Source of the DNA: Methylophilus methylotrophus DSM 46235 = ATCC 53528
Lineage (GTDB): Bacteria > Pseudomonadota > Gammaproteobacteria > Burkholderiales > Methylophilaceae
DNA length: 64,000 bases
NCBI RefSeq assembly: GCF_000378225.1
Contig: NZ_KB905141.1
Location: 357,143 to 421,142, forward strand
Reading direction: 5' to 3'
This document shows positions 1 to 64,000 of this stretch, piece after piece. A program made the translations under genes and the position numbers. Within the stretch, counting starts at the first letter, position 1. Every line of letters starts with the position of its first letter. Below the pieces are notes generated by a model, which saw only the letters and a program-made list of their open reading frames with translations, was not told the origin of the DNA and ran no database searches.

Positions 1-2
1 AG

Positions 3-1055
3 ACACAAACTCCGCATTTAAAAACTGGTGTTGAAATTCTGGTCGCCACCCCTGGCCGCTTGCTGGATCACGTCGAGCAAAAGACTTTATCTTTAAGCCA
101 GGTACAGTTTTTAGTACTGGACGAAGCCGACCGTATGCTGGACATGGGTTTTATGCCAGACCTGAAACGCATCCTGGCATTACTGCCCAAGCAACGCCAG
201 AACCTGATGTTTTCCGCCACATTTTCTGACGAAATCAAAAAGCTGGCCGATGCTTTCTTGAATAATCCAACCTTGATCGAAGTGGCTCGCAGCAATGCGA
301 CCAATGACAATGTGGAACAAAAAGCTTACTTGGTGAATAGCGACCAGAAACAACGCTTCCTGGTACAGCTGCTCAAGCAATACACCAATCAGCAGGTCAT
401 TGTGTTCACAAAAACCAAGCTCTCGGCCAGCAAGCTGGCGCGTGCGCTTGAGCGTGACCAGATTCCTTGTAGCGCCATCCACGGCGACAAGACACAAAAA
501 GAGCGTATTGAAGCACTAGATGCGTTCAAGGCAGGTTCGATTCATGCACTGGTTGCAACCGATGTGGCAGCGCGTGGCCTGGATATCACCGACCTGCCGC
601 TGGTCATCAATTATGAAATCTCTACCGCACCAGAAGACTATGTACACCGTATCGGCCGTACGGGTCGCGCAGGCGCCAAAGGCATCGCCATTTCACTGAT
701 TGATGAAGAAGAAACCAAATATTTCGACGAAATTGAAAAGCTGATTAAAAAGCAGATTCCAAAAGAAAAAGGTTCAGTCAGCAACCGGCCCGCGCGCCCT
801 GCAAAAAGCGCAAAAACCGAGGATCCCTGGTTTCATCAGCCATACGAGCCCACATCTGCTGCTGTTGCTCCCAAGCCTGTTGGGGCAAAACCAGCTTCAG
901 CCAAACGTAAAGTCGTTGCGGCCCTGTTAGGTGGTTTTGGTTTTAAAGCCTCTCCGCAACCGCGTAATCAGGCAAAACGCGCTACTGGTAAATCGCGGCA
1001 AAAGTCTGAAAACAAAGAAGCCAAAGCGGTCGAAACCGTCAGTGCAGAATCATAA
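3..1055 (+). CDS. rhlE: DEAD-box ATP-dependent RNA helicase, RhlE type (5' end outside the window)
   Basis: This is the C-terminal two thirds of a DEAD-box RNA helicase; the reading frame is open from the first bases of the window, so the start lies upstream. The visible part has VATPGR (motif Ib) at the very start, then LDEADRMLDMGF (motif II), FSATF (motif III), ATDVAARGLDI (motif V) and HRIGRTGRAG (motif VI). The sequence between motifs II and III is typical of RhlE proteins, which remodel RNA in ribosome assembly and turnover. The last ~90 residues are a Lys/Ala/Pro-rich, low-complexity tail, as is usual for RNA-binding extensions of this family. The first in-frame start codon inside the window, a TTG at 60, is not the real start. 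A strong terminator follows directly. Confidence 0.93.
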   Translation, partial: TQTPHLKTGVEILVATPGRLLDHVEQKTLSLSQVQFLVLDEADRMLDMGFMPDLKRILALLPKQRQNLMFSATFSDEIKKLADAFLNNPTLIEVARSNATNDNVEQKAYLVNSDQKQRFLVQLLKQYTNQQVIVFTKTKLSASKLARALERDQIPCSAIHGDKTQKERIEALDAFKAGSIHALVATDVAARGLDITDLPLVINYEISTAPEDYVHRIGRTGRAGAKGIAISLIDEEETKYFDEIEKLIKKQIPKEKGSVSNRPARPAKSAKTEDPWFHQPYEPTSAAVAPKPVGAKPASAKRKVVAALLGGFGFKASPQPRNQAKRATGKSRQKSENKEAKAVETVSAES

Positions 1056-1060
1056 AAATA

Positions 1061-1093
1061 AGAAGCCCCGACACCATCGGGGCTTCTTTATAT
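1061..1093 (+). terminator. Rho-independent terminator of the rhlE-like gene
   Basis: Perfect 11-bp stem AGAAGCCCCGA / TCGGGGCTTCT with a 5-nt loop, followed by a T-rich stretch that ends in TTTTTT. It begins 6 bp after the helicase stop codon. Confidence 0.9.
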
Positions 1094-1108
1094 CTTTTTT
1101 AGGCGAAG

Positions 1109-1534
1109 TTAGCCTTCACGGTTACGCATAAAATCCGCTACGCCATAGAGTTGATTGGCAATATGCTTCATTAGCGCCTCATCAAACTCTAGTGTATGCA
1201 TGGCTTTAATCATGCAGTACATCCATTGGTCACGTGCCGATTCATCGATCGGAAAAGGCATATGCCGGGCGCGTAAACGTGGATGTCCGTACCGTTCAAT
1301 ATACAGTTGCGGCCCACCTGTCCAGCCCATCAAAAACATAAATAGCTTTTCTCTGGCTGAAGTTAAATCAGCCTGGTGGATGGCACGCAAACCGGCGGCT
1401 TTAGGATCTGTGTCCATAATATCGTAAAAAGTCTCGACCAGGTTACGTATGGTCTCAGGCCCTTTTTCAGCGCCACCCAGCCATTCAAACAGGGATTGCT
1501 TGGCTGCGTTTGGCTCTTGTATTTCCAATGTCAT
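1109..1534 (-). CDS. Group II truncated haemoglobin (trHbO type)
   Basis: 141-residue haem-binding globin of the 2-on-2 truncated family, group II. Signs are FEWLGG near residue 16, FYDIMDTDP near 36, the block FLMGWTGGPQLYIERYGHP and the proximal-histidine motif RLRARHMPF with His91, followed by Trp104 at the G8 position that defines groups II/III. No signal peptide is present, so it is cytoplasmic. Such proteins bind O2 and can act in NO or peroxide chemistry. The gene lies immediately downstream of purT on the same strand (4 bp between stop and start) and may be cotranscribed with it. The link to purine synthesis is unclear. Confidence 0.92.
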   Translation of the reverse strand: MTLEIQEPNAAKQSLFEWLGGAEKGPETIRNLVETFYDIMDTDPKAAGLRAIHQADLTSAREKLFMFLMGWTGGPQLYIERYGHPRLRARHMPFPIDESARDQWMYCMIKAMHTLEFDEALMKHIANQLYGVADFMRNREG

Positions 1535-1538
1535 GATA

Positions 1539-2735
1539 TCAGCCTGCTACTTGAGGGGTAACCAGGCCAGCTGCCTGTTTGGCGCGTTCCCGCGCCAATT
1601 CAGTGTTGTCTGCAGTTGCTAATGCGACGCCCATACGGCGACGGACAAACGACTCTGGTTTGCCAAACAGGCGGATTTCACTGTTAGGAACAGACATGGC
1701 AGCCTCCAAGCCGTGATAGGCCAGCATTTGCGTATCCGCACCACCATAAATCACTGCGCTGGCACCGGCTTCGCGCTGGGCAACATCTACCGGCAATCCG
1801 AGAATCGCGCGTGCATGCAGTTCAAACTCATTCAGGCGTTGGGTACACATGGTCACCATGCCGGTGTCATGTGGCCGCGGACTTACCTCGGAGAACCAGA
1901 CTTGCTTGCCTTTGACAAACAACTCCACGCCAAACAGCCCTTGGCCACCCAGGGCATCCGTGACTTTTTTGGCAATGTCCTGCGCATTTTTTAATGCTTG
2001 CGGATGCATGGCCTGTGGCTGCCAGCTTTCCACATAATCGCCCTGCTTCTGCACATGGCCAATCGGCGCACAGAAGTATGTTTCTATTTGTCCTGCTCCA
2101 TTCTTGGCACGTACCGTCAGCAAAGTGATTTCATAATCAAAATCAATCTGCCCTTCGACAATCACGACCCCCTGGTTGACTCGGCCACCGCTGGCCGCAT
2201 ACTCCCAGGCGGTTTTAACCTCAGAAGCCTCTGTAATGCGTGACTGGCCTTTACCGGAAGAAGACATGGTTGGCTTGATAAAACATGGATAACCAATGCC
2301 ACCATCAATCGCTGCTTGCAATTCAGCCTCAGAACGCGCAAACGCATACGGTGACGTCGGCAGGTTTAATTCCTCCGCTGCCAGCCTGCGGATCCCTTCA
2401 CGGTTCATGGTGAGTTGTACGGCGCGCACGGTAGGGACCACAGTCACGCCAGTGGCTTCAATCTCAGCCAGTGCTTGCGTGTTTAATGCCTCAATTTCCG
2501 GCACAATGTAATGTGGTTTGACCTGATTAACTAGCGCTTTTAATGCCGCGGCATCGGTCATGTCTATGGTGTAGGCATGATGTGCCACCTGATGCCCAGG
2601 CGCATGCTCATAACGATCCACTGCAATGACTTCTACCCCCAAACGCTGCAAGGCAATAATCACCTCTTTACCAAGCTCACCACTGCCCAACAACATGACC
2701 TTGGTCGCATTCGCGCTCAACGGGGTACCAATCAT
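1539..2735 (-). CDS. purT: Formate-dependent phosphoribosylglycinamide formyltransferase 2 (GAR transformylase 2)
   Basis: 398-residue ATP-grasp enzyme that makes formyl-GAR from GAR, formate and ATP in purine synthesis. This is a sensible route in a methylotroph, which generates formate. Characteristic sequence is [13 protein letters not shown] near residue 13, [10 protein letters not shown], and the ATP-grasp segments [11 protein letters not shown] and [12 protein letters not shown]. The ATG at 2735 is chosen over an upstream TTG at 2783 because it gives the usual PurT N-terminus (MIGTPLS...) and has GGAG 8 bp upstream. It is followed by the trHbO gene. Confidence 0.96.
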
Positions 2736-2846
2736 TTTCAGCTCCACTGTAAAAGTGTAATGATACCATGCGTGATTTGGCAAGCCGCTGATTGTGTCTG
2801 ATTTATGTCATAAGAATATCTGATTTGTCACTGACAAGTACAAACA

Positions 2847-2872
2847 AAAAACCTCGCAGTTGCGAGGTTTTT
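2847..2872 (-). terminator. Terminator of the sigma-54 response regulator gene
   Basis: Perfect palindrome with 12-bp arms (AAAAACCTCGCA / TGCGAGGTTTTT) and a 2-nt centre, 14 bp after the stop of the minus-strand regulator. The A/T flanks are symmetrical, so it could work in both directions, but only the minus-strand gene runs into it. Confidence 0.85.
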
Positions 2873-2885
2873 TACTTATTGAAAA

Positions 2886-4301
2886 CTAAACGGAAATGCC
2901 GTGTTTATCCATGCGGTAGCGCATGGTCATGCGGGTGATTCCCAGCAATCTAGCCGCTTTGGAGACATTATTACGAGACTGCTCTAATGCATTGAGTAGC
3001 ATGGCCTTTTCTGCGCCATCGAGGGTCACCGGTGCATCTACCTGTGCGACTGGATTGCCATTGACTGCCGCCATTTGCGGCAACCCCAGATCATGCTCAG
3101 AGATCATGGCTTGCGTACACATCAACACAGCACGGCTGATTTGATGCCGCATTTCACGCACATTGCCAGGCCAGTGGTAACTTTGGATTGCCATCAGTGC
3201 CAAGGGGCTAAATTCATGATGCGGCAAGGCATAACGTTTTTCTGTCATCTGACGGAAATAATTGGCCAGTAACAATACATCCTGGCCGCGATCACGCAAT
3301 GGCGGCATCTGCATAGTGATGACATTTAAACGGTAATAAAGGTCAGAACGGAAACGACCTTCACTAGACATCTGGTACAAATCTCGATTGGTTGCCGCAA
3401 TAATACGTGCCTGAACAGGACGCTCTTTGGTCGAACCCAGGCGCCGTACCATTCTGCGTTCCAGCACATTAAGTAATTTTGCCTGCAAGCCCAGAGGCAG
3501 CTCGCCAATCTCATCCAGAAATAAAGTCCCGTCTTCGGCCGACTCAATCAAGCCAGGACGGGAAGCCACTGCATTGGTAAAGGCACCCTTCTCATGGCCA
3601 AACAGTTCGCTTTCAATCAACTCAGCTGGTAAGGAGGCGCAATCGACGTGTACAAAAGGCTTGTCATGATTGGCACAGTTAGCGTGTAAGTAACGGGCGA
3701 CGACATCTTTCCCTGTACCTGTTTCGCCAGTAATCAGTACAGTTGGCTGGACCGCATCACTGAGTGCGCTCAGTTGCGCAATTCTGGTAATTTGCTGACG
3801 CACGCTTTGCATGGCAGCACTTTCACCAATCAGTTGCACCGATTCATTCACGATCGTATCTCGTTGCCGGGAATAATCTAGGCTGGCCTGTAAATCAGTG
3901 GTTTTTTCGTTTTTTTGGATAATGAGCAACAACTCTTCAAGATCAATGGGCTTCTTTAAGTAATCAATCGCCCCCAGTTTGATGGCGTTGACGGCATCAG
4001 TCACATCGCCAAAGGCAGTCATCACGATAGTATTAATATTTCTTGCAACAAAATCAGACAATAAATCCAGACCATTACCATCCGGCAAGCGCATATCCAG
4101 TAAGGCCATGTCTGGTTCAAATTGCTTGACCAGCAATCTGGCATCTTGCAAAGACTCAGCGTGCTCGCACTCGAATCCGGCTTTCTGCAAACGCTTGACT
4201 ACCGCTTTTGCAAATAACACCTCATCCTCTACCAACAGAATTTTTTTCTTGAATGGCAGAAAAACAGATTTGTCCGTGGATGATGAGAGTTGTGAAAGCA
4301 C
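2886..4301 (-). CDS. Sigma-54-dependent response regulator (NtrC family: REC, AAA+, Fis-type HTH)
   Basis: 471-residue enhancer-binding protein. A receiver domain (residues ~19-135) has the acidic pocket EDE, phospho-acceptor Asp69 in ALLDMRLPDG, Thr95 and Lys117. The AAA+ domain has Walker A GETGTGKD (192-199) and Walker B GTLFLDEIGE (~258-267). The C-terminus ends in a Fis-type helix-turn-helix (NNVSKAARLLGITRMTMRYR). The sigma-54 contact loop reads GAFTNA instead of the canonical GAFTGA. The start is GTG with AAGGGA upstream. The gene begins 17 bp after the TonB receptor stop and is probably cotranscribed with it. No histidine kinase is adjacent. I infer that it activates the sigma-54 promoter ahead of the receptor. 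It could instead be a global regulator of the PrsR/AtoC type. Confidence 0.95.
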   Translation of the reverse strand: MLSQLSSSTDKSVFLPFKKKILLVEDEVLFAKAVVKRLQKAGFECEHAESLQDARLLVKQFEPDMALLDMRLPDGNGLDLLSDFVARNINTIVMTAFGDVTDAVNAIKLGAIDYLKKPIDLEELLLIIQKNEKTTDLQASLDYSRQRDTIVNESVQLIGESAAMQSVRQQITRIAQLSALSDAVQPTVLITGETGTGKDVVARYLHANCANHDKPFVHVDCASLPAELIESELFGHEKGAFTNAVASRPGLIESAEDGTLFLDEIGELPLGLQAKLLNVLERRMVRRLGSTKERPVQARIIAATNRDLYQMSSEGRFRSDLYYRLNVITMQMPPLRDRGQDVLLLANYFRQMTEKRYALPHHEFSPLALMAIQSYHWPGNVREMRHQISRAVLMCTQAMISEHDLGLPQMAAVNGNPVAQVDAPVTLDGAEKAMLLNALEQSRNNVSKAARLLGITRMTMRYRMDKHGISV

Positions 4302-4318
4302 GCCTGGTCCCTTTTATA

Positions 4319-6757
4319 TTAGTCGTTATCGTAGCTAGCTAATGATTGCTTAGGTTTGAACTCGTAACGCACGCCAACCCAGGCTGCACGCGGTGCGCCA
4401 GGCAACAGGCTCAACACTTTGCGCTCTTCATCAAAGTTACCATTGTTATCAAACAGGCTCTCAGCTAAACGGCCAGCGATGTAATAGTCTTTGTCAAAGA
4501 TATTGGTCGCTTTGGCAAACATTTTCCAGCCGTTACCAAAGTTGTACTGGCTATCCAGGTTAACGATAAAGTAGCCACTCAGTTTACCGCGACCAGTTGC
4601 GCAATCATCTCCGTTATTACAATTCGCCGAGTTGGAACGATGGCTGTTATTTTCGTTACCATAAACAAACTGATCAGAATAACCGATGACATTCGCACCT
4701 ATATTCCAACTAGGTGTTACAGCAAATTGACCACGCAACTTCAGCTGATGTTGTGGTATCGCAGGTATTCTGTCACCTGATCTGGCTGTATAAATACCAT
4801 CGGCGTTACCTGTAGCATTTGAGGCATTGACGAATTCAACATCGGTGTCATAAGTCGCATGCACAAAACTATAAGATGCGTTCCATTTAAAGCGATCAAT
4901 CACTCCATTCAGGCCTAGATCTATACCTTCACGTTTGGTTCTACCTACATTTTTAAAATAGCCTGCACCAGTCTGGGTATTGGCAGCCGTAAATTGGATA
5001 TCATCATGGTTAACCGCATGATAAACACCAGCATTCCAGAATACATTGTCTGTCAATTGACCACGTCCACCAAACTCATACGTTTTAGCAACCACTTGAT
5101 TCAAAGGCGGATCATCTGCAAGTGCAGCTGGCAACAGACAAGGAGAGGCCGGATTAGAGCAACCTACTTCAATTGCGGTTGGCGCGCGGCTGGACTCACT
5201 GTACGACGTGTACACGGTGAGTGCTTTAGTGGGTGTATAAGTTAAACCGACAGTAGGATTCAGGCGTGTGTAACTATCTTTTGCAGTTAAGCTATTGAAG
5301 TTATTGGCCGCTGATGCCGGGCCTCGCAATGTATCAGTGTTGTCGATACGAGTGAAATTCCAGCTGGCGCCTGCGTTCAGATGCCAAAATTCGTTCAATG
5401 ACAATGTATCAGTCGCGAATAAACGGGCTGTGTATTGCTTGCCGGTCAGGCCCGTGGTCTGGCGTTGAGGTAACGCACCCGCCCCGTCCAAAACAGGTGC
5501 GCGGGTATCGTCAAATACAGGATCACTTTCACCGACACCGACCACGGTACCGTCAATATCCCCGATATTGATTTGCTCTGACTGTCTGAATCGTATTAAG
5601 CTGTAATCATATCCAGCACCGACTACGAACTGGTTTTCTTTGCCGAATAAATCTTGATTGAAGGTTGCCTGACCAGTTGCACCATAGGTATTTTGGCTGG
5701 TATGTGTACGATTCATTACAGCACCAGTCAACTCACAATCAGCAGGATCATTACAAGTTACTCCAGGATAGCCAGCCAAAGTATCCCCGTCATCCACTTC
5801 AGCCTCATATCCATCACCATTTTTTGTTCTACGGTTAGATTTTTTGTAATAAATGTTCCCAGACAGCATAGTGTCATTATTCAGCCAGTGACTTCCATTC
5901 AAAGCCAGGAAGTGTGAGTAATTGTTGGTCGCATCTGGTCTTGTATGAATCTGGTCACGATCACCGCTCAATAAAAACTCCGGTGTTAAACCGTTACCAA
6001 TCAGAGTGTTATCTGCACCTATGTAAGTTAAATCCAGCTTGGTGGTTTCGTTTTGCCATCCGGTTTTTGCAAATAACTGGTTCACATGCGATGGTGAGTA
6101 TTTTCTCCAGCCATTTTCAGTCGTATGCTGGAAACCAATCATGTAATCAACTGAGCCATCCTTTGACACACCACCGTACTCAGCTAAGGCACGTTGACGA
6201 CCCCATGAGCCTGCTTCGTACTCAACGGCCGCACCCTGATTGTCTCGACCGCTCTTGGTCTGTATAGCAATCGCGCCACCCAATGTATTCAAACCAAACA
6301 ATGGATTTGAGCCTGGAATTAATTGCATGTTGCCAATCGCGAAACTGGGGATTTTGTCCCATGAAGTCACATCGCCAAATGGTTCATTAACACGCACGCC
6401 ATCAATATAAGTTGAAAGACCTTGTGGATTACCCAACAATGAAGAAGCAGAATAGCCACGGAAATTAATTTCTGGCTGCCAAGGGTTACCACCCAACTCC
6501 GTAACCGTCACGCCTTGCATATTGTTATTCATATAATCTGCAATAGAAACACCGGTTTGGTTATTAATTGCAGCAGGATTAGCCATCTGAATATTGGCTG
6601 GCACCTTGTGAAGTGGTACACCTATCCCCTTTAATGGAGTAGTGCTATATACCTCAACTTTTTCCAGATTTAATGAGTCAGCTTTAGCAATAGCCACCTC
6701 TGCAGCATAAGCAGATACGATGGCCAGGACTAGAGGCTTGATTGTATTTTTTTTCAT
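4319..6757 (-). CDS. TonB-dependent outer-membrane receptor
   Basis: 812-residue TonB-dependent transporter. It has an N-terminal signal peptide (MKKNTIKPLVLAIVSAYAAEVAIAK), a short TonB-box-like segment (LEKVEVYST), a plug domain with INFRGYSAS, GLSTYIDGVRVNEPFGD and GLNTLGGAIAIQTKSG, then a long beta-barrel ending in AWVGVRYEF and a short polar tail. The substrate cannot be read from sequence; siderophores, metals or organic compounds are all possible. The context is unusual: a sigma-54 promoter and enhancer-like repeats lie upstream, and a sigma-54 activator gene follows 17 bp downstream. This suggests expression on demand in response to a specific signal. Confidence 0.93.
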   Translation of the reverse strand: MKKNTIKPLVLAIVSAYAAEVAIAKADSLNLEKVEVYSTTPLKGIGVPLHKVPANIQMANPAAINNQTGVSIADYMNNNMQGVTVTELGGNPWQPEINFRGYSASSLLGNPQGLSTYIDGVRVNEPFGDVTSWDKIPSFAIGNMQLIPGSNPLFGLNTLGGAIAIQTKSGRDNQGAAVEYEAGSWGRQRALAEYGGVSKDGSVDYMIGFQHTTENGWRKYSPSHVNQLFAKTGWQNETTKLDLTYIGADNTLIGNGLTPEFLLSGDRDQIHTRPDATNNYSHFLALNGSHWLNNDTMLSGNIYYKKSNRRTKNGDGYEAEVDDGDTLAGYPGVTCNDPADCELTGAVMNRTHTSQNTYGATGQATFNQDLFGKENQFVVGAGYDYSLIRFRQSEQINIGDIDGTVVGVGESDPVFDDTRAPVLDGAGALPQRQTTGLTGKQYTARLFATDTLSLNEFWHLNAGASWNFTRIDNTDTLRGPASAANNFNSLTAKDSYTRLNPTVGLTYTPTKALTVYTSYSESSRAPTAIEVGCSNPASPCLLPAALADDPPLNQVVAKTYEFGGRGQLTDNVFWNAGVYHAVNHDDIQFTAANTQTGAGYFKNVGRTKREGIDLGLNGVIDRFKWNASYSFVHATYDTDVEFVNASNATGNADGIYTARSGDRIPAIPQHQLKLRGQFAVTPSWNIGANVIGYSDQFVYGNENNSHRSNSANCNNGDDCATGRGKLSGYFIVNLDSQYNFGNGWKMFAKATNIFDKDYYIAGRLAESLFDNNGNFDEERKVLSLLPGAPRAAWVGVRYEFKPKQSLASYDND

Positions 6758-6815
6758 AAAGTAATGTCCCTTTTCCCGAAATACTTTTATTTTGATTTAA
6801 AAAGCACTTCTACTG

Positions 6816-6831
6816 AGCAATAACCGTACCG
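6816..6831 (-). promoter_or_regulatory. Sigma-54 (-24/-12) promoter of the TonB receptor gene
   Basis: Read on the minus strand the sequence is CGGTACGGTTATTGCT, matching the consensus TGGCACG-N4-TTGCT with the invariant GG and GC exactly 10 bp apart. The predicted transcript start is near 6805, about 48 nt ahead of the receptor ATG. The site overlaps a 17-bp palindrome, ATAACCGTACCGGTTAT (6820-6836). The neighbouring sigma-54 activator gene supports the call. Confidence 0.72.
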
Positions 6832-6882
6832 GTTATGGCCACCAAAAAAAGATCATTAAAATCAATTAATTAAAATAAGGAC

Positions 6883-6952
6883 TGGTGGATATAAACCACA
6901 AAATTGGTTATATACAACCAATTTTATGGTTTAAAGTGGTTTATTACAACCA
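6883..6952. promoter_or_regulatory. Three palindromic enhancer-like sites upstream of the sigma-54 promoter
   Basis: Three 16-bp copies of a TGGT-N8-ACCA palindrome lie at 6883-6898 (TGGTGGATATAAACCA), 6905-6920 (TGGTTATATACAACCA) and 6937-6952 (TGGTTTATTACAACCA). They sit about 80-150 bp upstream of the predicted start site, the usual distance for NtrC-type upstream activating sequences. The middle copy is embedded in a larger inverted repeat with 16-bp arms (6894-6909 and 6916-6931, one mismatch). The last copy ends 3 bp before the tilS stop codon. Confidence 0.65.
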
Positions 6953-6955
6953 GAA

Positions 6956-8401
6956 TTACAAAGGGGTAAGGAAAATTTCTAAGCCGTAAGCATTACGGCC
7001 TGGACGCCAGGTATGATCGACCGCCAGCCCAGCTAAAGCAACTAGTGATTGAGAGGAAACTGGTTGAGTCGTTTTGACCTGAACAACAGGATAAAAAGCG
7101 CGCTGCCAGGGAGGCACTGCCAGCATCTGGAAAATAACTTTTAATTCACGCCTTGGCCGCTTGGCATCTGGTTGCAAAGCTTCGCCACCCCCACGTGGCA
7201 TCAACAACAATTCGATCCCCTCAGGTAATGGGAGAGGCTGGCCATAACGCTTATTTAAGGTGATAGCGGCTGGAGAGATACCAAGCCTGGCCAAGGCGAT
7301 ACCGCGTGCTTTGCTGACCTTGAACTGAACTTGCCACTCGCCCCACACCTGGCTTTGGTGGCCTTGCCAAATGAGCGGCGTTTGCGGTAGGGCTGCAGGT
7401 TTGCCAACGCAGTATAAGCGCTGCTGGTAATGATGCAGGTAAGCCTTATGATGTTGGGTTTGACCCTGCAATGGCAGATGCAAATATCGATGCGGCTTCA
7501 CAGAGGAAAGCTGCTGCCAGTAATCCTGCAATTGTTCACTATTGGGCATACGCAAATTCAGTTGCTGAAACCAGAAGCGTAACAAATTCTTGGCGCGCAC
7601 CTCGCCAAGGGCGTATAACCGTGAAATATCCAGAGACTGACCCAGCCACTCACCCCGGACATCGCACGCCTGTAGATCCTGATACGCAAGCGTATCCAGC
7701 AAGGTTTGTGCTTCTGCCAGATGAGTGGCGCTCCTCAATAAAGCATTATCCAGCTGCGGGTAACGCTCACGCATGACAGGCATGACCTTCTGCCGCATAA
7801 AGTTACGGTCATAAGTCACATCGGTGTTACTTTCGTCTTCAACCCATGTCAGTTGCTGCTCAGATGCATATTGCAACAACTCGTCCTTGGACACCGTCAA
7901 TAGCGGCCTGAGCAAATGCCGGCCTATATCCCACTGTCCCATGGCACTCAAGCCTTTGACGCCTGCACCACGCATCAATTGCAACAGCAGGGTTTCGGCC
8001 TGATCCTGCATATGATGTGCGGTCAGAATGGCGGATGCAGAGTGTTGCTGGCGTACGCGCTCCAGTGCCTGGTAACGGGCATCCCGCGCCGCTGCTTCAA
8101 TGCCCAGCCCACTTTGAGCGCTCACATGCACTTTTTCGCTATAAAACGGAACATTGCGCTCCAGGCATAACCGTTCGCATAAATGCAACCAGCTATCTGC
8201 ATTGGGGCTCAACCCATGATGCACATGCATCGCCGACAAGGTAAATGGCAACTGCGTTCGCAGCAGCACCAATGCATGTAGCAATACAACAGAATCAACA
8301 CCGCCACTCAATGCTAGCAGCAGATGTGGTGATGGCGAAGGTGAGACAGCATTTTGGCCACGAAGAAAAGTCGCAAGGACGTTTTCCAGTGTGGCCAGCA
8401 T
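6956..8401 (-). CDS. tilS: tRNA(Ile)-lysidine synthase
   Basis: 481-residue PP-loop ATPase that modifies C34 of tRNA-Ile(CAU) to lysidine, so that AUA is read as Ile. The ATP-binding motif SGGVDS lies near residue 33, followed by HVHHGLSPNAD, AHHMQDQAETLLLQLMRG and RPLL. The C-terminal third matches the usual substrate-binding extension, including the block with PPWQRAFYPVV. An ATG at 8401 is preferred; a GTG at 8419 would overlap the accA stop codon by 11 bp. No clear ribosome-binding site supports either, and translation may be coupled to accA. Confidence 0.95.
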   Translation of the reverse strand: MLATLENVLATFLRGQNAVSPSPSPHLLLALSGGVDSVVLLHALVLLRTQLPFTLSAMHVHHGLSPNADSWLHLCERLCLERNVPFYSEKVHVSAQSGLGIEAAARDARYQALERVRQQHSASAILTAHHMQDQAETLLLQLMRGAGVKGLSAMGQWDIGRHLLRPLLTVSKDELLQYASEQQLTWVEDESNTDVTYDRNFMRQKVMPVMRERYPQLDNALLRSATHLAEAQTLLDTLAYQDLQACDVRGEWLGQSLDISRLYALGEVRAKNLLRFWFQQLNLRMPNSEQLQDYWQQLSSVKPHRYLHLPLQGQTQHHKAYLHHYQQRLYCVGKPAALPQTPLIWQGHQSQVWGEWQVQFKVSKARGIALARLGISPAAITLNKRYGQPLPLPEGIELLLMPRGGGEALQPDAKRPRRELKVIFQMLAVPPWQRAFYPVVQVKTTQPVSSQSLVALAGLAVDHTWRPGRNAYGLEIFLTPL

Positions 8402-8408
8402 GAAGGAA

Positions 8409-9404
8409 CTATTTTTCACTGGCTGTTTTGAATTTACCGTAACTCATCAGGCGCTGGTAACGTGATTCCAGCAACTGCGGCAATTTTTTGGCTTGTAGCG
8501 TTTTAAGTTGCTGGCCGATGGTTTGACCAACACGTTCCATCACCTCTTCGTAATTGCGATGAGCGCCACCCAGTGGCTCACTGACGATAGTGTCTACCAA
8601 GCCCAGCGACTTCAGGCGATCTGCAGTGATACCCAGCGTTTCAGCAGCATCCGGTGCTTTACTGGCGCTTTTCCACAAAATGGATGCGCAGCCTTCAGGT
8701 GAAATCACAGAGTAAGTTGAATATTGCAACATGTTCAAGTGATCCACCACACCTAAGGCCAGCGCGCCACCTGAACCGCCCTCACCAATCACCACACCAA
8801 TAATGGGTGTTTTCAACTCGGCCATGACATAGAGGTTACGCGCAATCGCCTCGGATTGGCCTCGCTCTTCTGCACCGATACCTGGATAAGCGCCGGGAGT
8901 ATCAATGAAGGTAATGATAGGCATGTGGAATTTTTCAGCCAGACGAAACAATCGCAAGGCTTTGCGGTAGCCTTCTGGACGAGGCATACCGAAATTACGG
9001 TATTGGCGCTCTTTGATATCACGGCCTTTCTGGTGGCCCATCACCATCACCGGAATGCCTTTAAAACGCGCAATGCCTCCAACAATGGCTGGATCATCGG
9101 CATAGGCACGGTCACCATGCAATTCCTGGAAATCGGTGAATAAGGCATTGATGTAATCAATGGTATAAGGACGTTGAGGATGTCTTGCGACTTGGGAAAT
9201 TTGCCAGGCTGTCAGGCTCTGGTAAGTATCTTGCAACAGCTTACTATTCTTCTTTTGCAGCAAATCCAGCTCTTTGGAAATATCCAGTGAATCATGTTCA
9301 TCATGTGAAACCTGAAGGGCTTCAATTCGCTTCTCGAGTTCAGCAATAGGCTGCTCAAAATCAAGATAAGTCAGTTTACTAGGCGTTAAACGTTTTGCAC
9401 TCAT
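8409..9404 (-). CDS. accA: Acetyl-CoA carboxylase carboxyltransferase subunit alpha
   Basis: 331-residue subunit that, with AccD, transfers CO2 from biotin to acetyl-CoA to make malonyl-CoA for fatty-acid synthesis. The family start [16 protein letters not shown], the block [35 protein letters not shown] and [11 protein letters not shown] are all present. The ATG at 9404 has GGA 9 bp upstream and is preferred to a TTG at 9416. The gene lies between dnaE and tilS on the same strand. The order dnaE-accA-tilS is common in beta- and gammaproteobacteria. Confidence 0.97.
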
Positions 9405-9437
9405 TGTGAATTCCAATATGAATTCTTAGAAAAAAGT

Positions 9438-12400
9438 TCAGGCATTATAAAGGATTTTGACGTTTTCTTTTGACAACCAGCCTTGTAAATTGTGTAGCAA
9501 GTCGTCATGCAGCACCACTTGCCAGTCATCGCCCAGCATCAGGCTGACTTGAGCAGACTGGTTATGGTAGTCCACCTTGATCGGGCAACGCTTTTGCTCT
9601 TCACTGGCATAACGGTAAGGCGTGAGGACATTCATGAGGCGATGAACATCAGACGAACCATTGCAACTGATGGTGAGCATCTGCGCAAAACGGTTTCTGA
9701 CCGCCGCCAGGTCATAGAGTTTTCTGGCACTGACACGGATACCGCCGGAAAACTCATCGTGGCTGATGCGCCCCTCCACCACCAGCAACTGGTCTTCTTT
9801 GATCCACTGTGCATGCTGTGTCAGCAGTTCTGCGCCAATCACGACATCAACACGGCCAACCGCGTCATCCAGCGTCACGATTGCCATTTTTCCGCGCTGC
9901 GTCATGCGTACACGCACACCCATGACCACGCCTGCTAGCAGTTTAGGCTGATCCTGCGGAGCGAGTTCGCTGAGGTTGCCTTTGATAAAAGGTCCTAACT
10001 GCGCTTTGTAGCTTAAATATGGATGACCACTGAGGTAAAAGCCGAGCGCAGTTTTCTCTTCCTGCAAGGCTTGTTCAGGGCTCCATGCCGGGATGGCTGG
10101 TAATTCATGACGCGTTTCAATCACGCCACCAAACAAGCAATCCTGCCCGGCGTGTGCTGCGCCTTGCTCGGCCACACTGATCGCGGTATCCAGGCCGGCC
10201 AGCAAGGCGGCGCGGTTCTGTTCAAGTTTGTCAAACGCGCCAGCACGGATCAAGGACTCAATGACACGGCGGTTGACCTTGCGCAAGTCCAGCCGCTGGC
10301 AGAAATCAAACAAATCCTTAAACGGTCCTTGCGCCTCTCGCGAAGCCATAATCAGTTCGATCGCCGCCAAGCCAGTGCCTTTGATAGCACCCAGGCCGTA
10401 CAGCACCTGCTGCGCATTGAGTGGTTTGAACTGGTAAATGCTCGTATTGATATCAGGCGGCAACACTTCCACATGATTGGCACCGCAATCATCAAAGAAA
10501 GTATGCACGTTGTCGGTGTTGTTCATATCGGCGGACATGGTCGCCGCCAGGAATGCCGCGGGGTAATGCGCTTTGAGGTAGGCCGTATGGTACGCCACCA
10601 AGGCATAAGCTGCCGCGTGCGACTTGTTAAAGCCATAGCCAGCAAATTTTTCCAACAAGTCAAACAACTCGTTAGATTGTTGCAAGGTCAGGCCATTTTT
10701 GAGCGCACCTTCGTTAAAGATTTCGCGCTGCTTGACCATTTCTTCGGGTTTTTTCTTACCCATGGCGCGGCGCAGCAAGTCCGCACCACCCAGGCTATAG
10801 CCAGCCACTACCTGCGCGATCTGCATCACCTGTTCCTGGTACACGGCGATCCCGTAAGTTTCTTTGAGGATAGACTCAGTAGACGCGTGAGGGTATTCGA
10901 CCCGCTGAGTTCCATGTTTACGGCGGCAGAAATCCGGGATCAGGTCCATCGGCCCCGGACGATACAGCGCTACCAGCGCAATAATGTCCTCAAACAGGTC
11001 TGGCTTGGCCTGCTTGAGCATGTCCTTCATGCCGCGTGATTCCAGCTGGAATACAGCAGTAGTGTTGGCTGTTTTCAGCAGGTGATAACTCTTTTTATCA
11101 TCCAGCGGAATCGTCTCGAAACTCAGTGGCGGTAATTCTTCCTGCGCGCGCTGGGCATTAGCGTTTTCCAGTGCCATATTGAGGATGGTCAACGTACGCA
11201 AGCCCAGGAAGTCGAACTTGACCAGACCTACGGCCTCCACGTCGTCTTTATCGTACTGACTGACCAGGCTATCGCCATTGGGCTGGCAATAAACCGGCGA
11301 GAAATCAGAAATCTTGCCTGGCGCAATCAACACACCACCGGCGTGCATACCGATGTTGCGCACCAGTCCTTCCAGCCGCAGCGCCAGGGAAAGTAATTCT
11401 GCGACCTCTTCTTCTTTTTCGCGACGCTCTTGTAATTGTGGTTCTTTTTCCAGGGCGGATTCCAGCGTGATGCCCAACTCCATCGGAATCAACTTGGCAA
11501 TACCATCAACAAAGTTAAACGGTAAATCCAGCACGCGGCCAACGTCACGGATCACCGCTTTGGCCGCCATGGTACCGAAGGTGGCGATCTGTGAAACCGA
11601 TGCCAAGCCATACTTGCGCTTGACGTAATCGATGACCCGATCTCGTCCCTCCATACAGAAGTCAATATCGAAGTCAGGCATGGACACCCGCTCAGGGTTC
11701 AGGAAACGCTCAAACAGCAAGTTGTATTTGAGCGGGTCGAGGTCGGTAATCCCTAAACTGTAAGCCACTAGGGAACCAGCACCGGAACCCCGGCCAGGGC
11801 CAACAGGCACACCGTTGTTTTTGGCCCAATTAATAAAGTCGGCAACGATCAGAAAGTAACCAGGAAAGCCCATTTGTACGATGATGTTGCACTCAAACTG
11901 TAAGCGCTCTTCGTATTCGGCACGCTTTGCTTCCCGTTGCTGCTCATCCGGATATAAATACGCCAAGCGATGCTCCAACCCTGCTTTAGATTGGTCAACA
12001 AGGTAGGCATCCAGGCTTTCGCCATTTGGCGTCGGGAAATCTGGCAGGTAATTTTTACCCAGTGTCAGCATCAAGTTGCAACGCTTGGCAATCTCCACCG
12101 AGTTTTGTAATGCGACAGGCATATCCGCAAACAAAGCTTGCATTTCTGCTTGTGTTTTCACATATTGCGATTCGACAAAGCGACGTGGGCGACGGTTATC
12201 AGCCAGCACATATCCTTCAGCAATACAGGTGCGTGCCTCGTGTGCCATGAAGTCGTCCGGCGTCTGGAATTGCACAGGATGTGTAGCAACCACGGGTAAA
12301 TCCAGTTGTTGTGCCAGCAATACTGTTTGCTGTATTAGTTGCTCTTGCGTATGCGCCTCAGGACGATCTCTATCGTGGACACGTTGCACTTCAAGATAAT

Positions 12401-12938
12401 AGCGGCCATTAAAAGTCTTCGCCCATTGGCGGGCAGATTGCATGGCTTGCGACTGGTTGCCTGCTTGTAACGCCTGCCCTACATCCCCTGCCGAGAAACC
12501 GGACAGCATCAATAAACCGGCATTTTTCTCTACAAGCCATTCAACCTTGATTTCTGCCCGCTCACGATACTGGTTCTCCAGGTACGCGCTAGACAGCAGC
12601 TCGCATAAGTTGCGGTAGCCTTGCTGGTCCTGAACCAGTAACAACATACGGTGGGGCTGGTCACGCTGAACTGTATTTTCAACCCATACATCACAGCCGA
12701 GAACAGGCTTGAGGCCTTTGCCTCGAGCGGCTTTATAAAATTTTACGGCACCAAACAGGTTGGCAAGGTCAGTCAGGGCAATGGCAGGCATTGCATCGTT
12801 TTTGGCGGCCTTAACGTAATCGTCAATACGCACTGTGCCGTCCACAATGGAATATTCACTGTGACAGCGCAGATGAATAAAGGCTGGTTTTAAGGTGGAA
12901 ATTTCTGATGCATCCATGGCTTTTATTTTACTCGTCAT
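9438..12938 (-). CDS. dnaE: DNA polymerase III subunit alpha
   Basis: 1166-residue replicative polymerase, close to the usual ~1160. An N-terminal PHP domain begins with FIHLRCHSEYSIVDG; the palm has GPGRGSGAGSLVAYSLGITD and the catalytic aspartates in PDFDIDFCMEGRDRVIDYV; the helix-hairpin-helix region has YGFNKSHAAAYALVAYHTAYLKAHYP; an OB-fold follows near residue ~985. The start is uncertain: GTG at 12941, ATG at 12938 or ATG at 12917 are all in frame and none has a strong ribosome-binding site. The gene is divergent from the tandem peroxidase genes. Confidence 0.97.
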   Translation of the reverse strand: MTSKIKAMDASEISTLKPAFIHLRCHSEYSIVDGTVRIDDYVKAAKNDAMPAIALTDLANLFGAVKFYKAARGKGLKPVLGCDVWVENTVQRDQPHRMLLLVQDQQGYRNLCELLSSAYLENQYRERAEIKVEWLVEKNAGLLMLSGFSAGDVGQALQAGNQSQAMQSARQWAKTFNGRYYLEVQRVHDRDRPEAHTQEQLIQQTVLLAQQLDLPVVATHPVQFQTPDDFMAHEARTCIAEGYVLADNRRPRRFVESQYVKTQAEMQALFADMPVALQNSVEIAKRCNLMLTLGKNYLPDFPTPNGESLDAYLVDQSKAGLEHRLAYLYPDEQQREAKRAEYEERLQFECNIIVQMGFPGYFLIVADFINWAKNNGVPVGPGRGSGAGSLVAYSLGITDLDPLKYNLLFERFLNPERVSMPDFDIDFCMEGRDRVIDYVKRKYGLASVSQIATFGTMAAKAVIRDVGRVLDLPFNFVDGIAKLIPMELGITLESALEKEPQLQERREKEEEVAELLSLALRLEGLVRNIGMHAGGVLIAPGKISDFSPVYCQPNGDSLVSQYDKDDVEAVGLVKFDFLGLRTLTILNMALENANAQRAQEELPPLSFETIPLDDKKSYHLLKTANTTAVFQLESRGMKDMLKQAKPDLFEDIIALVALYRPGPMDLIPDFCRRKHGTQRVEYPHASTESILKETYGIAVYQEQVMQIAQVVAGYSLGGADLLRRAMGKKKPEEMVKQREIFNEGALKNGLTLQQSNELFDLLEKFAGYGFNKSHAAAYALVAYHTAYLKAHYPAAFLAATMSADMNNTDNVHTFFDDCGANHVEVLPPDINTSIYQFKPLNAQQVLYGLGAIKGTGLAAIELIMASREAQGPFKDLFDFCQRLDLRKVNRRVIESLIRAGAFDKLEQNRAALLAGLDTAISVAEQGAAHAGQDCLFGGVIETRHELPAIPAWSPEQALQEEKTALGFYLSGHPYLSYKAQLGPFIKGNLSELAPQDQPKLLAGVVMGVRVRMTQRGKMAIVTLDDAVGRVDVVIGAELLTQHAQWIKEDQLLVVEGRISHDEFSGGIRVSARKLYDLAAVRNRFAQMLTISCNGSSDVHRLMNVLTPYRYASEEQKRCPIKVDYHNQSAQVSLMLGDDWQVVLHDDLLHNLQGWLSKENVKILYNA

Positions 12939-13098
12939 CACGCTTTTTTATCTATGCGTGGTGCAAATAATCTGGTTGACATGGTTAAAAATCGCGTTCA
13001 AGGCAGCCCTGCCAACCGCGTTAACAAGTGCTAAAAAATTAATTCCTAAAACGTTATGCACTATGATGTCAGGCATTTCTTAAATTGATCATTTGACC

Positions 13099-13605
13099 AT
13101 GCCAAACGCGACCGCCTTGCTGGATGACCCCATCTTAGTAGAAGATAATTTGCCCAGCATTGGGCAGATATTGCCGTTTTTTCAGCTTGTGAATGCGGCG
13201 TTAGAAGATGTTTCACTGGATGCCTTTAGCGGCCAGCGAAAAATCCTGCATTTTTTCCCTGGCATTGATACACCTACAAGTGCCAACAGCGTCCGCATCC
13301 TCGATAGCATGGTTGCAACCTTGCCTAACACCGTTGTTTTGCATATCTCCGCCGATCTTCCTTTTACGACAGCCCGTTTTTGTGCAACAGAAAACCTCTC
13401 CACAGGGATACACCTCTCGACCCTACGCGGCCGTGATATGCTCAAGAACTATGGTGTATTGATGATGACCAGCAAACTGGCAGGCTTACCTGCCCGGGTA
13501 CTCATGGTCGCTGATGAAGATAACCGCGTACTGCATGTTGAATTAGTCAAAGAACTTACTAACGAACCAGACTATGAAGCGGCGATGGCAGTATTGCAGC
13601 CATGA
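13099..13605 (+). CDS. Tpx-like protein lacking the peroxidatic cysteine
   Basis: 168-residue member of the atypical 2-Cys peroxiredoxin (Tpx) family and a clear paralogue of the next gene. The catalytic motif, normally DTPT/VC, reads FFPGIDTPTSANSV: Ser61 replaces the peroxidatic Cys at the position equivalent to E. coli Cys61, while the resolving Cys95 is kept in ARFCATEN. It should therefore not be a normal peroxidase. A role as a thiol-exchange partner, a decoy, or a gene decaying after duplication are alternatives. The ATG at 13099 is preferred to a TTG at 13093; the ribosome-binding site is weak. The reading frame is intact, which argues for some retained function. Confidence 0.9.
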   Translation: MPNATALLDDPILVEDNLPSIGQILPFFQLVNAALEDVSLDAFSGQRKILHFFPGIDTPTSANSVRILDSMVATLPNTVVLHISADLPFTTARFCATENLSTGIHLSTLRGRDMLKNYGVLMMTSKLAGLPARVLMVADEDNRVLHVELVKELTNEPDYEAAMAVLQP

Positions 13606-13695
13606 TTCCCTTATTGTTTATGTGGTTGATTGCCACGCACTGACACGTTAAAGTAGAAGATTAACTACTCATCATTTATTGTTTTGGAGAAAATT

Positions 13696-14199
13696 ATGGC
13701 AAGCGTCACGCTTAAAGGTAACCCGGTCGCCGTTGGCGGTAAGTTTTTGGCAGTCGGAGATACCGCACCTGCATTTCAACTGGCAGATGCCAAACGTAAT
13801 TTGGTTGGTTTAGATGCGTATGCTGGCAAACGTAAAATTCTGAACATTTTCCCAAGCATTGATACGCCCACTTGCGCGACTTCTGTACGCACATTCAACA
13901 AAGAGGCCAGCAGCGCCAGCAATAGCGTTGTACTGTGCATTTCTGCTGATTTGCCATTTGCACAAAGCCGCTTCTGTGGCGCTGAAGGCCTGGAAAACGT
14001 GGTGACGCTGTCTACTTTCCGTGACACTGCAAAATTTGCCAATGATTACGGTGTTTTTATCACCGACAGCAGCCTGGCGGGCCTCACTGCACGCGCGGTG
14101 GTAGTGCTGGATGAAAACAACAAGGTACTGCATAGCGAACTGGTGAGCGAGATAGCTGACGAACCTAACTACGCTGCAGCCTTGGCAGTGCTGAAATAA
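13696..14199 (+). CDS. tpx: Thiol peroxidase (atypical 2-Cys peroxiredoxin)
   Basis: 167-residue Tpx that reduces H2O2 and alkyl hydroperoxides using thioredoxin. Peroxidatic Cys60 lies in [14 protein letters not shown] and resolving Cys94 in SRFCGAEG, with family blocks [16 protein letters not shown] and [16 protein letters not shown]. The start at 13696 has GGAGA 5 bp upstream. It lies 90 bp downstream of the Ser61 paralogue and ends at a bidirectional terminator. Located in the cytoplasm. Confidence 0.96.
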
Positions 14200-14212
14200 G
14201 CCATCAACAAAT

Positions 14213-14238
14213 AAAAAGCCAGCAATTGCTGGCTTTTT
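14213..14238. terminator. Bidirectional terminator between tpx and fabF
   Basis: Perfect 26-bp palindrome AAAAAGCCAGCAA / TTGCTGGCTTTTT with T runs on both strands, placed between the convergent stop codons of tpx (14199) and fabF (14260). Confidence 0.9.
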
Positions 14239-14259
14239 TATTTTGCTACGTTAAATAAC

Positions 14260-15492
14260 TTAAACGCGCTTGAATAACAAGCTGCCGTTCGTGCCTCCAA
14301 AACCAAAGTTGTTTTTCAAGGCATATTCAATCTTGAGATCTCGCGCCGTATTGGCACAGTAATCCAGATCGCACTCAGGATCCTGATTAAACAGGTTGAT
14401 GGTCGGCGGCGAAATCTGGTTGTACACGGACAAGACCGTAAACACAGACTCCAGACCACCGGCGCCGCCTAGCAAATGACCCGTCATGGACTTGGTAGAG
14501 TTCACGACCAGTTTATAAGCGTGATCACCGAACGTGGCTTTAATCGCATTAGTTTCATTAGTATCGCCTAAGGGTGTGGAAGTCCCATGCGCATTCATGA
14601 ACTGTACCTGGTCAGGGTTCACACCCGCATTTTTCAATGCATTGACCATGGAACGACGTGGGCCGTCCATATTTGGCGCAGTCATGTGATAGGCGTCGGC
14701 ACTTAAACCGTAGCCTGCTACTTCGGCATAAATTCTGGCACCACGTGCTTTGGCATGTTCATACTCTTCCAGCACTAGTACCCCAGCGCCCTCACCAATG
14801 ACAAAGCCATCACGGTCTTTATCCCAGGGGCGGCTTGCTGTAGCTGGATCATCATTGCGGCCAGATAAGGCTCTCGCGGAGGCAAAGCCGCCAACGCTAA
14901 GCTCGGTAATTGCCGCCTCAGCGCCACCGGCCACCATCACATCCGCATCGCCATACTCAATCATACGGGCGGCTTCGCCAATACTGTGCGTGCCAGTCGT
15001 ACAGGCAGTCACCACTGCAATGTTCGGCCCTTTGAGGCCTAACATGATGGAGAGGTTACCTGAAATCATATTGATGATGGTACCAGGAATAAAGAATGGC
15101 GAGATCTTGCGCGGGCCCCCTTCGTCATAGCTATCATTCGTGGATTCAATCAAACCCAACCCACCAATACCGGAGCCGATAGTAACCCCAATGCGCTCGG
15201 CATTGGCTTCTGTCACTTCAAGACCGGAATCACGGAAAGCTTCCAGGCCAGCTGCCAAGCCATACTGGATAAAAGTATCCATACGGCGTGCATCCTTGGC
15301 CGGGATAAATTCCTCAGCGTTAAAACCCTTCACTTCACCTGCAATTTGCGAGGCAAACGGGGTTGGATCGAATTTAGTAATACGGGTAATGCCTGATTGA
15401 CCAGCGACCAGATTGTTCCAAGCGGTTTGGGTACCAATCCCTACTGGAGACACCACGCCCAAGCCAGTTACTACTACTCTGCGTTTCGTCAT
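14260..15492 (-). CDS. fabF: Beta-ketoacyl-ACP synthase II
   Basis: 410-residue condensing enzyme that elongates acyl-ACP with malonyl-ACP. It begins [15 protein letters not shown]; the active-site Cys lies in [18 protein letters not shown], the two histidines in [11 protein letters not shown] and [13 protein letters not shown], and it ends [14 protein letters not shown]. It is the last gene of the fab cluster, 51 bp after acpP. A terminator-like hairpin (15500-15525) lies just 7 nt ahead of the ATG, and no free ribosome-binding site is visible: the GAGGG that could serve is inside the hairpin. Confidence 0.97.
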
Positions 15493-15499
15493 AATAGAA

Positions 15500-15525
15500 A
15501 ATCAGCCCTCTTGCGAGGGCTGATT
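15500..15525 (-). terminator. Attenuator-like hairpin between acpP and fabF
   Basis: Perfect 11-bp stem AATCAGCCCTC / GAGGGCTGATT with a 4-nt loop, followed on the minus strand by TTTTC. It probably stops part of transcription after acpP, so that ACP is made in excess over FabF, and it may also bury the fabF ribosome-binding site. Confidence 0.7.
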
Positions 15526-15543
15526 AAAGAAAGAGTCAATGAA

Positions 15544-15780
15544 TTACTTGAGGTTTGCGTTGACGTAGTCAATCGCTTGCTGCACGGTAGTGATCTTTTC
15601 AGCTTCTTCGTCAGGGATTTCGCAATCGAATTCCTCTTCCAAAGCCATCACTAATTCTACGGTGTCCAGAGAATCTGCACCCAGATCATCCACGAAAGAT
15701 GATGTGTTTTTTACGTCAGCTTCGTTTGCACCTAATTGTTCACAAACGATTTTCTTTACGCGTTGTTCGATGTCGGACAT
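15544..15780 (-). CDS. acpP: Acyl carrier protein
   Basis: 78-residue acidic acyl carrier protein. The phosphopantetheine attachment serine is in the classic [21 protein letters not shown] motif region (Ser near residue 37). It shuttles acyl chains between the Fab enzymes and PlsX. Start codon ATG with AAAGGGG 8 bp upstream. Downstream of fabG by 86 bp, a gap that includes an 8-bp inverted repeat (GGTATTCT / AGAATACC). Confidence 0.98.
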
Positions 15781-15866
15781 CTAAAATACCCCTTTGTTGA
15801 TAAGTGTCGTGTACAGTAAACCGGTATTCTAGCAAAACTTGTCCAGAATACCAAAGAAACTAAATA

Positions 15867-16607
15867 TTAAGCACAGTACATGCCGCCATTGACATGGATG
15901 GTTTCGCCTGTGATATAGGCGGCCGCAGGTGAAGCCAAAAATGCCACCGTAGCTGCAATTTCCTCAGCCTGACCCAAACGCCCCACGGCAATACGCTCCA
16001 GCATTTTTGCCTTGATCTCTTCTGGCAACTCAGCCGTCATGTCGGTATCGATAAAGCCCGGGGCCACACAGTTCACCGTGATACCGCGACTACCGACTTC
16101 TTGCGCCATAGACTTGGTAAAACCTGTCATACCCGCTTTAGCCGCCGCATAATTGGTCTGGCCGGCGTTACCCATATGACCCACCACACTGGAAATATTA
16201 ATGATGCGGCCCTGACGGGCTTTCATCATAGGCCGCAATACGGCCTGACTCATACGGAAAACAGATTTCAGGTTGGTGTTGAGCACTGCATCCCAGTCTT
16301 CATCCTTCATACGCATCAGCAAGGTATCTTTGGTAATGCCTGCGTTGTTTACGAGGATAGTCACGTCACCATACTGTTCAGAGATTTGCTTCAATACCGC
16401 ATCAATTTGTTCAGATTGCGTGACATCCAGGGCCATTCCCACACCATTGACACCCGCGGCCTTCAAATGCGCAGTAATCGCCTCGGCGCCACTTGCAGAG
16501 GTGGCCGTGCCAATGATAACCGCGCCCTGCTTACCTAATGCTCGTGCAATGGCGGCACCAATACCGCGACTGGCGCCAGTGACTAATGCTACTTGTTGAT
16601 CAGACAT
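15867..16607 (-). CDS. fabG: 3-oxoacyl-ACP reductase
   Basis: 246-residue short-chain dehydrogenase that reduces beta-ketoacyl-ACP with NADPH. It has the dinucleotide motif TGASRGIG near residue 10, NNAGIT, the catalytic Ser in INISSVVGHMGN and the YAAAK motif with the catalytic Tyr and Lys. The ATG at 16607 gives the family N-terminus (MSDQQVALVTGASRG) and has AAGGGGAT upstream; a longer frame from 16652 would overlap fabD and is rejected. The gene lies 10 bp after fabD. Confidence 0.97.
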   Translation of the reverse strand: MSDQQVALVTGASRGIGAAIARALGKQGAVIIGTATSASGAEAITAHLKAAGVNGVGMALDVTQSEQIDAVLKQISEQYGDVTILVNNAGITKDTLLMRMKDEDWDAVLNTNLKSVFRMSQAVLRPMMKARQGRIINISSVVGHMGNAGQTNYAAAKAGMTGFTKSMAQEVGSRGITVNCVAPGFIDTDMTAELPEEIKAKMLERIAVGRLGQAEEIAATVAFLASPAAAYITGETIHVNGGMYCA

Positions 16608-16617
16608 CCTTATCCCC

Positions 16618-17541
16618 TTATTGTGCAACAAACGTTTGCACAGATTCATCACTAATCAGTGCCACACAGCTCATTTCAGCCACAATGCGCTTGGCCAAAC
16701 CAGCCAACACTTTGCCTGGACCACATTCTGCTGCACTCAACACATCTTGCGATGCGAGCTGCTGTACCGTTTCAACCCAACGCACAGGACTATATAACTG
16801 GCGCACCAATGCATCTTTAATTTTGTCGGGATCGCTGTACGCTGCGACATCTGCATTATGCAGCACTGGGACCTCAGGTGCCTGTACATTTACATTCTGC
16901 AAATAATCACGCAATTTATCCGCAGCTGGCTTCATCAGGTCACAGTGGGATGGTACGCTGACAGGCAATGGCAAGGCCCGTTTAGCGCCTTTTGCTTTGG
17001 CGAGTTCCATGCCACGCTCAACCGCGGCTTTATCCCCTGCAATGACTACCTGGCCTGGGGAGTTGAAGTTCACGGCCTGCACGACCTGCCCTTGTGCAGC
17101 TTCGCAACACACTGTACGCACAGCTTCATCATCCAAGCCCAAAATAGCAGCCATCGCGCCCTGGCCTTCAGGCACGGCTTGTTGCATCACTTGCGCGCGG
17201 AATTTCACCAGTGGTAAGGCATCCGCAAATGAAATAGCGTTGGCAGCCACCAGGGCAGTATATTCACCCAGGCTGTGGCCTGCCATGGCAGCGGGCAATT
17301 TCCCACCCAGGGACTGGTAAACACGCCAGGTAGCGACACCTGCCGTGAGCATGATAGGTTGGGTATTTTCAGTGAGGTTGATTTCATCATTGGCTTCAGT
17401 AGCCATTTTCCAGAAATCAACACCAAGCACAGCAGACGCCTCATCAAAAGTTTTTTTGACAATAGCATGTGTTTCGAGTCCCTGCATCATGCCCACGGAT
17501 TGTGAACCTTGGCCAGGGAAGAAAAAAGCAAATTTAGACAT
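16618..17541 (-). CDS. fabD: Malonyl CoA-acyl carrier protein transacylase
   Basis: 307-residue transacylase that loads malonate from CoA onto ACP. It begins FAFFFPGQGSQSVGMM and has the nucleophile serine in AGHSLGEYTALVAANA (near residue 92), followed by the family blocks MQQAVPEGQGAMAAILGL and VSVPSHCDLMKPA with the catalytic His. Placed between fabH and fabG in the cluster. Confidence 0.97.
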   Translation of the reverse strand: MSKFAFFFPGQGSQSVGMMQGLETHAIVKKTFDEASAVLGVDFWKMATEANDEINLTENTQPIMLTAGVATWRVYQSLGGKLPAAMAGHSLGEYTALVAANAISFADALPLVKFRAQVMQQAVPEGQGAMAAILGLDDEAVRTVCCEAAQGQVVQAVNFNSPGQVVIAGDKAAVERGMELAKAKGAKRALPLPVSVPSHCDLMKPAADKLRDYLQNVNVQAPEVPVLHNADVAAYSDPDKIKDALVRQLYSPVRWVETVQQLASQDVLSAAECGPGKVLAGLAKRIVAEMSCVALISDESVQTFVAQ

Positions 17542-17594
17542 ATATTTTCAGTGAGTTAACTAAAATCACGCATGTTGAACATGCCAGATGAGGA

Positions 17595-18536
17595 TTAATA
17601 TTTCACCAGGGCAGAACCCCAGGTAAAGCCACCGCCGAACGCCTCCATCAATAAGGTGTGCCCCCGCTGGATACGGCCATCACGTACTGCAACGTCCAAA
17701 GCCAGAGGAATAGACGCAGCTGAAGTGTTGCCATGGCGGTCTACTGTCACCACAACCTTATCCATAGGCATATCCAGTTTTTTGGCAGTCGCCTGCAAAA
17801 TTCGGATATTGGCCTGATGTGGTACCAGCCAATCGATGTCGGACTTTTGCATGTGGTTGGCTTCCAGCGTTTCGTCCACGATCTGGTCTAAGGTATTGAC
17901 AGCAATCTTGAATACCGGATTGCCTTCCATCACCACAGTATCAGGGCCATCAGGATTACGCGGGACATGTAGGTAGTTTTCATAATTGCCGTCTGCATGA
18001 ATGTGCGTAGACAGGATGCCTGGTTGATCACTACTTTGCAAAATGACGGCACCTGCGCCATCACCCCACAGGATACAGTTGCTGCGATCGGTATAATCTG
18101 TAATACGAGTAAAGGTATCTGCCCCTATCACCAGCACGTTTTTATGCTGGCCAGAGCGGATAAAATGATTGGCAGTCGTGAGTGCGTAGACAAAACCGCT
18201 GCACACTGCTTGCACATCAAATGCAGGACAGCCAGCGATCCCCAATTTGCGTTGTACCATGGTGGCGACGCTAGGAAATAATTTATCTGGTGTCGTTGTT
18301 GCGACAATGATCAAGTCTATTTCTTGCGCCTGGATTCCAGCGGCTTCAATCGCATTGCGTGCCGCCTGGGTGGCCAGGTCGCTAGTAAGCTCATCTGTCA
18401 CGCGATGGCGCTGCTTGATCCCAGTACGGGCGAAGATCCACTCATCAGTGGTATCAACCAATTTTTCCAGATCGGCATTCGTTAAAATAGTTGGTGGCAG
18501 GTAACTTCCAGTCCCTGCGATTCGTGCGTAAATCAT
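17595..18536 (-). CDS. fabH: Beta-ketoacyl-ACP synthase III
   Basis: 313-residue condensing enzyme that starts fatty-acid chains from acetyl-CoA and malonyl-ACP. The Cys-His-Asn triad is visible: Cys in [12 protein letters not shown] (near residue 112), His in [11 protein letters not shown] and Asn in [15 protein letters not shown]. It begins [13 protein letters not shown], typical for FabH, and ends [16 protein letters not shown]. It lies 48 bp downstream of plsX and 53 bp upstream of fabD. No strong ribosome-binding site is seen. Confidence 0.97.
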
Positions 18537-18584
18537 TCGTGCGATTATGCCTTAATTGGTTCAAAAAACCTAACTAATCTAGCC

Positions 18585-19637
18585 TCAGGAAGGCTCGGAA
18601 GTAGTTAGGTGTTCAATTTCGAGCTGCGCCTGGATACGTTTCAATATACCGCTTTGCGCCTCTTCCATCGCCACATGGATGGCATGGTAAAAACCGACAC
18701 TGTCGGCACCTCCATGACTTTTCACCACAATCCCGCGCAACCCGAGAAAGCTTGCGCCGTTATAGCGCCTTGGATCCAGCCGCCGCTTGAACGCTTTGAG
18801 CACCGGGAAAGCCCCCAGCGCCATCAACTTGGTCAACCAGTTACGCTTGAATTCCTGGGTCAGGAACTTGCCCATCATATGCGCCAATCCTTCAGTGGTC
18901 TTGAGCGAGACATTACCGACAAAGCCATCACAAACCACGACATCAGTCGTGCCTTTGAAAATATCGTCCCCTTCTACATTACCGTAGAAATTCAAATGGC
19001 TGCCACGAAGTAGCTCAGCAGCCTGCTTGGCAACTTCATTGCCCTTGATATCTTCTGAGCCGATATTGAGCAACCCGACGGTGGGATTAGGCTTATTGGT
19101 AAGACTGCTCACCACCATGGCACCCATAATGGCAAACTGGTATAAATGCTCTGGAGTACAGTCAGCGTTAGCTCCGAGGTCGAGCATAAAAGTGCTGCCC
19201 TTTTCAGAAGGCAAGGTTGAGGCAATGGCCGGACGGTCAATCCCCGGCAGGGTTTTGAGCACAAAGCGGGCTGTCGCCATCAAGGCACCTGTATTGCCAG
19301 CACTCACGCATGCTTGCGCTTCGCCAGTCTTCACCATATTGATGGCCACACGCATTGAAGAGTCTTTTTTGTTCTTCATGGCACTTTGCGGCGATTCATC
19401 CATCAGCACGACTTCACTGGCATGATGCACGCGTAAACGCGGGCTTGCTGCCACGCGCAAGACCTTTAATTCTGCCTCAATGGCTTCTTGCAAACCGACC
19501 AGGATGATATTGAGATTAGGATTTTCGTTCAGAATTCGAACAGCCGCAGGCACAGTCACATGTGGACCGTGATCTCCCCCCATGGCATCAATGGCAATCA
19601 CTACTTCTTGTGAATGCTTATGTTGACCAGTTGTCAT
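18585..19637 (-). CDS. plsX: Phosphate acyltransferase PlsX
   Basis: 350-residue enzyme that converts acyl-ACP to acyl-phosphate, the acyl donor of PlsY in phospholipid synthesis. Family blocks [42 protein letters not shown]-like [22 protein letters not shown] and [10 protein letters not shown] are present. The ATG at 19637 is chosen over a TTG at 19649 because GGGA lies 8 bp upstream. A GC-rich hairpin separates it from rpmF, but the two are normally in one operon. Confidence 0.96.
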
Positions 19638-19723
19638 GTGATTTCCCAAGTTTATTTACCATTATTGCCCTGCGCAAAAAAACGTAGGTTGGTAAAAACG
19701 CAGGCTTACGCCAGATACACAAA

Positions 19724-19747
19724 CGCCGCGCATTTTAGTGCGCGGCG
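19724..19747 (-). terminator. Hairpin between rpmF and plsX (possible attenuator)
   Basis: Perfect GC-rich 9-bp stem CGCCGCGCA / TGCGCGGCG with a 6-nt loop, followed on the minus strand by TTTGTG. It could lower transcription into plsX after the highly expressed ribosomal protein gene. The T tract is short. Confidence 0.5.
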
Positions 19748-19778
19748 CGTTTTAAAGCTTGTCGCTTTTATGCAGCGA

Positions 19779-19958
19779 TTATTCGCCTTTTGCTGGCATC
19801 ACTTTACGACCACGGTAAAAACCGTTAGGGCTTACGTGATGACGCAAATGTACTTCACCAGTTGTTGGCTCAATCGCCAATGGTGGGTTTGTCAAAAAGT
19901 CGTGGGAACGGTGCATACCACGCTTGGACGGTGTCTTTTTGTTTTGCTGAACTGCCAT
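19779..19958 (-). CDS. rpmF: 50S ribosomal protein L32
   Basis: 59-residue ribosomal protein L32. The N-terminus [20 protein letters not shown] is the signature of the family and the C-terminal half contains [21 protein letters not shown]. It has no zinc-binding cysteines, as in other proteobacterial L32 proteins of the Cys-less type. It sits between yceD and plsX, the conserved order, and a promoter with consensus-like -35 and -10 boxes lies about 90 bp upstream, so it can be made independently of yceD. Confidence 0.97.
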
Positions 19959-20044
19959 GTTATTGCTCCAAAATCAAACCGCCACACCTCAGAGATTGAA
20001 GTTTAAGGGCAGTTATATAAACTCAAAATGCTACCTAATCCGCA

Positions 20045-20073
20045 ATTATAAAATATTCCAGAGACAACTGCAA
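20045..20073 (-). promoter_or_regulatory. Sigma-70 promoter of rpmF and the fab cluster
   Basis: On the minus strand, TTGCAG (20068-20073) is followed after exactly 17 bp by a perfect TATAAT (20045-20050). The predicted start near 20038 leaves an 80-nt leader before rpmF. It lies between yceD and rpmF. Confidence 0.72.
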
Positions 20074-20140
20074 ATAAATCCTGCAAATATCGCTTTTTGT
20101 TTACTTTTTGCTTCTGAACACCCATCAAAACGCTACACCA

Positions 20141-20647
20141 TTACTTGTCCAGTTTTAACTGCTTTAACACCGCAAACGGATTGGGCTTGTCGCCCGCCGT
20201 TTGCTGCAGATCCGTACAGGCCTCTTCATGCATCACAGCAATAGGCAGCGCCATCAGCAACTCATCCTCCACCAGCGACTCCACTGAGGTCTCCTCCTGT
20301 GTATCCAGCCAGTCCACCTGCTCGTCTTCCAACAAAGCTTCCGGCGGCTCATCGCACAGCGCAAACTCAAACTGCAAATCCATGGCTTGCGGCATAGGGG
20401 CAAAGCAGCGCTGGCAAACCAGGGGCAGTTCAGATTGCACAGCCAGCGCCAGCATGGGCAATGATACCCCGCCAAAATAGCGCGGAGGCAAACCTCGCAC
20501 CTGGTATTGCACCCGTAGCGCCGACAAAGCGCCGGCATCGCTCACACCCAGCTCCTGTAAGGCCTCATGCAACCGGGGTAACGACGAAAGCATCAACTCG
20601 CCTTCTATTTTTTTTTGCTGCCGGGCCAGCTCCTGGTATCGTACCAT
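20141..20647 (-). CDS. yceD: YceD family protein (DUF177), 23S rRNA accumulation protein
   Basis: 168-residue DUF177 protein. The family cysteine pair lies in PLVCQRCFAPM, followed by an acidic central stretch (DEPPEALLEDEQVDWLD) and SVESLVEDELLMALPIAVMH. The last part, KPNPFAVLKQLK, is typical. In E. coli the homologue is needed for normal 23S rRNA accumulation. The conserved position directly upstream of rpmF supports the call. ATG at 20647 preferred to TTG at 20653; no clear ribosome-binding site. Confidence 0.93.
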   Translation of the reverse strand: MVRYQELARQQKKIEGELMLSSLPRLHEALQELGVSDAGALSALRVQYQVRGLPPRYFGGVSLPMLALAVQSELPLVCQRCFAPMPQAMDLQFEFALCDEPPEALLEDEQVDWLDTQEETSVESLVEDELLMALPIAVMHEEACTDLQQTAGDKPNPFAVLKQLKLDK

Positions 20648-20979
20648 GACCAAAAAATCTCATTTCAAATAAGCCCGATACTATAACAAACTCAACCTGT
20701 CTTGACGACCCGCAGGGCTTGAAGTCCAGCCGGAAATGATATTGCACTATTTAAGAGCGCGGTTTGTTGTTATAATAACGTCGCATCACACGGCGCTATT
20801 TTCATGGGCGCATTCATGGTGCCGATTTAAAAAATCGGCCATCCGCTCTGGCGGCCACGTTGGTGCAAAACCATAACCAAAGAAACTCAAACCGTTTTAA
20901 ATACAAGCATTTGCTGGTTGATCAAACAGTTAAATTAACAAAAAGACTCTGTCCTTTTTTCTTGCTTTAAGGGTAATGT
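20648..20979 (+). promoter_or_regulatory. Intergenic region with pycA promoter and ~200-nt structured leader
   Basis: This 332-bp gap holds an extended -10 element TGTTATAAT (20768-20776) with a weak -35, giving a predicted transcript start near 20783 and a leader of about 197 nt before pycA. The leader contains a perfect hairpin GCCGATTT / AAATCGGC (20821-20839), a second GC-rich hairpin CCGC/GCGG just after it, and direct repeats of TTCATGG-GC. No ORF is seen in it. It matches no riboswitch class that I recognise. Confidence 0.5.
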
Positions 20980-22398
20980 GTGTTTAAGAAAATTTTAGTC
21001 GCGAATCGCGGTGAAATTGCGGTACGTATTGTGCGCGCCTGCTCGGAAATGGGCATCAAATCGGTCGCCATTTATTCCGACGCTGACCGTCATGCCCTGC
21101 ATGTCAAAAAAGCCGACGAAGCTTATAACATTGGTTCCGATCCTGTAGCAGGCTATCTGAACGCACATAATATTGTGAATATTGCCGTGGCTGCTGGTTG
21201 TGATGCCTTGCATCCAGGCTATGGCTTCCTTTCAGAAAATCCTGAATTGGCTGAGGTTTGCGCCCGCCGCGGCATCAAGTTTATTGGCCCAGAGGCAGAC
21301 GTTATCCGCCAGATGGGTGACAAGATTCAGGCGCGTAACGCCATGATTAATGCAGGTATTCCCTGTGTACCGGGCAGCGATGGCAACCTCGAATCTGTTG
21401 ACGCCGCCATCAAGCTGGCAAATAAAATAGGCTATCCAGTGATGCTGAAAGCCACCAATGGTGGTGGTGGCCGTGGTATTCGCCGTTGCGACAACGAAAA
21501 AGAATTATTAAGCAATTATGACCGTGTCATTTCTGAAGCCAGCAAAGCCTTCGGCAAGCCGGAAGTGTTCCTTGAAAAATGTGTGGTTCATCCACGCCAT
21601 ATCGAAGTGCAGGTGCTGGCTGATTCCCATGGCAATGTCATTCACCTGTTTGAGCGTGACTGCTCTATCCAGCGCCGCAATCAGAAGCTGATTGAAATCG
21701 CCCCGTCACCACAACTGACGCAGGCACAGCGTGAATATATTGGCGGGCTGGGTGTCAAGGCAGCCAAAGCAGTGGGTTATGAAAATGCCGGCACAGTCGA
21801 GTTTCTGCTCGACTCTGACAATAATTTCTATTTCATGGAAATGAACACCCGCTTGCAGGTGGAACATACTGTGACTGAAACCATTACCGGTGTTGATATC
21901 GTTCAGCAGCAGATCCGCGTGGCGGCAGGCCTGCCTTTGCAGTACAAGCAAAGCGAAATTGCGTTCCGTGGTTATGCCATGGAGTACCGCATCAACGCCG
22001 AAGACCCGCAAAAAGACTTCTTGCCAAGCTTTGGTAAGATTACACGCTACTACGCGCCCGGCGGTCCTGGCGTACGTATGGATGCAGCTATTTATAGCGG
22101 GTATGTCATTCCACCTTACTATGACTCCATGTGTGCCAAGCTGACGGTTTGGGCGCTGGATTGGGAAGGCGTGATCGAGCGCGGCCGTCGTGCGCTGAAC
22201 GACATGATTGTGTATGGCGTCAAAACAACGATTCCTTATTACCAGCAAATCATGCAACATCCGGATTTCCGTGCAGCTGACTTTAATACCAGCTTTGTGG
22301 AACAACATCCCGAGCTGACGCAATATGACGTCGGATTACCGAAAGAATTGATGGCTGCGGCGATTGCTGCAGCAATCGCCGCCCACGAAGGCATTTGA
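20980..22398 (+). CDS. pycA: Pyruvate carboxylase subunit A (biotin carboxylase)
   Basis: 472-residue ATP-grasp biotin carboxylase. It begins FKKILVANRGEIAVRIVRACSE and has GYGFLSENPELAEVC, the glycine-rich ATP loop KATNGGGGRGIRR, the catalytic HPRHIEVQVLAD, FERDCSIQRRNQK and EMNTRLQVEHTVTE. The start is GTG at 20980 with AAGGG upstream. It is followed by the carboxyltransferase/biotin-carrier subunit, so the pair forms a two-subunit pyruvate carboxylase that replenishes oxaloacetate. AccC is an alternative, but no accB is adjacent and the pycB partner decides. Confidence 0.92.
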   Translation: MFKKILVANRGEIAVRIVRACSEMGIKSVAIYSDADRHALHVKKADEAYNIGSDPVAGYLNAHNIVNIAVAAGCDALHPGYGFLSENPELAEVCARRGIKFIGPEADVIRQMGDKIQARNAMINAGIPCVPGSDGNLESVDAAIKLANKIGYPVMLKATNGGGGRGIRRCDNEKELLSNYDRVISEASKAFGKPEVFLEKCVVHPRHIEVQVLADSHGNVIHLFERDCSIQRRNQKLIEIAPSPQLTQAQREYIGGLGVKAAKAVGYENAGTVEFLLDSDNNFYFMEMNTRLQVEHTVTETITGVDIVQQQIRVAAGLPLQYKQSEIAFRGYAMEYRINAEDPQKDFLPSFGKITRYYAPGGPGVRMDAAIYSGYVIPPYYDSMCAKLTVWALDWEGVIERGRRALNDMIVYGVKTTIPYYQQIMQHPDFRAADFNTSFVEQHPELTQYDVGLPKELMAAAIAAAIAAHEGI

Positions 22399-22438
22399 TT
22401 AACCCGCATTGCAGATATTTATTTAGATCGACCAGATT

Positions 22439-24286
22439 ATGAGCAAAATACATGTCACCGAACTCGTTTTAAGAGATGGACACCAATCCCTGATTGCGAC
22501 GCGCATGCGTACTGAAGATATGCTGCCAATCGCCAGCAAGCTGGATGACATTGGTTTCTGGTCCCTGGAAGCCTGGGGCGGAGCGACATTTGACGCCTGC
22601 GTACGCTTTTTGAAAGAAGATCCATGGGAGCGTTTACGCAGCCTGCGTAAAGCCTTGCCCAATACGCCTATCAATATGCTTCTGCGTGGCCAGAACCTGT
22701 TGGGTTACCGCCATTACTCGGACGATGTCGTCCACGCCTTTGTTAAACAGGCGGCAGATACCGGTGTGGATGTGTTTCGTATCTTTGATGCGATGAATGA
22801 CATCCGCAACCTGACAACCGCCATCAAAGCCGTTAAAGCTGCGAAAAAACACGCAATTGGTACGCTGTCATTCACCACTAGCCCAGTGCATGATGTCGCC
22901 TACTTTGTAAACATGGCCAAAGAGCTTGAAGCGCTAGGTTGCGACAGCATTGGTGTGAAAGACATGGCCGGCCTGCTCACTCCAACCATGGCCGCTGAAC
23001 TGGTGAAAGGCCTCAAGGCTGCCGTCAGCGTGCCTGTACACATGCACAGCCATGCCACCTCAGGCCTTGCCAGCATGGTATTGCTCAAGAGCGTGGAAAA
23101 CGGCGTAGATATTATTGATACCTGCAATTCTTCTTTCTCCGAAGGTGCCAGCCATCCAACGACAGAGAGCCTGGTTGCGGCCCTGAAAGGTACTGAATAC
23201 GATACCGGCCTTGATCTTGGCAAACTGCAGGAAATTACTGCCTACTTCAAAGAAGTGCGCAGAAAATACTGGCAGTTTGAAAGCGAGTTCACTGGGGTAG
23301 ATACCCGCGTACTGGTTAACCAGGTACCCGGTGGCATGATTTCCAACCTGTCCAACCAACTGAAAGAACAAGGCGCACTCAACCGCATGGATGAAGTGCT
23401 GGCCGAAATCCCGCGTGTCCGTGAAGATCTGGGTTATCCTCCATTAGTCACCCCTACTTCACAGATTGTAGGGACACAGGCGGTATTAAACGTCTTGACC
23501 GGTAGCCGTTACAAATCCATCACTAATGAAGTGAAAAATTACCTGTTGGGCCAATATGGTAAAGCGCCTGCAGCGGTGAATGCTGATGTGCGCAAACAGG
23601 CCGTAGGCGATGCTGAAGTCATCACCTGCCGTCCTGCAGATTTGCTGCAACCAGAAATGGCCAGATTGCAATCTGAAGCCGAGCGTTTCGCCAATAACGA
23701 ACAAGACGTACTGACCTACGCCATGTTCCCGGATATCGGGCAGACTTTCTTGCAAGAGCGCAACGCAGGTTCCTTGCAGCCAGAACAATTGCTGAGCAAA
23801 GAAGCCGTGACCCAGCAAACTGCCGCAGCACGTTATGCGCCTAACGAATTCAACATCACCCTGCACGGCGAGACCTACCATATCAAACTGACAGGTAGCG
23901 GTCATGCCGGTGAAGAGCGCAAGCCATACTATGTCAAAGTCGACGGAATCTCTGAAGAAGTGTTTGTAGAAACGCTGAGCGAGATGGAAGTCAGCGGGGG
24001 CAATTCAAACGGCAGCAAGAAAAAAGCAGCAGCGGTGGCTGCCAGCGGCCGTCCACGGCCCAACCATCCAGGCTGTGTCACGACTGCAATGCCAGGCACC
24101 ATTGTCACTGTGAAAGTGAATGTCGGTGACAAGGTCAATGCTGGCGATGGCGTGCTGGTGATTGAGGCAATGAAAATGGAAAACGAAATCCAGGCCAGTA
24201 AATCCGGTACTGTAGTGGCGATCCATGTTGCCAAAGGTGACAGTGTGACCCCGGACGAAACACTGATTGAAATTCAGCCGGAATAA
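22439..24286 (+). CDS. pycB: Pyruvate carboxylase subunit B (carboxyltransferase plus biotinyl domain)
   Basis: 615-residue protein with an N-terminal HMGL-like carboxyltransferase domain (VTELVLRDGHQSLIATRM, SLEAWGGATFDAC, the metal-binding HMHSHATSG), a middle PYC/OADA conserved domain, an Ala/Ser-rich linker near residue 525 and a C-terminal biotinyl domain with the biotin lysine in EAMKMENEI. Together with PycA it carboxylates pyruvate to oxaloacetate. The family also includes the oxaloacetate decarboxylase alpha subunit, but no membrane subunits (OadB/G) are nearby, which favours the anaplerotic role. A terminator follows. Confidence 0.93.
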   Translation: MSKIHVTELVLRDGHQSLIATRMRTEDMLPIASKLDDIGFWSLEAWGGATFDACVRFLKEDPWERLRSLRKALPNTPINMLLRGQNLLGYRHYSDDVVHAFVKQAADTGVDVFRIFDAMNDIRNLTTAIKAVKAAKKHAIGTLSFTTSPVHDVAYFVNMAKELEALGCDSIGVKDMAGLLTPTMAAELVKGLKAAVSVPVHMHSHATSGLASMVLLKSVENGVDIIDTCNSSFSEGASHPTTESLVAALKGTEYDTGLDLGKLQEITAYFKEVRRKYWQFESEFTGVDTRVLVNQVPGGMISNLSNQLKEQGALNRMDEVLAEIPRVREDLGYPPLVTPTSQIVGTQAVLNVLTGSRYKSITNEVKNYLLGQYGKAPAAVNADVRKQAVGDAEVITCRPADLLQPEMARLQSEAERFANNEQDVLTYAMFPDIGQTFLQERNAGSLQPEQLLSKEAVTQQTAAARYAPNEFNITLHGETYHIKLTGSGHAGEERKPYYVKVDGISEEVFVETLSEMEVSGGNSNGSKKKAAAVAASGRPRPNHPGCVTTAMPGTIVTVKVNVGDKVNAGDGVLVIEAMKMENEIQASKSGTVVAIHVAKGDSVTPDETLIEIQPE

Positions 24287-24306
24287 TATCTGACTTGAAA
24301 TGCTAA

Positions 24307-24337
24307 AATCCCCGAATCATTGTTCGGGGATTTTTTT
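24307..24337 (+). terminator. Terminator after pycB
   Basis: Perfect 10-bp stem AATCCCCGAA / TTCGGGGATT with a 6-nt loop and a T run. It ends only about 6 nt ahead of the maf start codon. Confidence 0.88.
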
Positions 24338-24343
24338 ATCCTG

Positions 24344-24943
24344 ATGACTATCCCAACCTTAATTCTCGCCTCCTCTTCACGCTACCGCCGTGAAGTATTA
24401 GAAAAGCTGCATTTGCCGTTTGAATGCGTCTCACCCGATATTGATGAAACGCCATTAGCAGACGAGAGTCCGGAACAAACCTCTCTGCGATTGGCGGAGA
24501 GTAAGGCGCGCAAAGTAGCAGAAGCATATCCGAATGCACTCATTATCGGTTGCGACCAGGTCGCCACGGTCGATGGACTGCAAATAGGCAAGCCAGGCAA
24601 CCATGACAATGCCGTCAAACAGCTGACCATGCTCAGTGGCAGGGAGGTGATTTTCCATAGTGCCATCTGCCTGTACAACAGCGCCAACCAGCACATGCAA
24701 TCCACCATTGCGCCTTATTACGTCAAATTCAAACCCCTCACGCCAGTGCAGATCGAAACCTACCTGCGCCTGGAGCAGCCTTATGATTGTGCAGGCAGCG
24801 CCAAGTCTGAAGGCATGGGCATCGCCCTGCTCGAATATATGCGCGGGGATGATCCCAATGCCTTGATAGGCCTGCCGGTGATTGCGCTGGTCAATATGCT
24901 GCAACAAGCAGGGGTCGATATATTATCCGCGTCACGTACATAG
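24344..24943 (+). CDS. Maf-like nucleotide pyrophosphatase, YceF subfamily (7-methyl-GTP type)
   Basis: 199-residue Maf/YceF house-cleaning nucleotidase. It begins TLILASSSRYRREVLEKL, has DIDETPLADESP and GCDQVATVDG, and ends GLPVIALVNML, all matching the YceF (m7GTP pyrophosphatase) branch more than the Maf/YhdE branch. ATG at 24344 gives the family N-terminus; a TTG at 24320 lies inside the terminator loop and is rejected. There is no visible ribosome-binding site between the terminator and the start, which is unusual. Confidence 0.92.
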   Translation: MTIPTLILASSSRYRREVLEKLHLPFECVSPDIDETPLADESPEQTSLRLAESKARKVAEAYPNALIIGCDQVATVDGLQIGKPGNHDNAVKQLTMLSGREVIFHSAICLYNSANQHMQSTIAPYYVKFKPLTPVQIETYLRLEQPYDCAGSAKSEGMGIALLEYMRGDDPNALIGLPVIALVNMLQQAGVDILSASRT

Positions 24944-25036
24944 CGCAAACTAAAGTCGTGCGTTAACTTTTGAACGGCTGCCGCGTTAAGGCAGTCTCAA
25001 GCGTACAAGCTTACAAACAAAAACGAGAGGATATTC

Positions 25037-26473
25037 ATGCGACTCAGCTCCCTGCTGTTTTTTTCCCTGGGCAGTGTTTCACTCTATAGTTCACTGGCAC
25101 AAGCAGAATCGGCCACCATCAGCCCGCAATCAGACCAAACCAGTGTTGCGGTGACCATCTACAACGAAGACCTTGCTTTGGTTAAAGACAGCCGTAAACT
25201 CACATTAGGCAACGGTTTATCTGCCCTGTCATTCCGCGATGTCAGTGCGCAAATCAAATCTGAAACCGCCCTGCTGCGCAGCCTGCTCCCGAACACCAGC
25301 CTGCAAGTGCTGGAACAGAATTTTGACTTTGATTTATTAACGCCGCAGAAACTGCTGGAAAAAAATGTAGGGCAGCAAGTCACCATCATTCGCACGAATC
25401 CAAGCACCGGTGCCGAAACCCAGGAAAGCGCCACCATATTGTCAGCGCAGGATGGGGTAGTACTCAAAGTCGGTAACCGTATCGAAACCGGCATTCCCGG
25501 CCGACTCGTGTACCCCAATGTACCTGGCCAGCTTAAAGACAGGCCCACGCTGACCACGCAAGTGCAATACAAAGGAGCTGAACAATCCAGCGTGGAACTC
25601 AGCTACCTGACTGGTGGCCTGCAATGGAAAGCCGACTACGTCGCTGAACTCAGCAGCAAAGAAGACGCCATTGACCTCTCAGGCTGGGTCACCCTGACCA
25701 ATACCAGTGGCACGGCCTACCCTAACGCCAAAGTGCAACTGGTAGCGGGTGACGTCAACCGTGTACGCGAAGCCATCCGGCCCAAAACCATGATAATGCG
25801 TTCAGAAGCCATGGCGGCCGATGCGCCCATGCCGACCGAGCAAGGCTTATTGGAATATCATTTATACACCCTGCCGCGTGCCACCACGATTGCTGAAAAC
25901 CAGACCAAGCAAGTAGCATTGCTCTCGGCACAGCATATTCCGGCCCGTAAGGAGCTAGTGCTCAGCGGAGCAGATTACTACTATCAGGGCCAGTATCGCG
26001 ATATCGAGAAAAAACAAAAAGTACAGGTGTATGTCGAGTTTGAAAACAAGGAAAGCAGCAAGCTCGGTCTGCCATTACCTAAAGGCACCATGCGTGTCTA
26101 TAAAAAAGATAACGACGGCACTGCGCAATTCGTCGGTGAAGACCAGATCGACCACACACCAAAAAACGACACGATACGCCTCAAACTGGGCAACGCATTT
26201 GATGTCACTGCTGAGCGTGTGCAAACCGACTTTAAAAACCTGAGCAAGCCCAACCAGGCTCAGGTCTATGAAAGCGCTTATGCCATCACCTTGCACAATG
26301 CCAAAAAAGAGGTGGTGACCGTGATCGTGCAGGAACCGATTAACGGTGACTGGAAAATTCTGAATGAGTCGCAGCCTCACAAAAAAACCAGCGCACATCA
26401 GGCCACTTGGAAAGTGACTGTGCCTGCGGAAGGTGAGGCTACTTTGAAATATCGCGTCCAGGTGAAGTACTAA
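25037..26473 (+). CDS. Exported DUF4139 domain protein
   Basis: 478-residue protein with a signal peptide (MRLSSLLFFSLGSVSLYSSLAQA) followed by a domain that resembles DUF4139 / mucoidy-inhibitor-A-like proteins: VAVTIYNEDLALVKDSRKL, LSYLTGGLQWKADYVAEL, LSGWVTLTNTSGTAYPNAKVQLVAGDVN, and a C-terminal beta-rich part ending TLKYRVQVKY. No function is established for the family; it is probably periplasmic. GAGAGG lies 9 bp upstream of the ATG. It stands alone, with terminators on both sides. Confidence 0.85.
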   Translation: MRLSSLLFFSLGSVSLYSSLAQAESATISPQSDQTSVAVTIYNEDLALVKDSRKLTLGNGLSALSFRDVSAQIKSETALLRSLLPNTSLQVLEQNFDFDLLTPQKLLEKNVGQQVTIIRTNPSTGAETQESATILSAQDGVVLKVGNRIETGIPGRLVYPNVPGQLKDRPTLTTQVQYKGAEQSSVELSYLTGGLQWKADYVAELSSKEDAIDLSGWVTLTNTSGTAYPNAKVQLVAGDVNRVREAIRPKTMIMRSEAMAADAPMPTEQGLLEYHLYTLPRATTIAENQTKQVALLSAQHIPARKELVLSGADYYYQGQYRDIEKKQKVQVYVEFENKESSKLGLPLPKGTMRVYKKDNDGTAQFVGEDQIDHTPKNDTIRLKLGNAFDVTAERVQTDFKNLSKPNQAQVYESAYAITLHNAKKEVVTVIVQEPINGDWKILNESQPHKKTSAHQATWKVTVPAEGEATLKYRVQVKY

Positions 26474-26518
26474 CCGTTGATCATCCCTGCTACATGGAAA
26501 TGATGGCGGGGAAAGTTT

Positions 26519-26551
26519 AAAAAGCATTCTTGCACAAGAATGCTTTTTTAT
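26519..26551 (+). terminator. Terminator of the DUF4139 gene
   Basis: Perfect 14-bp stem AAAAAGCATTCTTG / CAAGAATGCTTTTT with a 2-nt centre and following T run. A degraded copy of this terminator is found at about 28525 (see repeat). Confidence 0.88.
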
Positions 26552-26632
26552 TGCCCGTCATGGGATAATCCAGCTTTCCGTATTTCTCGCTATCATTATG
26601 GCCGCCGGTACTTTATATTTTATTCCTGTTCC
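26521..26632 (+). repeat. Direct repeat copy A: terminator plus start of the RsmI-like gene
   Basis: This segment, including the terminator, the phrase CATGGGATAATCCAGCTTT and the first codons of the RsmI-like gene (...TTTATATTTTATT), is matched by 28525-28630. The two copies flank the RsmI-like, hxlR and SnoaL-like genes. Confidence 0.8.
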
Positions 26633-27311
26633 GTTATCTGAAGACACTACGCCACAACAAGTACTGCCGCCTGAAGTCGTACAACGGATGCGTAGCCTGC
26701 GCCACTTTATTGTTGAGAATGAAAAAACCGCCCGCCAGTTTCTATCGGCCAGCGGCCATCCTGGCCCTATCCGAGAATTAACTTTGGCTGTTTTGACCAA
26801 AGATACGCCTCCCAAAGACTTACCCAGGCTTTTGCAAGTGGTGCAGCAAGGCACAGACGTCGGTCTGATGAGTGAAGCAGGCTGCCCTGGCATCGCTGAC
26901 CCGGGGGCCACCCTTGCCGCTGTCGCCCACCAAAAAGGCATACGTGTTGCACCGCTGATAGGCCCCAGCAGTCTGCTGCTTGCCCTGATGGCAAGTGGCC
27001 TCAACGGCCAGCGCTTTACCTTTTTAGGCTATCTGCCCAGCGATAAAGCCGAGCGCATCAAAACCATCAAAGGTATTGAGTTTGATTCCAGAAAGCAACA
27101 AGCTACCCAACTGTTTATCGAGACGCCTTATCGAAATCAGCATGTGCTGGAAGACCTGGTCGCCAACCTGCAAGCACAAACAAGGTTATGTGTCGCATGC
27201 AATGTGACCGCCAAGGATGAGCTGATCGTCACCAAAACCGTCGCGGACTGGAAGAAATCCCCTCTGCCTGACTTGCATAAAAAACCGACAGTGTTTTTGT
27301 TACTGGCATAA
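26598..27311 (+). CDS. RsmI-like SAM-dependent methyltransferase (tetrapyrrole methylase family)
   Basis: 237-residue member of the TP-methylase fold family, COG0313-like. It has GTLYFIPVPL at the start (equivalent of LYIVPTPIGN in RsmI), GLMSEAGCPGIADPGA, LIGPSSLLLALMASGLNGQRFTFLGYLP and LFIETPYRN. It is about 50 residues shorter than RsmI, which 2'-O-methylates C1402 of 16S rRNA, and lacks its C-terminal part, so it is probably the shorter paralogue family found in proteobacteria, of unknown substrate. It converges on hxlR with a 5-bp gap. Confidence 0.82.
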   Translation: MAAGTLYFIPVPLSEDTTPQQVLPPEVVQRMRSLRHFIVENEKTARQFLSASGHPGPIRELTLAVLTKDTPPKDLPRLLQVVQQGTDVGLMSEAGCPGIADPGATLAAVAHQKGIRVAPLIGPSSLLLALMASGLNGQRFTFLGYLPSDKAERIKTIKGIEFDSRKQQATQLFIETPYRNQHVLEDLVANLQAQTRLCVACNVTAKDELIVTKTVADWKKSPLPDLHKKPTVFLLLA

Positions 27312-27316
27312 GGTAT

Positions 27317-27757
27317 TCAAAAGCGAATGATCCTCACGCCTTTTGTTTCCTCGCTGAGCGCCTGCTGCTCAGCCTTGTCATAACGGTTCTGCGCTTCCAG
27401 CACCTCCTCAATATGCGTTTCAGACCATACCCGCAACGCTGCTAGCAACCCCACAAGCGTTTTCCCCAATGGCGTAATGGCGTACTCCACCCTTGGTGGT
27501 ACTTCAGGGTATACGGTACGAGCAATCAGGCCGTCACGTTCTAACCCACGTAATGTTTGGGTGAGCATCTTTTGTGAGATCCCGCCAATCTGCCGCTGTA
27601 ACGTACTAAAACGTTTGGTTTCCGTCTCCAGCAAACCCAACACCAGTACCGTCCACTTATCCGCAATGCGGTTCAACATCAGACGCGTCGGGCACGCTGC
27701 CTGATAGGCATTCCAGCTAAGCACGATTTGCAACGGTTGATCACTGTCTTTAGGCAT
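27317..27757 (-). CDS. HxlR family transcriptional regulator
   Basis: 146-residue winged-helix regulator. It has a conserved cysteine near the N-terminus (AACPTRLMLNRIADKWTVLVLG, Cys22) and the family block RFSTLQRQIGGISQKMLTQTLRGLERDGLI, with VEYAITPLG in the wing. Many HxlR proteins (YodB, HypR, QorR) use that cysteine to sense quinones, aldehydes or oxidants. Divergent from the SnoaL-like gene, with an inverted repeat between them that could be the operator. Product presumably represses both itself and its neighbour. Confidence 0.92.
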   Translation of the reverse strand: MPKDSDQPLQIVLSWNAYQAACPTRLMLNRIADKWTVLVLGLLETETKRFSTLQRQIGGISQKMLTQTLRGLERDGLIARTVYPEVPPRVEYAITPLGKTLVGLLAALRVWSETHIEEVLEAQNRYDKAEQQALSEETKGVRIIRF

Positions 27758-27804
27758 GGCTTTCCTTTCTATGCAGAACTTATTCAGTCAGTATCAAGTG
27801 CATA

Positions 27805-27839
27805 AGTTACTTTAAGGTTCCTACTTACTAAAAGTAACT
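27805..27839. promoter_or_regulatory. Candidate HxlR operator between divergent genes
   Basis: Perfect 9-bp inverted repeat AGTTACTTT (27805-27813) and AAAGTAACT (27831-27839), centres 26 bp apart, in the 144 bp between the start codons of hxlR and the SnoaL-like gene. The GTTAC/GTAAC half-sites resemble those described for HxlR-type regulators. Confidence 0.6.
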
Positions 27840-27901
27840 ATTGAAATTATTATGCATACCGTCCTAACCACGCAAGCATTTTAAAAATGAAACGAAGACC
27901 A

Positions 27902-28387
27902 ATGAAGCTATTTAAATCCCTACTCACCGCTTTGTTATTTACCACCCTGTTAACGAAAGGAAACCTCACTATGGCACAAGATCAAATCCAACAAAACAAA
28001 CAACTGCTGGCAGACTTTGCCGATGCCGTTTTTGTCAAAAAAGACTTCACCAAACTGCCACAGTTCATGCAGCAAACTTATATTCAACACAACCCGTTGG
28101 TGCCACAAGGCTTAAGCGGATTTCAACAGTTTTTCGCTGACTGGTTTAAGGCTGTCCCTGACTGGGAATATCAACTGGAAAAACTGGTGGCTGAAGGCGA
28201 CACCGTCTGGGCCTATGGCGTGTATTCCGGCACCCAGCAAGGTGAATGGTTAGGTATCCCCGCCACTGGCAAACATTACCGTATTTATGCCGTGGATATT
28301 TTCAGAATAGAAAACGGCAAACTCGCCGAACATTGGGATGTGCTGGATACTTACGGCTTATTCAAACAGCTGGGCGTGATTCAGTAG
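27902..28387 (+). CDS. SnoaL-like (NTF2-fold) protein, probably exported
   Basis: 161-residue protein with an NTF2/SnoaL fold signature: LLADFADAVFVKKDFTKLPQFM, YIQHNPLVPQGLSGFQQFFADWF, VAEGDTVWAYGVYSGTQQGEWLGIPATGKHYRIYAVDIFRIENGKLAEHWDV. Members act as small-molecule cyclases or isomerases, but the substrate is unknown. The start is ambiguous. ATG at 27902 (or 27887) gives a signal peptide-like N-terminus (MKLFKSLLTALLFTTLLTKG). An internal ATG at 27971 has the best ribosome-binding site (AAAGGAAAC) and would give a cytoplasmic protein. Divergent from and probably controlled by the HxlR regulator, suggesting a response to an electrophile or oxidant. Confidence 0.82.
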   Translation: MKLFKSLLTALLFTTLLTKGNLTMAQDQIQQNKQLLADFADAVFVKKDFTKLPQFMQQTYIQHNPLVPQGLSGFQQFFADWFKAVPDWEYQLEKLVAEGDTVWAYGVYSGTQQGEWLGIPATGKHYRIYAVDIFRIENGKLAEHWDVLDTYGLFKQLGVIQ

Positions 28388-28400
28388 CTTTTGATATGAA

Positions 28401-28428
28401 AATAAGGCCTACCCAGTTAGGCCTTATT
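28401..28428 (+). terminator. Hairpin after the SnoaL-like gene
   Basis: Perfect 11-bp stem AATAAGGCCTA / TAGGCCTTATT with a 6-nt loop, 13 bp after the stop codon. No T run follows on the plus strand, so termination efficiency is uncertain. Confidence 0.55.
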
Positions 28429-28524
28429 GAACTTAGAGAAACCCTTGATGCCATCACTTTGAACAAGATTGGGCACCATCTTGTCACAACAATCCAGGCA
28501 ATGATGATTGCCCATCAACGATCA

Positions 28525-28630
28525 AAAGCATTCATGCAAAGCATGCTTTTTTATTGCATGACATGGGATAATCCAGCTTTAGATATTCCCCAATATATTT
28601 GGCTAGTGCTTTATATTTTATTTTGCATAC
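28525..28630 (+). pseudogene. Direct repeat copy B: remnant of a second RsmI-like gene start
   Basis: This stretch repeats the terminator and leader of the RsmI-like gene (TGCTTTTTTATTGC, CATGGGATAATCCAGCTTT) and then its first codons: TTG GCT AGT GCT TTA TAT TTT ATT matches ATG GCC GCC GGT ACT TTA TAT TTT ATT minus one codon, and runs into a TGA three codons later. It is therefore a dead 5' fragment ahead of dinB. Confidence 0.75.
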
Positions 28631-28669
28631 CTGATGCTCCATCTTCTGCCAGGCTTCTAAGTCCTTGAT

Positions 28670-29827
28670 ATGCCAGACCAGGAAACCAGACGCATCGCAC
28701 ATATTGATATGGATGCCTTTTTCGCATCTTGTGAATTGTCGCGTTACCCCGAGCTGAAAGGTTTGCCCATGGTGGTGGCCGGGACTTCCTCACATACTCC
28801 AAGGATCAGGGAAGATGGCACCCGCGAATTCTCGCGCTTGCGGGATTACACAGGCCCCGGTGTGCTAACCACTGCCACTTATGAAGCGCGGGCGCTAGGC
28901 CTCAACTCTGCCATGCCGACCATGCGAGCAGCCAAACTCGCGCCTGATGCGATTTTGTTACCTGTGAATTTTGAACTGTATCGCCATTACTCACGGCTCT
29001 TCAAAGAGGCAATTCGTAGCGTTAGTCCACTGGTTGAGAATATCGGCATTGATGAAGTATACGCCGACGTATCCACGCTGCCGGGCGATGCCACCGAGAT
29101 CGCACAACGGTTAAAATCTGCCGTATTTGCCGCCACCAGCCTGACCTGTTCAGTCGGCATTGCACCAAACAAACTACTGGCAAAATTATGCTCAGAAATG
29201 CAAAAGCCCGATGGCATTACGGTGATCACCATGGCAGATTTACCTAGCCGTATCTGGCCCATGCCAGCAAAAAAGATCAACGGTATAGGCCCCAAAGCCA
29301 GCGCAAAACTCGCCTCACTGAATATCGATACGATAGGTGAGATTGCCTCCATGAGTGAAGCCTGGCTGGTACAGCATTTTGGCAATAGTTATGGCAGGTG
29401 GTTGCATCGTGTTTCGCACGGGCAAGACGACAGACCGGTGGTCACAGAAAGCACCCCGGTTTCCATGAGCCGGGAAACCACTTTTGAACGCAATTTACAC
29501 CCGTTACGTGACAAACCAGTGTTAAGCCAGGCCTTCACTCTCCTATGTGAGCGCGTCGCCAGCGATCTTCAGCACAAGGGCTATACCTGCCGGAAGATCG
29601 GCATCAAGCTACGCTTCGATGATTTCAAAACGGTCACTCGCGACCTGACTTTACCTGCCCCCGTGAGCGACGCAAAATCATTACGGCATGCCGCTGGGAA
29701 ATGTCTAAAAAGGATAGACTTAGGCAAGAACATCCGCCTGTTAGGTGTAAAAGCAAGTGGACTGATACGCGCTGATAACTCCCATAATATCCAAGAGCAG
29801 TTTATGCTGGATTTTACCTTTGATTGA
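28670..29827 (+). CDS. dinB: DNA polymerase IV (Y-family translesion polymerase)
   Basis: 385-residue Y-family polymerase. The N-terminal IAHIDMDAFFASCELSRYPELKG carries the first catalytic Asp; the second active-site motif reads IGIDEVYADVS instead of the usual SIDEAYLD. Helix-hairpin-helix KINGIGPKASAKLASLNI and the little-finger region (STPVSMSRETTFERNL) follow. An insertion of about 25 residues after residue 38 (TSSHTPRIREDGTREFSRLR) distinguishes it from E. coli DinB and is seen in a beta-proteobacterial subgroup as far as I recall. No LexA box was recognised upstream. Confidence 0.93.
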   Translation: MPDQETRRIAHIDMDAFFASCELSRYPELKGLPMVVAGTSSHTPRIREDGTREFSRLRDYTGPGVLTTATYEARALGLNSAMPTMRAAKLAPDAILLPVNFELYRHYSRLFKEAIRSVSPLVENIGIDEVYADVSTLPGDATEIAQRLKSAVFAATSLTCSVGIAPNKLLAKLCSEMQKPDGITVITMADLPSRIWPMPAKKINGIGPKASAKLASLNIDTIGEIASMSEAWLVQHFGNSYGRWLHRVSHGQDDRPVVTESTPVSMSRETTFERNLHPLRDKPVLSQAFTLLCERVASDLQHKGYTCRKIGIKLRFDDFKTVTRDLTLPAPVSDAKSLRHAAGKCLKRIDLGKNIRLLGVKASGLIRADNSHNIQEQFMLDFTFD

Positions 29828-29878
29828 GAGTGAGCTAACACCCATTAAACTAATCTCAAAACGGTGAAGACCGCTCAA

Positions 29879-31774
29879 CTACTGTCCACGCATAAACATC
29901 TTATCCAGATCATTCAAACTCACCTGGAACCAGGTAGGCCTGCCATGGTTGCACTGACCGCTTCTTTCAGTTGCTTCCATGTCCCTTAGCAAAGCATTCA
30001 TTTCTGTCAGGGTGAGTTGCCGATTGGCTCTGACGGCCGCATGGCAGGCCATAGTGCCTAAAACTTCATTTTGCCGTTCAAGCAATACACGGCTAGCGCC
30101 ATACTCATGCAAGTCGCGCAATACGGCACGCGCTAGCGCGACAGCATCTGCATCTTGCAGCATGGTGGGTACCGCACGAATAGCGATGGTAGTGGGTGAT
30201 AAAGTGGCTAAATCAAAGCCGAGTTGTTGCAAGGTGTCGCTGCCATTCAAGCTTTGCAAGGTAGCAACCTCAACCTTTTCTGCATAGAAACTGATGGGGA
30301 TCAGCAAAGGTTGTGTGGAAATGGCCTGCTCGCTCAAGGCATTTTTCAGGCGTTCGTACATGATGCGTTCATGAGCGGCATGCATATCGACGACGACCAG
30401 ACCCTGCGCATTTTGCGCAAGGATATAAATACCGTGTAATTGCCCCAAGCCAAAGCCGAGCGGATATTGCTGAGGTGCTTGAGCATCACTTTGATCTTGG
30501 GCCGTTGACGAATCAATGGATGACCCCGGATTGATAAGTGCTTCAGCTACATGCCCACCTTGCACATGATCCAGATTCAAATCAGGTTTTAAATCCCCAT
30601 ACAATTGACCATAAAACTGCTGGGCAACTGCTGGGCTGCGATTGACCGCCCTATCGGACTGATAGTCAAATACCGAGCGGGTTTGCAAAGGCATTTCCAC
30701 CTGCTCTTGCGGCATGCTAAAAGCAGGTGCGGCAACTGGCCTGAATGGATTAAAGGGTGCCTGTAACGGCTGGCTGGCGTGAATCTCGGCCGAAGTCTTT
30801 CCTAACGCCTTGTGCAGGCTATGAAAGATAAAGCGATGTACGGCTTGCGATTCGCGGAAGCGTACTTCGGTTTTGGCCGGGTGTACATTGACATCGACCA
30901 ATGAGGGATCCAGCTCCAGAAACAGGACAAAGGCCGGATGCTTGTCGCCATGCAAAACATCCTGGTAAGCCTGCTTGATGGCATGCGCGATGAGTTTGTC
31001 ACGCACAAAACGTCCATTCACAAACACATACTGGCTATCCCGGCTGTGGCGCTGGTATGTAGGCGAGGCTGTCATGCCCCACAGGCGCAGCCCCCCGCTC
31101 TCTTCTTCAAGCCATATACTTTGCGCAGCAAACTCACTCCCGAGCACATCAGTAATGCGTTGCTGCGGAGTATTGGCCGCCAGGCGTGAAATGGCTTTGC
31201 CATTGTGCTGCAATAAAAAACCCACATTGGGGCGTGACAATGCCACCCGGGTAAAGGCATCTTCACAATGACCAAACTCGGTACTCTCGGTTTTGAGAAA
31301 CTTGCGGCGTGCCGGCGTGTTAAAGTACAAATCATGCACTTCGACGATGGTGCCTGCATCTAATGCCGCAGGGCTGATATTTTGCTGGCGTGTGCCTTCG
31401 GCGGCGATTTGCCAGGCATGACTGGCAGCCTGCTGGCGGCTCGTCAGCACCGTGCGTGAAATCGAGGCAATACTGGCTAAGGCCTCGCCACGAAACCCCA
31501 GGCTGCCGACTTGCTCCAAGTCTTCCAGGCTTTGTATCTTGCTGGTGGCATGGCGAGTCAATGCCAGTTCAAGCTCATCCTTGGCAATGCCGTGCCCGTT
31601 ATCAGTCACTTTCAGTAACTTCATGCCACCCTGCTGCAAGGCGACCTGTATTTGCGTGCTGCCCGCATCCACGCTGTTTTCAAGCAGTTCTTTAAGCGCT
31701 GAGGCCGGGCGCTCAACCACCTCACCGGCGGCAATTTGACTGATTAACTGATCGGGTAAGAGTTTAATTTGCAT
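29879..31774 (-). CDS. mutL: DNA mismatch repair protein MutL
   Basis: 631-residue GHKL ATPase. The N-terminal ATP-binding domain has IAAGEVVERPASALKELLENSVDAG, DNGHGI, TSKI, GFRGEALASI, and VDVNVHPAKTEVRF. A long Gln/Pro-rich linker (residues ~340-430) joins the C-terminal dimerisation domain. That domain has VVDMHAAHERIMYE, CHAAVRANR and ends CNHGRPTWFQVSL. The endonuclease motif DQHAAHERI-x-YE has VDMHAAHERIMYE here, so the DQHA form is not present. It couples MutS mismatch recognition to strand removal. Its start codon is only 26 bp from that of the divergent helicase gene. Confidence 0.97.
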   Translation of the reverse strand: MQIKLLPDQLISQIAAGEVVERPASALKELLENSVDAGSTQIQVALQQGGMKLLKVTDNGHGIAKDELELALTRHATSKIQSLEDLEQVGSLGFRGEALASIASISRTVLTSRQQAASHAWQIAAEGTRQQNISPAALDAGTIVEVHDLYFNTPARRKFLKTESTEFGHCEDAFTRVALSRPNVGFLLQHNGKAISRLAANTPQQRITDVLGSEFAAQSIWLEEESGGLRLWGMTASPTYQRHSRDSQYVFVNGRFVRDKLIAHAIKQAYQDVLHGDKHPAFVLFLELDPSLVDVNVHPAKTEVRFRESQAVHRFIFHSLHKALGKTSAEIHASQPLQAPFNPFRPVAAPAFSMPQEQVEMPLQTRSVFDYQSDRAVNRSPAVAQQFYGQLYGDLKPDLNLDHVQGGHVAEALINPGSSIDSSTAQDQSDAQAPQQYPLGFGLGQLHGIYILAQNAQGLVVVDMHAAHERIMYERLKNALSEQAISTQPLLIPISFYAEKVEVATLQSLNGSDTLQQLGFDLATLSPTTIAIRAVPTMLQDADAVALARAVLRDLHEYGASRVLLERQNEVLGTMACHAAVRANRQLTLTEMNALLRDMEATERSGQCNHGRPTWFQVSLNDLDKMFMRGQ

Positions 31775-31778
31775 CTCG

Positions 31779-31804
31779 CCATTCTACCCGTTTTGCTAGA
31801 ATGG
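31779..31804. promoter_or_regulatory. Inverted repeat in the 26-bp mutL/helicase divergent gap
   Basis: Perfect 8-bp inverted repeat CCATTCTA (31779-31786) and TAGAATGG (31797-31804) fills almost the whole space between the mutL start (31774) and the helicase ATG (31801), which it overlaps. It may be an operator or a 5'-end hairpin. Confidence 0.5.
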
Positions 31805-33333
31805 AGGCCATGTCGCTTTCCGATTTTCAGGCTTACCTCAGCCGTTTCAACCTCGCCCGCAAGTTGCGTCGCCAGCATCATTTTTATGTGGGCCCAACCA
31901 ACTCCGGCAAAACTTACCAGGCCCTGGAAACCCTGCGACAAGCCAACTCTGGCGTTTATCTCGCCCCGCTACGGCTGTTGGCAATGGAGGTACGTGACCG
32001 CTTAACGCAAGCCGGTGTGCCGTGCAACCTGGTGACCGGTGAAGAGCGTATCCTGATGCCAGGGGCGCAACATACGGCTTCAACCATCGAAATGATGCGC
32101 CCAGACCATGCCGTCGATGTGGCGGTGATAGATGAAATCCAGATGCTGATGGACCCCGACCGCGGCAGTGCCTGGACAGCCGCATTGCTGGGCGTACCCG
32201 CAAAGCAGGTATTTATCTGCGGTGCCAATAGCGTGACCGAAAGCTGCACCCGGCTACTCGATGCCTTGCAAGAACCCTATACCCTCACCTACCTCGAGCG
32301 TATGACCCCGCTCATGATTGAAGATGCCAGTATTTGTGGTGAGCGCTACCATGCTGCCAAGTTGCGCAAAGCCTTGCAGCCCGGCGATGCCATCATTGCC
32401 TTTAGCCGCAAAGACGTACTGACATTGGCTGCACGTATCCGCCAGTGGGGCTTTCAGGTCGCCACCATTTATGGCGCCCTGTCACCCGAAGTCAGGCGCG
32501 GCGAATCAGCCCGCTTTGCCAATGGCGAAGCGCAGATACTGGTCGCGACAGACGCCATTGGCATGGGCCTGAACCTGCCTATTCGCCGCGTGATTTTTGC
32601 CAACATCCACAAATTCGACGGCGTGGCACCGCGCCCGCTCAATGCCACCGAAATGCGCCAGATTGCCGGGCGCGCAGGCCGCCATGGTTTATATGACACC
32701 GGTTATGTCACCGTGCTCGAAGATGACGAGCAATGGCACCTGCATGAAATGCTAGGCTGTGATGACACCGTCGCACCCTTTGCCTTGCCTATTACCGTAG
32801 GCGGCGGCGATATTGAAGCACTCAGCCAGCAAATCCCTACCTGGCGGCTGGCAGAATGCGTGGAAACCCTGCATGCGCAGTATCAACGCCAATCTGGCGC
32901 GACCGCATTGCAATGGCATGTCACGCCCTTGCAATACCAACAGGCGTTATTGATTGATGAAACGGCCCCCAAACTAGCGATGCGCGATAAATTCAGACTG
33001 ATGTGCGCGCCATTGGCGATACAGGTGCCGATTGCACGGGATTATTTTGTGCAGTGCATACAAGCGATAGACAACTATCAGCCTCGCCCATTGCCGCTCA
33101 TGCCGGAATGGTTGAAAGGCCAACAGGCAGAATATCTAGAACAAGCAGAACTGATTTGCCAGCACCTGAGTTTATACAGCTGGCTGGGCTATCAATACCC
33201 CAAGATTTTTCGGGATGGTGACTTGGTGGATGAAGCGCGCAAGAAACTCAATGGGTATATCAGCCGGGCGCTACGGGTGCAGGCGGGATATGGGAAGACA
33301 CAGAGGGAAACGGAATTGGGGCAATATCGCTGA
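31801..33333 (+). CDS. Suv3-like DExH RNA helicase
   Basis: 510-residue superfamily-2 helicase closest in motif pattern to the mitochondrial RNA helicase Suv3: Walker A YVGPTNSGKTYQAL near residue 29, LAPLRLLAMEV, DEIQML (DExH/DEIQ box), VATDAIGMGLNLPIRRVIF and QIAGRAGRHG. The C-terminal part has LYSWLGYQYPKIFRDGDLVDEARKKLNGYI, like the Suv3 C-terminal domain. Suv3 works with an exoribonuclease or PNPase in RNA decay; no nuclease gene is adjacent here. Start either ATG 31801 or ATG 31810; the latter has GGAGG only 3 nt upstream. Confidence 0.88.
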   Translation: MEAMSLSDFQAYLSRFNLARKLRRQHHFYVGPTNSGKTYQALETLRQANSGVYLAPLRLLAMEVRDRLTQAGVPCNLVTGEERILMPGAQHTASTIEMMRPDHAVDVAVIDEIQMLMDPDRGSAWTAALLGVPAKQVFICGANSVTESCTRLLDALQEPYTLTYLERMTPLMIEDASICGERYHAAKLRKALQPGDAIIAFSRKDVLTLAARIRQWGFQVATIYGALSPEVRRGESARFANGEAQILVATDAIGMGLNLPIRRVIFANIHKFDGVAPRPLNATEMRQIAGRAGRHGLYDTGYVTVLEDDEQWHLHEMLGCDDTVAPFALPITVGGGDIEALSQQIPTWRLAECVETLHAQYQRQSGATALQWHVTPLQYQQALLIDETAPKLAMRDKFRLMCAPLAIQVPIARDYFVQCIQAIDNYQPRPLPLMPEWLKGQQAEYLEQAELICQHLSLYSWLGYQYPKIFRDGDLVDEARKKLNGYISRALRVQAGYGKTQRETELGQYR

Positions 33334-33520
33334 AAGAATACTGCGCGGTATTTTCATTGAACATGGGCATCATTCAGTAGATGTTTGATTGTTTAGATAA
33401 ATGACTGTTATGTTTCGTCTTTAGGCGATCAATCTTGCCTACGCTTGTTGTCCATTAGAAAGTCGCAGGGGAGCATGTATGCCTACTCGGATTAGTGTTT
33501 GTTTTATGTAATGTTCTTTT
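33334..33520. other. Non-coding stretch before the inverted-repeat element
   Basis: 187 bp without a credible ORF. It contains one partial copy of the element terminus, TTCGTCTTTAGGCGATC (33415-33432), about 100 bp outside the left end of the element that follows. Confidence 0.5.
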
Positions 33521-34138
33521 TTCGCCTATAGGCGAGTTACTTTTCTTTGCTTGCCCAAGGATAAAGTAACCAAAAGAAAGTGCACCCTAGCTTCCGCTTG
33601 TTTCCTGCGTTGCTCGTCAGCGTGGGCGGCCAACGAAACTCGCCCTAGTGGCTTGCACACTGCGCAAGCCACCGCGGATCTCGGACAGCCGCTGGCCGAC
33701 ACCTCCCACGCCGACTGCGCTACTCGGCGCGGCAGATAGGGGCCCGAAAACCCATGAGAGCCACCGTTGGCGTATTGAATAAAAGAATTATTTTTTTGAA
33801 CGGTCCAAACTTCTACGCTCGTAGTTTGGCGAGACAAATCCCATTCCATCACGCTGAGTAGCGGAGACAAATTAAGGGAGAAGGGAGCGACTGTCTGAGC
33901 TCCTCAACAGCTCACGTTTTGTGTGAGCTGTCAGGGCGAGTTTCGTGACCGCTTACTTTGTTGATAACTAAGACTGCAAAGCAGTCTGTTACGGCGTAGG
34001 CTAACTCACGTAGCGATGTTAAGCGTAGCGGCCGTAGCCAACAACGCAAGGGAGCCGAAGGCCGTGATGGCTGGGTGCCCTCTTCTTTGGTGACTTTCTG
34101 TGGGGCAAGCAACAGAAAGTCACTCGCCTAAAGGCGAA
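33521..34138. repeat. Inverted-repeat-bounded non-coding element (618 bp)
   Basis: The ends form long terminal inverted repeats. 33521-33556 and 34103-34138 match at 31 of 36 positions (TTCGCCT.TAGGCGAGT.ACTTT...), and weaker matching continues inward to about 70 bp (AAGT.ACCAAA.GAA and GCACCC). A second, perfect 14-bp inverted pair ACGAAACTCGCCCT / AGGGCGAGTTTCGT lies at 33633-33646 and 33933-33946. Each arm then carries a perfect 9-bp hairpin: GTGGCTTGC/GCAAGCCAC (33648-33672) and ACAGCTCAC/GTGAGCTGT (33907-33931). Further perfect hairpins are at 33971-33987 and 34090-34123 (12 bp). ORFs inside have no recognisable protein features. It may be a mobile MITE-like element or a structured RNA locus. 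I saw no target-site duplication and no transposase. Confidence 0.8.
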
Positions 34139-34173
34139 ATTAAATCACTCATGATCTTCTAAGCACACAAGAG

Positions 34174-34908
34174 CTACTGCTTAGGCCGTCGCTCTTCCAA
34201 AACACCCCAAACCAAACTCAACACCAGTAACAATAGCGCGCTCAATACAATCAATGCCAATTGCGGTGCTTGATAAAGCTTGTTCAGCGGGGTGTTAGCA
34301 ATCGCTTTTGCATTAGCTTGATAGGTATCCAACACATGCGTTCTCACGGCCATGACACGGCGCGTTAAATGATCCACCGAAAAGGAATAGCCTTTGGATG
34401 CCGGTAATTCTGGAAGGTGCACGCTTGGCAGCGAAAGCCCAGGCAAATGCCACCACGAGCTTTGCTGGGCGTCTTGTGTAAGCTGCACACTCATCACCAA
34501 TCCCGGGGTGACAAAGGTTTGCGGATCGACTTCATCGGCTTTTTTAATGCGGTGGGTGATGGTATGCAGGGTCTGCGCATTGGGTACGGCGATTAATTGC
34601 GCAGACTTGGCCGTCTGGTCTGCTTTGAGCAGGATGCCGCGGCTGCGGCTCAGGGTCAGTGATTGTTGTACAAAGCGTTGCTGGAGGACGGGGCTTTGCG
34701 GGTAGAGTTTGGCGGCGAGGCTGTTGACGCTTTCACCAGGTAGCAATGGCCAGAGCATGGATTGCTCTTGCCTGGGATTGGCGATACCAAACGCGGCCTG
34801 CACGGGATGGCTGAATAGCCGGAGCGTCAGGCCGAGAACGATTATCACGCCTGCCATCATCACCAACGATGATCTGAGATTCCATTGGTGAGGATGGCGG
34901 GGAATCAT
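34174..34908 (-). CDS. Membrane protein with a LysM-like segment
   Basis: 244-residue protein of unknown function. A transmembrane segment lies at residues ~15-35 (SLVMMAGVIIVLGLTLRLF) and another at the C-terminus (LALIVLSALLLLVLSLVWGVL), followed by a basic tail. Between them, LLPGESVNSLAAKLYPQSPVLQQRFVQQSLTLS resembles the LysM-like N-terminal domain of FimV-type proteins, suggesting a periplasmic peptidoglycan-binding region. Its ATG overlaps the argH stop codon (TGATG), so it is translationally coupled to argH, though no functional link to arginine synthesis is obvious. Confidence 0.7.
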   Translation of the reverse strand: MIPRHPHQWNLRSSLVMMAGVIIVLGLTLRLFSHPVQAAFGIANPRQEQSMLWPLLPGESVNSLAAKLYPQSPVLQQRFVQQSLTLSRSRGILLKADQTAKSAQLIAVPNAQTLHTITHRIKKADEVDPQTFVTPGLVMSVQLTQDAQQSSWWHLPGLSLPSVHLPELPASKGYSFSVDHLTRRVMAVRTHVLDTYQANAKAIANTPLNKLYQAPQLALIVLSALLLLVLSLVWGVLEERRPKQ

Positions 34909-36326
34909 CACTGCCCTAACTGTACTCTGGCTTGCGCAATGGCGCGGCGGACTTGTTCTGGCGCGGTGCCGCCGGTGTGATTACGACTGGCCACTGAGCC
35001 TTCCAGCGTGAGGACTTCAAACACGTCGTCGCTGATGGTGCTACTAAACGCCTGTAACTCAGCCAGGCTGAATTCGGCCAGGTCGCGGCCGGATTCCACA
35101 CCCGCTTTCACGGCATGTGCAACGACTTCATGTGCATCACGGAAAGGCATGCCTTTTTTCACCAGGTAATCGGCCAGGTCGGTGGCGGTTGCAAAGCCTT
35201 CCAGCGCGGCCTGGCGCATATTGTCGGCTTTGACGGTGATGCCACGCAGCATGTCGGCGTAAATCTGCAAGGTCACCAGCAGGGTGTCAGCCACGTCAAA
35301 CAGCGGTTCTTTGTCTTCCTGGTTGTCTTTGTTGTAGGCCAGTGGCTGGCCTTTCATCAGGGTCAGCAAACCAATCAGGTGACCGTAAACACGGCCAGTT
35401 TTGCCGCGCACCAGTTCCGGTACGTCAGGGTTTTTCTTTTGCGGCATGATGGAGGAGCCGGTACAGAAGCGGTCGGCAATATCAATAAAGCCAAATCTTG
35501 GGCTCATCCATAGAATCAGCTCTTCGGAGAAGCGTGACAGGTGCATCATCAACAAAGATGCGGCTGCATTAAATTCAATGGCAAAGTCACGGTCAGAGAC
35601 GGCGTCCAGTGAGTTCTGGCAGACGCTATCAAAGCCCAGCAACTCGGCCACCAGTTCACGTTTGATCGGATAGCTTGTGCCTGCCAGTGCGGCGGCGCCC
35701 AAGGGCAGGCGGTTGATACGCTTGCGGGCATCGGCAAAACGCTCTGCATCGCGGTTGAGCATTTCAAAATAGGCCATCAAGTGGTGACCAAACGTCACCG
35801 GTTGCGCCACTTGCAGGTGGGTGAAACCAGGCATGATGGTGGCGGCGTTTTGCTCAGCCAAATCCAGCAGTGAAGTTTGCAGGGCGCGGATACCGGCAAT
35901 CGTGTCATCGACCACGCTGCGCAGCCATAAGCGCACATCGGTGGCTACTTGGTCGTTACGTGATCTACCAGTGTGTAAGCGCTTACCGGCATCGCCGATT
36001 TTTTCGGTCAGGCGTTTTTCAATATTCAGGTGTACATCTTCAAGGTCGAGCAGCCACTCAAACTGACCGGCTTCAATTTCAGTCAGGATCTCACCCAAAC
36101 CACGTTTAATGTCTTCTACATCTTGCGCTGAAATAATCCCTTGCGTACCCAGCATGGTGGCGTGGGCAATCGAACCCTGAATATCGAATCTGGCCAGGCG
36201 TTTATCAAAATCGACGGAGGCGGTATAACGCTTGACCAGCTCTGCCACCGGCTCATTAAAGCGGCCGGACCAGGCTTGGTCCTTTTGATGCAAAGAAGAC
36301 TGGGTTGTCGGTTTGGATGCGGTCAA
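34908..36326 (-). CDS. argH: Argininosuccinate lyase
   Basis: 472-residue enzyme that splits argininosuccinate to arginine and fumarate. It has [38 protein letters not shown], the flexible catalytic-loop signature [26 protein letters not shown], and [22 protein letters not shown] start at 36326 is preferred: the only upstream alternative, ATG at 36398, is part of a TATAAT promoter box on this strand, and the family length is ~460-470. With the ATG the protein would have 496 residues and an odd N-terminal extension. Divergent from the sensor kinase gene. Confidence 0.95.
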
Positions 36327-36396
36327 AACAAAATTCTTTCTGCCAAAAAGGCTGGCTTGCGCGACAGGCGCTGAATACTTATCATGCTGGAGCCAC

Positions 36397-36426
36397 ATTA
36401 TAAATGAACATCACGCTGTGCGTAAA
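36397..36426 (-). promoter_or_regulatory. Sigma-70 promoter of argH
   Basis: On the minus strand TTTACG (36421-36426), 18-bp spacer, then TATAAT (36397-36402). The predicted start near 36390 leaves a ~64-nt leader to the TTG at 36326. The promoter overlaps the start of the divergent kinase gene. Confidence 0.55.
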
Positions 36427-37437
36427 ACTAGCCGCATTCCCAATTTTCGCAATCTGGGCATACACTTACGTGTACTGTTGCTGCACCTTTGTTTGTTGGC
36501 GTTGCTGACGGTGTATGACGGCCCGTCCGGCTGGAATGTGTCTTTATGGCTCAACGACCTGGCCCAGATTGGCAGCCACTGGGCGCCACCGCTGTTAATA
36601 GTGATGGGCGCACTCACACTGGCTTACCCTTATCTTAGCCGCTGGCCATACCGATGGGCGCTTGCGAGTATTTTCCTGCTGGCGATCAGCCTGACCGCCT
36701 TGTCCGCGTTAGCCTATCATCGCTGGATTACGCCGTTAGCCACCGCGCAAGTATGGCAATTGATATTGCTATGTGTGGCAGATGTGCTGATGTGTTTGTA
36801 TTACCTGGATTTATTGCAACGCGCCTATTCCCCTGCGATTGCCGAGGCCCGGTTACAGGCCTTGCAGGCGCGTATCCGGCCCCATTTCCTGTTTAACAGC
36901 CTCAATGCCGCGTTATCATTGATACGCAGCCAGCCACAGCGTGCCGAAAACGCGCTGGAGGATATGGCAGAGTTGTTTCGTGTGCTCATGGCCGACAACC
37001 GGGACTTGGTGCCGTTGTCGCAGGAAATTGCCTTGTGCCAGCAATACCTGAACATCGAAAAATTGCGGCTGGATGAGCGTTTGCAATATGACTGGCAATT
37101 GTCTGATATTCCGCCCGAGATTATGATCCCACCCCTGATTTTGCAGCCTTTGCTGGAAAACGCGGTCTATCACGGGATAGAGCCGCAATCACAAGGTGGC
37201 CTCATTGGTATTGAAATTCGCCCCAGTGGCAAGAGTTTGCTGTTGCGTATCAGCAATCCTTTGCCACCACGCAGTGACAAGTCTGGCGGTAATAAAATGG
37301 CCCTCAAGAATATCCGCGAACGTTTGCGCTTGCATTATGACCTGGAGGCCCAGTTGCGGCAGTATGAAGCCGACCAGCGGTACATTGTAGAAATCCTGAT
37401 CCCGACGCGGCCGATGTCGGAGGTGGTGCATGGCTAA
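36418..37437 (+). CDS. algZ: Sensor histidine kinase of the LytS/AlgZ family
   Basis: 339-residue membrane kinase. Several transmembrane helices lie in residues ~10-150, followed by the LytS-type kinase core: phospho-acceptor His in RPHFLFNSLNAALSLI, and the ATP-binding N box LQPLLENAVYHGIEP and the G box with NIRERLRLHYD. This class lacks the common HATPase D-box spacing and pairs with LytTR regulators, as here. A GTG at 36418 is chosen because no ATG precedes the membrane region in frame, except one at 36313 that would overlap argH. The stop overlaps the regulator gene by 8 bp. The argH/algZ-algR-hemC-hemD order is the same as in Pseudomonas. Confidence 0.85.
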   Translation: MRKTSRIPNFRNLGIHLRVLLLHLCLLALLTVYDGPSGWNVSLWLNDLAQIGSHWAPPLLIVMGALTLAYPYLSRWPYRWALASIFLLAISLTALSALAYHRWITPLATAQVWQLILLCVADVLMCLYYLDLLQRAYSPAIAEARLQALQARIRPHFLFNSLNAALSLIRSQPQRAENALEDMAELFRVLMADNRDLVPLSQEIALCQQYLNIEKLRLDERLQYDWQLSDIPPEIMIPPLILQPLLENAVYHGIEPQSQGGLIGIEIRPSGKSLLLRISNPLPPRSDKSGGNKMALKNIRERLRLHYDLEAQLRQYEADQRYIVEILIPTRPMSEVVHG

Positions 37438-38176
37438 GCAGCGTTTGCTGATTGTAGACGATGAGCCATTGGCCAGGCAGCGTTTGCGTGACCTGGTGGG
37501 CGATGTGGCTGGCTATGAGGTCATTGGCGAAGCTGCCAATGGTTTGGAGGCGATCAATCTGTTGCAAAATCAGCCAGTGGATATTGTGCTGGTGGATATC
37601 CGTATGCCAGTGATGGATGGTATAGAGCTGGCGCAACATCTGCGCGGTCTGGAGACACCTCCAAACCTGATTTTTACCACCGCTTACGATCATCATGCCT
37701 TGCAAGCTTTTGAACTCAATGCGATTGATTATTTGCTTAAGCCGATACGTAGTGAAAGGCTGGCAGCTGCCTTGGCCAAGGCACGACCTTTGCAAACGGA
37801 GCAATCGCAGGCCTTGCAACCTTTGCAGCAGACACATGCTCATTTGAGCATACAGGGGCGTGGCAGGATATTACTGGTGCCACTCGAGGACGTCCTGTAT
37901 TTTCGTGCCGAGCTGAAATATGTGACGGTGCGTACGCGTGACAAAAGCTATTTGTTGGAAACCTCACTCAACCAGCTTGAACAAACCTATGCCACGCAGT
38001 TTGTGCGCATACACCGCAATGCGCTGGTGGCGCGTGCCGCGATCAACGGATTTGAAAAGCAAAGGATTGCGGAAGGCGAGGATGCAGGTGATGCGGTGTG
38101 GGTGGTATTGATTAAGGGTATCCCGGAGACGCTGGCGGTGAGCCGCCGTCATCAGCATATGATTAAGGCCACCTAG
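37430..38176 (+). CDS. algR: LytTR-type response regulator (AlgR-like)
   Basis: 248-residue regulator with an N-terminal receiver (LLIVDDEPLARQRLRDLV, phospho-acceptor Asp in IVLVDIRMPVMDGIELA, TTAYDHHALQAFELNAIDYLLKP) and a C-terminal LytTR DNA-binding domain (LEDVLYFRAELKYVTVRT, LETSLNQLEQTYATQFVRIHRNALV). Pairs with the overlapping AlgZ-like kinase. In Pseudomonas AlgR controls alginate and type IV pili; its targets here are unknown. A terminator overlaps the stop codon. Confidence 0.9.
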   Translation: MAKQRLLIVDDEPLARQRLRDLVGDVAGYEVIGEAANGLEAINLLQNQPVDIVLVDIRMPVMDGIELAQHLRGLETPPNLIFTTAYDHHALQAFELNAIDYLLKPIRSERLAAALAKARPLQTEQSQALQPLQQTHAHLSIQGRGRILLVPLEDVLYFRAELKYVTVRTRDKSYLLETSLNQLEQTYATQFVRIHRNALVARAAINGFEKQRIAEGEDAGDAVWVVLIKGIPETLAVSRRHQHMIKAT

Positions 38177-38190
38177 GTGGCCTTTTTTAC
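38165..38190 (+). terminator. Terminator of the algZ-algR pair
   Basis: Perfect 20-bp palindrome AAGGCCACC-TA-GGTGGCCTT followed by TTTTT. The algR stop codon (TAG) lies in the loop and right arm of the hairpin. Confidence 0.88.
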
Positions 38191-38193
38191 TAT

Positions 38194-38862
38194 TTACTTT
38201 TTCTTCTGCGCCTGTTCAATCACCTTGGCTGCCCAGTCGCGGCCCCCGAGTCCAAAAGCAATCGCTAGCGCCAGGAACACGGCACCAAACACAATCACAA
38301 ACAGGGAGTGGATCAGCTGCATGCCTATACCCAGTTGTTCCAGCGCGATGAAAATCGCCAATATCTGGATACAGTATTCGGCAGAAGTACTGATGATCAA
38401 TGCCTGTTCAAACTTGATGCTATGTAGCCAGGCAAACACCAGACGGTTGATAAAGCGGGCAAACAGCGTACCAAAAATCACCACCAGAATAGCCACAATA
38501 ATGTGCGGCAGGTAGCTGGCCAGTTCTTTCAAAAGTGCTGCGACTTCGTTGAGGCCCAGGGAATTGGCGCAAGTGATGACGAACAGTAAAATCACCAGCC
38601 AATAGAGTACTTCACTGATAATGCCGCTCAGTGTCACTTTGTAATTGGCGCTACGCATAAACGCTTCGAGGCCGGAGCTTTTCGCAAAAGTATCAAAGTG
38701 CGTCAGTTCAAGAATACGCTTCACGCCTAGCCTGACAGCTTTGGCCACCAGCCAGCCAAAAAACAGGATGACGATGGCAGCAAGCAATTTGGGTACAAAA
38801 TGGACTAACTCGACCCAGAATTGATTCAGTGAAGAAAGGAAAATGTCGATTTGGTATTGCAT
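38194..38862 (-). CDS. Small MscS-like membrane protein (conserved TM-helix repeats)
   Basis: 222-residue integral membrane protein with about four or five hydrophobic helices, of the MscS-related 'conserved TM helix' group: FVPKLLAAIVILFFGWLVAK, and later LPHIIVAILVVIFGTLFAR followed by FGLGGRDWAAKVIEQ, a pore-helix-like glycine-rich motif. The beta-barrel cytoplasmic domain of true MscS is missing, so channel function is not certain. The ATG at 38862 has a perfect GGAGG 8 bp upstream and is chosen over ATGs at 38886 and 38877. Confidence 0.8.
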   Translation of the reverse strand: MQYQIDIFLSSLNQFWVELVHFVPKLLAAIVILFFGWLVAKAVRLGVKRILELTHFDTFAKSSGLEAFMRSANYKVTLSGIISEVLYWLVILLFVITCANSLGLNEVAALLKELASYLPHIIVAILVVIFGTLFARFINRLVFAWLHSIKFEQALIISTSAEYCIQILAIFIALEQLGIGMQLIHSLFVIVFGAVFLALAIAFGLGGRDWAAKVIEQAQKKK

Positions 38863-39069
38863 GGATAGTTCCTCCATTTTTATCATTAAACAATGACTTT
38901 TCTAGTCACTTCTGGATTGCTGTTTTTTGCCAGCATAACTCAAGATGACTCTTTTGGGGAGCAAAAGGTTCACCTTGGCAATGATTGTGGCGTGGCCATG
39001 TAACAGGCGCAGAAGTGGGGCGATGCCGTGTTAAAATGCTGTGCTAAATTCGTCAAAGGTAAGACCGTT

Positions 39070-40014
39070 GTGAGTAAATTTAACCCTCCAGCCAAGCTAG
39101 TGATTGCCTCGCGTGAGAGTGCGCTGGCCATGTGGCAGGCCAGGCATATCCAGGCCAGATTACAAACCTTATATCCACAATGTGACGTCAGTATTTTGGG
39201 CATGACAACGACCGGTGACCAGATTCTGGATTCGCCATTGTCACGCATTGGCGGCAAAGGCCTGTTTGTCAAGGAGTTGGAAAATGCGCTGGCAGATGGC
39301 CGTGCCGATTTGGCCGTGCACAGTATGAAAGATGTGCCCATGCATTTGCCGCAAGGGTTCACGCTGGCAGCGACGGGGGAGCGTGAAGACCCACGCGATG
39401 CATTCGTCTCCAATACCTACAGCAGTCTGCAAGAATTGCCTGAGGGCAGCATTGTGGGGACGTCCAGCTTGCGCCGCCAAAGCCAGATCCAGGCACGTTT
39501 TCCGCATTTAAAAATCGAATCCTTGCGCGGCAACGTGCAGACACGCTTACGCAAGCTCGAAGAGGGCCAATACGCGGCCATTATCCTGGCGGCGGCGGGG
39601 CTGATCCGTCTGGAGTTAGGTGACCGCATCAAGGGGTTTATCGACCCGGCAGACAGTATTCCTGCGGTAGGGCAGGGCGCACTGGGCATCGAAATCAATG
39701 CCAACCGCAAAGACCTGATAGATGTATTGGCACCGTTAAATCATGTGGACACCCAGTTGTGCGTGGAAGCTGAACGAGGCTTCAGCCGCGCGCTGGCGGG
39801 CAGTTGTACCGTCCCACTGGGTGCTTATGCCACCAAGCAGGGCGACAACATCACCATGCAAGGGTTTGTCGCCAGCGTGGATGGCAAGCAGATGCTCAAG
39901 GAAACCGTGACTGGCAACGCGGTTGAGGCGGAAAAACTGGGCCAGCAATTGGCGCAGCAGCTTATCTCACGTGGAGCGGATAAGATTTTGGCTGAGCTGG
40001 ACGGCGTGAAATGA
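39070..40014 (+). CDS. hemC: Porphobilinogen deaminase (hydroxymethylbilane synthase)
   Basis: 314-residue enzyme that polymerises four porphobilinogens into hydroxymethylbilane. It begins [18 protein letters not shown] and has [23 protein letters not shown] and [10 protein letters not shown]; the dipyrromethane cofactor Cys lies in [15 protein letters not shown] at 39070 gives the family length (E. coli 313); a GTG at 39028 would add 14 residues. The stop overlaps the hemD start (ATGA). Confidence 0.96.
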
Positions 40015-40763
40015 CCTTGCCGTTGGCCGAACGCACTATTGCCGTCACGCGTCCTCCCGAGCAAGCGACCAAGTTAACAGCGGCTATCAAGGCTGCTGGC
40101 GGGTCTGTCATTTCGTTTCCACTGCTGGATATCAAAGGCCTGGAAAGCCTGAATGATTTTCATGCCGCGGTCACACCACTCAGTCAGTTTGACTGGGCAG
40201 TGTTTATCAGTAGCAATGCCGTACAGCATGGCATGCCTTTGCTTCAACAGGCGGGCATTCCAGCGCAATTAAAATTTGCAGCCATCGGCCCGACCACGGC
40301 GGCCAATCTGCAGGAGTTTGGTGTTGCAGAGATATTGACCCCCTTGGAGCGATTTGACAGCGAGGCTTTGCTGGCGCTGCCTGCGTTGCAGCAGATGCAA
40401 GGGCAGCGTGTGTTGATTGTGCGCGGGGTAGGCGGGCGCGAAGTGCTAGCTGAGACGTTGAAACAACGAGGTGCAGATGTCGTGTTTGGTGAATGTTACC
40501 GCCGCGTCAATCCGCAAAGCAGTGCACAAGTACTGGCGCAGGCTTATCATGAAGGCAAATTGCAGGGCATCGTCGTCACCAGCAGTGAGGCTTTGCGCTT
40601 TCTCCTAGACCTGGCTCAGGATGCTGCATGGCTGAAAGCCACCCCTTTATTTGTCAATCATGCCCGTATTGCCGAGCAGGCCAAAGCCGCAAAGCTGACG
40701 GTTTATTGCAGTGGTGTTGCTGGAGATACCGCCATGCTGGATTTATTAAAAAGTCATTTTTAG
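40011..40763 (+). CDS. hemD: Uroporphyrinogen-III synthase
   Basis: 250-residue two-domain enzyme that cyclises hydroxymethylbilane with inversion of ring D. Conservation in this family is low, but [66 protein letters not shown] and the final block are typical. Starts with an ATGA overlap on hemC, showing translational coupling. No hemX/hemY follows, in contrast to many gammaproteobacteria. Confidence 0.94.
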
Positions 40764-40803
40764 GTTCCGAATCCCCAGACGCACAAGCTTTTCGCTTCAC
40801 CTA

Positions 40804-41460
40804 TCAAAGCGCTTTGCGTCTTAATGCCAGCAACCCCATGCCTAGCAACAGCATTGCACCAGTGTTTGTTTCTGGTACGGAGGAAACGCTGATTTGATTG
40901 CTGACAATGGTCAGTCCGGCAGTTGGGAAATTTCCAGTGCCGGCATTTGATAATACGCCATTGATATTCATCAAATTGATCTTGCCACTTTCAGCGATTC
41001 TATTAAACACACTACTGCTGGCATCGGGTGCGCTAAACTGGATATTACCGCCTGGATTCAGGCCGATATTAAAACTGTTCCAACGAATGTCTTGTGTAAC
41101 CAGTTGCGGACTAATCAGCAAAGGCCCGCCCGCATTGTTCTGGTTTTGCCTTGTTTGGATATTTACGGTGCTGGCCATTTGAAGGTTGCCACTTATTGCT
41201 GAAATCGAAATTTCAGGCGCATTCAGACTAAGATTCTCAAGAAACAAATCACCTTCTGCGCTTATGAAAATACTTGAGCCAGAGTCTATGAATCCACCGT
41301 TCAAGCTAAAGTTGCCGTCGCAGCTGAGAGAAGCGCCAGGAAGCGATGAGATAGACAGGCTGCCACTGCAACTGGTATTGGCCAGGTTGATCACTGTATT
41401 GGCATGCACAACCAACGGCATGGTTGCGATTAAGGAGATCAGTGTGGTGAGCCGTAACAT
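40804..41460 (-). CDS. PEP-CTERM sorting domain protein
   Basis: 218-residue secreted protein. It has a signal peptide (MLRLTTLISLIATMPLVVHA), a Ser/Asn-rich repetitive beta-type body (LSISSLPGASLSCDG, INLMNINGVLSNAGTG), and a C-terminal exosortase signal: VPETNTGAMLLLGMGLLALRRKAL, with VPET in place of the usual VPEP motif, followed by a hydrophobic helix and basic tail. It should be sorted to the cell surface by exosortase; no exosortase gene is in this window. Start ATG with GAGG upstream. The gene is convergent with hemD. Confidence 0.87.
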   Translation of the reverse strand: MLRLTTLISLIATMPLVVHANTVINLANTSCSGSLSISSLPGASLSCDGNFSLNGGFIDSGSSIFISAEGDLFLENLSLNAPEISISAISGNLQMASTVNIQTRQNQNNAGGPLLISPQLVTQDIRWNSFNIGLNPGGNIQFSAPDASSSVFNRIAESGKINLMNINGVLSNAGTGNFPTAGLTIVSNQISVSSVPETNTGAMLLLGMGLLALRRKAL

Positions 41461-41577
41461 TTTTATTTCCTCGTTTTTTTGAGTTTTTCACAGTGTAGCG
41501 TTCAGCGTTGCCTGCTGAATGATGGTTTAATGAAACGCGGATCAGGGATGGACTACTATTTAATGTTGATAAGGTGC

Positions 41578-41612
41578 TTGACAAATTAAACTAAATAACT
41601 AATTATTTAGTT
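41578..41612 (+). promoter_or_regulatory. Promoter and self-operator of the ArsR-type regulator gene
   Basis: Perfect -35 TTGACA (41578-41583). The -10 region, about 16-17 bp downstream (TAATTA or AATTAT), sits inside a perfect inverted repeat with arms AACTAAATAA (41589-41598) and TTATTTAGTT (41603-41612). The repeat ends 2 bp before the ATG at 41615, so the transcript would have almost no leader. The layout suggests repression by the ArsR-type product binding over the -10. Confidence 0.7.
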
Positions 41613-41614
41613 AT

Positions 41615-41920
41615 ATGAAAACAATCATTCAAATTCCAGAGCCCTGGAGTCAAATTTCCGAGTTGTTCGTCGCGCTAGGTGATGCGCACCGGCAACGGAT
41701 TCTGCTGTCTTTTGATAAGGACGAGCGGCTCACTATCCTGCAAATTGTTGAAGGTTCTCAGTTGAGCCGAACGGCGGTGACGCATCACTTAAAGGTGTTA
41801 GAGCGAGGCGGGGCCTTGCAAAGTGAAAAAATCGGCCGCGAAGTGTATTTTTGGGTGAATAAGCCATTCATGCAGCAGGCGCTACAAAATGTGATCAATT
41901 ATATTAAAGAAGACATATAA
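41615..41920 (+). CDS. ArsR family transcriptional regulator
   Basis: 101-residue winged-helix protein: LFVALGDAHRQRILLSF, LTILQIVEGSQLSRTAVTHHLKVLERGGALQSEKIGREVYFWV is the HTH plus wing. No Cys is present, so the metal sites of ArsR/SmtB (CxC) are missing; it must sense something else. It is followed 28 bp later by the Aas gene and overlaps no other gene. A palindromic operator covers its own -10, so autoregulation is likely. The operon structure suggests it governs lysophospholipid acylation, with a lipid-derived ligand as a plausible guess. Confidence 0.9.
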   Translation: MKTIIQIPEPWSQISELFVALGDAHRQRILLSFDKDERLTILQIVEGSQLSRTAVTHHLKVLERGGALQSEKIGREVYFWVNKPFMQQALQNVINYIKEDI

Positions 41921-41948
41921 AAAAGAGAGTTGAGACGGAGAGGAAACA

Positions 41949-44081
41949 ATGCTGGTAAGTATATTAAGAGGATTATGCCGTTTACTGTTTCGCGTGCGTG
42001 TCACCGGGCTGGAGAATGTCCCTGCTGAAGACCGGTTGCTGATTATCGCCAATCACGAGTCATTGCTGGACGGATTGTTGCTGGGCCTGTTTCTGCCCAA
42101 GCGAGCCACTTTTGTGGTGCACAATGAGGTGCTGGAAAATTTCTTCTTCCGCTGGATTCTGAAATTGACCCCCCATTTAGGCGTGGATCCACGTAGCCCG
42201 TTGGCAATGAAAAAAGTCATCCAGCATCTGAATGCGGGTGAAAATGTCGTGATCTTCCCGGAAGGTCGCATTACATTAACGGGAGCCTTGATGAAGGTGT
42301 ATGACGGACCTGGTTTTGTGGCCGCCAAAACCAATGTCAGCATCTTGCCTGTTCGCGTGGAAGGCGCGGCGCAATCCTATTTTGGCAGGTTGTCTGAAGG
42401 CCATCCGCGCAAAGTGTTGCCGCATGTCACGTTGACCGTGATGCCCACGACGAAAATCAATATTGAAGAGCCAGCAGACAGACCACTCAGCGCCAAGCAA
42501 AAGCGCCGTCTGGCGGGTGAAGCCATGCGCAACATCATGCAGTACATGCTGTTTAAAACCCAGCAGGGGAAAACCCTGTTTGAAGCTTTTCTCGATAGCC
42601 GCAATAAATTTGGTGCAAGCAGCCCAATCATTGAGGATATGAACGAAGTTGAAGACACTTATCAGGAGGTTTTAAAACGAAGCCTGGCGCTCGGACGCAT
42701 TGCCTGCAAGGTCTCTCAAACTGGTGAAGCAGTTGGTGTATTAATGCCGAATGTCACCAATACACTGGCGTTGATTCTCGGGATGTCGGCGTTCAAACGC
42801 ATTCCAGCCATGCTGAATTACACGTCGGGTACCGCGGGTATGCAGAATGCCTGTATTGCCGCGAACATTCGTACCGTCATTACCTCTCGCAAGTTTCTTG
42901 AAACCGCCAAGCTGGAAGAAGTCGTCGCGCAGTTAAAAAACCTGAAGATCGTTTATCTGGAGGATTTGAGACAGCGGTTTGGCGTGGTGGATAAACTTTG
43001 GTTGATGGCTTATGCATTACGCTTTCCGCGGTTGGCCATGAAACCTGCCCAGCCTGAAGACACGTTGGTCATATTGTTCACCTCCGGATCAGAAGGAAAA
43101 CCTAAAGGGGTGGTGCACAGCCACAAAAGTATTTTATCAAATGTGCATCAGACCATCGCCATGCTGGACTTTACTCCAACTGACAAGCTGCTTATGTCCT
43201 TACCGCTGTTTCATGCGTTTGGCTACACCTGTTCCCTGCTCGCATTGCTGAATGGCGTGCATATCCTGCTGTTCCCTTCGCCATTGCAATACAAAGTGAT
43301 TCCGGAAGTGATCTATGACCGTGGTTGTACGATATTGATCTCCACCAGTACTTTCCTGGCCAGTTATGCCAGGTTTGCCCATCCGTATGATTTTTATAAG
43401 CTGCGCATGGTGGTGGCCGGTGCTGAAAAACTGAATGAAGAGGTGCGCAAGGTGTATCAAGAGAAATTTGGCATCCGTATCCTGGAAGGCTATGGCGCTA
43501 CCGAATGTGCCCCTGTGATTTCTGCCAATACACCGATGGCCAATAAAAACGGGACGGTGGGTCAGTTATTCCCTGGGATAGAGAGCAAACTGGAACCCGT
43601 ACCAGGCATTGACAATGGTGGCGTGTTGCATGTGAAAGGCGACAACATCATGCAAGGCTATTATTTATACGACCAGCCAGGCGTATTGGTGCCACCGGAG
43701 GGTGGCTGGTACAACACCGGTGACGTGGTCGAAATCGATGAGGAAGGCTTTATTCATATTAAAGGCCGCGTAAAGCGTTTTGCCAAAGTGGCGGGTGAAA
43801 TGGTGTCGTTAGAAACTGTTGAGAAAATTGCCAATACTGCGGCGCCAGACCATCAACATGCGGCGACAACACAAACTGATGCCAACCGTGGTGAAAACAT
43901 CGTGTTGTTTACAACAGATTCAAAACTGAAACGGGATGATTTACAGGTGGTTGCCAAGAATTTTGGTGCGCCAGAAATTGCAATTGCCAGAAAATTGGTT
44001 CATGTGGAAGCAATACCATTATTGGGGACTGGCAAAACCGATTATGTCACCTTGAAGCAAATGGCGGAAAAAGCAGCATGA
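41949..44081 (+). CDS. aas: Acyl-[ACP] synthetase / 2-acylglycerophosphoethanolamine acyltransferase (Aas)
   Basis: 710-residue fusion, close to the 719 of E. coli Aas. The N-terminal PlsC-type acyltransferase has the HX4D motif NHESLLDG (His36, Asp41) and FPEGRITLTG. The C-terminal AMP-forming synthetase has FTSGSEGKPKGVVHSHKS near residue 377, GYGATECAPVIS and the catalytic Lys in GTGKTDYV. It activates free fatty acid on ACP and reacylates lysophosphatidylethanolamine on the inner membrane. ATG with GAGAGG upstream; the stop overlaps the LplT start by 4 bp. Confidence 0.94.
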   Translation: MLVSILRGLCRLLFRVRVTGLENVPAEDRLLIIANHESLLDGLLLGLFLPKRATFVVHNEVLENFFFRWILKLTPHLGVDPRSPLAMKKVIQHLNAGENVVIFPEGRITLTGALMKVYDGPGFVAAKTNVSILPVRVEGAAQSYFGRLSEGHPRKVLPHVTLTVMPTTKINIEEPADRPLSAKQKRRLAGEAMRNIMQYMLFKTQQGKTLFEAFLDSRNKFGASSPIIEDMNEVEDTYQEVLKRSLALGRIACKVSQTGEAVGVLMPNVTNTLALILGMSAFKRIPAMLNYTSGTAGMQNACIAANIRTVITSRKFLETAKLEEVVAQLKNLKIVYLEDLRQRFGVVDKLWLMAYALRFPRLAMKPAQPEDTLVILFTSGSEGKPKGVVHSHKSILSNVHQTIAMLDFTPTDKLLMSLPLFHAFGYTCSLLALLNGVHILLFPSPLQYKVIPEVIYDRGCTILISTSTFLASYARFAHPYDFYKLRMVVAGAEKLNEEVRKVYQEKFGIRILEGYGATECAPVISANTPMANKNGTVGQLFPGIESKLEPVPGIDNGGVLHVKGDNIMQGYYLYDQPGVLVPPEGGWYNTGDVVEIDEEGFIHIKGRVKRFAKVAGEMVSLETVEKIANTAAPDHQHAATTQTDANRGENIVLFTTDSKLKRDDLQVVAKNFGAPEIAIARKLVHVEAIPLLGTGKTDYVTLKQMAEKAA

Positions 44082-45400
44082 GCAATCCATTCAATCTTCT
44101 CCGTCAGCAAAGGTTTGCCCCTTTTTTCTGGACCCAAGGCTTGGGTGCTTTTAATGACAATGTGTTTAAAACCGCATTGATTACGCAGGTGGCTTTTAAT
44201 ACTGCCAGCCTGACGACGATGGACGGCACCACACTGGTCACCTTGCTGCCGGGCTTGTTTATTTTGCCATTCTTCATGTTTTCCGCCTCTGCCGGGCAGC
44301 TGGCAGATAAATACGAAAAATCTCAAATTATCCGCTTGGTCAAAATCCTGGAGATTTGCATCATGCTGTTCGCCAGTATTGGTTTTTTGAACCGCAGCCT
44401 GTTGATGCTGGCGCTCGCGCTATTTTTGATGGGATTACACTCCACTTTGTTTGGTCCGGTGAAATATTCTTATTTGCCGCAGCACTTACAACCCGGTGAA
44501 CTCACGGCAGGTAACGGCTTGGTGGAAATGGGCAGTTTTGTCGCTATTCTGCTGGGGCAGGTGCTGGGTGCATGGCTAGGCAGCCTGGAGCAGCATGCCT
44601 TGTTCACCAGCCTGAGCGTGTTATTGATTGCCATCTCAGGTTACCATTTGAGCCGGGGGATTCCGTTGTCTCCGGCACCTGTGCCGGAAATCAAGATTAA
44701 CTGGAACCCCATCACTGAAACGATCAAGAATGTACGCACGTTCTGGGCACAACAAACCTTGTGGGTAGCGATTGTAGCGATCTCATGGTTCTGGTTTTTT
44801 GGTGCGACATTGCTGGCACAATTCCCTAATCTAGCCAAACATGTCTTGCAAGGCAGCGAGCGTGACTTCATCACTTTGCTCTCGATTTTTTCAGTGGGCG
44901 TGGGCGTGGGTTCGGTCTGGTGTGAAAGGCTCTCCAAGGGCAAGCAGGAGCTGGGGCTGGTCATGCTGGGGGCATTGGGCATGTCAGTCTTCACTTGGGA
45001 TTTTGCCAGCGTTACCCAAAGTATCCAGCAACAGCTGCTTGCCAATCCAGCACTGACTTTGCATACACTCGCTGGATTGGACTATTGGCATATGCTGCTG
45101 GATGTGGCGTTACTGGGGATCAGTGGAGGCCTTTATATTGTGCCCCTATATGTATTGCTGCAAAGCCGCGCTGAAACAGGTTATCAATCACGTGTGATTG
45201 CCGCCAACAACATTATGAATGCCTTGTTTATGGTGCTTTCTGCTGGTTTCTCGGTGATGTTATTTGGTATTGGCGTCACTATCCCGCAATTATTTGCCAT
45301 TACTGCAGCGGCGAATGTGCTGGTGGCGATATACCTATGCTTACGCCAGCCCGAATATTGGTACAGCGTGCGTGATTATCTGATGGGTTTTAGAGGCTAA
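44078..45400 (+). CDS. lplT: Lysophospholipid transporter LplT (MFS)
   Basis: 440-residue 12-helix major-facilitator protein. The N-terminus PFFWTQGLGAFNDNVFKTALI is the LplT signature, with helices throughout (for example LVTLLPGLFILPFFMFSASAG). It flips lysophosphatidylethanolamine across the inner membrane for reacylation by Aas, whose gene overlaps it by 4 bp. In E. coli the order is lplT-aas; here it is aas-lplT. Confidence 0.92.
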   Translation: MSNPFNLLRQQRFAPFFWTQGLGAFNDNVFKTALITQVAFNTASLTTMDGTTLVTLLPGLFILPFFMFSASAGQLADKYEKSQIIRLVKILEICIMLFASIGFLNRSLLMLALALFLMGLHSTLFGPVKYSYLPQHLQPGELTAGNGLVEMGSFVAILLGQVLGAWLGSLEQHALFTSLSVLLIAISGYHLSRGIPLSPAPVPEIKINWNPITETIKNVRTFWAQQTLWVAIVAISWFWFFGATLLAQFPNLAKHVLQGSERDFITLLSIFSVGVGVGSVWCERLSKGKQELGLVMLGALGMSVFTWDFASVTQSIQQQLLANPALTLHTLAGLDYWHMLLDVALLGISGGLYIVPLYVLLQSRAETGYQSRVIAANNIMNALFMVLSAGFSVMLFGIGVTIPQLFAITAAANVLVAIYLCLRQPEYWYSVRDYLMGFRG

Positions 45401-47013
45401 TGATGCGGCGACTATTTGGGGTTGGCCTCGGCCTGATTTCGTCGTTCGTAGAGGGCCAGCCAGCTGTGGATACTTTGGGAATTTATCCGCAAGCGCAATT
45501 ACAGACAGTAGAAGGTGTGTGCCCGCAATGCCAGACCTTGCCGCAAACTTTATGGTATTTCCGCCATGAGACGTTTGCCGTGCCTAAACCAGGTGTGCCG
45601 GTTTCTAAAATAGATACCAGCAAGCGTGGTGCTGAAGATATCCAGGCACTTAATCCGGAAGCGTTGCCTGAACTCGTGTGGACAGGGTCCAGCCAATATT
45701 GGCCGCAGATGAAACTCAATGCCGCAGCCACTGAAGTCACGACTGTGCAAGGTCAGCGTTTTAATCTCAAGCTGGTCCCCAAGATTGCCAGCAACTATGC
45801 ATACTGGAACTCGGATACCAGCGAATTCCTCAGCCAATCTAAGGTTGCCATTCGCGGCGAGTTAGAAGGTACAACCCTGGTTGCACGCACATTCTGGCCA
45901 CACACTTTCAAGCTAGATTTGACTGCTGGTCTGCAACCACTGCAACGCGGTGAAACCTTGCAATCACTGGTACAGTTTTCCAATGGCGGCGCACGCAGCC
46001 CATACCAAAGCAGGTTGTTGTGGGAGAGGTCACCCGGTGTGGGGCAACGCTCGGCAGGAAAAACCGCGTTAGGCGTTTTGCTCAATGGCGCCCAGGGCGA
46101 TGATGATGAAGCGCATGGCGGACACTTTGCCCTGGCTACCGGCGTAGTGGGTGCGGAGGGGGAGTACGGAACCTGGTTGGTTAATAATTACTACAACCTG
46201 GCCACCAACAGTGAAAAAGGCATTATTGCCGGGGTGACGCCTTTTGATAAATATATGGGGGACCTCAACAGCGGACAGGCGTTTTATCGGCCGTCTTATA
46301 TGCTGGTGGCCGTGTTCAGCCAGCCTGAGATCCCTACACAAATCCAGGCTTTGAGTAATCGTGTCATGCAACATTTTCATCACAATGACCTGGTATATGA
46401 CCATGCATTGGAAAATTGTGCCGGTATTAGTATAGATACCCTACGGCAGCTAGGCTGGCAAGTGCCCCAGCGCGGGGTGGAAAGTGTCCTCAAGGCCAGT
46501 GCAGCTTACTGGTATGTCGCGACCACAGAACGCAGCCTGCAAAAAGGGCGTGAGATCTATGATTACCTGAATACCGAAATGACGCGGTTGTTTCCAGCCG
46601 TGGCGTTTGATGCGATAGGCAATGATTTGCTCAATATTGCGCAAACAGGGGAGCAACATACGCTAGCGTCAGACACCATGCAAGCCATGCCCCGGCAATT
46701 AGAGGCACTTTATTTTGTCCGTATTCCGCAGATTCCTTCTAGCCGCGCGTTTGGTCTGGCGCCTGTGTACAGTTTTGCCCAATATTTGCAACAGGCCCCA
46801 GCCGATAGAAGCCAGTGGAAGGTTATTCCGGTGACGCCAAATCCATTACCTGAAAAGCTGAAAAAGGGCTTGGCGCTTCAGCCGCAAGCGCCGGCATTGG
46901 TGCCTTTGTCTGTGATTTTTTTCCTCGTCAGTGCGATAAGTATCGTATGGGTTTTATTATTAGCGCTCAGGAAAGGGTGGCGTAAGGCGTTCATAAATTC
47001 GATCAATCGCTGA
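45400..47013 (+). CDS. Cys/His hydrolase-like membrane protein in the aas-lplT operon
   Basis: 537-residue protein. I do not recognise a named family. An N-terminal signal-like segment (VGLGLISSFVEGQ) and a C-terminal helix (VPLSVIFFLVSAISIVWVLLLAL) suggest it is anchored in the membrane with the main domain in the periplasm. A His in AHGGHFALATG (near residue 235) precedes a Cys in ALENCAGISIDTLRQLGW (near residue 337), the order of a permuted papain/NlpC-like Cys-His active site. Permuted papain-fold enzymes include lipid acyltransferases and hydrolases. Its ATG overlaps the lplT stop (TAATG), so it is likely part of lysophospholipid metabolism. The function is inferred. Confidence 0.7.
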   Translation: MMRRLFGVGLGLISSFVEGQPAVDTLGIYPQAQLQTVEGVCPQCQTLPQTLWYFRHETFAVPKPGVPVSKIDTSKRGAEDIQALNPEALPELVWTGSSQYWPQMKLNAAATEVTTVQGQRFNLKLVPKIASNYAYWNSDTSEFLSQSKVAIRGELEGTTLVARTFWPHTFKLDLTAGLQPLQRGETLQSLVQFSNGGARSPYQSRLLWERSPGVGQRSAGKTALGVLLNGAQGDDDEAHGGHFALATGVVGAEGEYGTWLVNNYYNLATNSEKGIIAGVTPFDKYMGDLNSGQAFYRPSYMLVAVFSQPEIPTQIQALSNRVMQHFHHNDLVYDHALENCAGISIDTLRQLGWQVPQRGVESVLKASAAYWYVATTERSLQKGREIYDYLNTEMTRLFPAVAFDAIGNDLLNIAQTGEQHTLASDTMQAMPRQLEALYFVRIPQIPSSRAFGLAPVYSFAQYLQQAPADRSQWKVIPVTPNPLPEKLKKGLALQPQAPALVPLSVIFFLVSAISIVWVLLLALRKGWRKAFINSINR

Positions 47014-47084
47014 GGTGATGATTCCACATTAAAAGGGCGACCTGTTTTGGTGTGTTGGTTTAACCACTTATTAAAGCAAACGTT

Positions 47085-47585
47085 ATGAAAAAAACTTTTT
47101 TGGCTGTCATGTTAATCAGTCTGTTATTGAGTGAAGCACGGGCGCAGGAAAGTGCGGATTTAGAGTCAGAATCCAGAAACGTTGCTTCGGCCTTTATGGG
47201 CGCAGCCAATTTGGTGGTGGGCCGCATCGGCATTGAGTGCCTGGGTGTGCTTGGTCGACTGGAAACACCACGAGAGTATGTGCATATCTGGCAGGAGCGC
47301 AATGCGAAATACTATGATGCTTCGACCAAATACGTGGCAAAAAAAATGGAAGCAGCGTTTGCGTCTGGGGGCAATGTTGCCAGGGATGCCGTGCTCAAAG
47401 AATATTCAACTATCGTGCGCAAAGAAGCAGAAGGCACGATTGTCGACTGGATAGGCCGCGGAAATAAAAAGGATAGTTGCCAGCGCGCAGTCATGCTGAT
47501 CGATAGAGGGATACTGGATGTGAACCCTGAGATGCCCATCTACCAAGATTTACAATCGTTGCTCAATTGGTCAGTGATGAATTGA
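47085..47585 (+). CDS. Exported protein of unknown function
   Basis: 166-residue protein with a clear signal peptide (MKKTFLAVMLISLLLSEARAQ). The mature part is mostly helical and charged, with two cysteines (IECLGVLGR and DSCQRAVM) that could form a disulfide. No domain is recognised. It lies 71 bp after the hydrolase-like gene and may or may not share its transcript. Confidence 0.72.
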   Translation: MKKTFLAVMLISLLLSEARAQESADLESESRNVASAFMGAANLVVGRIGIECLGVLGRLETPREYVHIWQERNAKYYDASTKYVAKKMEAAFASGGNVARDAVLKEYSTIVRKEAEGTIVDWIGRGNKKDSCQRAVMLIDRGILDVNPEMPIYQDLQSLLNWSVMN

Positions 47586-47747
47586 ATTGCCGCAAGCCCG
47601 CCGGGCGTTTTGGGAATGGTCGGCGAATTCGATACAGTGGCTTGGCAGTCGCTTCCTACATAAAAATCAGCGCAGTTCTGATAGGGTGATTTTCATAGGC
47701 ATTATTAAATAAATCAACATACTTTGTTTTTATTTAAGGATGCAACC

Positions 47748-48125
47748 ATGAATAAACTACTGATGACAATATTGGTTTTTATTGTTTCCACCACGTCTAC
47801 CTATGCGGCTGAAAGCAAAGATGACGCGGCAACGTTAGGCACTTCTAAAAGTCCTCAAGTGGATAGGCAGCAAAGTCGTACAGACAAGGGGCCCATTAGC
47901 GGCAACCAGGATGGTGTTCCTCATGATGCTAGTAACCTTGGTAATGAGAACAGCCCGCAGGTCAAAAACCAACGCCAGCGGATTGAGATGGATTCCGCGG
48001 ATCGGCCATTTAAAAAACAGAAAAACAAAGTACTGAGGAACAAAGATCAAAAAGCCGGGACCACCCAAGGCAATCCGGTGCAGCCAACGGAGTACGAAGC
48101 GGCACCACCAGCGACGACCAATTAA
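47748..48125 (+). CDS. Small exported protein with internal repeats
   Basis: 125-residue protein with a signal peptide (MNKLLMTILVFIVSTTSTYAA) and a low-complexity, Asn/Gln/Lys-rich mature part. It holds two imperfect copies of a short unit (GTSKSPQVDRQQSR and GNENSPQVKNQRQR). No function known. The ATG at 47748 has AAGGA 8 bp upstream, so an in-frame ATG at 47724 is not used. Confidence 0.75.
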   Translation: MNKLLMTILVFIVSTTSTYAAESKDDAATLGTSKSPQVDRQQSRTDKGPISGNQDGVPHDASNLGNENSPQVKNQRQRIEMDSADRPFKKQKNKVLRNKDQKAGTTQGNPVQPTEYEAAPPATTN

Positions 48126-48159
48126 TGGTTTAACCGCATTTAGTTTTTGTTCGATCTTA

Positions 48160-48184
48160 GGGATTGCTTTTGCAATCCCGTTTT
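48160..48184 (+). terminator. Terminator of the small repeat protein gene
   Basis: 8-bp stem GGGATTGC / GCAATCCC with a TTTT loop, followed by GTTTTATG. Located 34 bp after the stop codon. Confidence 0.7.
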
Positions 48185-48303
48185 ATGCTCATGAGAATCA
48201 GCTGATACCCACAAGAAGTGATTTTAAACATCTGCCATCGGTGATGCAGCACCTTTAGGATCAAAAACAGTCTGATGTATTCCTATCATAAAAAGCGTTC
48301 CTT

Positions 48304-48672
48304 ATGTCAATTGCCATCAACCGAAAAATGATTTTGGCTGCCATTATCTGCTTGCTCCTGTACCAGGTGGGTACTTGGATCACATTTGTTGCCGGGGCCG
48401 TATGGGGGGCAGGTGCCGCTGTGATTGTGGCTGTGGTTTCTTACGTGTGCGCCCGCCTGGCCAAAAGTGGTGCCACGAGTACGATCTGGTTTCTTATCCC
48501 CACCTTGTTATTCACGGTCCTTCCTTTACTAGCCAAAGCCTGGGGTTTGTTCAATAGCCAGACGGGTATTGCGGATACCCTGATCGATTTAGTGCCCTTA
48601 CTGGTTGGTTTTGTCATCCCGGTTGGTTTGTTATCATCTGTCTATCTTGATTTGCGCAAGAAAGCGCCTTAA
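48304..48672 (+). CDS. Small integral membrane protein of unknown function
   Basis: 122-residue protein with about four transmembrane helices (MILAAIICLLLYQVGTWITF, VWGAGAAVIVAVVSYVCAR, TIWFLIPTLLFTVLPLLA, LIDLVPLLVGFVIPVGLLSSV). No family recognised. Lies between the repeat protein and the LtaS-like gene. Confidence 0.65.
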   Translation: MSIAINRKMILAAIICLLLYQVGTWITFVAGAVWGAGAAVIVAVVSYVCARLAKSGATSTIWFLIPTLLFTVLPLLAKAWGLFNSQTGIADTLIDLVPLLVGFVIPVGLLSSVYLDLRKKAP

Positions 48673-48698
48673 CCAGAAGCGCATGGTTGAGGCGTGCT

Positions 48699-48730
48699 TT
48701 GCAATCACAATCTGCAATAACCGTTATAAT
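48699..48730 (+). promoter_or_regulatory. Probable promoter of the LtaS-like gene
   Basis: Perfect -10 TATAAT (48725-48730). A TTGCAA at 48699-48704 could be the -35, but with a 20-bp spacer, longer than ideal. The transcript would start about 25 nt before the ATG at 48762. Confidence 0.4.
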
Positions 48731-48761
48731 GTCAGGCTCGACTCAATCTGATTAAGCCAAC

Positions 48762-50750
48762 ATGCAATCAAGTTATTTCGGCAAGCCGCGTTCTACTTCT
48801 AAATTGTGGCGTTTAGCCCACTGGTTTGGGCCTTATGCACCGCTGATCGTGATGTTCATCAGTGGTCTCGTCTTTCTTTCACTGACACGCCTGGGGTTGG
48901 TGGTATGGAAATGGGAGCGCGTACTGGCCACAGGCGAGTTGAGTCAGATTTTGCTGCAAGGCATACGTGTAGATGTGATCCAGCTGGGGTTGCTGGCACT
49001 TATCCCTGTTTTGCTATCCCCAATTCTCGCAACACGCAAATTTTTCAATATCTGGCGCAGTTTCACCTTCTGGTGGGTATTGCTTTCTCTCGTGTTGCTG
49101 GTGTTCCTCGAAGCGGCTACCCCTGGATTTATTCTTGAATATGATGTGAGACCCAACCGCATTTTTGTCGAATACCTTAAGTATCCGCATGAGGTGTTTG
49201 GCATGTTGTGGCAAGGCTTCAAGCAGGAGTTATTTTTTGGCCTGCTGATGACCGTGATTGCGTTTGTGCTGGGCGCTAAATTGCTCAAGCCATGGCGGTA
49301 CGCCGAAGCGAAATGGGCGAGCCCGGCCGTATGGCTGGTATGGCCCCTGATCTTGTTGTTGACGGTTTTTGGCATCCGCTCCACGCTGACACATCGCCCT
49401 GCCAATCCCGCCTTGTTTGCCATTACCCAGGACAGCATGGTCAACAGCCTGATCCTGAATTCGACCTATTCCGTGTTCTACGCCGCGTACAGCTTGCAGC
49501 ACGAAGCCAAGTCCAGCGCCATTTACGGCAAGCTGCCACGCGAGAAAATATTTGCGTTAACCGGAGCACAGGAGGGTGACATCCCCACCCTGACCACACT
49601 GGTGCCGTCAGTCAAACGTGATAAACCACTGAATCTGGTCATCCTGTTGCAAGAAAGTCTGGGCGCAGGGTTTGTAGAGTCACTGGGCGGAAAACCAGTG
49701 ACGCCCAATCTTGAAAAGCTCAAAGAAGAAGGCATCTGGTTTACCCATTTGTATGCCACAGGGACGCGTTCGGTGCGCGGCATTGAGGCAGTGGTGACCG
49801 GTTTTCAGCCCACGCCTTCCGACAGTACGGTCAAGCTGGATTTAAGCCAGAAAAACTTTTTTACGCTGGCAGCTTTATTGTCCAAACGTGGTTATTTAAC
49901 GGAGTTTATTTATGGCGGTGAATCCCATTTTGACAATATGCGCAGCTTTTTCATGGGCAACGGTTTCCAGCAGATTACAGACCAGCCGGATTTCAAGAAC
50001 CCAGTCTTTGTCGCCAGCTGGGGCGCCTCTGATGAGGACTTGCTCAATAAAACCCATGACCAGCTCATGGCGCACCATGCGAGCGGCAAGCCATTTTTTA
50101 CCCTGGCGTTCAGCTCTTCTAACCACGCACCGTTTGAGTTCCCCGATGGGCGTATCGAGCTCTATGAGCAACCCAAGGCGACTGACAACAATGCGGTGAA
50201 ATATGCTGATTATGCGATCGGCGAGTTTATCAAAAAAGCCAAGGCCAGCCCTTACTGGAACGACACGGTCTTTTTAATCGTCGCAGACCACGATATCCGT
50301 GTCCGTGGTGATTCCCTGGTGCCCATTGAGCATTTCCATATTCCGGCGCTCATTCTGGGTGGTGCGGTACAGCCGAAAACGGTGGATGCGATAGCCAGCC
50401 AGATCGACTTGCCGGTGACGGTATTGTCATTGATGGGCATAGAAGCACAGCACCCGATGACCGGGCATGATTTGTCCAATGTGAGTGATGACTATCGTGG
50501 CCGCGCCATGATGCAATACAACTATAACTTTGGCTGGATGCAGCAGCTTGGGCCCGATGCAGCTGACAATGAAGTGGTGGTATTACGTGAAGGCAAGCCT
50601 CCGGCTTTTGGCCATTACGACCTTGCCAGCAAACAGTTACAAAATACAGCTGCACCAGCCGATGGTGCCGCCCTGGCTGAACGTGCCCTGGCGAACAGCC
50701 TGTTACCGGCGCTGTTATATAAAGAGCAGCGTTACCGCTTGCCGGAGTAG
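48762..50750 (+). CDS. LtaS-like phosphoglycerol transferase (sulfatase-fold, alkaline phosphatase superfamily)
   Basis: 662-residue protein with five N-terminal membrane helices and a large periplasmic sulfatase-like domain. The catalytic threonine lies in ATGTRSVRGIEAVVTG (near residue 336). LVILLQESLGAGFVESLGG, FIYGGESHFDNMRSFFMGNGF and the metal-binding VADHDIRVRGD also match LTA synthase-like enzymes. In Gram-negatives such proteins add phosphoglycerol or phosphoethanolamine to periplasmic glucans or LPS. The stop is 2 bp before the start of the kinase fusion gene. Confidence 0.88.
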   Translation: MQSSYFGKPRSTSKLWRLAHWFGPYAPLIVMFISGLVFLSLTRLGLVVWKWERVLATGELSQILLQGIRVDVIQLGLLALIPVLLSPILATRKFFNIWRSFTFWWVLLSLVLLVFLEAATPGFILEYDVRPNRIFVEYLKYPHEVFGMLWQGFKQELFFGLLMTVIAFVLGAKLLKPWRYAEAKWASPAVWLVWPLILLLTVFGIRSTLTHRPANPALFAITQDSMVNSLILNSTYSVFYAAYSLQHEAKSSAIYGKLPREKIFALTGAQEGDIPTLTTLVPSVKRDKPLNLVILLQESLGAGFVESLGGKPVTPNLEKLKEEGIWFTHLYATGTRSVRGIEAVVTGFQPTPSDSTVKLDLSQKNFFTLAALLSKRGYLTEFIYGGESHFDNMRSFFMGNGFQQITDQPDFKNPVFVASWGASDEDLLNKTHDQLMAHHASGKPFFTLAFSSSNHAPFEFPDGRIELYEQPKATDNNAVKYADYAIGEFIKKAKASPYWNDTVFLIVADHDIRVRGDSLVPIEHFHIPALILGGAVQPKTVDAIASQIDLPVTVLSLMGIEAQHPMTGHDLSNVSDDYRGRAMMQYNYNFGWMQQLGPDAADNEVVVLREGKPPAFGHYDLASKQLQNTAAPADGAALAERALANSLLPALLYKEQRYRLPE

Positions 50751-50752
50751 GG

Positions 50753-52996
50753 GTGGTTTTGAAGAAGAAACAACCCTCCATGCTCACGCGTCAGGTCATG
50801 TTAGATGGCCTGAAATATATCCTTTCTGGTCGATTGTGGCTCAAAAACAGTCATTTGCCAGCGCTTAATCATGTGATTCCTGAAGACTTTACCGGCCTGT
50901 GCGTGGCCAGCAATGCAGATCTGGCAACCGATCATTATGTGCTGGAGCAGCTACAGACCCTCGAGGTCAAGCGTGTACGTCTGGATATCAGCAATGACGA
51001 GGCAAGACCTTTCCAGGAACGTTTTTTACGCAATTTGCTCTCAGCCGGGTTTTCGGTGACGCTGCATGCCGTGCAGCCTTATGAAGCGGCCAAGAATATG
51101 CGCAGCAGCCAGGCGCAGGCGGAGTGGAAGCAATTTATTGAAGAGCTATGCCAAGCGTATGCGGGCAAGATTGCCGCGCTTGAAATTGGCAACACCGTTA
51201 ATCGTAAAAAGTGGGCCGGGTATGATATGCCAGGCTTTATGGCTGCCTGGCAGATTGCATATGATCTCGCCAGGCAATACCAGGTCATTGTGGTCGGGCC
51301 GAATATCCAGGATTTTGAGCCGCTATATAACATCAGCCTGCTCAATACACTGGGTAATGAGCGCCGTTTACCGGATATGCATAGTAATAATCTGTTTGTA
51401 GAGCGTGTGATTGAGCCAGAGTTATCCGATTTCCGCATTTTCAAGTACAAATGGACACGTATTCTCCAGTTCAACCTGATTAAAAAAGCCAAGCTACTAC
51501 AAAAAATAGGTGACGATATGGGCGTCCCTGCACTTGTATCTCCCGTCGCATTTTGGGCTATTTACCGGATTAAACGCTGTTTACCCGATGGTGCGCAAAA
51601 GCAGGCGGATTATGTGGGGCGTTATTTCACTTTGCTGGCGGCTTCGGGTGCGTTGCGCCATGCCAACTGGGGCGCATTTATCTGCCAACGTGAAGGCTTG
51701 ATTGATGACGGACTCAAGGATAGTGATTATCCGGCATTGGAAAGGGTGGCATATTACAAGGCTGCAGATGGTGAATGTGCCAACTATCAGAGAAACCCCA
51801 GTTTTTCAGCCTTTAAAACGGTGAGTCACTGGCTGAATGGGGCACAGTATTTGGCGCCGGTGAGTACGGGCAATGGCCTGGAAATTCATCATTTGCAACA
51901 GCGGGGCCAAGCGGTGCATATTGCCTGGACCATTAATGGACAATGCAGCTTGCTAGACCAGATTTATTCGCCACACAGTTTGCAACAGGCGCAGATATTC
52001 AACCGTGACGGTGAACCTGTACAAGATGTGCAGATGCTGACTGAGTCACCCCTCTACCTGGTATGGCAACAGCCTGAACAGATCGTCTTGCGTACAACAC
52101 GGCCAAAGCTAAGCGGAACCATCATTCATGCACATATTGCAGGACAGCAGTATTTTCCCATAGAAGAAGGGGATTGGCGCGGCATGATCCTGGCAGAAAA
52201 TGCCACGCAAGCGCAGCAGATGTGGCAAGCCTGGCACCCGGAGACACTGTTACCCCCAGCCAAGTCAGAGGCTTTGCGCCATTCTCGTAATGCGATTTGG
52301 CCATTACCGGATCCACGTGACGCAGCTCAACAAGTCACCGTGAAAAAACCGGTACGCATGTACTGGCATAAAACCTGGCTCGACAGGCATAAGCCGAGCA
52401 AGGCCAAACGCAGCTGGAACGGGGCCATGGAATTGTTGCGCCGTGGCGTGGGAACTGCCATGCCGCTGGCATATTTTGAGCATGCCAACGATCCAACCTT
52501 GCGCCGCAATTTTTATATCTCGGCTTATGTGCCGCATGAGTTTGCTATTTCGAAAGCCTTTTTGGCGTTTAGGCATGGAGACAGTCATTTTGAAGGCATT
52601 GCGTCGGACACCTTGTACCATGCGTTTGCCCGTTTCTGTTTGCATATGCATAACTCGGGGATTTATTTCCGTGATTTTTCAGGCGGGAATATTCTGGTGC
52701 AGCATGAAGGAGACAATCTGCACTTTGTGCTGATCGATACTGCACGCCTGCAAGCGACAGCCACTGCTACCATGATTAACAAGCGTCTGGCTGATCTAAC
52801 GCGGGCACTGCATAAACTGCATTGGGATGGCCGCAAGCAATTCTTGCAAATGTATTTAGGCATGACCGGTCGCCGCTTAGGCTGGCAATTCCTGTGGCCG
52901 TTTTACCTGTATGACTTGAAAGTGTGGCTGAAGCGTACGATAGGCCGCAAAGGCATGCGTAATCTTTTGCGCCATATCAAAAGTCGCTTTGCTTAA
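50753..52996 (+). CDS. Fusion of a glycosidase-like TIM-barrel domain and an LPS-kinase-like domain
   Basis: 747-residue protein with an unusual layout. Residues ~40-500 resemble a TIM-barrel glycoside hydrolase (ALEIGNTVNRKKWAGYDMPGFMAAW contains a candidate acid/base Glu; VIVVGPNIQDFEP). Residues ~515-747 resemble the WaaP/InaA lipopolysaccharide kinases: MHNSGIYFRDFSGGNILV (catalytic loop, Asp near residue 640) and FVLIDTARLQ (metal-binding Asp). There is no signal peptide, so it seems cytoplasmic. Together with the upstream LtaS-like gene (2-bp gap) it may phosphorylate a cell-surface glycan precursor. GTG start at 50753 has GGAG upstream. Confidence 0.78.
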   Translation: MVLKKKQPSMLTRQVMLDGLKYILSGRLWLKNSHLPALNHVIPEDFTGLCVASNADLATDHYVLEQLQTLEVKRVRLDISNDEARPFQERFLRNLLSAGFSVTLHAVQPYEAAKNMRSSQAQAEWKQFIEELCQAYAGKIAALEIGNTVNRKKWAGYDMPGFMAAWQIAYDLARQYQVIVVGPNIQDFEPLYNISLLNTLGNERRLPDMHSNNLFVERVIEPELSDFRIFKYKWTRILQFNLIKKAKLLQKIGDDMGVPALVSPVAFWAIYRIKRCLPDGAQKQADYVGRYFTLLAASGALRHANWGAFICQREGLIDDGLKDSDYPALERVAYYKAADGECANYQRNPSFSAFKTVSHWLNGAQYLAPVSTGNGLEIHHLQQRGQAVHIAWTINGQCSLLDQIYSPHSLQQAQIFNRDGEPVQDVQMLTESPLYLVWQQPEQIVLRTTRPKLSGTIIHAHIAGQQYFPIEEGDWRGMILAENATQAQQMWQAWHPETLLPPAKSEALRHSRNAIWPLPDPRDAAQQVTVKKPVRMYWHKTWLDRHKPSKAKRSWNGAMELLRRGVGTAMPLAYFEHANDPTLRRNFYISAYVPHEFAISKAFLAFRHGDSHFEGIASDTLYHAFARFCLHMHNSGIYFRDFSGGNILVQHEGDNLHFVLIDTARLQATATATMINKRLADLTRALHKLHWDGRKQFLQMYLGMTGRRLGWQFLWPFYLYDLKVWLKRTIGRKGMRNLLRHIKSRFA

Positions 52997-53090
52997 AGCA
53001 TGCATCAGGCCACACTCATGAAAATCATGAACGCAAGTTGCGCAGTTTAATCACGACAAGTAAGCCAGTCAGTTTTAATATGGTCACACG

Positions 53091-53119
53091 TTGATAGCAA
53101 CCGCTAAAACGAATCTAAG
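53091..53119 (+). promoter_or_regulatory. Candidate pqqA promoter
   Basis: TTGATA (53091-53096), 17-bp spacer, TCTAAG (53114-53119); each box matches 4-5 of 6 consensus bases. It would start the transcript about 15 nt before the pqqA ATG at 53138. Confidence 0.4.
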
Positions 53120-53137
53120 GAAAAAGGAGAAATGACT

Positions 53138-53209
53138 ATGTGGACTAAACCAGCTGCTACCGAAATGCGTTTCGGCTTCGAAGTAACTATGTACGTTATG
53201 AACAAATAA
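53138..53209 (+). CDS. pqqA: Orphan PQQ precursor peptide PqqA
   Basis: 23-residue peptide beginning MWTKPAATEMRF and ending FEVTMYVMNK. The cross-linking glutamate (Glu15) and tyrosine (Tyr19) in EVTMY are in the spacing used for PQQ synthesis, in which PqqE links them. AAGGAG lies 7-8 bp before the second ATG (53138), which is therefore chosen over the in-frame ATG at 53132. It is monocistronic: a strong terminator follows 19 bp after the stop and none of pqqB, C, D or E lies in the window. PQQ serves methanol dehydrogenase in methylotrophs; extra pqqA copies away from the main cluster have been seen in related genomes. Confidence 0.92.
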   Translation: MWTKPAATEMRFGFEVTMYVMNK

Positions 53210-53227
53210 TTTGTTCTTAATGACATG

Positions 53228-53253
53228 AACGGGCGCCCAGGCGCCCGTTTTCA
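53228..53253 (+). terminator. Terminator of pqqA
   Basis: Perfect 10-bp, GC-rich stem AACGGGCGCC / GGCGCCCGTT followed by TTTC. Confidence 0.88.
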
Positions 53254-53353
53254 TTTGTCCGTTCTTTTGCTTGTAAGTGACGACCTGATTTCAGCAGAAA
53301 ACTTTTTTGTCAGGCGTTGCTCAAAAGGCAGGATTATTATTTCGCGGGCGACT

Positions 53354-54097
53354 ATGAAGACATCCTCACGCATGTTTGGGCTAAATACCTTCCTCGGCGG
53401 CATGTTATTCCTTGCTTGCTCACCGTTGTGGGCATGCCTGGATCAACCCTCTTTACAAGCGCTGGCAGACAAGGAAATGCAATATCTGCTACAGCGTATT
53501 CCACCGGCATTTGCCGATGCTGTGTCTGATCAGCTGATTCAAGGCCAAATGACTGCTAAAGCTTCTGATACTTGCCAGGTGCGCTGGCAATTGACCTTGC
53601 CTGAAGTGGATATCGCCGAAGCACAGGCTTTGTTGCAAGCTGAACCCGCCAAACAGATCATGCTGGCGGCGCAAGGCTACCAGATTCCCGAGCAAGCCAA
53701 TGTTGAGGCAGAGTTTGCCGTGGATCAGGCGACATTGCAGCCTCTGCACCAGGAGGTTTTGCAAACTGCGCCTTTAGGAAAGTTACGGGCCAGTGTTGAA
53801 CTGATGTATGCCATGTTGACGCAGGCAAGAACCAACAGTCGACAAGAAGCGCAGCTGCCATGGGCCCAGGCAGAATTAGAATCCGTCCAAACCAGTTGCC
53901 AGCAACAATTCCGGGCTGATGATAGTAAGAAGGCATGTGCATGTTACAGCCAGGGTCTGGCAGAAAAATACTCGGCACGCCAGGTCAAATATAACCGCTA
54001 CCTGATGACTAACCCATATGCATTTGCCACCGGCAATGGCGGGGATTTCAAGCAGCTGGACAAAGCATTGCAAGCCTCTTGTGGACTCAGCTCGTAG
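53354..54097 (+). CDS. Exported protein of unknown function
   Basis: 247-residue protein with a signal peptide (MKTSSRMFGLNTFLGGMLFLACSPLWA). The mature part is helical, Gln/Ala-rich, and carries several cysteines (CQVRW, SCQQQF, KKACACYSQG) near a recurring pattern ACYSQGLAEKYSARQVKYNRYLM. No named domain recognised. ATG at 53354 is chosen over longer frames from 53225, which would lack a signal peptide. No clear ribosome-binding site. Confidence 0.7.
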   Translation: MKTSSRMFGLNTFLGGMLFLACSPLWACLDQPSLQALADKEMQYLLQRIPPAFADAVSDQLIQGQMTAKASDTCQVRWQLTLPEVDIAEAQALLQAEPAKQIMLAAQGYQIPEQANVEAEFAVDQATLQPLHQEVLQTAPLGKLRASVELMYAMLTQARTNSRQEAQLPWAQAELESVQTSCQQQFRADDSKKACACYSQGLAEKYSARQVKYNRYLMTNPYAFATGNGGDFKQLDKALQASCGLSS

Positions 54098-54110
54098 TCG
54101 GTTGGCCTGA

Positions 54111-54983
54111 TCAGTAATTGATCTGCCCTGATAAATACCAGCCTGTCTGGTTATCCTTGTTAGCAATTCTGCCAAGGTCGATATAAGCGCCGGTCACCGA
54201 GACATTGCGGTGTGGAAACCAGGTCATGAAAATATCGTGAGCATTATTTTCTTCGTACACGGACAAGTTGTCCGGTTTGTAGCGTAACTCACTACCCACC
54301 AGCCAATTGTCAGACAGCATGACGGCAGCAGATACTGCCGGATATACACGGTAGCTGTCACGCTTGTCCCCCCCAAATCCCAACAGCCCAAACTGGTTGG
54401 CCTTGGTGGCATGCAAGTTAGCATTCACCAACAGGTTATAGCCATTGATCGCCCCTAAAAACAACTTGCTGGTAGCCACATAATAGTCAACGCCACTACG
54501 GTCTTTGGCACCCAGTGCCTTAGGCACAAAATCGAAGTCTTCGTTATATTTATACTGGGCACCGACGGAAACTTGTGGCAGCCAACTGTCCTGTTCGTAG
54601 ATCGCATCCCCCAATACACGTAACTTCACACCCAATGTATTCAGGCGGATATGTTCGCCAGGGACGGTGTCGCCCAAGCCAAAGCGTGCCTGGCTGGCGC
54701 TGACTTCCACACGGTTGAATAACCCTACAGCAACACCCGTTGTGTTGAGTTTAAAATCGCCTCTGGTTTCTGCATGCGTATAAAACAGCGAACCGCCAAT
54801 TTGTTTATCCGTGCCGTACCCGCTGATGACTGCCCAAGGCATTAAGCCGCCGCCCGCAGCGCCTTCAATTTGTGTGACGCCACCCGTGGCTAACAGCCTG
54901 TCACCAGCGTGTGCCAATATGGGCATGGTAAGCATGGTCACTGTGGCCATGACACGGGGATAAAGGGATGTGAGAGTTTGCAT
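54111..54983 (-). CDS. DUF3034 family outer-membrane protein
   Basis: 290-residue protein with a signal peptide (MATVTMLTMPILAHAG preceded by a short stretch) and a beta-rich body: GGVTQIEGAAGGGLMPWAVISGYG, GVAVGLFNRVEVSASQARFGLG, and alternating hydrophobic strands to a C-terminal WYLSGQINY. It matches the DUF3034 family, which is common in methylotrophic and denitrifying betaproteobacteria. Function unknown. Divergent from the globin-cupredoxin-EAL genes; a 17-bp perfect palindrome precedes its start and overlaps its ribosome-binding site. Confidence 0.85.
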   Translation of the reverse strand: MQTLTSLYPRVMATVTMLTMPILAHAGDRLLATGGVTQIEGAAGGGLMPWAVISGYGTDKQIGGSLFYTHAETRGDFKLNTTGVAVGLFNRVEVSASQARFGLGDTVPGEHIRLNTLGVKLRVLGDAIYEQDSWLPQVSVGAQYKYNEDFDFVPKALGAKDRSGVDYYVATSKLFLGAINGYNLLVNANLHATKANQFGLLGFGGDKRDSYRVYPAVSAAVMLSDNWLVGSELRYKPDNLSVYEENNAHDIFMTWFPHRNVSVTGAYIDLGRIANKDNQTGWYLSGQINY

Positions 54984-54995
54984 GAGTATTTTGCT

Positions 54996-55043
54996 CCAAT
55001 TGTTGTTATCGCATTATTTCATTTGCGCGATAACAACAATTGG
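54996..55043. promoter_or_regulatory. 17-bp perfect inverted repeat ahead of the DUF3034 gene
   Basis: Arms CCAATTGTTGTTATCGC (54996-55012) and GCGATAACAACAATTGG (55027-55043) are perfectly complementary with a 14-nt loop. On the minus strand the end of the arm provides the GG of the DUF3034 ribosome-binding site (GGAGCAAAATACTC then ATG), so a hairpin would hide it. It may also be an operator shared with the divergent globin operon. Confidence 0.65.
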
Positions 55044-55136
55044 AAAAACAGAAGCTGGATCACCTTTTACATTGATGGTTATATAAATACCCAATATCGT
55101 AATATGTGATAGTCGATCCAAAAAATGGAGTATGTA

Positions 55137-55559
55137 ATGCGTTTTAATATCATGATGGTTATTCCGCTGTTTTGCCTGGGATGCATGATGCAGCCCAAGC
55201 CGGAAGCCAGTTTGTACCAGCGTATCGGTGGTTTGCCCATGCTGACCAGGATATCTAACCAGACACTGGATATTGTCAGCAAGGACCCCAAAACCAGTCG
55301 CTCGTTTGAAGGGGTCAAAATGAAGACCTTAAAAGAAAGCCTGACCAATTTCCTGTGTGTGAAAACCGGTGGTGATTGTGTTTACGAAGGCGAAACCATG
55401 CATAACTCACATGCGGACTTGCATATCACCACCGCTGAATTCGAGTTGATGGTTGATGTGTTGCGCGAACGACTGGATGTGAATGGGGTAGGCACCAGAG
55501 AGAAAAACGAATTGTTAAAAATATTGGCGCCCATGAAGCGAGAAATTGTAACGAATTAA
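55137..55559 (+). CDS. Truncated-haemoglobin-like lipoprotein
   Basis: 140-residue protein with a lipoprotein signal: VIPLFCLGC with the lipobox Cys at residue 16. The rest resembles a group I truncated haemoglobin: SLYQRIGGLPMLTRI, a loop with SRSFEGVKMKTLKESLTNFLCV, and NSHADLHITTAEFELMVDVL, which contains the likely proximal His. It would sit in the periplasm or outer membrane, unlike most globins. ATG at 55137 is preferred over 55125 because GGAG lies 8 bp upstream. The stop overlaps an upstream-frame ATG of the cupredoxin gene (TAATG). Confidence 0.85.
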   Translation: MRFNIMMVIPLFCLGCMMQPKPEASLYQRIGGLPMLTRISNQTLDIVSKDPKTSRSFEGVKMKTLKESLTNFLCVKTGGDCVYEGETMHNSHADLHITTAEFELMVDVLRERLDVNGVGTREKNELLKILAPMKREIVTN

Positions 55560-55579
55560 TGGCTGTTAAAGGAATTGAG

Positions 55580-56170
55580 ATGGCATGGACGACTTTTCAA
55601 CGACGGTGTTTTGTCGCGCTGTTATTGGCGCTCACATGCCATGGCATCATGGCCGCCGATGTCACCGTGATGGTGACGGATGCGGGTGGCAAACCTGTCA
55701 CCGATGCGGTGGTTGCATTTTATGACAGTAAAACCCCGGCGGTGAATGCGAATGCAGCCGGGAAAATCATTCAAAAAAACAAAATGTTCAACCCGAAGGT
55801 CACCGTAGTGCAAACCGGGACCAGCATCAATTTTCCGAATGAAGATACAGTCCGGCATCATGTCTATTCATTTTCACCCGCCAAAAAGTTTGAATTGAAA
55901 CTCTATTCTGGCGTGCCGACCAATCCGGTGCCGTTTGATCAGGCCGGTGTGGTGACCTTGGGATGCAACATTCACGATTCTATGGTAGGGTATATCTATG
56001 TTGTGGATACGCCATTTTTTGCCAAAACGGATGACAAAGGCAAGGCCATCCTCAAGTTAAATGACGGGCAGTACACTTACCAGGCCTGGTTGCCAGGCCA
56101 GAACAAACCAGCCGCAGAACAAAAGACAACCATAGAAGGGGTGACCGAGGTCAAGATCCCCATTCCATAA
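55580..56170 (+). CDS. Cupredoxin-like 'methylamine utilization' protein
   Basis: 196-residue exported protein. It has a signal peptide (MAWTTFQRRCFVALLLALTCHGIMA), an N-terminal carboxypeptidase-regulatory-like beta domain (VTVMVTDAGGKPVTDAVV), and a copper site with HHVYSF, then CNIHDSM, giving His-Cys-His-Met ligands of a type I copper centre. Members are often annotated as methylamine utilization proteins and carry electrons in the periplasm. ATG at 55580 with AAGGAA 9 bp upstream is chosen over 55559. Cotranscribed with the globin and the EAL protein. Confidence 0.85.
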   Translation: MAWTTFQRRCFVALLLALTCHGIMAADVTVMVTDAGGKPVTDAVVAFYDSKTPAVNANAAGKIIQKNKMFNPKVTVVQTGTSINFPNEDTVRHHVYSFSPAKKFELKLYSGVPTNPVPFDQAGVVTLGCNIHDSMVGYIYVVDTPFFAKTDDKGKAILKLNDGQYTYQAWLPGQNKPAAEQKTTIEGVTEVKIPIP

Positions 56171-56182
56171 CAATTACACTGC

Positions 56183-58627
56183 ATGATCAAGTTCAAACAT
56201 ATTCGCTCACGCATCGCTTTCACTTTTCTTACGGTGGTCGTGGCTATTCAATTGGCAGGGCTTATTCCACTTAAATATGCCCTGGTCAAACATGCAAATA
56301 CACTGGCCGAAGATCAGATTGATGTCGGCCAGCGCGTGTTCGTGAGCTTGCTACAACACAATACACAAAGCCTGAAACAGGCCACCCAGGTACTGGCGGC
56401 AGATTTTGCTTTCAGGGAGGCGGTGGCCACCAATGATGCAGAAACCATAGAGTCGGCACTTGAAAGTTACCAGGGCCGCATACGTGCGCAAATCGCGTTT
56501 TACATCAGCAATGATGAAAACCTGGTTGTGGGGACCTCGGATGCTAAAGCCATACTGAAGTCTCTGGATGCCAGGCAGGCGATTATTCAATCAAATGCGG
56601 GGAAGCTCCAATTTGATATTGTGGATGACAAGCCTTATCAGCTGATCACGGTGCCCGTGAAAGCGCCAGAAACCATAGGCTGGATTGTGATGGGTTTTGC
56701 TGTCGATAGCCAGCTTACCAGCCAGATCAAGCAACTCACGCACCTGGATGTGACCTTTGTGCAGAAAACGAATGCCAAGGATTGGCAATTGGTGAGTAGC
56801 ACCGCTGACAAAACCTTATCCAATTTGCTGCTGAAAACGGTGGCCGACCTCTATCGTCAACGGCTCACGTTGCATAGCGTAGATTTGAACGATCAAACCT
56901 ATCACTTGAAAATAAGGGCGCTGCATGAAACGCCCGATGAAGCGCTATTGGTTGTCTTGCAAGGGTCGGTGGCACCTTTTACGCAGGATCTGAATATGTT
57001 GTTTAAGGTGATGTTAGTACTCACCTTGATTGGGGTGGTCATTTTTGCCGTATTGATCTGGTATGTGTCACGCAAAACCACTGAACCGATTGCAGAGTTG
57101 GTCAAGGATGCCGATAAAATTGCCATGGGCGATTATGAAACCGAAATCCAGGTCAGCAGCACGGACGAAGTCGGTTACCTGGCGAAGGCCATGAACAGCA
57201 TGCGCGAAGCCGTGTTGCAACGCTCGTTACGTATTCAGCGCCTGGCATTTAATGATGAGCTCACCGGCCTGTCTAACCGGCTGGCGTTTAACCAGGGTGT
57301 TCACCAGGCAATTTCTACACATGCCGATAGCCAGCAAAAATTGAGTGTCATCGTCATCAATATTCATCGGTTCAAACCTATTAACCAGACACTGGGCCGT
57401 GATTTTGGCGATGACTTGCTGCGCCATGTCGGGCAGGTATTGAAGCAATATGTCCTCAGCGAACAGGATATGGTGGCACGGCTAGATGCCGACGAATTTG
57501 CCGTCCTGTTGCAGCATACTGACCAGGCCAAAGCCACGCGCTATGCAGATAAAATCCAGCAGGTATTTGAACAACCGGTCAGCGTCCAGGGGCAGGCGAT
57601 TGATGTCCGCACTGGAATAGGCATTGCTTTGTACCCTGACCATGGGGTAGATGAAGAGGCGTTGCTCAATCATGCCGAAACGGCTTTGCAGGAATCGCGT
57701 GCCAAGAAATCACCCTGGATCGTTTACAACACTGCACTGGAAATTGACCAGTCGGAAACCCTGACCCTGATTTCTGATTTGAAGCAGGCCATACAACATG
57801 ACCAGCTACTGTTATATATACAGCCCAAGATTGATATCACCACGCGCCGGGCGGTGGGCGGGGAGGCGCTTATCCGCTGGGTACATCCGGAAAAAGGCAT
57901 GATTTTCCCCGACCAGTTTATCCCGTTTGCAGAACAAACGGGGGTGATCAGCGATATTACCAACTGGATGTTGTTGCGCGCCTGCCAGGTATTGGCTGAC
58001 TTCCAGAAGCAGGGCCTGCGGCTTTCGCTAGCGGTGAATCTGTCTACGCGTGACCTGAATAATATGCAGTTACCAGCGCAGATTGCACACCTGTTGTCAT
58101 CCCATGGACTGGAGGCAAAAGCGCTCAAACTCGAAATCACCGAGGGTAGCCTGATGCAGGACCCGGAACGCGCTGAACTGGTCGTGAAAAAACTGGCGGC
58201 CATGGGATTACACCTGGCCATTGACGATTTTGGTACCGGTTATTCATCGCTGGCCTATTTGCGCCAGTTACCAGTACAAGAGCTTAAAATTGACCGTTCA
58301 TTCGTCATGTTTATGGACAAGAATAGCGGCGATGCCAGCATCGTAAAATCCACCATAGACCTGGCACATAACCTCGGATTAATGGTGGTGGCCGAGGGGA
58401 TAGAAAATGAGTACGTGCTGAACCAGTTAGCCAGATTAGGATGTAACGAGGGTCAGGGTTACTTTATCGGCAAACCCATGCCAGAAAAAGATTTCTCTAT
58501 CTGGTTGCAGCGCTGGGAAGGCCAGAACGAGATTGAGATCGATATCGGCGATGACTTGTCTTTCGCGATCAATCCGCTAGAGGATAACCAGCAGCCATCC
58601 GATCCTTTCAAGCTCGATAATATCTAG
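56183..58627 (+). CDS. Membrane GGDEF/EAL c-di-GMP protein with degenerate GGDEF
   Basis: 814-residue signalling protein. A membrane helix near residue 15-32, a periplasmic sensor region (~35-265), a second helix (~270-295), a HAMP segment (RKTTEPIAELVKDADKIAMGDYETE), a GGDEF domain (~350-510) and an EAL domain (~515-785). The GGDEF motif reads DADEF, so it should not make c-di-GMP but may bind GTP. The EAL motif is intact (GGEALIRW, LEITEGSLM, IDDFGTGYSSL), so it is a likely phosphodiesterase. The periplasmic region may read the redox state set by the globin and cupredoxin. It starts 12 bp after the cupredoxin gene. Confidence 0.93.
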   Translation: MIKFKHIRSRIAFTFLTVVVAIQLAGLIPLKYALVKHANTLAEDQIDVGQRVFVSLLQHNTQSLKQATQVLAADFAFREAVATNDAETIESALESYQGRIRAQIAFYISNDENLVVGTSDAKAILKSLDARQAIIQSNAGKLQFDIVDDKPYQLITVPVKAPETIGWIVMGFAVDSQLTSQIKQLTHLDVTFVQKTNAKDWQLVSSTADKTLSNLLLKTVADLYRQRLTLHSVDLNDQTYHLKIRALHETPDEALLVVLQGSVAPFTQDLNMLFKVMLVLTLIGVVIFAVLIWYVSRKTTEPIAELVKDADKIAMGDYETEIQVSSTDEVGYLAKAMNSMREAVLQRSLRIQRLAFNDELTGLSNRLAFNQGVHQAISTHADSQQKLSVIVINIHRFKPINQTLGRDFGDDLLRHVGQVLKQYVLSEQDMVARLDADEFAVLLQHTDQAKATRYADKIQQVFEQPVSVQGQAIDVRTGIGIALYPDHGVDEEALLNHAETALQESRAKKSPWIVYNTALEIDQSETLTLISDLKQAIQHDQLLLYIQPKIDITTRRAVGGEALIRWVHPEKGMIFPDQFIPFAEQTGVISDITNWMLLRACQVLADFQKQGLRLSLAVNLSTRDLNNMQLPAQIAHLLSSHGLEAKALKLEITEGSLMQDPERAELVVKKLAAMGLHLAIDDFGTGYSSLAYLRQLPVQELKIDRSFVMFMDKNSGDASIVKSTIDLAHNLGLMVVAEGIENEYVLNQLARLGCNEGQGYFIGKPMPEKDFSIWLQRWEGQNEIEIDIGDDLSFAINPLEDNQQPSDPFKLDNI

Positions 58628-58717
58628 GCCTGTTAACGCTATTTCAGTTGCGGCTGCTGGAGAGCATTTATTCGTTACGCAAGGCGGAAAGAGTCGCGGG
58701 CCCTAGCATGCGTCACT

Positions 58718-58746
58718 AAAACCTCACCACAGCGTGAGGTTTTTTG
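58718..58746 (+). terminator. Terminator of the globin-cupredoxin-EAL operon
   Basis: Perfect 10-bp stem AAAACCTCAC / GTGAGGTTTT with a 6-nt loop and a T run, 90 bp after the EAL stop codon. Confidence 0.87.
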
Positions 58747-58852
58747 TTTTGGTTAATCCATCAATTTTATTGATGGGGATGATAAAAACATTCAACTTTA
58801 TTTGATGAGTCAGCCGATTTATGATGGCTACATATTCAAAAGGAGAATGAAC

Positions 58853-58924
58853 ATGAGTCAAATACGCATGCATCAAAGAGCAAACTTCATTGTGCATTAT
58901 GTGATTAATTTTTTTCGAAAATAA
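58853..58924 (+). CDS. Candidate 23-residue small protein
   Basis: Short ORF with a strong ribosome-binding site: AAAGGAGAATGAAC before ATG (an in-frame ATG at 58847 is closer to the AGGAG). The peptide, MSQIRMHQRANFIVHY followed by VINFFRK, is basic with a hydrophobic middle and could touch the membrane. No family is recognised. It lies in the 344-bp gap between the EAL terminator and the MarR-type gene. Coding is plausible but unproven. Confidence 0.4.
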   Translation: MSQIRMHQRANFIVHYVINFFRK

Positions 58925-58936
58925 TTTATAAATTTG

Positions 58937-58965
58937 TTGCTATTAAATAGCGTGCTATTTATAAT
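58937..58965 (+). promoter_or_regulatory. Promoter and operator of the MarR/OhrR-type gene
   Basis: TTGCTA (58937-58942), exactly 17 bp, then TATAAT (58960-58965). A perfect palindrome AAATAGC-GT-GCTATTT (58945-58960) fills the spacer, and GCTATT-A-AATAGC (58939-58951) overlaps it. The predicted start is at or next to the ATG at 58972, so the message looks leaderless. The operator position suggests that the regulator represses itself. Confidence 0.72.
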
Positions 58966-58971
58966 GAGGCC

Positions 58972-59424
58972 ATGAGTGAGTTTAACAACAGCAAAACACC
59001 CGTATTGCAAGAGCAGTTGTGCTTTTCTGTCTATTCACTTTCGCTTGCGATTAACAAGGTTTATCGGCCATTGTTAAAAAAGCTGGATCTCACTTATTCA
59101 CAGTATCTGGTTATGCTGGTGCTGTGGGAAGGTGATCAGCGCACAGTCAGTGAGATTGGTGAGCAACTGTTTCTGGATTCTGCCACTTTGACGCCCTTAT
59201 TGAAACGTCTGGAGTCAGCAGGGTTTGTCCAGCGGGTGCGTTCCAGCCAGGATGAGCGGCAAGTGATTATTTGCCTGACAGACGAAGGGCGCCAGCTGCG
59301 CCAGCAAGCGGCTGGCATTATGGATGAAATGTTTTGCGCCATGGGCTGTTCGCTGGAAGAGCTTTCAGCCTTGCGTGAGCGCCTCAATGATTTGCGTAAT
59401 CATTTGATTCAGCATGTGGCCTAG
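58972..59424 (+). CDS. MarR-family regulator of the OhrR type
   Basis: 150-residue winged-helix repressor. A cysteine near the N-terminus lies in [39 protein letters not shown] (Cys17), the position of the peroxide-sensing Cys of OhrR. The HTH and wing have [38 protein letters not shown]. OhrR proteins release DNA when organic hydroperoxides oxidise the cysteine. The next gene encodes a catalase-like peroxidase and the one after that MsrB, which fits an oxidant-response role. No ohr gene is adjacent in this window. Confidence 0.9.
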
Positions 59425-59457
59425 CCCCGGCTCAAAAAAATAGGGGTTTCATTTTTT

Positions 59458-59485
59458 TTGACATTTAAGTAGTGTACGATTTAAT
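59458..59485 (+). promoter_or_regulatory. Promoter of the catalase-like gene
   Basis: Perfect -35 TTGACA (59458-59463), 16-bp spacer, TTTAAT (59480-59485) matching 5 of 6 -10 bases. Predicted start near 59492. Confidence 0.6.
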
Positions 59486-59532
59486 TTTGCATTATCAACC
59501 AGGGAATATTTTTAACCGTGAAAGGGAATAAC

Positions 59533-60522
59533 ATGAAAACAAAAGTAATAGCCAGCGTATTATTTGCCACAGCACTTACCGCCACTCAGCCAGTGCTGGC
59601 GGATGACAAGCCGGTCACTGAGCAACTGGTGGATACATTAACCACGCTGTCAGGGGGGCCACATGCCGGCTTCCGTGCCAATCATGCCAAAGGTGTGATG
59701 GTAGAAGGGTCATTTACGCCGACCGCCCAGGCAGCAGGGATTAGCAAGGCTGCCCATTTTCAAAAAGCGACGCCAGTGCTGGTACGCTTTTCTGATGCTA
59801 CCGGCGTACCAAATATTCCTGACGCCGATGGCAATGCATTCCCCAAAGGCATCGCCATCCGCTTTCAGTTACCCGACGGCACGGCCACAGATATTGTGAG
59901 TATTTCAGTCAATGGGTTTCCGGCTGCAACGCCTGAAGATTTCCTGGGCTTGTTAAATGCGGTGCGTGATTCTCAAGGCAGTACGGCCAAGCCTAGCCCG
60001 GTAGAGCAGTTTTTGGGCACACACCCGGCTGCGCTTAAATTTGTGACTACTCCAAAACCTGCACCAGTGAGCTTGGCCACACAGCCATTCTTTGGTGTCA
60101 ATGCGTTTGAGTTTACCAATGCCTCGGGTAAAAACGTATTCGGACGTTACCAGATTATCCCAGTGGCTGGTGCACAGTATTTAAGCAAGGAAGCCACAGA
60201 AAAAGCGGCGCCGGATTACCTGATGAATGATATTGTTGAACGTGTAAAAGGGCAGGGCGTGCAATACAAACTGGTATTACAGTTGGCAGACAGCGGGGAT
60301 GAAGTGAACAACGCGACTGTGGTTTGGCCAGACAGCCGTAAAACCGTAGAGCTGGGAACGCTGACCTTGAATAAAGCGGTGGCGGATAGCAAGGCTGCAG
60401 AAAAGCCTATCATGTTTAACCCGCTCCAACTGACCGACGGCATTGCGCCGAGCAAGGACCCAATCTTGCTGGCAAGACCAACGGCTTATGCAGTAAGCTT
60501 TGGTAGAAGGCTTGCTCACTAA
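59533..60522 (+). CDS. Exported catalase-related peroxidase
   Basis: 329-residue protein with a signal peptide (MKTKVIASVLFATALTATQPVLA). The short catalase-like fold has the distal histidine in FRANHAKGVMVEG, RFSDATGVPNIPDADGNAFPKGIAIRF, and a proximal tyrosine region RPTAYAVSFGRRL. Proteins of this SrpA-like group are haem peroxidases in the periplasm. They lack the large C-terminal domain of true catalases. ATG at 59533 with AAAGGGAATAAC upstream. Probably under the MarR-type regulator. Confidence 0.87.
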   Translation: MKTKVIASVLFATALTATQPVLADDKPVTEQLVDTLTTLSGGPHAGFRANHAKGVMVEGSFTPTAQAAGISKAAHFQKATPVLVRFSDATGVPNIPDADGNAFPKGIAIRFQLPDGTATDIVSISVNGFPAATPEDFLGLLNAVRDSQGSTAKPSPVEQFLGTHPAALKFVTTPKPAPVSLATQPFFGVNAFEFTNASGKNVFGRYQIIPVAGAQYLSKEATEKAAPDYLMNDIVERVKGQGVQYKLVLQLADSGDEVNNATVVWPDSRKTVELGTLTLNKAVADSKAAEKPIMFNPLQLTDGIAPSKDPILLARPTAYAVSFGRRLAH

Positions 60523-60545
60523 ATAAACTAGCACATGAAAAACTG

Positions 60546-60581
60546 AAGCGCGGCTGTGTGATCACAGGCCGCGCTTTTTTT
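60546..60581 (+). terminator. Terminator of the catalase-like gene
   Basis: GC-rich stem AAGCGCGGC-TGTG / CACA-G-GCCGCGCTT (one bulged base) followed by a T run. It may also serve msrB from the other strand, which ends at 60590. Confidence 0.8.
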
Positions 60582-60589
60582 GCACGAAT

Positions 60590-61036
60590 TTAATTTGCCA
60601 GAAACTGAATTGCCTTGCCATTAATACAATAACGCAAGCCGCTCTCAGTTTTGCCATCCGGAAACACGTGGCCCAAATGCGCATCGCAAACGTTGCATTT
60701 CACTTCTATGCGCTGCATGCCATGACTTTCATCGGAAAAATAGGAAATCGCATTAGGTGCCAGCGGTTGATCAAAAGACGGCCAGCCAGAAGAAGACTCA
60801 AACTTTTGCCCGGAGTCGAATAATACCTGCGTGCAACAAACACAGGCATAGCGGCCTGGCGTAAATGCGCCACACATTTCCGAAGAAAACGGGCGCTCGG
60901 TTGCACTCAGGCGCGTGACCGCGAACACTTCGTCATCTAGAATTTCTCGCCAGGCGCGTACAGATCTTTGTACCTTGTGATCCGGTTCAAGGTTGCCATC
61001 GCGGCTCAGTTTGAGAATATCTTTCCACTTCAACAT
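60590..61036 (-). CDS. msrB: Peptide methionine-(R)-sulfoxide reductase MsrB
   Basis: 148-residue enzyme that repairs methionine-R-sulfoxide in proteins. It has the two zinc-binding CxxC pairs (CVCC and CNVC), HVFPDG, and the catalytic Cys in LRYCINGKA. Cytoplasmic, with no signal peptide. Convergent with the catalase-like gene. Its N-terminal 40 residues (MLKWKDILKLSRDGNLEPDH) are longer than in many MsrB proteins. Confidence 0.95.
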   Translation of the reverse strand: MLKWKDILKLSRDGNLEPDHKVQRSVRAWREILDDEVFAVTRLSATERPFSSEMCGAFTPGRYACVCCTQVLFDSGQKFESSSGWPSFDQPLAPNAISYFSDESHGMQRIEVKCNVCDAHLGHVFPDGKTESGLRYCINGKAIQFLAN

Positions 61037-61181
61037 GATGTTTCTTCCATATGCTGCGTAAACAAAGCTAAACCAGCCTTTTCACATGTCTTTTTCTGAC
61101 ATGCATACAAACTACTGGCAGATAGACTACAAACTATCGAGTATATCATTGTCACTATAGTTCGCCAGGGAGGAGAATTCC

Positions 61182-62105
61182 TTGATTGTCAGGCCCAGAC
61201 CAACTCTGTTTGAACTGTTTTTTATCATCAAAGGATCTATCGTCCTTAGGATCATGCCTTTGCTGGCCTTTGTGGCGATATTGTCTGCCGCCGTAGTTTC
61301 GATATATACCTTCCGGCCAGACTGGTTACCCAAGTTTGATGGCGGGCCGTTCGCATTACTAGGGATTACCTTGTCTATTTTTCTAGCCTTCCGTAACAAT
61401 GCCTGTTACGAACGCTGGTGGGAGGCGAGGAAAATCTGGGGTGAGTTTGTGCTCACTTGCAGAAATTTAAGCCGCTTGAGTGTGGTGCTCGACGCTCAAC
61501 AAGACGAGGCCAGCCCTGTACGCAAAAGTCTGCTCCAATATTGCATTGCCTACGCACATGCTTTACTGATGCAACTGCGGCCTGCCAGTTCTCGACATGT
61601 CCTTGAAGCGATGTTGCCAGAAAGGTTGTTGCAGGCTGTGAACGCGAGCCGTAACCCGCCGGAAATAATTTTGCGTGCTATGCAGGCGCTGCTTGTCAAC
61701 GCGTTTCGTGAAGCGAAAATCGATGTCATCCAGTTTCAAATGTTGGATGAACAGCTACAAAAACTGGCACAAGCACAAGCCTCCTGCGAGCGTATCCAGA
61801 ATACGCCGATCCCTTTTGGCTACACATTGCTGCTACATAGAACGGCATATACCTTCTGCTTTCTACTGCCATTCTGCTTTGCCAATACGCTGGGCTGGGC
61901 AACACCGTTTGTCACAGCATTGGCAGCGTATACCTTGTTTGGTCTGGACGCCCTGGGCAACGAGCTGGAAGAACCTTTTTCACTGGGTGCCAATGCTCTG
62001 CCAATCAATGCACTGACTGATGTGATTGAAATCGATCTCAGGGAGGCATTGGGTGAAAAGGAAGTTCCGCCATTGCCGACACCCAATGAGTTTGTGTTGA
62101 TGTAA
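61182..62105 (+). CDS. Bestrophin-like (UPF0187) membrane protein
   Basis: 307-residue membrane protein of the bestrophin/UPF0187 (YneE) family. It has the family pattern FRNNACYERWWEARKIWGEFVLTCRNLSR near residue 70, and HRTAYTFCFLLPFCFANTLGWATP and LFGLDALGNELEEPF later. Such proteins are anion or cation channels. The TTG at 61182 is the start: GGAGGAG lies 6 bp upstream, and no in-frame ATG with a comparable site is seen. Confidence 0.88.
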   Translation: MIVRPRPTLFELFFIIKGSIVLRIMPLLAFVAILSAAVVSIYTFRPDWLPKFDGGPFALLGITLSIFLAFRNNACYERWWEARKIWGEFVLTCRNLSRLSVVLDAQQDEASPVRKSLLQYCIAYAHALLMQLRPASSRHVLEAMLPERLLQAVNASRNPPEIILRAMQALLVNAFREAKIDVIQFQMLDEQLQKLAQAQASCERIQNTPIPFGYTLLLHRTAYTFCFLLPFCFANTLGWATPFVTALAAYTLFGLDALGNELEEPFSLGANALPINALTDVIEIDLREALGEKEVPPLPTPNEFVLM

Positions 62106-62117
62106 TTGAACTGGTGA

Positions 62118-62151
62118 TTCCTCTACTGAGTAACTTTACTCAGTAGAGGAA
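62118..62151. terminator. Palindrome between convergent bestrophin and dadA genes
   Basis: Perfect 34-bp palindrome, 16-bp arms TTCCTCTACTGAGTAA / TTACTCAGTAGAGGAA with a 2-nt centre. No T run on either strand, so it may act as a transcript-end structure rather than a classic terminator. Confidence 0.65.
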
Positions 62152-62188
62152 GATGGCGAGCATGGCCCCGTTGTTTGCATCAATGCGC

Positions 62189-63463
62189 TTAAACATAGCG
62201 GGTAAATTGCAGGTCCTGAGTCTCGATAGCTGGTTTATCCTGCGCCATCAAATCAGCCAATACTTGGCCAGAGCCACACGCCATGGTCCAACCCAAGGTG
62301 CCATGCCCGGTATTGAGCCATACGTTTGGCAATCTCGTATTTGCTAGTCCGATGATAGGCGTACCATCTGGCGTCATCGGACGCAGGCCAGTCCAGAATT
62401 GGGCTTGCAAGACATCGCCCGCATCAGGGAATAATCCATTTAAAACCATTTCAAGCGTGGCGCGGCGGCGTGGATTCAGGCTCAAATCAAAGCCGGCCAA
62501 CTCAGCCATGCCACCGACGCGGATGCGCTGGTCAAACCGGGTGATGGCGACTTTATAGGTTTCATCCATGACCGTAGAGACAGGGGCGGTATCGCTATTG
62601 ATGATGGGCACGGTGAGCGAGTAGCCTTTGACAGGATAAACCGGTAAGCTTAATCCCAGTGCCTGCATCAACTGGCGGGAATAACTGCCCAAAGCCACCA
62701 CGTAATGATCGGCAGCCAGCGTTTCGATACCCTCATGCTCAGTGTGTACTTCAACACCCAGTAGCCGGTTCTGCTGTACAAGCAGTCGCTGGATATCGGT
62801 GTCTTGCCTGAATTGCACGCCGAGTCTTTTTGCTTCTGCCGCCAGCCGTGACGTAAAAAGCTGGCAGTCACCGGTTTCATCATCCGGCAAGTGCAATCCA
62901 CCCAGTAATTGGTCTTTAACGGAGGCTAAGGCTGGTTCTATGAGCGCGCAGCCGTCGGGATCTACATGCTGGAAAGGCACGCCCATGCGGCTAAGGACGG
63001 CAATATCCTTGATTTCGGCATCCAGCTGCTTTTGGGTGCGGAACACCTGCAAGGTACCGCGGCTACGCTGTTCGTATTGGATATCCGTGCTGGCGCGTAG
63101 CTCACGCAGGCAGTCGCGGCTATATTCGGCCAAGCGTACCATACGTGATTTATTGAGGTCGTAACGTTGCAGCGAGCAGTTACGTAAAAAATGTGCAATC
63201 CACTGTAATTGCCAAACTGTGAAATCAGGCTTGAGTGAGAGTGGCGCATGGCGCTGGAATAACCATTTGAGGGCTTTGAGCGGTAGATCAGGTCCGGCCC
63301 AAGGGGCTGAGTAGCCTGGGGAGATCTGCCCGGCATTGGCGAAACTGGTTTCAAGACCAACGGCAGGCTGGCGATCAATGACGGTGACAGAAAAGCCTTT
63401 TAATGCCAGGTAGTAAGCACTTGTGACCCCAATGACACCAGAACCCAGCACCAATACACGCAT
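62189..63463 (-). CDS. dadA: D-amino acid dehydrogenase (small subunit, FAD-dependent)
   Basis: 424-residue flavoprotein that oxidises D-amino acids such as D-alanine and passes electrons to the respiratory chain. The N-terminus [20 protein letters not shown] is the FAD-binding fold; [36 protein letters not shown] and [16 protein letters not shown] are typical. ATG at 63463 with AGGAGT upstream is chosen over a longer frame from 63514. No alr/dadX racemase follows. Confidence 0.94.
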
Positions 63464-63574
63464 GAATACTCCTACAACTGCAGCCGACATTATCGCTTGT
63501 ACATTACCGCACATGCCTCATATTACAAAGCATAACTCGTGCAGACGGAGTCTTTGAAGGGGGATCAGTTGAAT

Positions 63575-64000
63575 TTAGGCAACGAGTTGTTCCAACGCCT
63601 CAATCATCATGATGGCCGGGTCGCAGGCTGGTGTCCAGTCTTTCGATTGGGTTGCAATCTCCACCATTCCGGTCGGGCTAGTGACATTGACTTCGGTCAG
63701 GTAATCACCAATCACGTCTAGTCCGACTAAAAACAGGCCATGCTGTTTCAATACTTTGCCGACAGTATCGGCGATCTCTTTGTCACGGGCACTCAGTGGC
63801 TGGGCCACCCCTTTGCCGCCTGCCGCCAGGTTGCCGCGGGTCTCACCTGTTTTGGGGATACGCGCCAGTGCATACGGCAAAGGCTCACCGTTGATGACCA
63901 GGATGCGTTTGTCGCCTTTGACGATATCCGGGATATAACGCTGGACCATAATGGTTTGCGTTTGGAACTTTGTGAGTGTTTCCAGGATGGCGTAAATATT
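63575..64000 (-). CDS. gshB: Glutathione synthetase (C-terminal part; 5' end outside the window)
   Basis: The last 141 residues of GshB, the ATP-grasp enzyme that joins glycine to gamma-glutamylcysteine. Seen are [23 protein letters not shown], the segment [11 protein letters not shown], and [23 protein letters not shown], which binds ATP and metal. The frame is open to the right edge, so the start lies outside. Adjacent to dadA in the same direction (111 bp away). Confidence 0.94.

Follow-up and report, generated by a model that had tools for sequence, protein, structure and literature searches.

A sigma-54 activator placed over a TonB-dependent receptor is unusual, and such an arrangement raises the question of which regulator acts at the receptor promoter, which nutrient is sensed and which ligand is taken up. 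The window, i.e., the whole stretch of DNA analysed here, covers 64,000 nucleotides of the methanol-consuming Methylophilus methylotrophus.

Layout of the receptor locus

On the minus strand, the genes and sites follow in the order tilS, three TGGT-N8-ACCA palindromes, a GG-N10-GC element, the TonB-dependent receptor and an NtrC-family response regulator (RR). The receptor (812 aa, 4319..6757; ORF, Pfam, homologues) and the RR (471 aa, 2886..4301; ORF, Pfam, alignment) are enclosed by two conserved flanks on the same strand, tilS upstream (6956..8419) and purT downstream (1539..2735), both assigned by Pfam and synteny. In line with the sequence-only reading, the receptor is separated by 17 bp from a downstream gene that encodes an NtrC-type activator, as judged from the ORF positions and Pfam. 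A hairpin between an A run and a T run (2846..2873), seen by eye in the sequence, looks like a terminator of the receptor–RR unit; a terminator scan confined to loops of 3–8 bases did not list this hairpin, whose loop is two bases.

The putative -24/-12 element, CCGGTACGGTTATTGCT, is located at 6816..6832 on the minus strand, running from 6832 down to 6816 with the GG at 6830-6829 and the GC at 6818-6817, and is assigned from sequence and conservation with a predicted start near 6805. It agrees with the sigma-54 consensus at 11 of 13 positions, but seven sites on both strands of the 64-kb window reach the same score of 11, so that CCGGTACGGTTATTGCT alone is weak evidence. A sigma-70 promoter scan gave matches no more numerous than in shuffles. 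The three palindromes, found by pattern match and conservation and written on the plus strand, are TGGTGGATATAAACCA nearest the promoter (6883..6898), TGGTTATATACAACCA in the middle (6905..6920) and TGGTTTATTACAACCA farthest away (6937..6952). Both the element and the palindromes had been described earlier; the upstream placement stands, but the earlier distance of 80–150 bp is obtained only from the predicted start near 6805, whereas the palindromes lie 53–122 bp from the GG. TGGT-N8-ACCA occurs six times in the 64 kb compared with a shuffle mean of 1.02 (0 of 100 shuffles reached six), and half of these matches, three, fall inside 70 bp. As a regulon marker, the bare pattern is too noisy, with at least 116 matches vs at least 74 for the reversed pattern, and was discarded.

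The response regulator and its sites in relatives

The RR contains a receiver, an AAA+ sigma-54 interaction domain and a Fis-type HTH (Pfam Response_reg, Sigma54_activat and HTH_8), a domain order that places it in the NtrC family. Aspartate is present at residue 69 in all 79 aligned RR rows. The sigma-54 contact loop of the window RR is GAFTNA in place of GAFTGA; the 79 rows comprise 51 GAFTNA, 25 GAFTGA, two GAYTNA and one GAFTSA, the GAFTNA share being biased by HEKGAFTN as one retrieval pattern. NorR with the same GAFTNA change still forms open complexes, according to an excerpt of PMC2941729. Among the 25 NCBIfam families listed, none reaches its equivalog cut-off for the RR, and the identities of PrsR, the PEP-CTERM response regulator (TIGR02915; 381 vs a cut-off of 502.6 bits), and AtoC (NF008469; 382.8 vs 714 bits) are rejected. 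The RR domain order and the sites upstream of -24/-12 are common to NtrC/AtoC/ZraR-type systems; however, the target here is an uptake receptor, the loop is GAFTNA, and the kinase is unlinked in Methylophilaceae and lies behind tonB.

Conservation of the palindromes and of the -24/-12 element had been set beforehand as the test of the arrangement, and both are kept in relatives. Palindromes, mostly 22 or 32 bp apart, are present at 28 of 30 related receptor promoters, and a -24/-12-like site at 28 of 30. Within -130..-40, a sigma-54 score of at least 9/13 is reached by 28/30 receptor promoters vs 39/334 control ORFs, and a score of at least 10/13 by 23/30 vs 10/334; the controls, used for sigma-54 and palindrome scoring alike, are 334 ORFs of at least 150 aa from the first 48 of the listed loci. 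Since they are conserved in related promoters relative to these controls, the window features exceed chance, and the counts are not independent because the genomes are related. One relative's stretch comprises only 100 bases and is uninformative. The reading in which palindromes and GG-N10-GC element arose by chance, to which the seven equally scoring window sites lend some support, is contradicted by conservation, control ORFs and window shuffles, and its probability is practically negligible.

Furthermore, the sites accompany the RR. Both receptor promoters without palindromes and -24/-12 belong to genomes without the RR among the matches listed. In a second receptor set, which shares some genomes with the 30 promoters, palindromes are present in 44/44 receptors with the RR in the locus, including five with receptor and RR divergent, vs 0/4 without it. 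This set comprises 81 loci (7 plus 74 among the matches listed), with 48 receptor rows counted; receptors without an N-terminus or with less than 200 bp upstream were left out, and some genomes are present in duplicate (L114 and L249). Simultaneously, an RpoN domain is found in 8/8 genomes searched, including that of the window. A predicted sigma-54-dependent promoter is supported by the conserved -24/-12 element, the activator sites upstream and the genomic RpoN; the earlier proposal of sigma-54 control by the adjacent NtrC-type activator likewise gains support from this footprinting, the sites being missing without the RR, and from RpoN.

Another NtrC-type regulator might read the palindromes, leaving the adjacent RR with different targets. 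The genome has at least 32 matches to NtrC-type proteins, and similar palindromes also precede Flp/tad and FecI-type operons, some with -24/-12-like sites, so that the palindrome may not be exclusive to the window RR. This explanation is nevertheless very improbable in view of the 44/44 vs 0/4 distribution and of the 28/30 promoters, the two exceptions again being RR-less. FecI-type receptor operons and Flp/tad promoters, despite good palindromes, were not accepted as regulon members, as they may belong to another activator.

A candidate kinase near tonB and xoxF

A candidate membrane histidine kinase was found, adjacent to RR relatives in other lineages. Of 23 loci whose RRs are 51–56% identical, 21 have the kinase gene immediately upstream of the RR and the other two are cut by contig ends; one further genome, G040, also has it directly upstream. 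Among the matches listed, the kinase occurs in 33 of 42 genomes, including all 30 with the RR, and nine genomes have neither. In NCBIfam, it is nearest to AtoS and ZraS, under their cut-offs. A tonB gene lies immediately upstream of the kinase in 23/23 neighbourhoods, and xoxF lies 6–8 kb away in all 20 that extend so far. DEWDYDG, which we take to mark the extra metal-binding aspartate of XoxF, the lanthanide methanol dehydrogenase, is present in the nearby xoxF in all 18 neighbourhoods showing that region, and in the XoxF beside the kinase in the window's own genome (C6:110247-112157); for a related XoxF encoded on C1 of this genome, the best solved match is XoxF 6dam. The unlinked sensor kinase is likely the trigger of the circuit, and the earlier notion of an unknown kinase that senses a specific nutrient is sharpened to a candidate kinase in a context of lanthanide/PQQ-dependent methanol oxidation.

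The palindrome, searched with at most one mismatch, was not found upstream of the three DEWDYDG xoxF genes of the genome, and xoxF is rejected as a direct RR target. PedS2/PedR2 and MxcQE/MxbDM, two-component systems of lanthanide/calcium alcohol oxidation, are tied to dehydrogenase genes as described in parts of PMC11845868; two-component control and physiology are shared with the window RR, but the latter is of the sigma-54 type with sites at the receptor and none found at xoxF of its own genome. An excerpt of the same paper reports two two-component systems of Methylobacillus flagellatus unchanged in level with lanthanum.

The same circuit might serve another metal or metallophore, such as iron or copper, with the xoxF neighbourhood being coincidental. 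The distant kinase–RR operons, read from the sequences, sit among cytochrome b561, transpeptidase and efflux-like genes, and the best NCBIfam model of the receptor is TonB-siderophor, though below cut-off (120.2 vs 223.5). Two observations count against the lanthanide reading itself: in 23 more distant kinase–RR loci, no xoxF of the reference set was found within the stretch examined, and the PQQ dehydrogenases flanking the pair in G040 show no DEWDYDG. Against this metal alternative, which is rather improbable, stand the conserved tonB–kinase–xoxF neighbourhood, the palindromes at lanpepsy genes and the co-occurrence of pqqC with the receptor.

Receptor ligand and the proposed circuit

A TonB-dependent receptor consists of a plug and a 22-stranded barrel. 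The window receptor carries the Pfam domains Plug and TonB_dep_Rec_b-barrel and belongs to this class; its predicted structure, of only moderate quality (mean pLDDT 63.2), also has a barrel, but the plug is poorly modelled, with residues 1-167 below 50. Homologues (E<=0.001) occur in at least 52 of 61 genomes, and several RR-less relatives retain the receptor among the matches listed. As a single sequence, the receptor has no match among solved structures at 0.001. By profile, PqqU/YncD of E. coli (PDB 9c4o, 6v81) is best (E 8.1e-31; next 1.7e-16), and it is narrowly first in Foldseek (1.6e-28 vs 3.2e-27).

PqqU being the nearest solved relative, PQQ is the main rival ligand: within the same circuit, the receptor would import this organic cofactor of XoxF and recover periplasmic leakage. 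Receptor and pqqC also co-occur, pqqC being found outside Methylophilaceae in 5/5 receptor carriers vs 0/18 non-carriers among the matches listed. However, these carriers all have pqqC and therefore can make PQQ, and the window receptor is remote from PqqU/YncD, with about 17–18% identity in the fold alignment, a sigma-54 arrangement and hosts that have pqqC. The strong divergence of receptor types is easier to reconcile with a ligand that varies than with one that does not, and lanpepsy genes are preceded by the palindrome; PQQ import is considered unlikely.

With respect to diversity, the receptor gene is, judging by the sequences, swapped between species while the RR stays nearly constant; between G000 and G009, the receptor is 53% and the RR 96% identical. 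The trees cover 20 genomes, two of which fit no receptor type, and G015 forms a long branch.

The palindrome (score >=18) precedes 15/30 lanpepsy-like genes vs 3/334 control ORFs, one partial match (L170) being left out of the scan; 11/30 have no site scoring above 12, and a clear -24/-12 element was looked for upstream of these genes and not found. In three genomes (G052, G024 and G040), a lanpepsy-like gene shares one locus with a receptor of the window's receptor family. The genome of the window also has such a gene with a palindrome upstream (C1:533339-533959), outside the window locus, which the window RR may control. Its product has two PepSY stretches, as the lanpepsy definition demands, and its best solved match is 9vy3 ('Propeptide, PepSY amd peptidase M4', E 1.6e-47), which we presume to be lanpepsy. 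In this it resembles lanpepsy, a protein of M. flagellatus according to excerpts of PMC11845868 and PMC12482762. LanA and LutH are lanthanide TonB-dependent receptors with a proposed role in lanthanide entry, as described in part of PMC12482762; by that description, they resemble the window receptor as TonB-dependent receptors of methylotrophs with lanthanide methanol oxidation, but the latter shares one unit with an NtrC-type RR behind a sigma-54 promoter. A lanthanide, or a chelate of one, is the probable ligand of the window receptor.

On evidence that is comparative throughout, and with confidence slightly above even, we favour a reading in which lanthanide (XoxF-type) methanol oxidation is served by a two-component, sigma-54-dependent uptake circuit whose output is the receptor–RR pair. 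The kinase, whose gene lies outside this locus near xoxF and follows its own tonB, would sense lanthanide or cofactor status and phosphorylate the window RR, as co-occurrence and the operons in other lineages suggest. The RR would then bind two or three palindromes and open sigma-54 RNA polymerase at -24/-12, as the footprinting suggests, and transcription would, from the gene order, pass through the receptor gene into the RR gene, in which case the activator would boost its own production. With TonB, the receptor would move the lanthanide, probably in chelated form, across the outer membrane. Less firmly, lanpepsy may be a further target of the RR, joined in a few genomes by the tonB–kinase operon. 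More tentatively, and somewhat short of an even chance, these parts may form an undescribed rare-earth starvation regulon, in which a kinase co-made with its own TonB beside xoxF reports lanthanide supply and a sigma-54 activator with the naturally altered GAFTNA loop switches on the lanthanide receptor and tunes lanpepsy; the receptor would be an exchangeable cassette, its types swapped presumably for different chelates while the switch is kept.

The locus offers a complete testable circuit of kinase, regulator, sites, promoter and receptor, and bears on how Methylophilaceae detect and acquire lanthanides. Meanwhile, receptor swapping behind a fixed switch, if true, would be a natural experiment on outer-membrane receptor recognition.

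Layout of the locus and sigma-54 control

All genes of the receptor–regulator finding lie on the minus strand of the M. methylotrophus genome (2,858,882 bases), whose closest named relatives are Methylophilus (top regulator identity 96% among the matches listed). In reading order, tilS (8419–6956) is followed by three TGGT-N8-ACCA palindromes (6952–6883), a GG-N10-GC (−24/−12) element (6832–6816), the TonB-dependent receptor (6757–4319), the NtrC-family response regulator (4301–2886) situated 17 bp after it, a terminator-like hairpin (2873–2846), and finally purT. By sequence and domain reading, the receptor, regulator, element and palindromes occupy the positions assigned to them by the sequence-only reading. 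The three palindromes are present as described there, but are located 53–122 bp upstream of the GG rather than the claimed 80–150 bp.

Receptor homologues (E ≤ 0.001) exist in 52 of the 61 genomes searched, among the matches listed. The sequence-only reading had called for a search for conserved sites in relatives; palindromes are found upstream of the receptor in 28 of the 30 promoters read, and a −24/−12 score of at least 9 of 13 within −130 to −40 is likewise reached in 28/30. The palindrome consensus is TGGTTGTATACAACCA (30 receptor promoters; 71 sites, up to two mismatches allowed), and the spacing is mostly 22 or 32 bp, approximately two or three DNA turns. Among control ORFs, 39/334 reach a −24/−12 score of 9 and 10/334 reach 10. 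The G050 and G052 promoters possess neither palindrome nor −24/−12 element, and both genomes are without the regulator among the matches listed. In a second promoter set, overlapping the first, a palindrome scoring >12 occurs at all 44 receptor promoters with the regulator in the locus (receptor and regulator being divergent in five) and at none of the four without it. These counts are not independent trials, because the genomes are related. With palindromes and −24/−12 elements tracking the regulator in relatives, the proposed sigma-54 control by the adjacent NtrC-type activator is well supported at the level of sequence.

The contact loop of the regulator reads GAFTNA, which is found in 51 of the 79 rows of the regulator alignment and GAFTGA in 25, a share biased by one fetch pattern. 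The same loop change in NorR, G266N, still permits open complexes to form and frees the protein from repression by its regulatory domain, according to PMC2941729.

Related sites and neighbours were also observed. TGGYTG-N4-CARCCA-like sites are situated upstream of four apparent operons of ECF sigma factor, FecR and large TonB receptor in the same genome (fetched loci L178:6869–12349, L179:3682–9119, L180:4289–9656 and L187:1–3884), labelled by Pfam for L178 and by appearance for the others. The L180 operon is additionally preceded by a strong −24/−12-like site; it would be unusual for sigma-54 to act above receptors under ECF control. In the same genome, the promoters of an apparent Flp/tad pilus cluster, at L181:5529–5641 and L181:17588–18164 (contig C1, ~788.5 and 800.6–801.2 kb), hold similar palindromes together with sigma-54-like sites. 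In four Methylophilus genomes (L092, L093, L095, L096), the regulator is followed by an ORF of 189–211 aa, the end of which looks like a PEP-CTERM sorting signal. In relatives without the regulator (L091, L108, L119, L120), the receptor has a LuxR-type response regulator, its kinase or both nearby; homologues exist at L121:2306–4296 in the M. methylotrophus genome, 12 kb from the receptor locus.

Receptor replacement at a fixed locus

Receptor and regulator identities were compared across 20 genomes (190 pairs). In 36 pairs the regulators share 94% identity or more; receptor identity is 60% or less in 22 of these pairs and 80% or more in 14. Conversely, four pairs combine a receptor identity of 94% or more with a regulator identity below 90%. 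Between genomes G000 and G009, identity is 96% for the regulator, 96% for purT and 95% for accA, 78% for tilS and 53% for the receptor. Receptor types A, B and C each form a single group in the receptor tree; mapped onto the regulator tree they require 5, 4 and 2 changes, and onto the purT tree 4, 3 and 2. If just the well-supported branches are counted, the required changes fall to 2, 1 and 2 (regulator tree) and 1, 1 and 1 (purT tree), and bootstrapping of the purT tree had not converged; the identity table is therefore the stronger evidence. These sequence comparisons indicate that the receptor gene is replaced between species at a fixed locus, while the regulator and flanking genes stay alike.

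Candidate kinase and the xoxF neighbourhood

In the Methylophilaceae loci inspected, the regulator has no kinase beside it. In G040, from another family, a histidine kinase is directly followed by a regulator paralogue, and the pair is flanked by two PQQ dehydrogenase genes in which the XoxF motif DEWDYDG was not found. This kinase lies directly upstream of the regulator in 21 of 23 further loci with 51–56% identical regulators, the other two ending at contig ends. Among the matches listed, the candidate kinase is found in 33/42 genomes, including all 30 with the regulator, and nine contain neither. It occurs without an intact regulator in G005 (88% complete), G049 (76%) and G044 (regulator in two pieces).

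The kinase of M. methylotrophus is located at C6:101668–103140. A tonB gene directly precedes the kinase in all 23 fetched neighbourhoods, and xoxF, the lanthanide-type methanol dehydrogenase gene, lies ~6–8 kb away in all 20 that reach that far, the other three ending earlier. This XoxF reads DEWDYDG in all 18 neighbourhoods showing the region; the second D is a mark of lanthanide use. A related XoxF of M. methylotrophus has the lanthanide XoxF 6dam as its best solved match, and the MxaF-like gene of this genome reads DEWDFAG. A palindrome scoring >16 is situated 79–94 bp before tonB in four neighbourhoods (G001, G011, G016, G046), and none was found before tonB in the other 19. In the M. methylotrophus genome, a sigma-54-like site (12 of 13; L311, ~C5:122809–122825) lies ~90–110 bp upstream of a DEWDYDG xoxF (C5:122916), in a stretch containing no palindrome with at most one mismatch.

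Lanpepsy-like genes and the receptor ligand

A PepSY protein gene (C1:533339–533959), ~2 kb from an xoxF gene, has 9vy3, perhaps lanpepsy itself, as its best solved match. An upstream palindrome scoring ≥18 is present in 15 of 30 lanpepsy-like genes scanned, several of the 15 being near-copies, and one scoring 12–18 in four; the remaining 11, second copies and distant homologues among them, have none above 12. Control ORFs reach 18 in 3/334 cases, two of which are divergent from a receptor promoter. Inspection upstream of the lanpepsy-like genes revealed no convincing −24/−12 element, so that the regulator, if acting there, would work another way. In G052, G024 and G040, a lanpepsy-like gene and a receptor from this family occur in one locus.

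In addition, the plus strand beside lanpepsy in the M. methylotrophus genome (L177:9014–9151; C1:533013–533150) carries two palindromes and a sigma-54-like site directed into a region that has no ORF of 100 aa and may hold a small RNA or a small gene. In three distant genomes (L284, L285, L296), a lanpepsy-like gene shares a locus with a kinase–regulator pair; in two of them, L284 and L285, RND-efflux-like genes come directly after it, and in L285 one of their proteins carries a poly-Asp run.

A literature search on sigma-54, TonB-dependent receptors and enhancer binding proteins gave no match, and the receptor–regulator–kinase circuit was not found described in the literature searched (sigma-54, TonB-dependent receptors, lanthanide, xoxF). 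The receptor, palindromes and sigma-54 regulator form a new combination of known parts.

Outside Methylophilaceae, pqqC is present in 5/5 carriers of the receptor family (E below 1e-50, among the matches listed) and over the cut-off in 0/18 genomes without it, with one weak match. This coincidence, read from sequence, ties the receptor to quinoprotein metabolism but fits lanthanide and PQQ alike. Profile comparison puts PqqU/YncD closest among the solved receptors (E = 8.1e-31; next 1.7e-16), and Foldseek also places it first, by a narrow margin. Over PQQ, a lanthanide or lanthanide chelate is preferred as the ligand, because carriers can make PQQ, the receptor varies much and the palindrome precedes lanpepsy; we infer on these grounds the nutrient that the receptor–regulator unit would serve.
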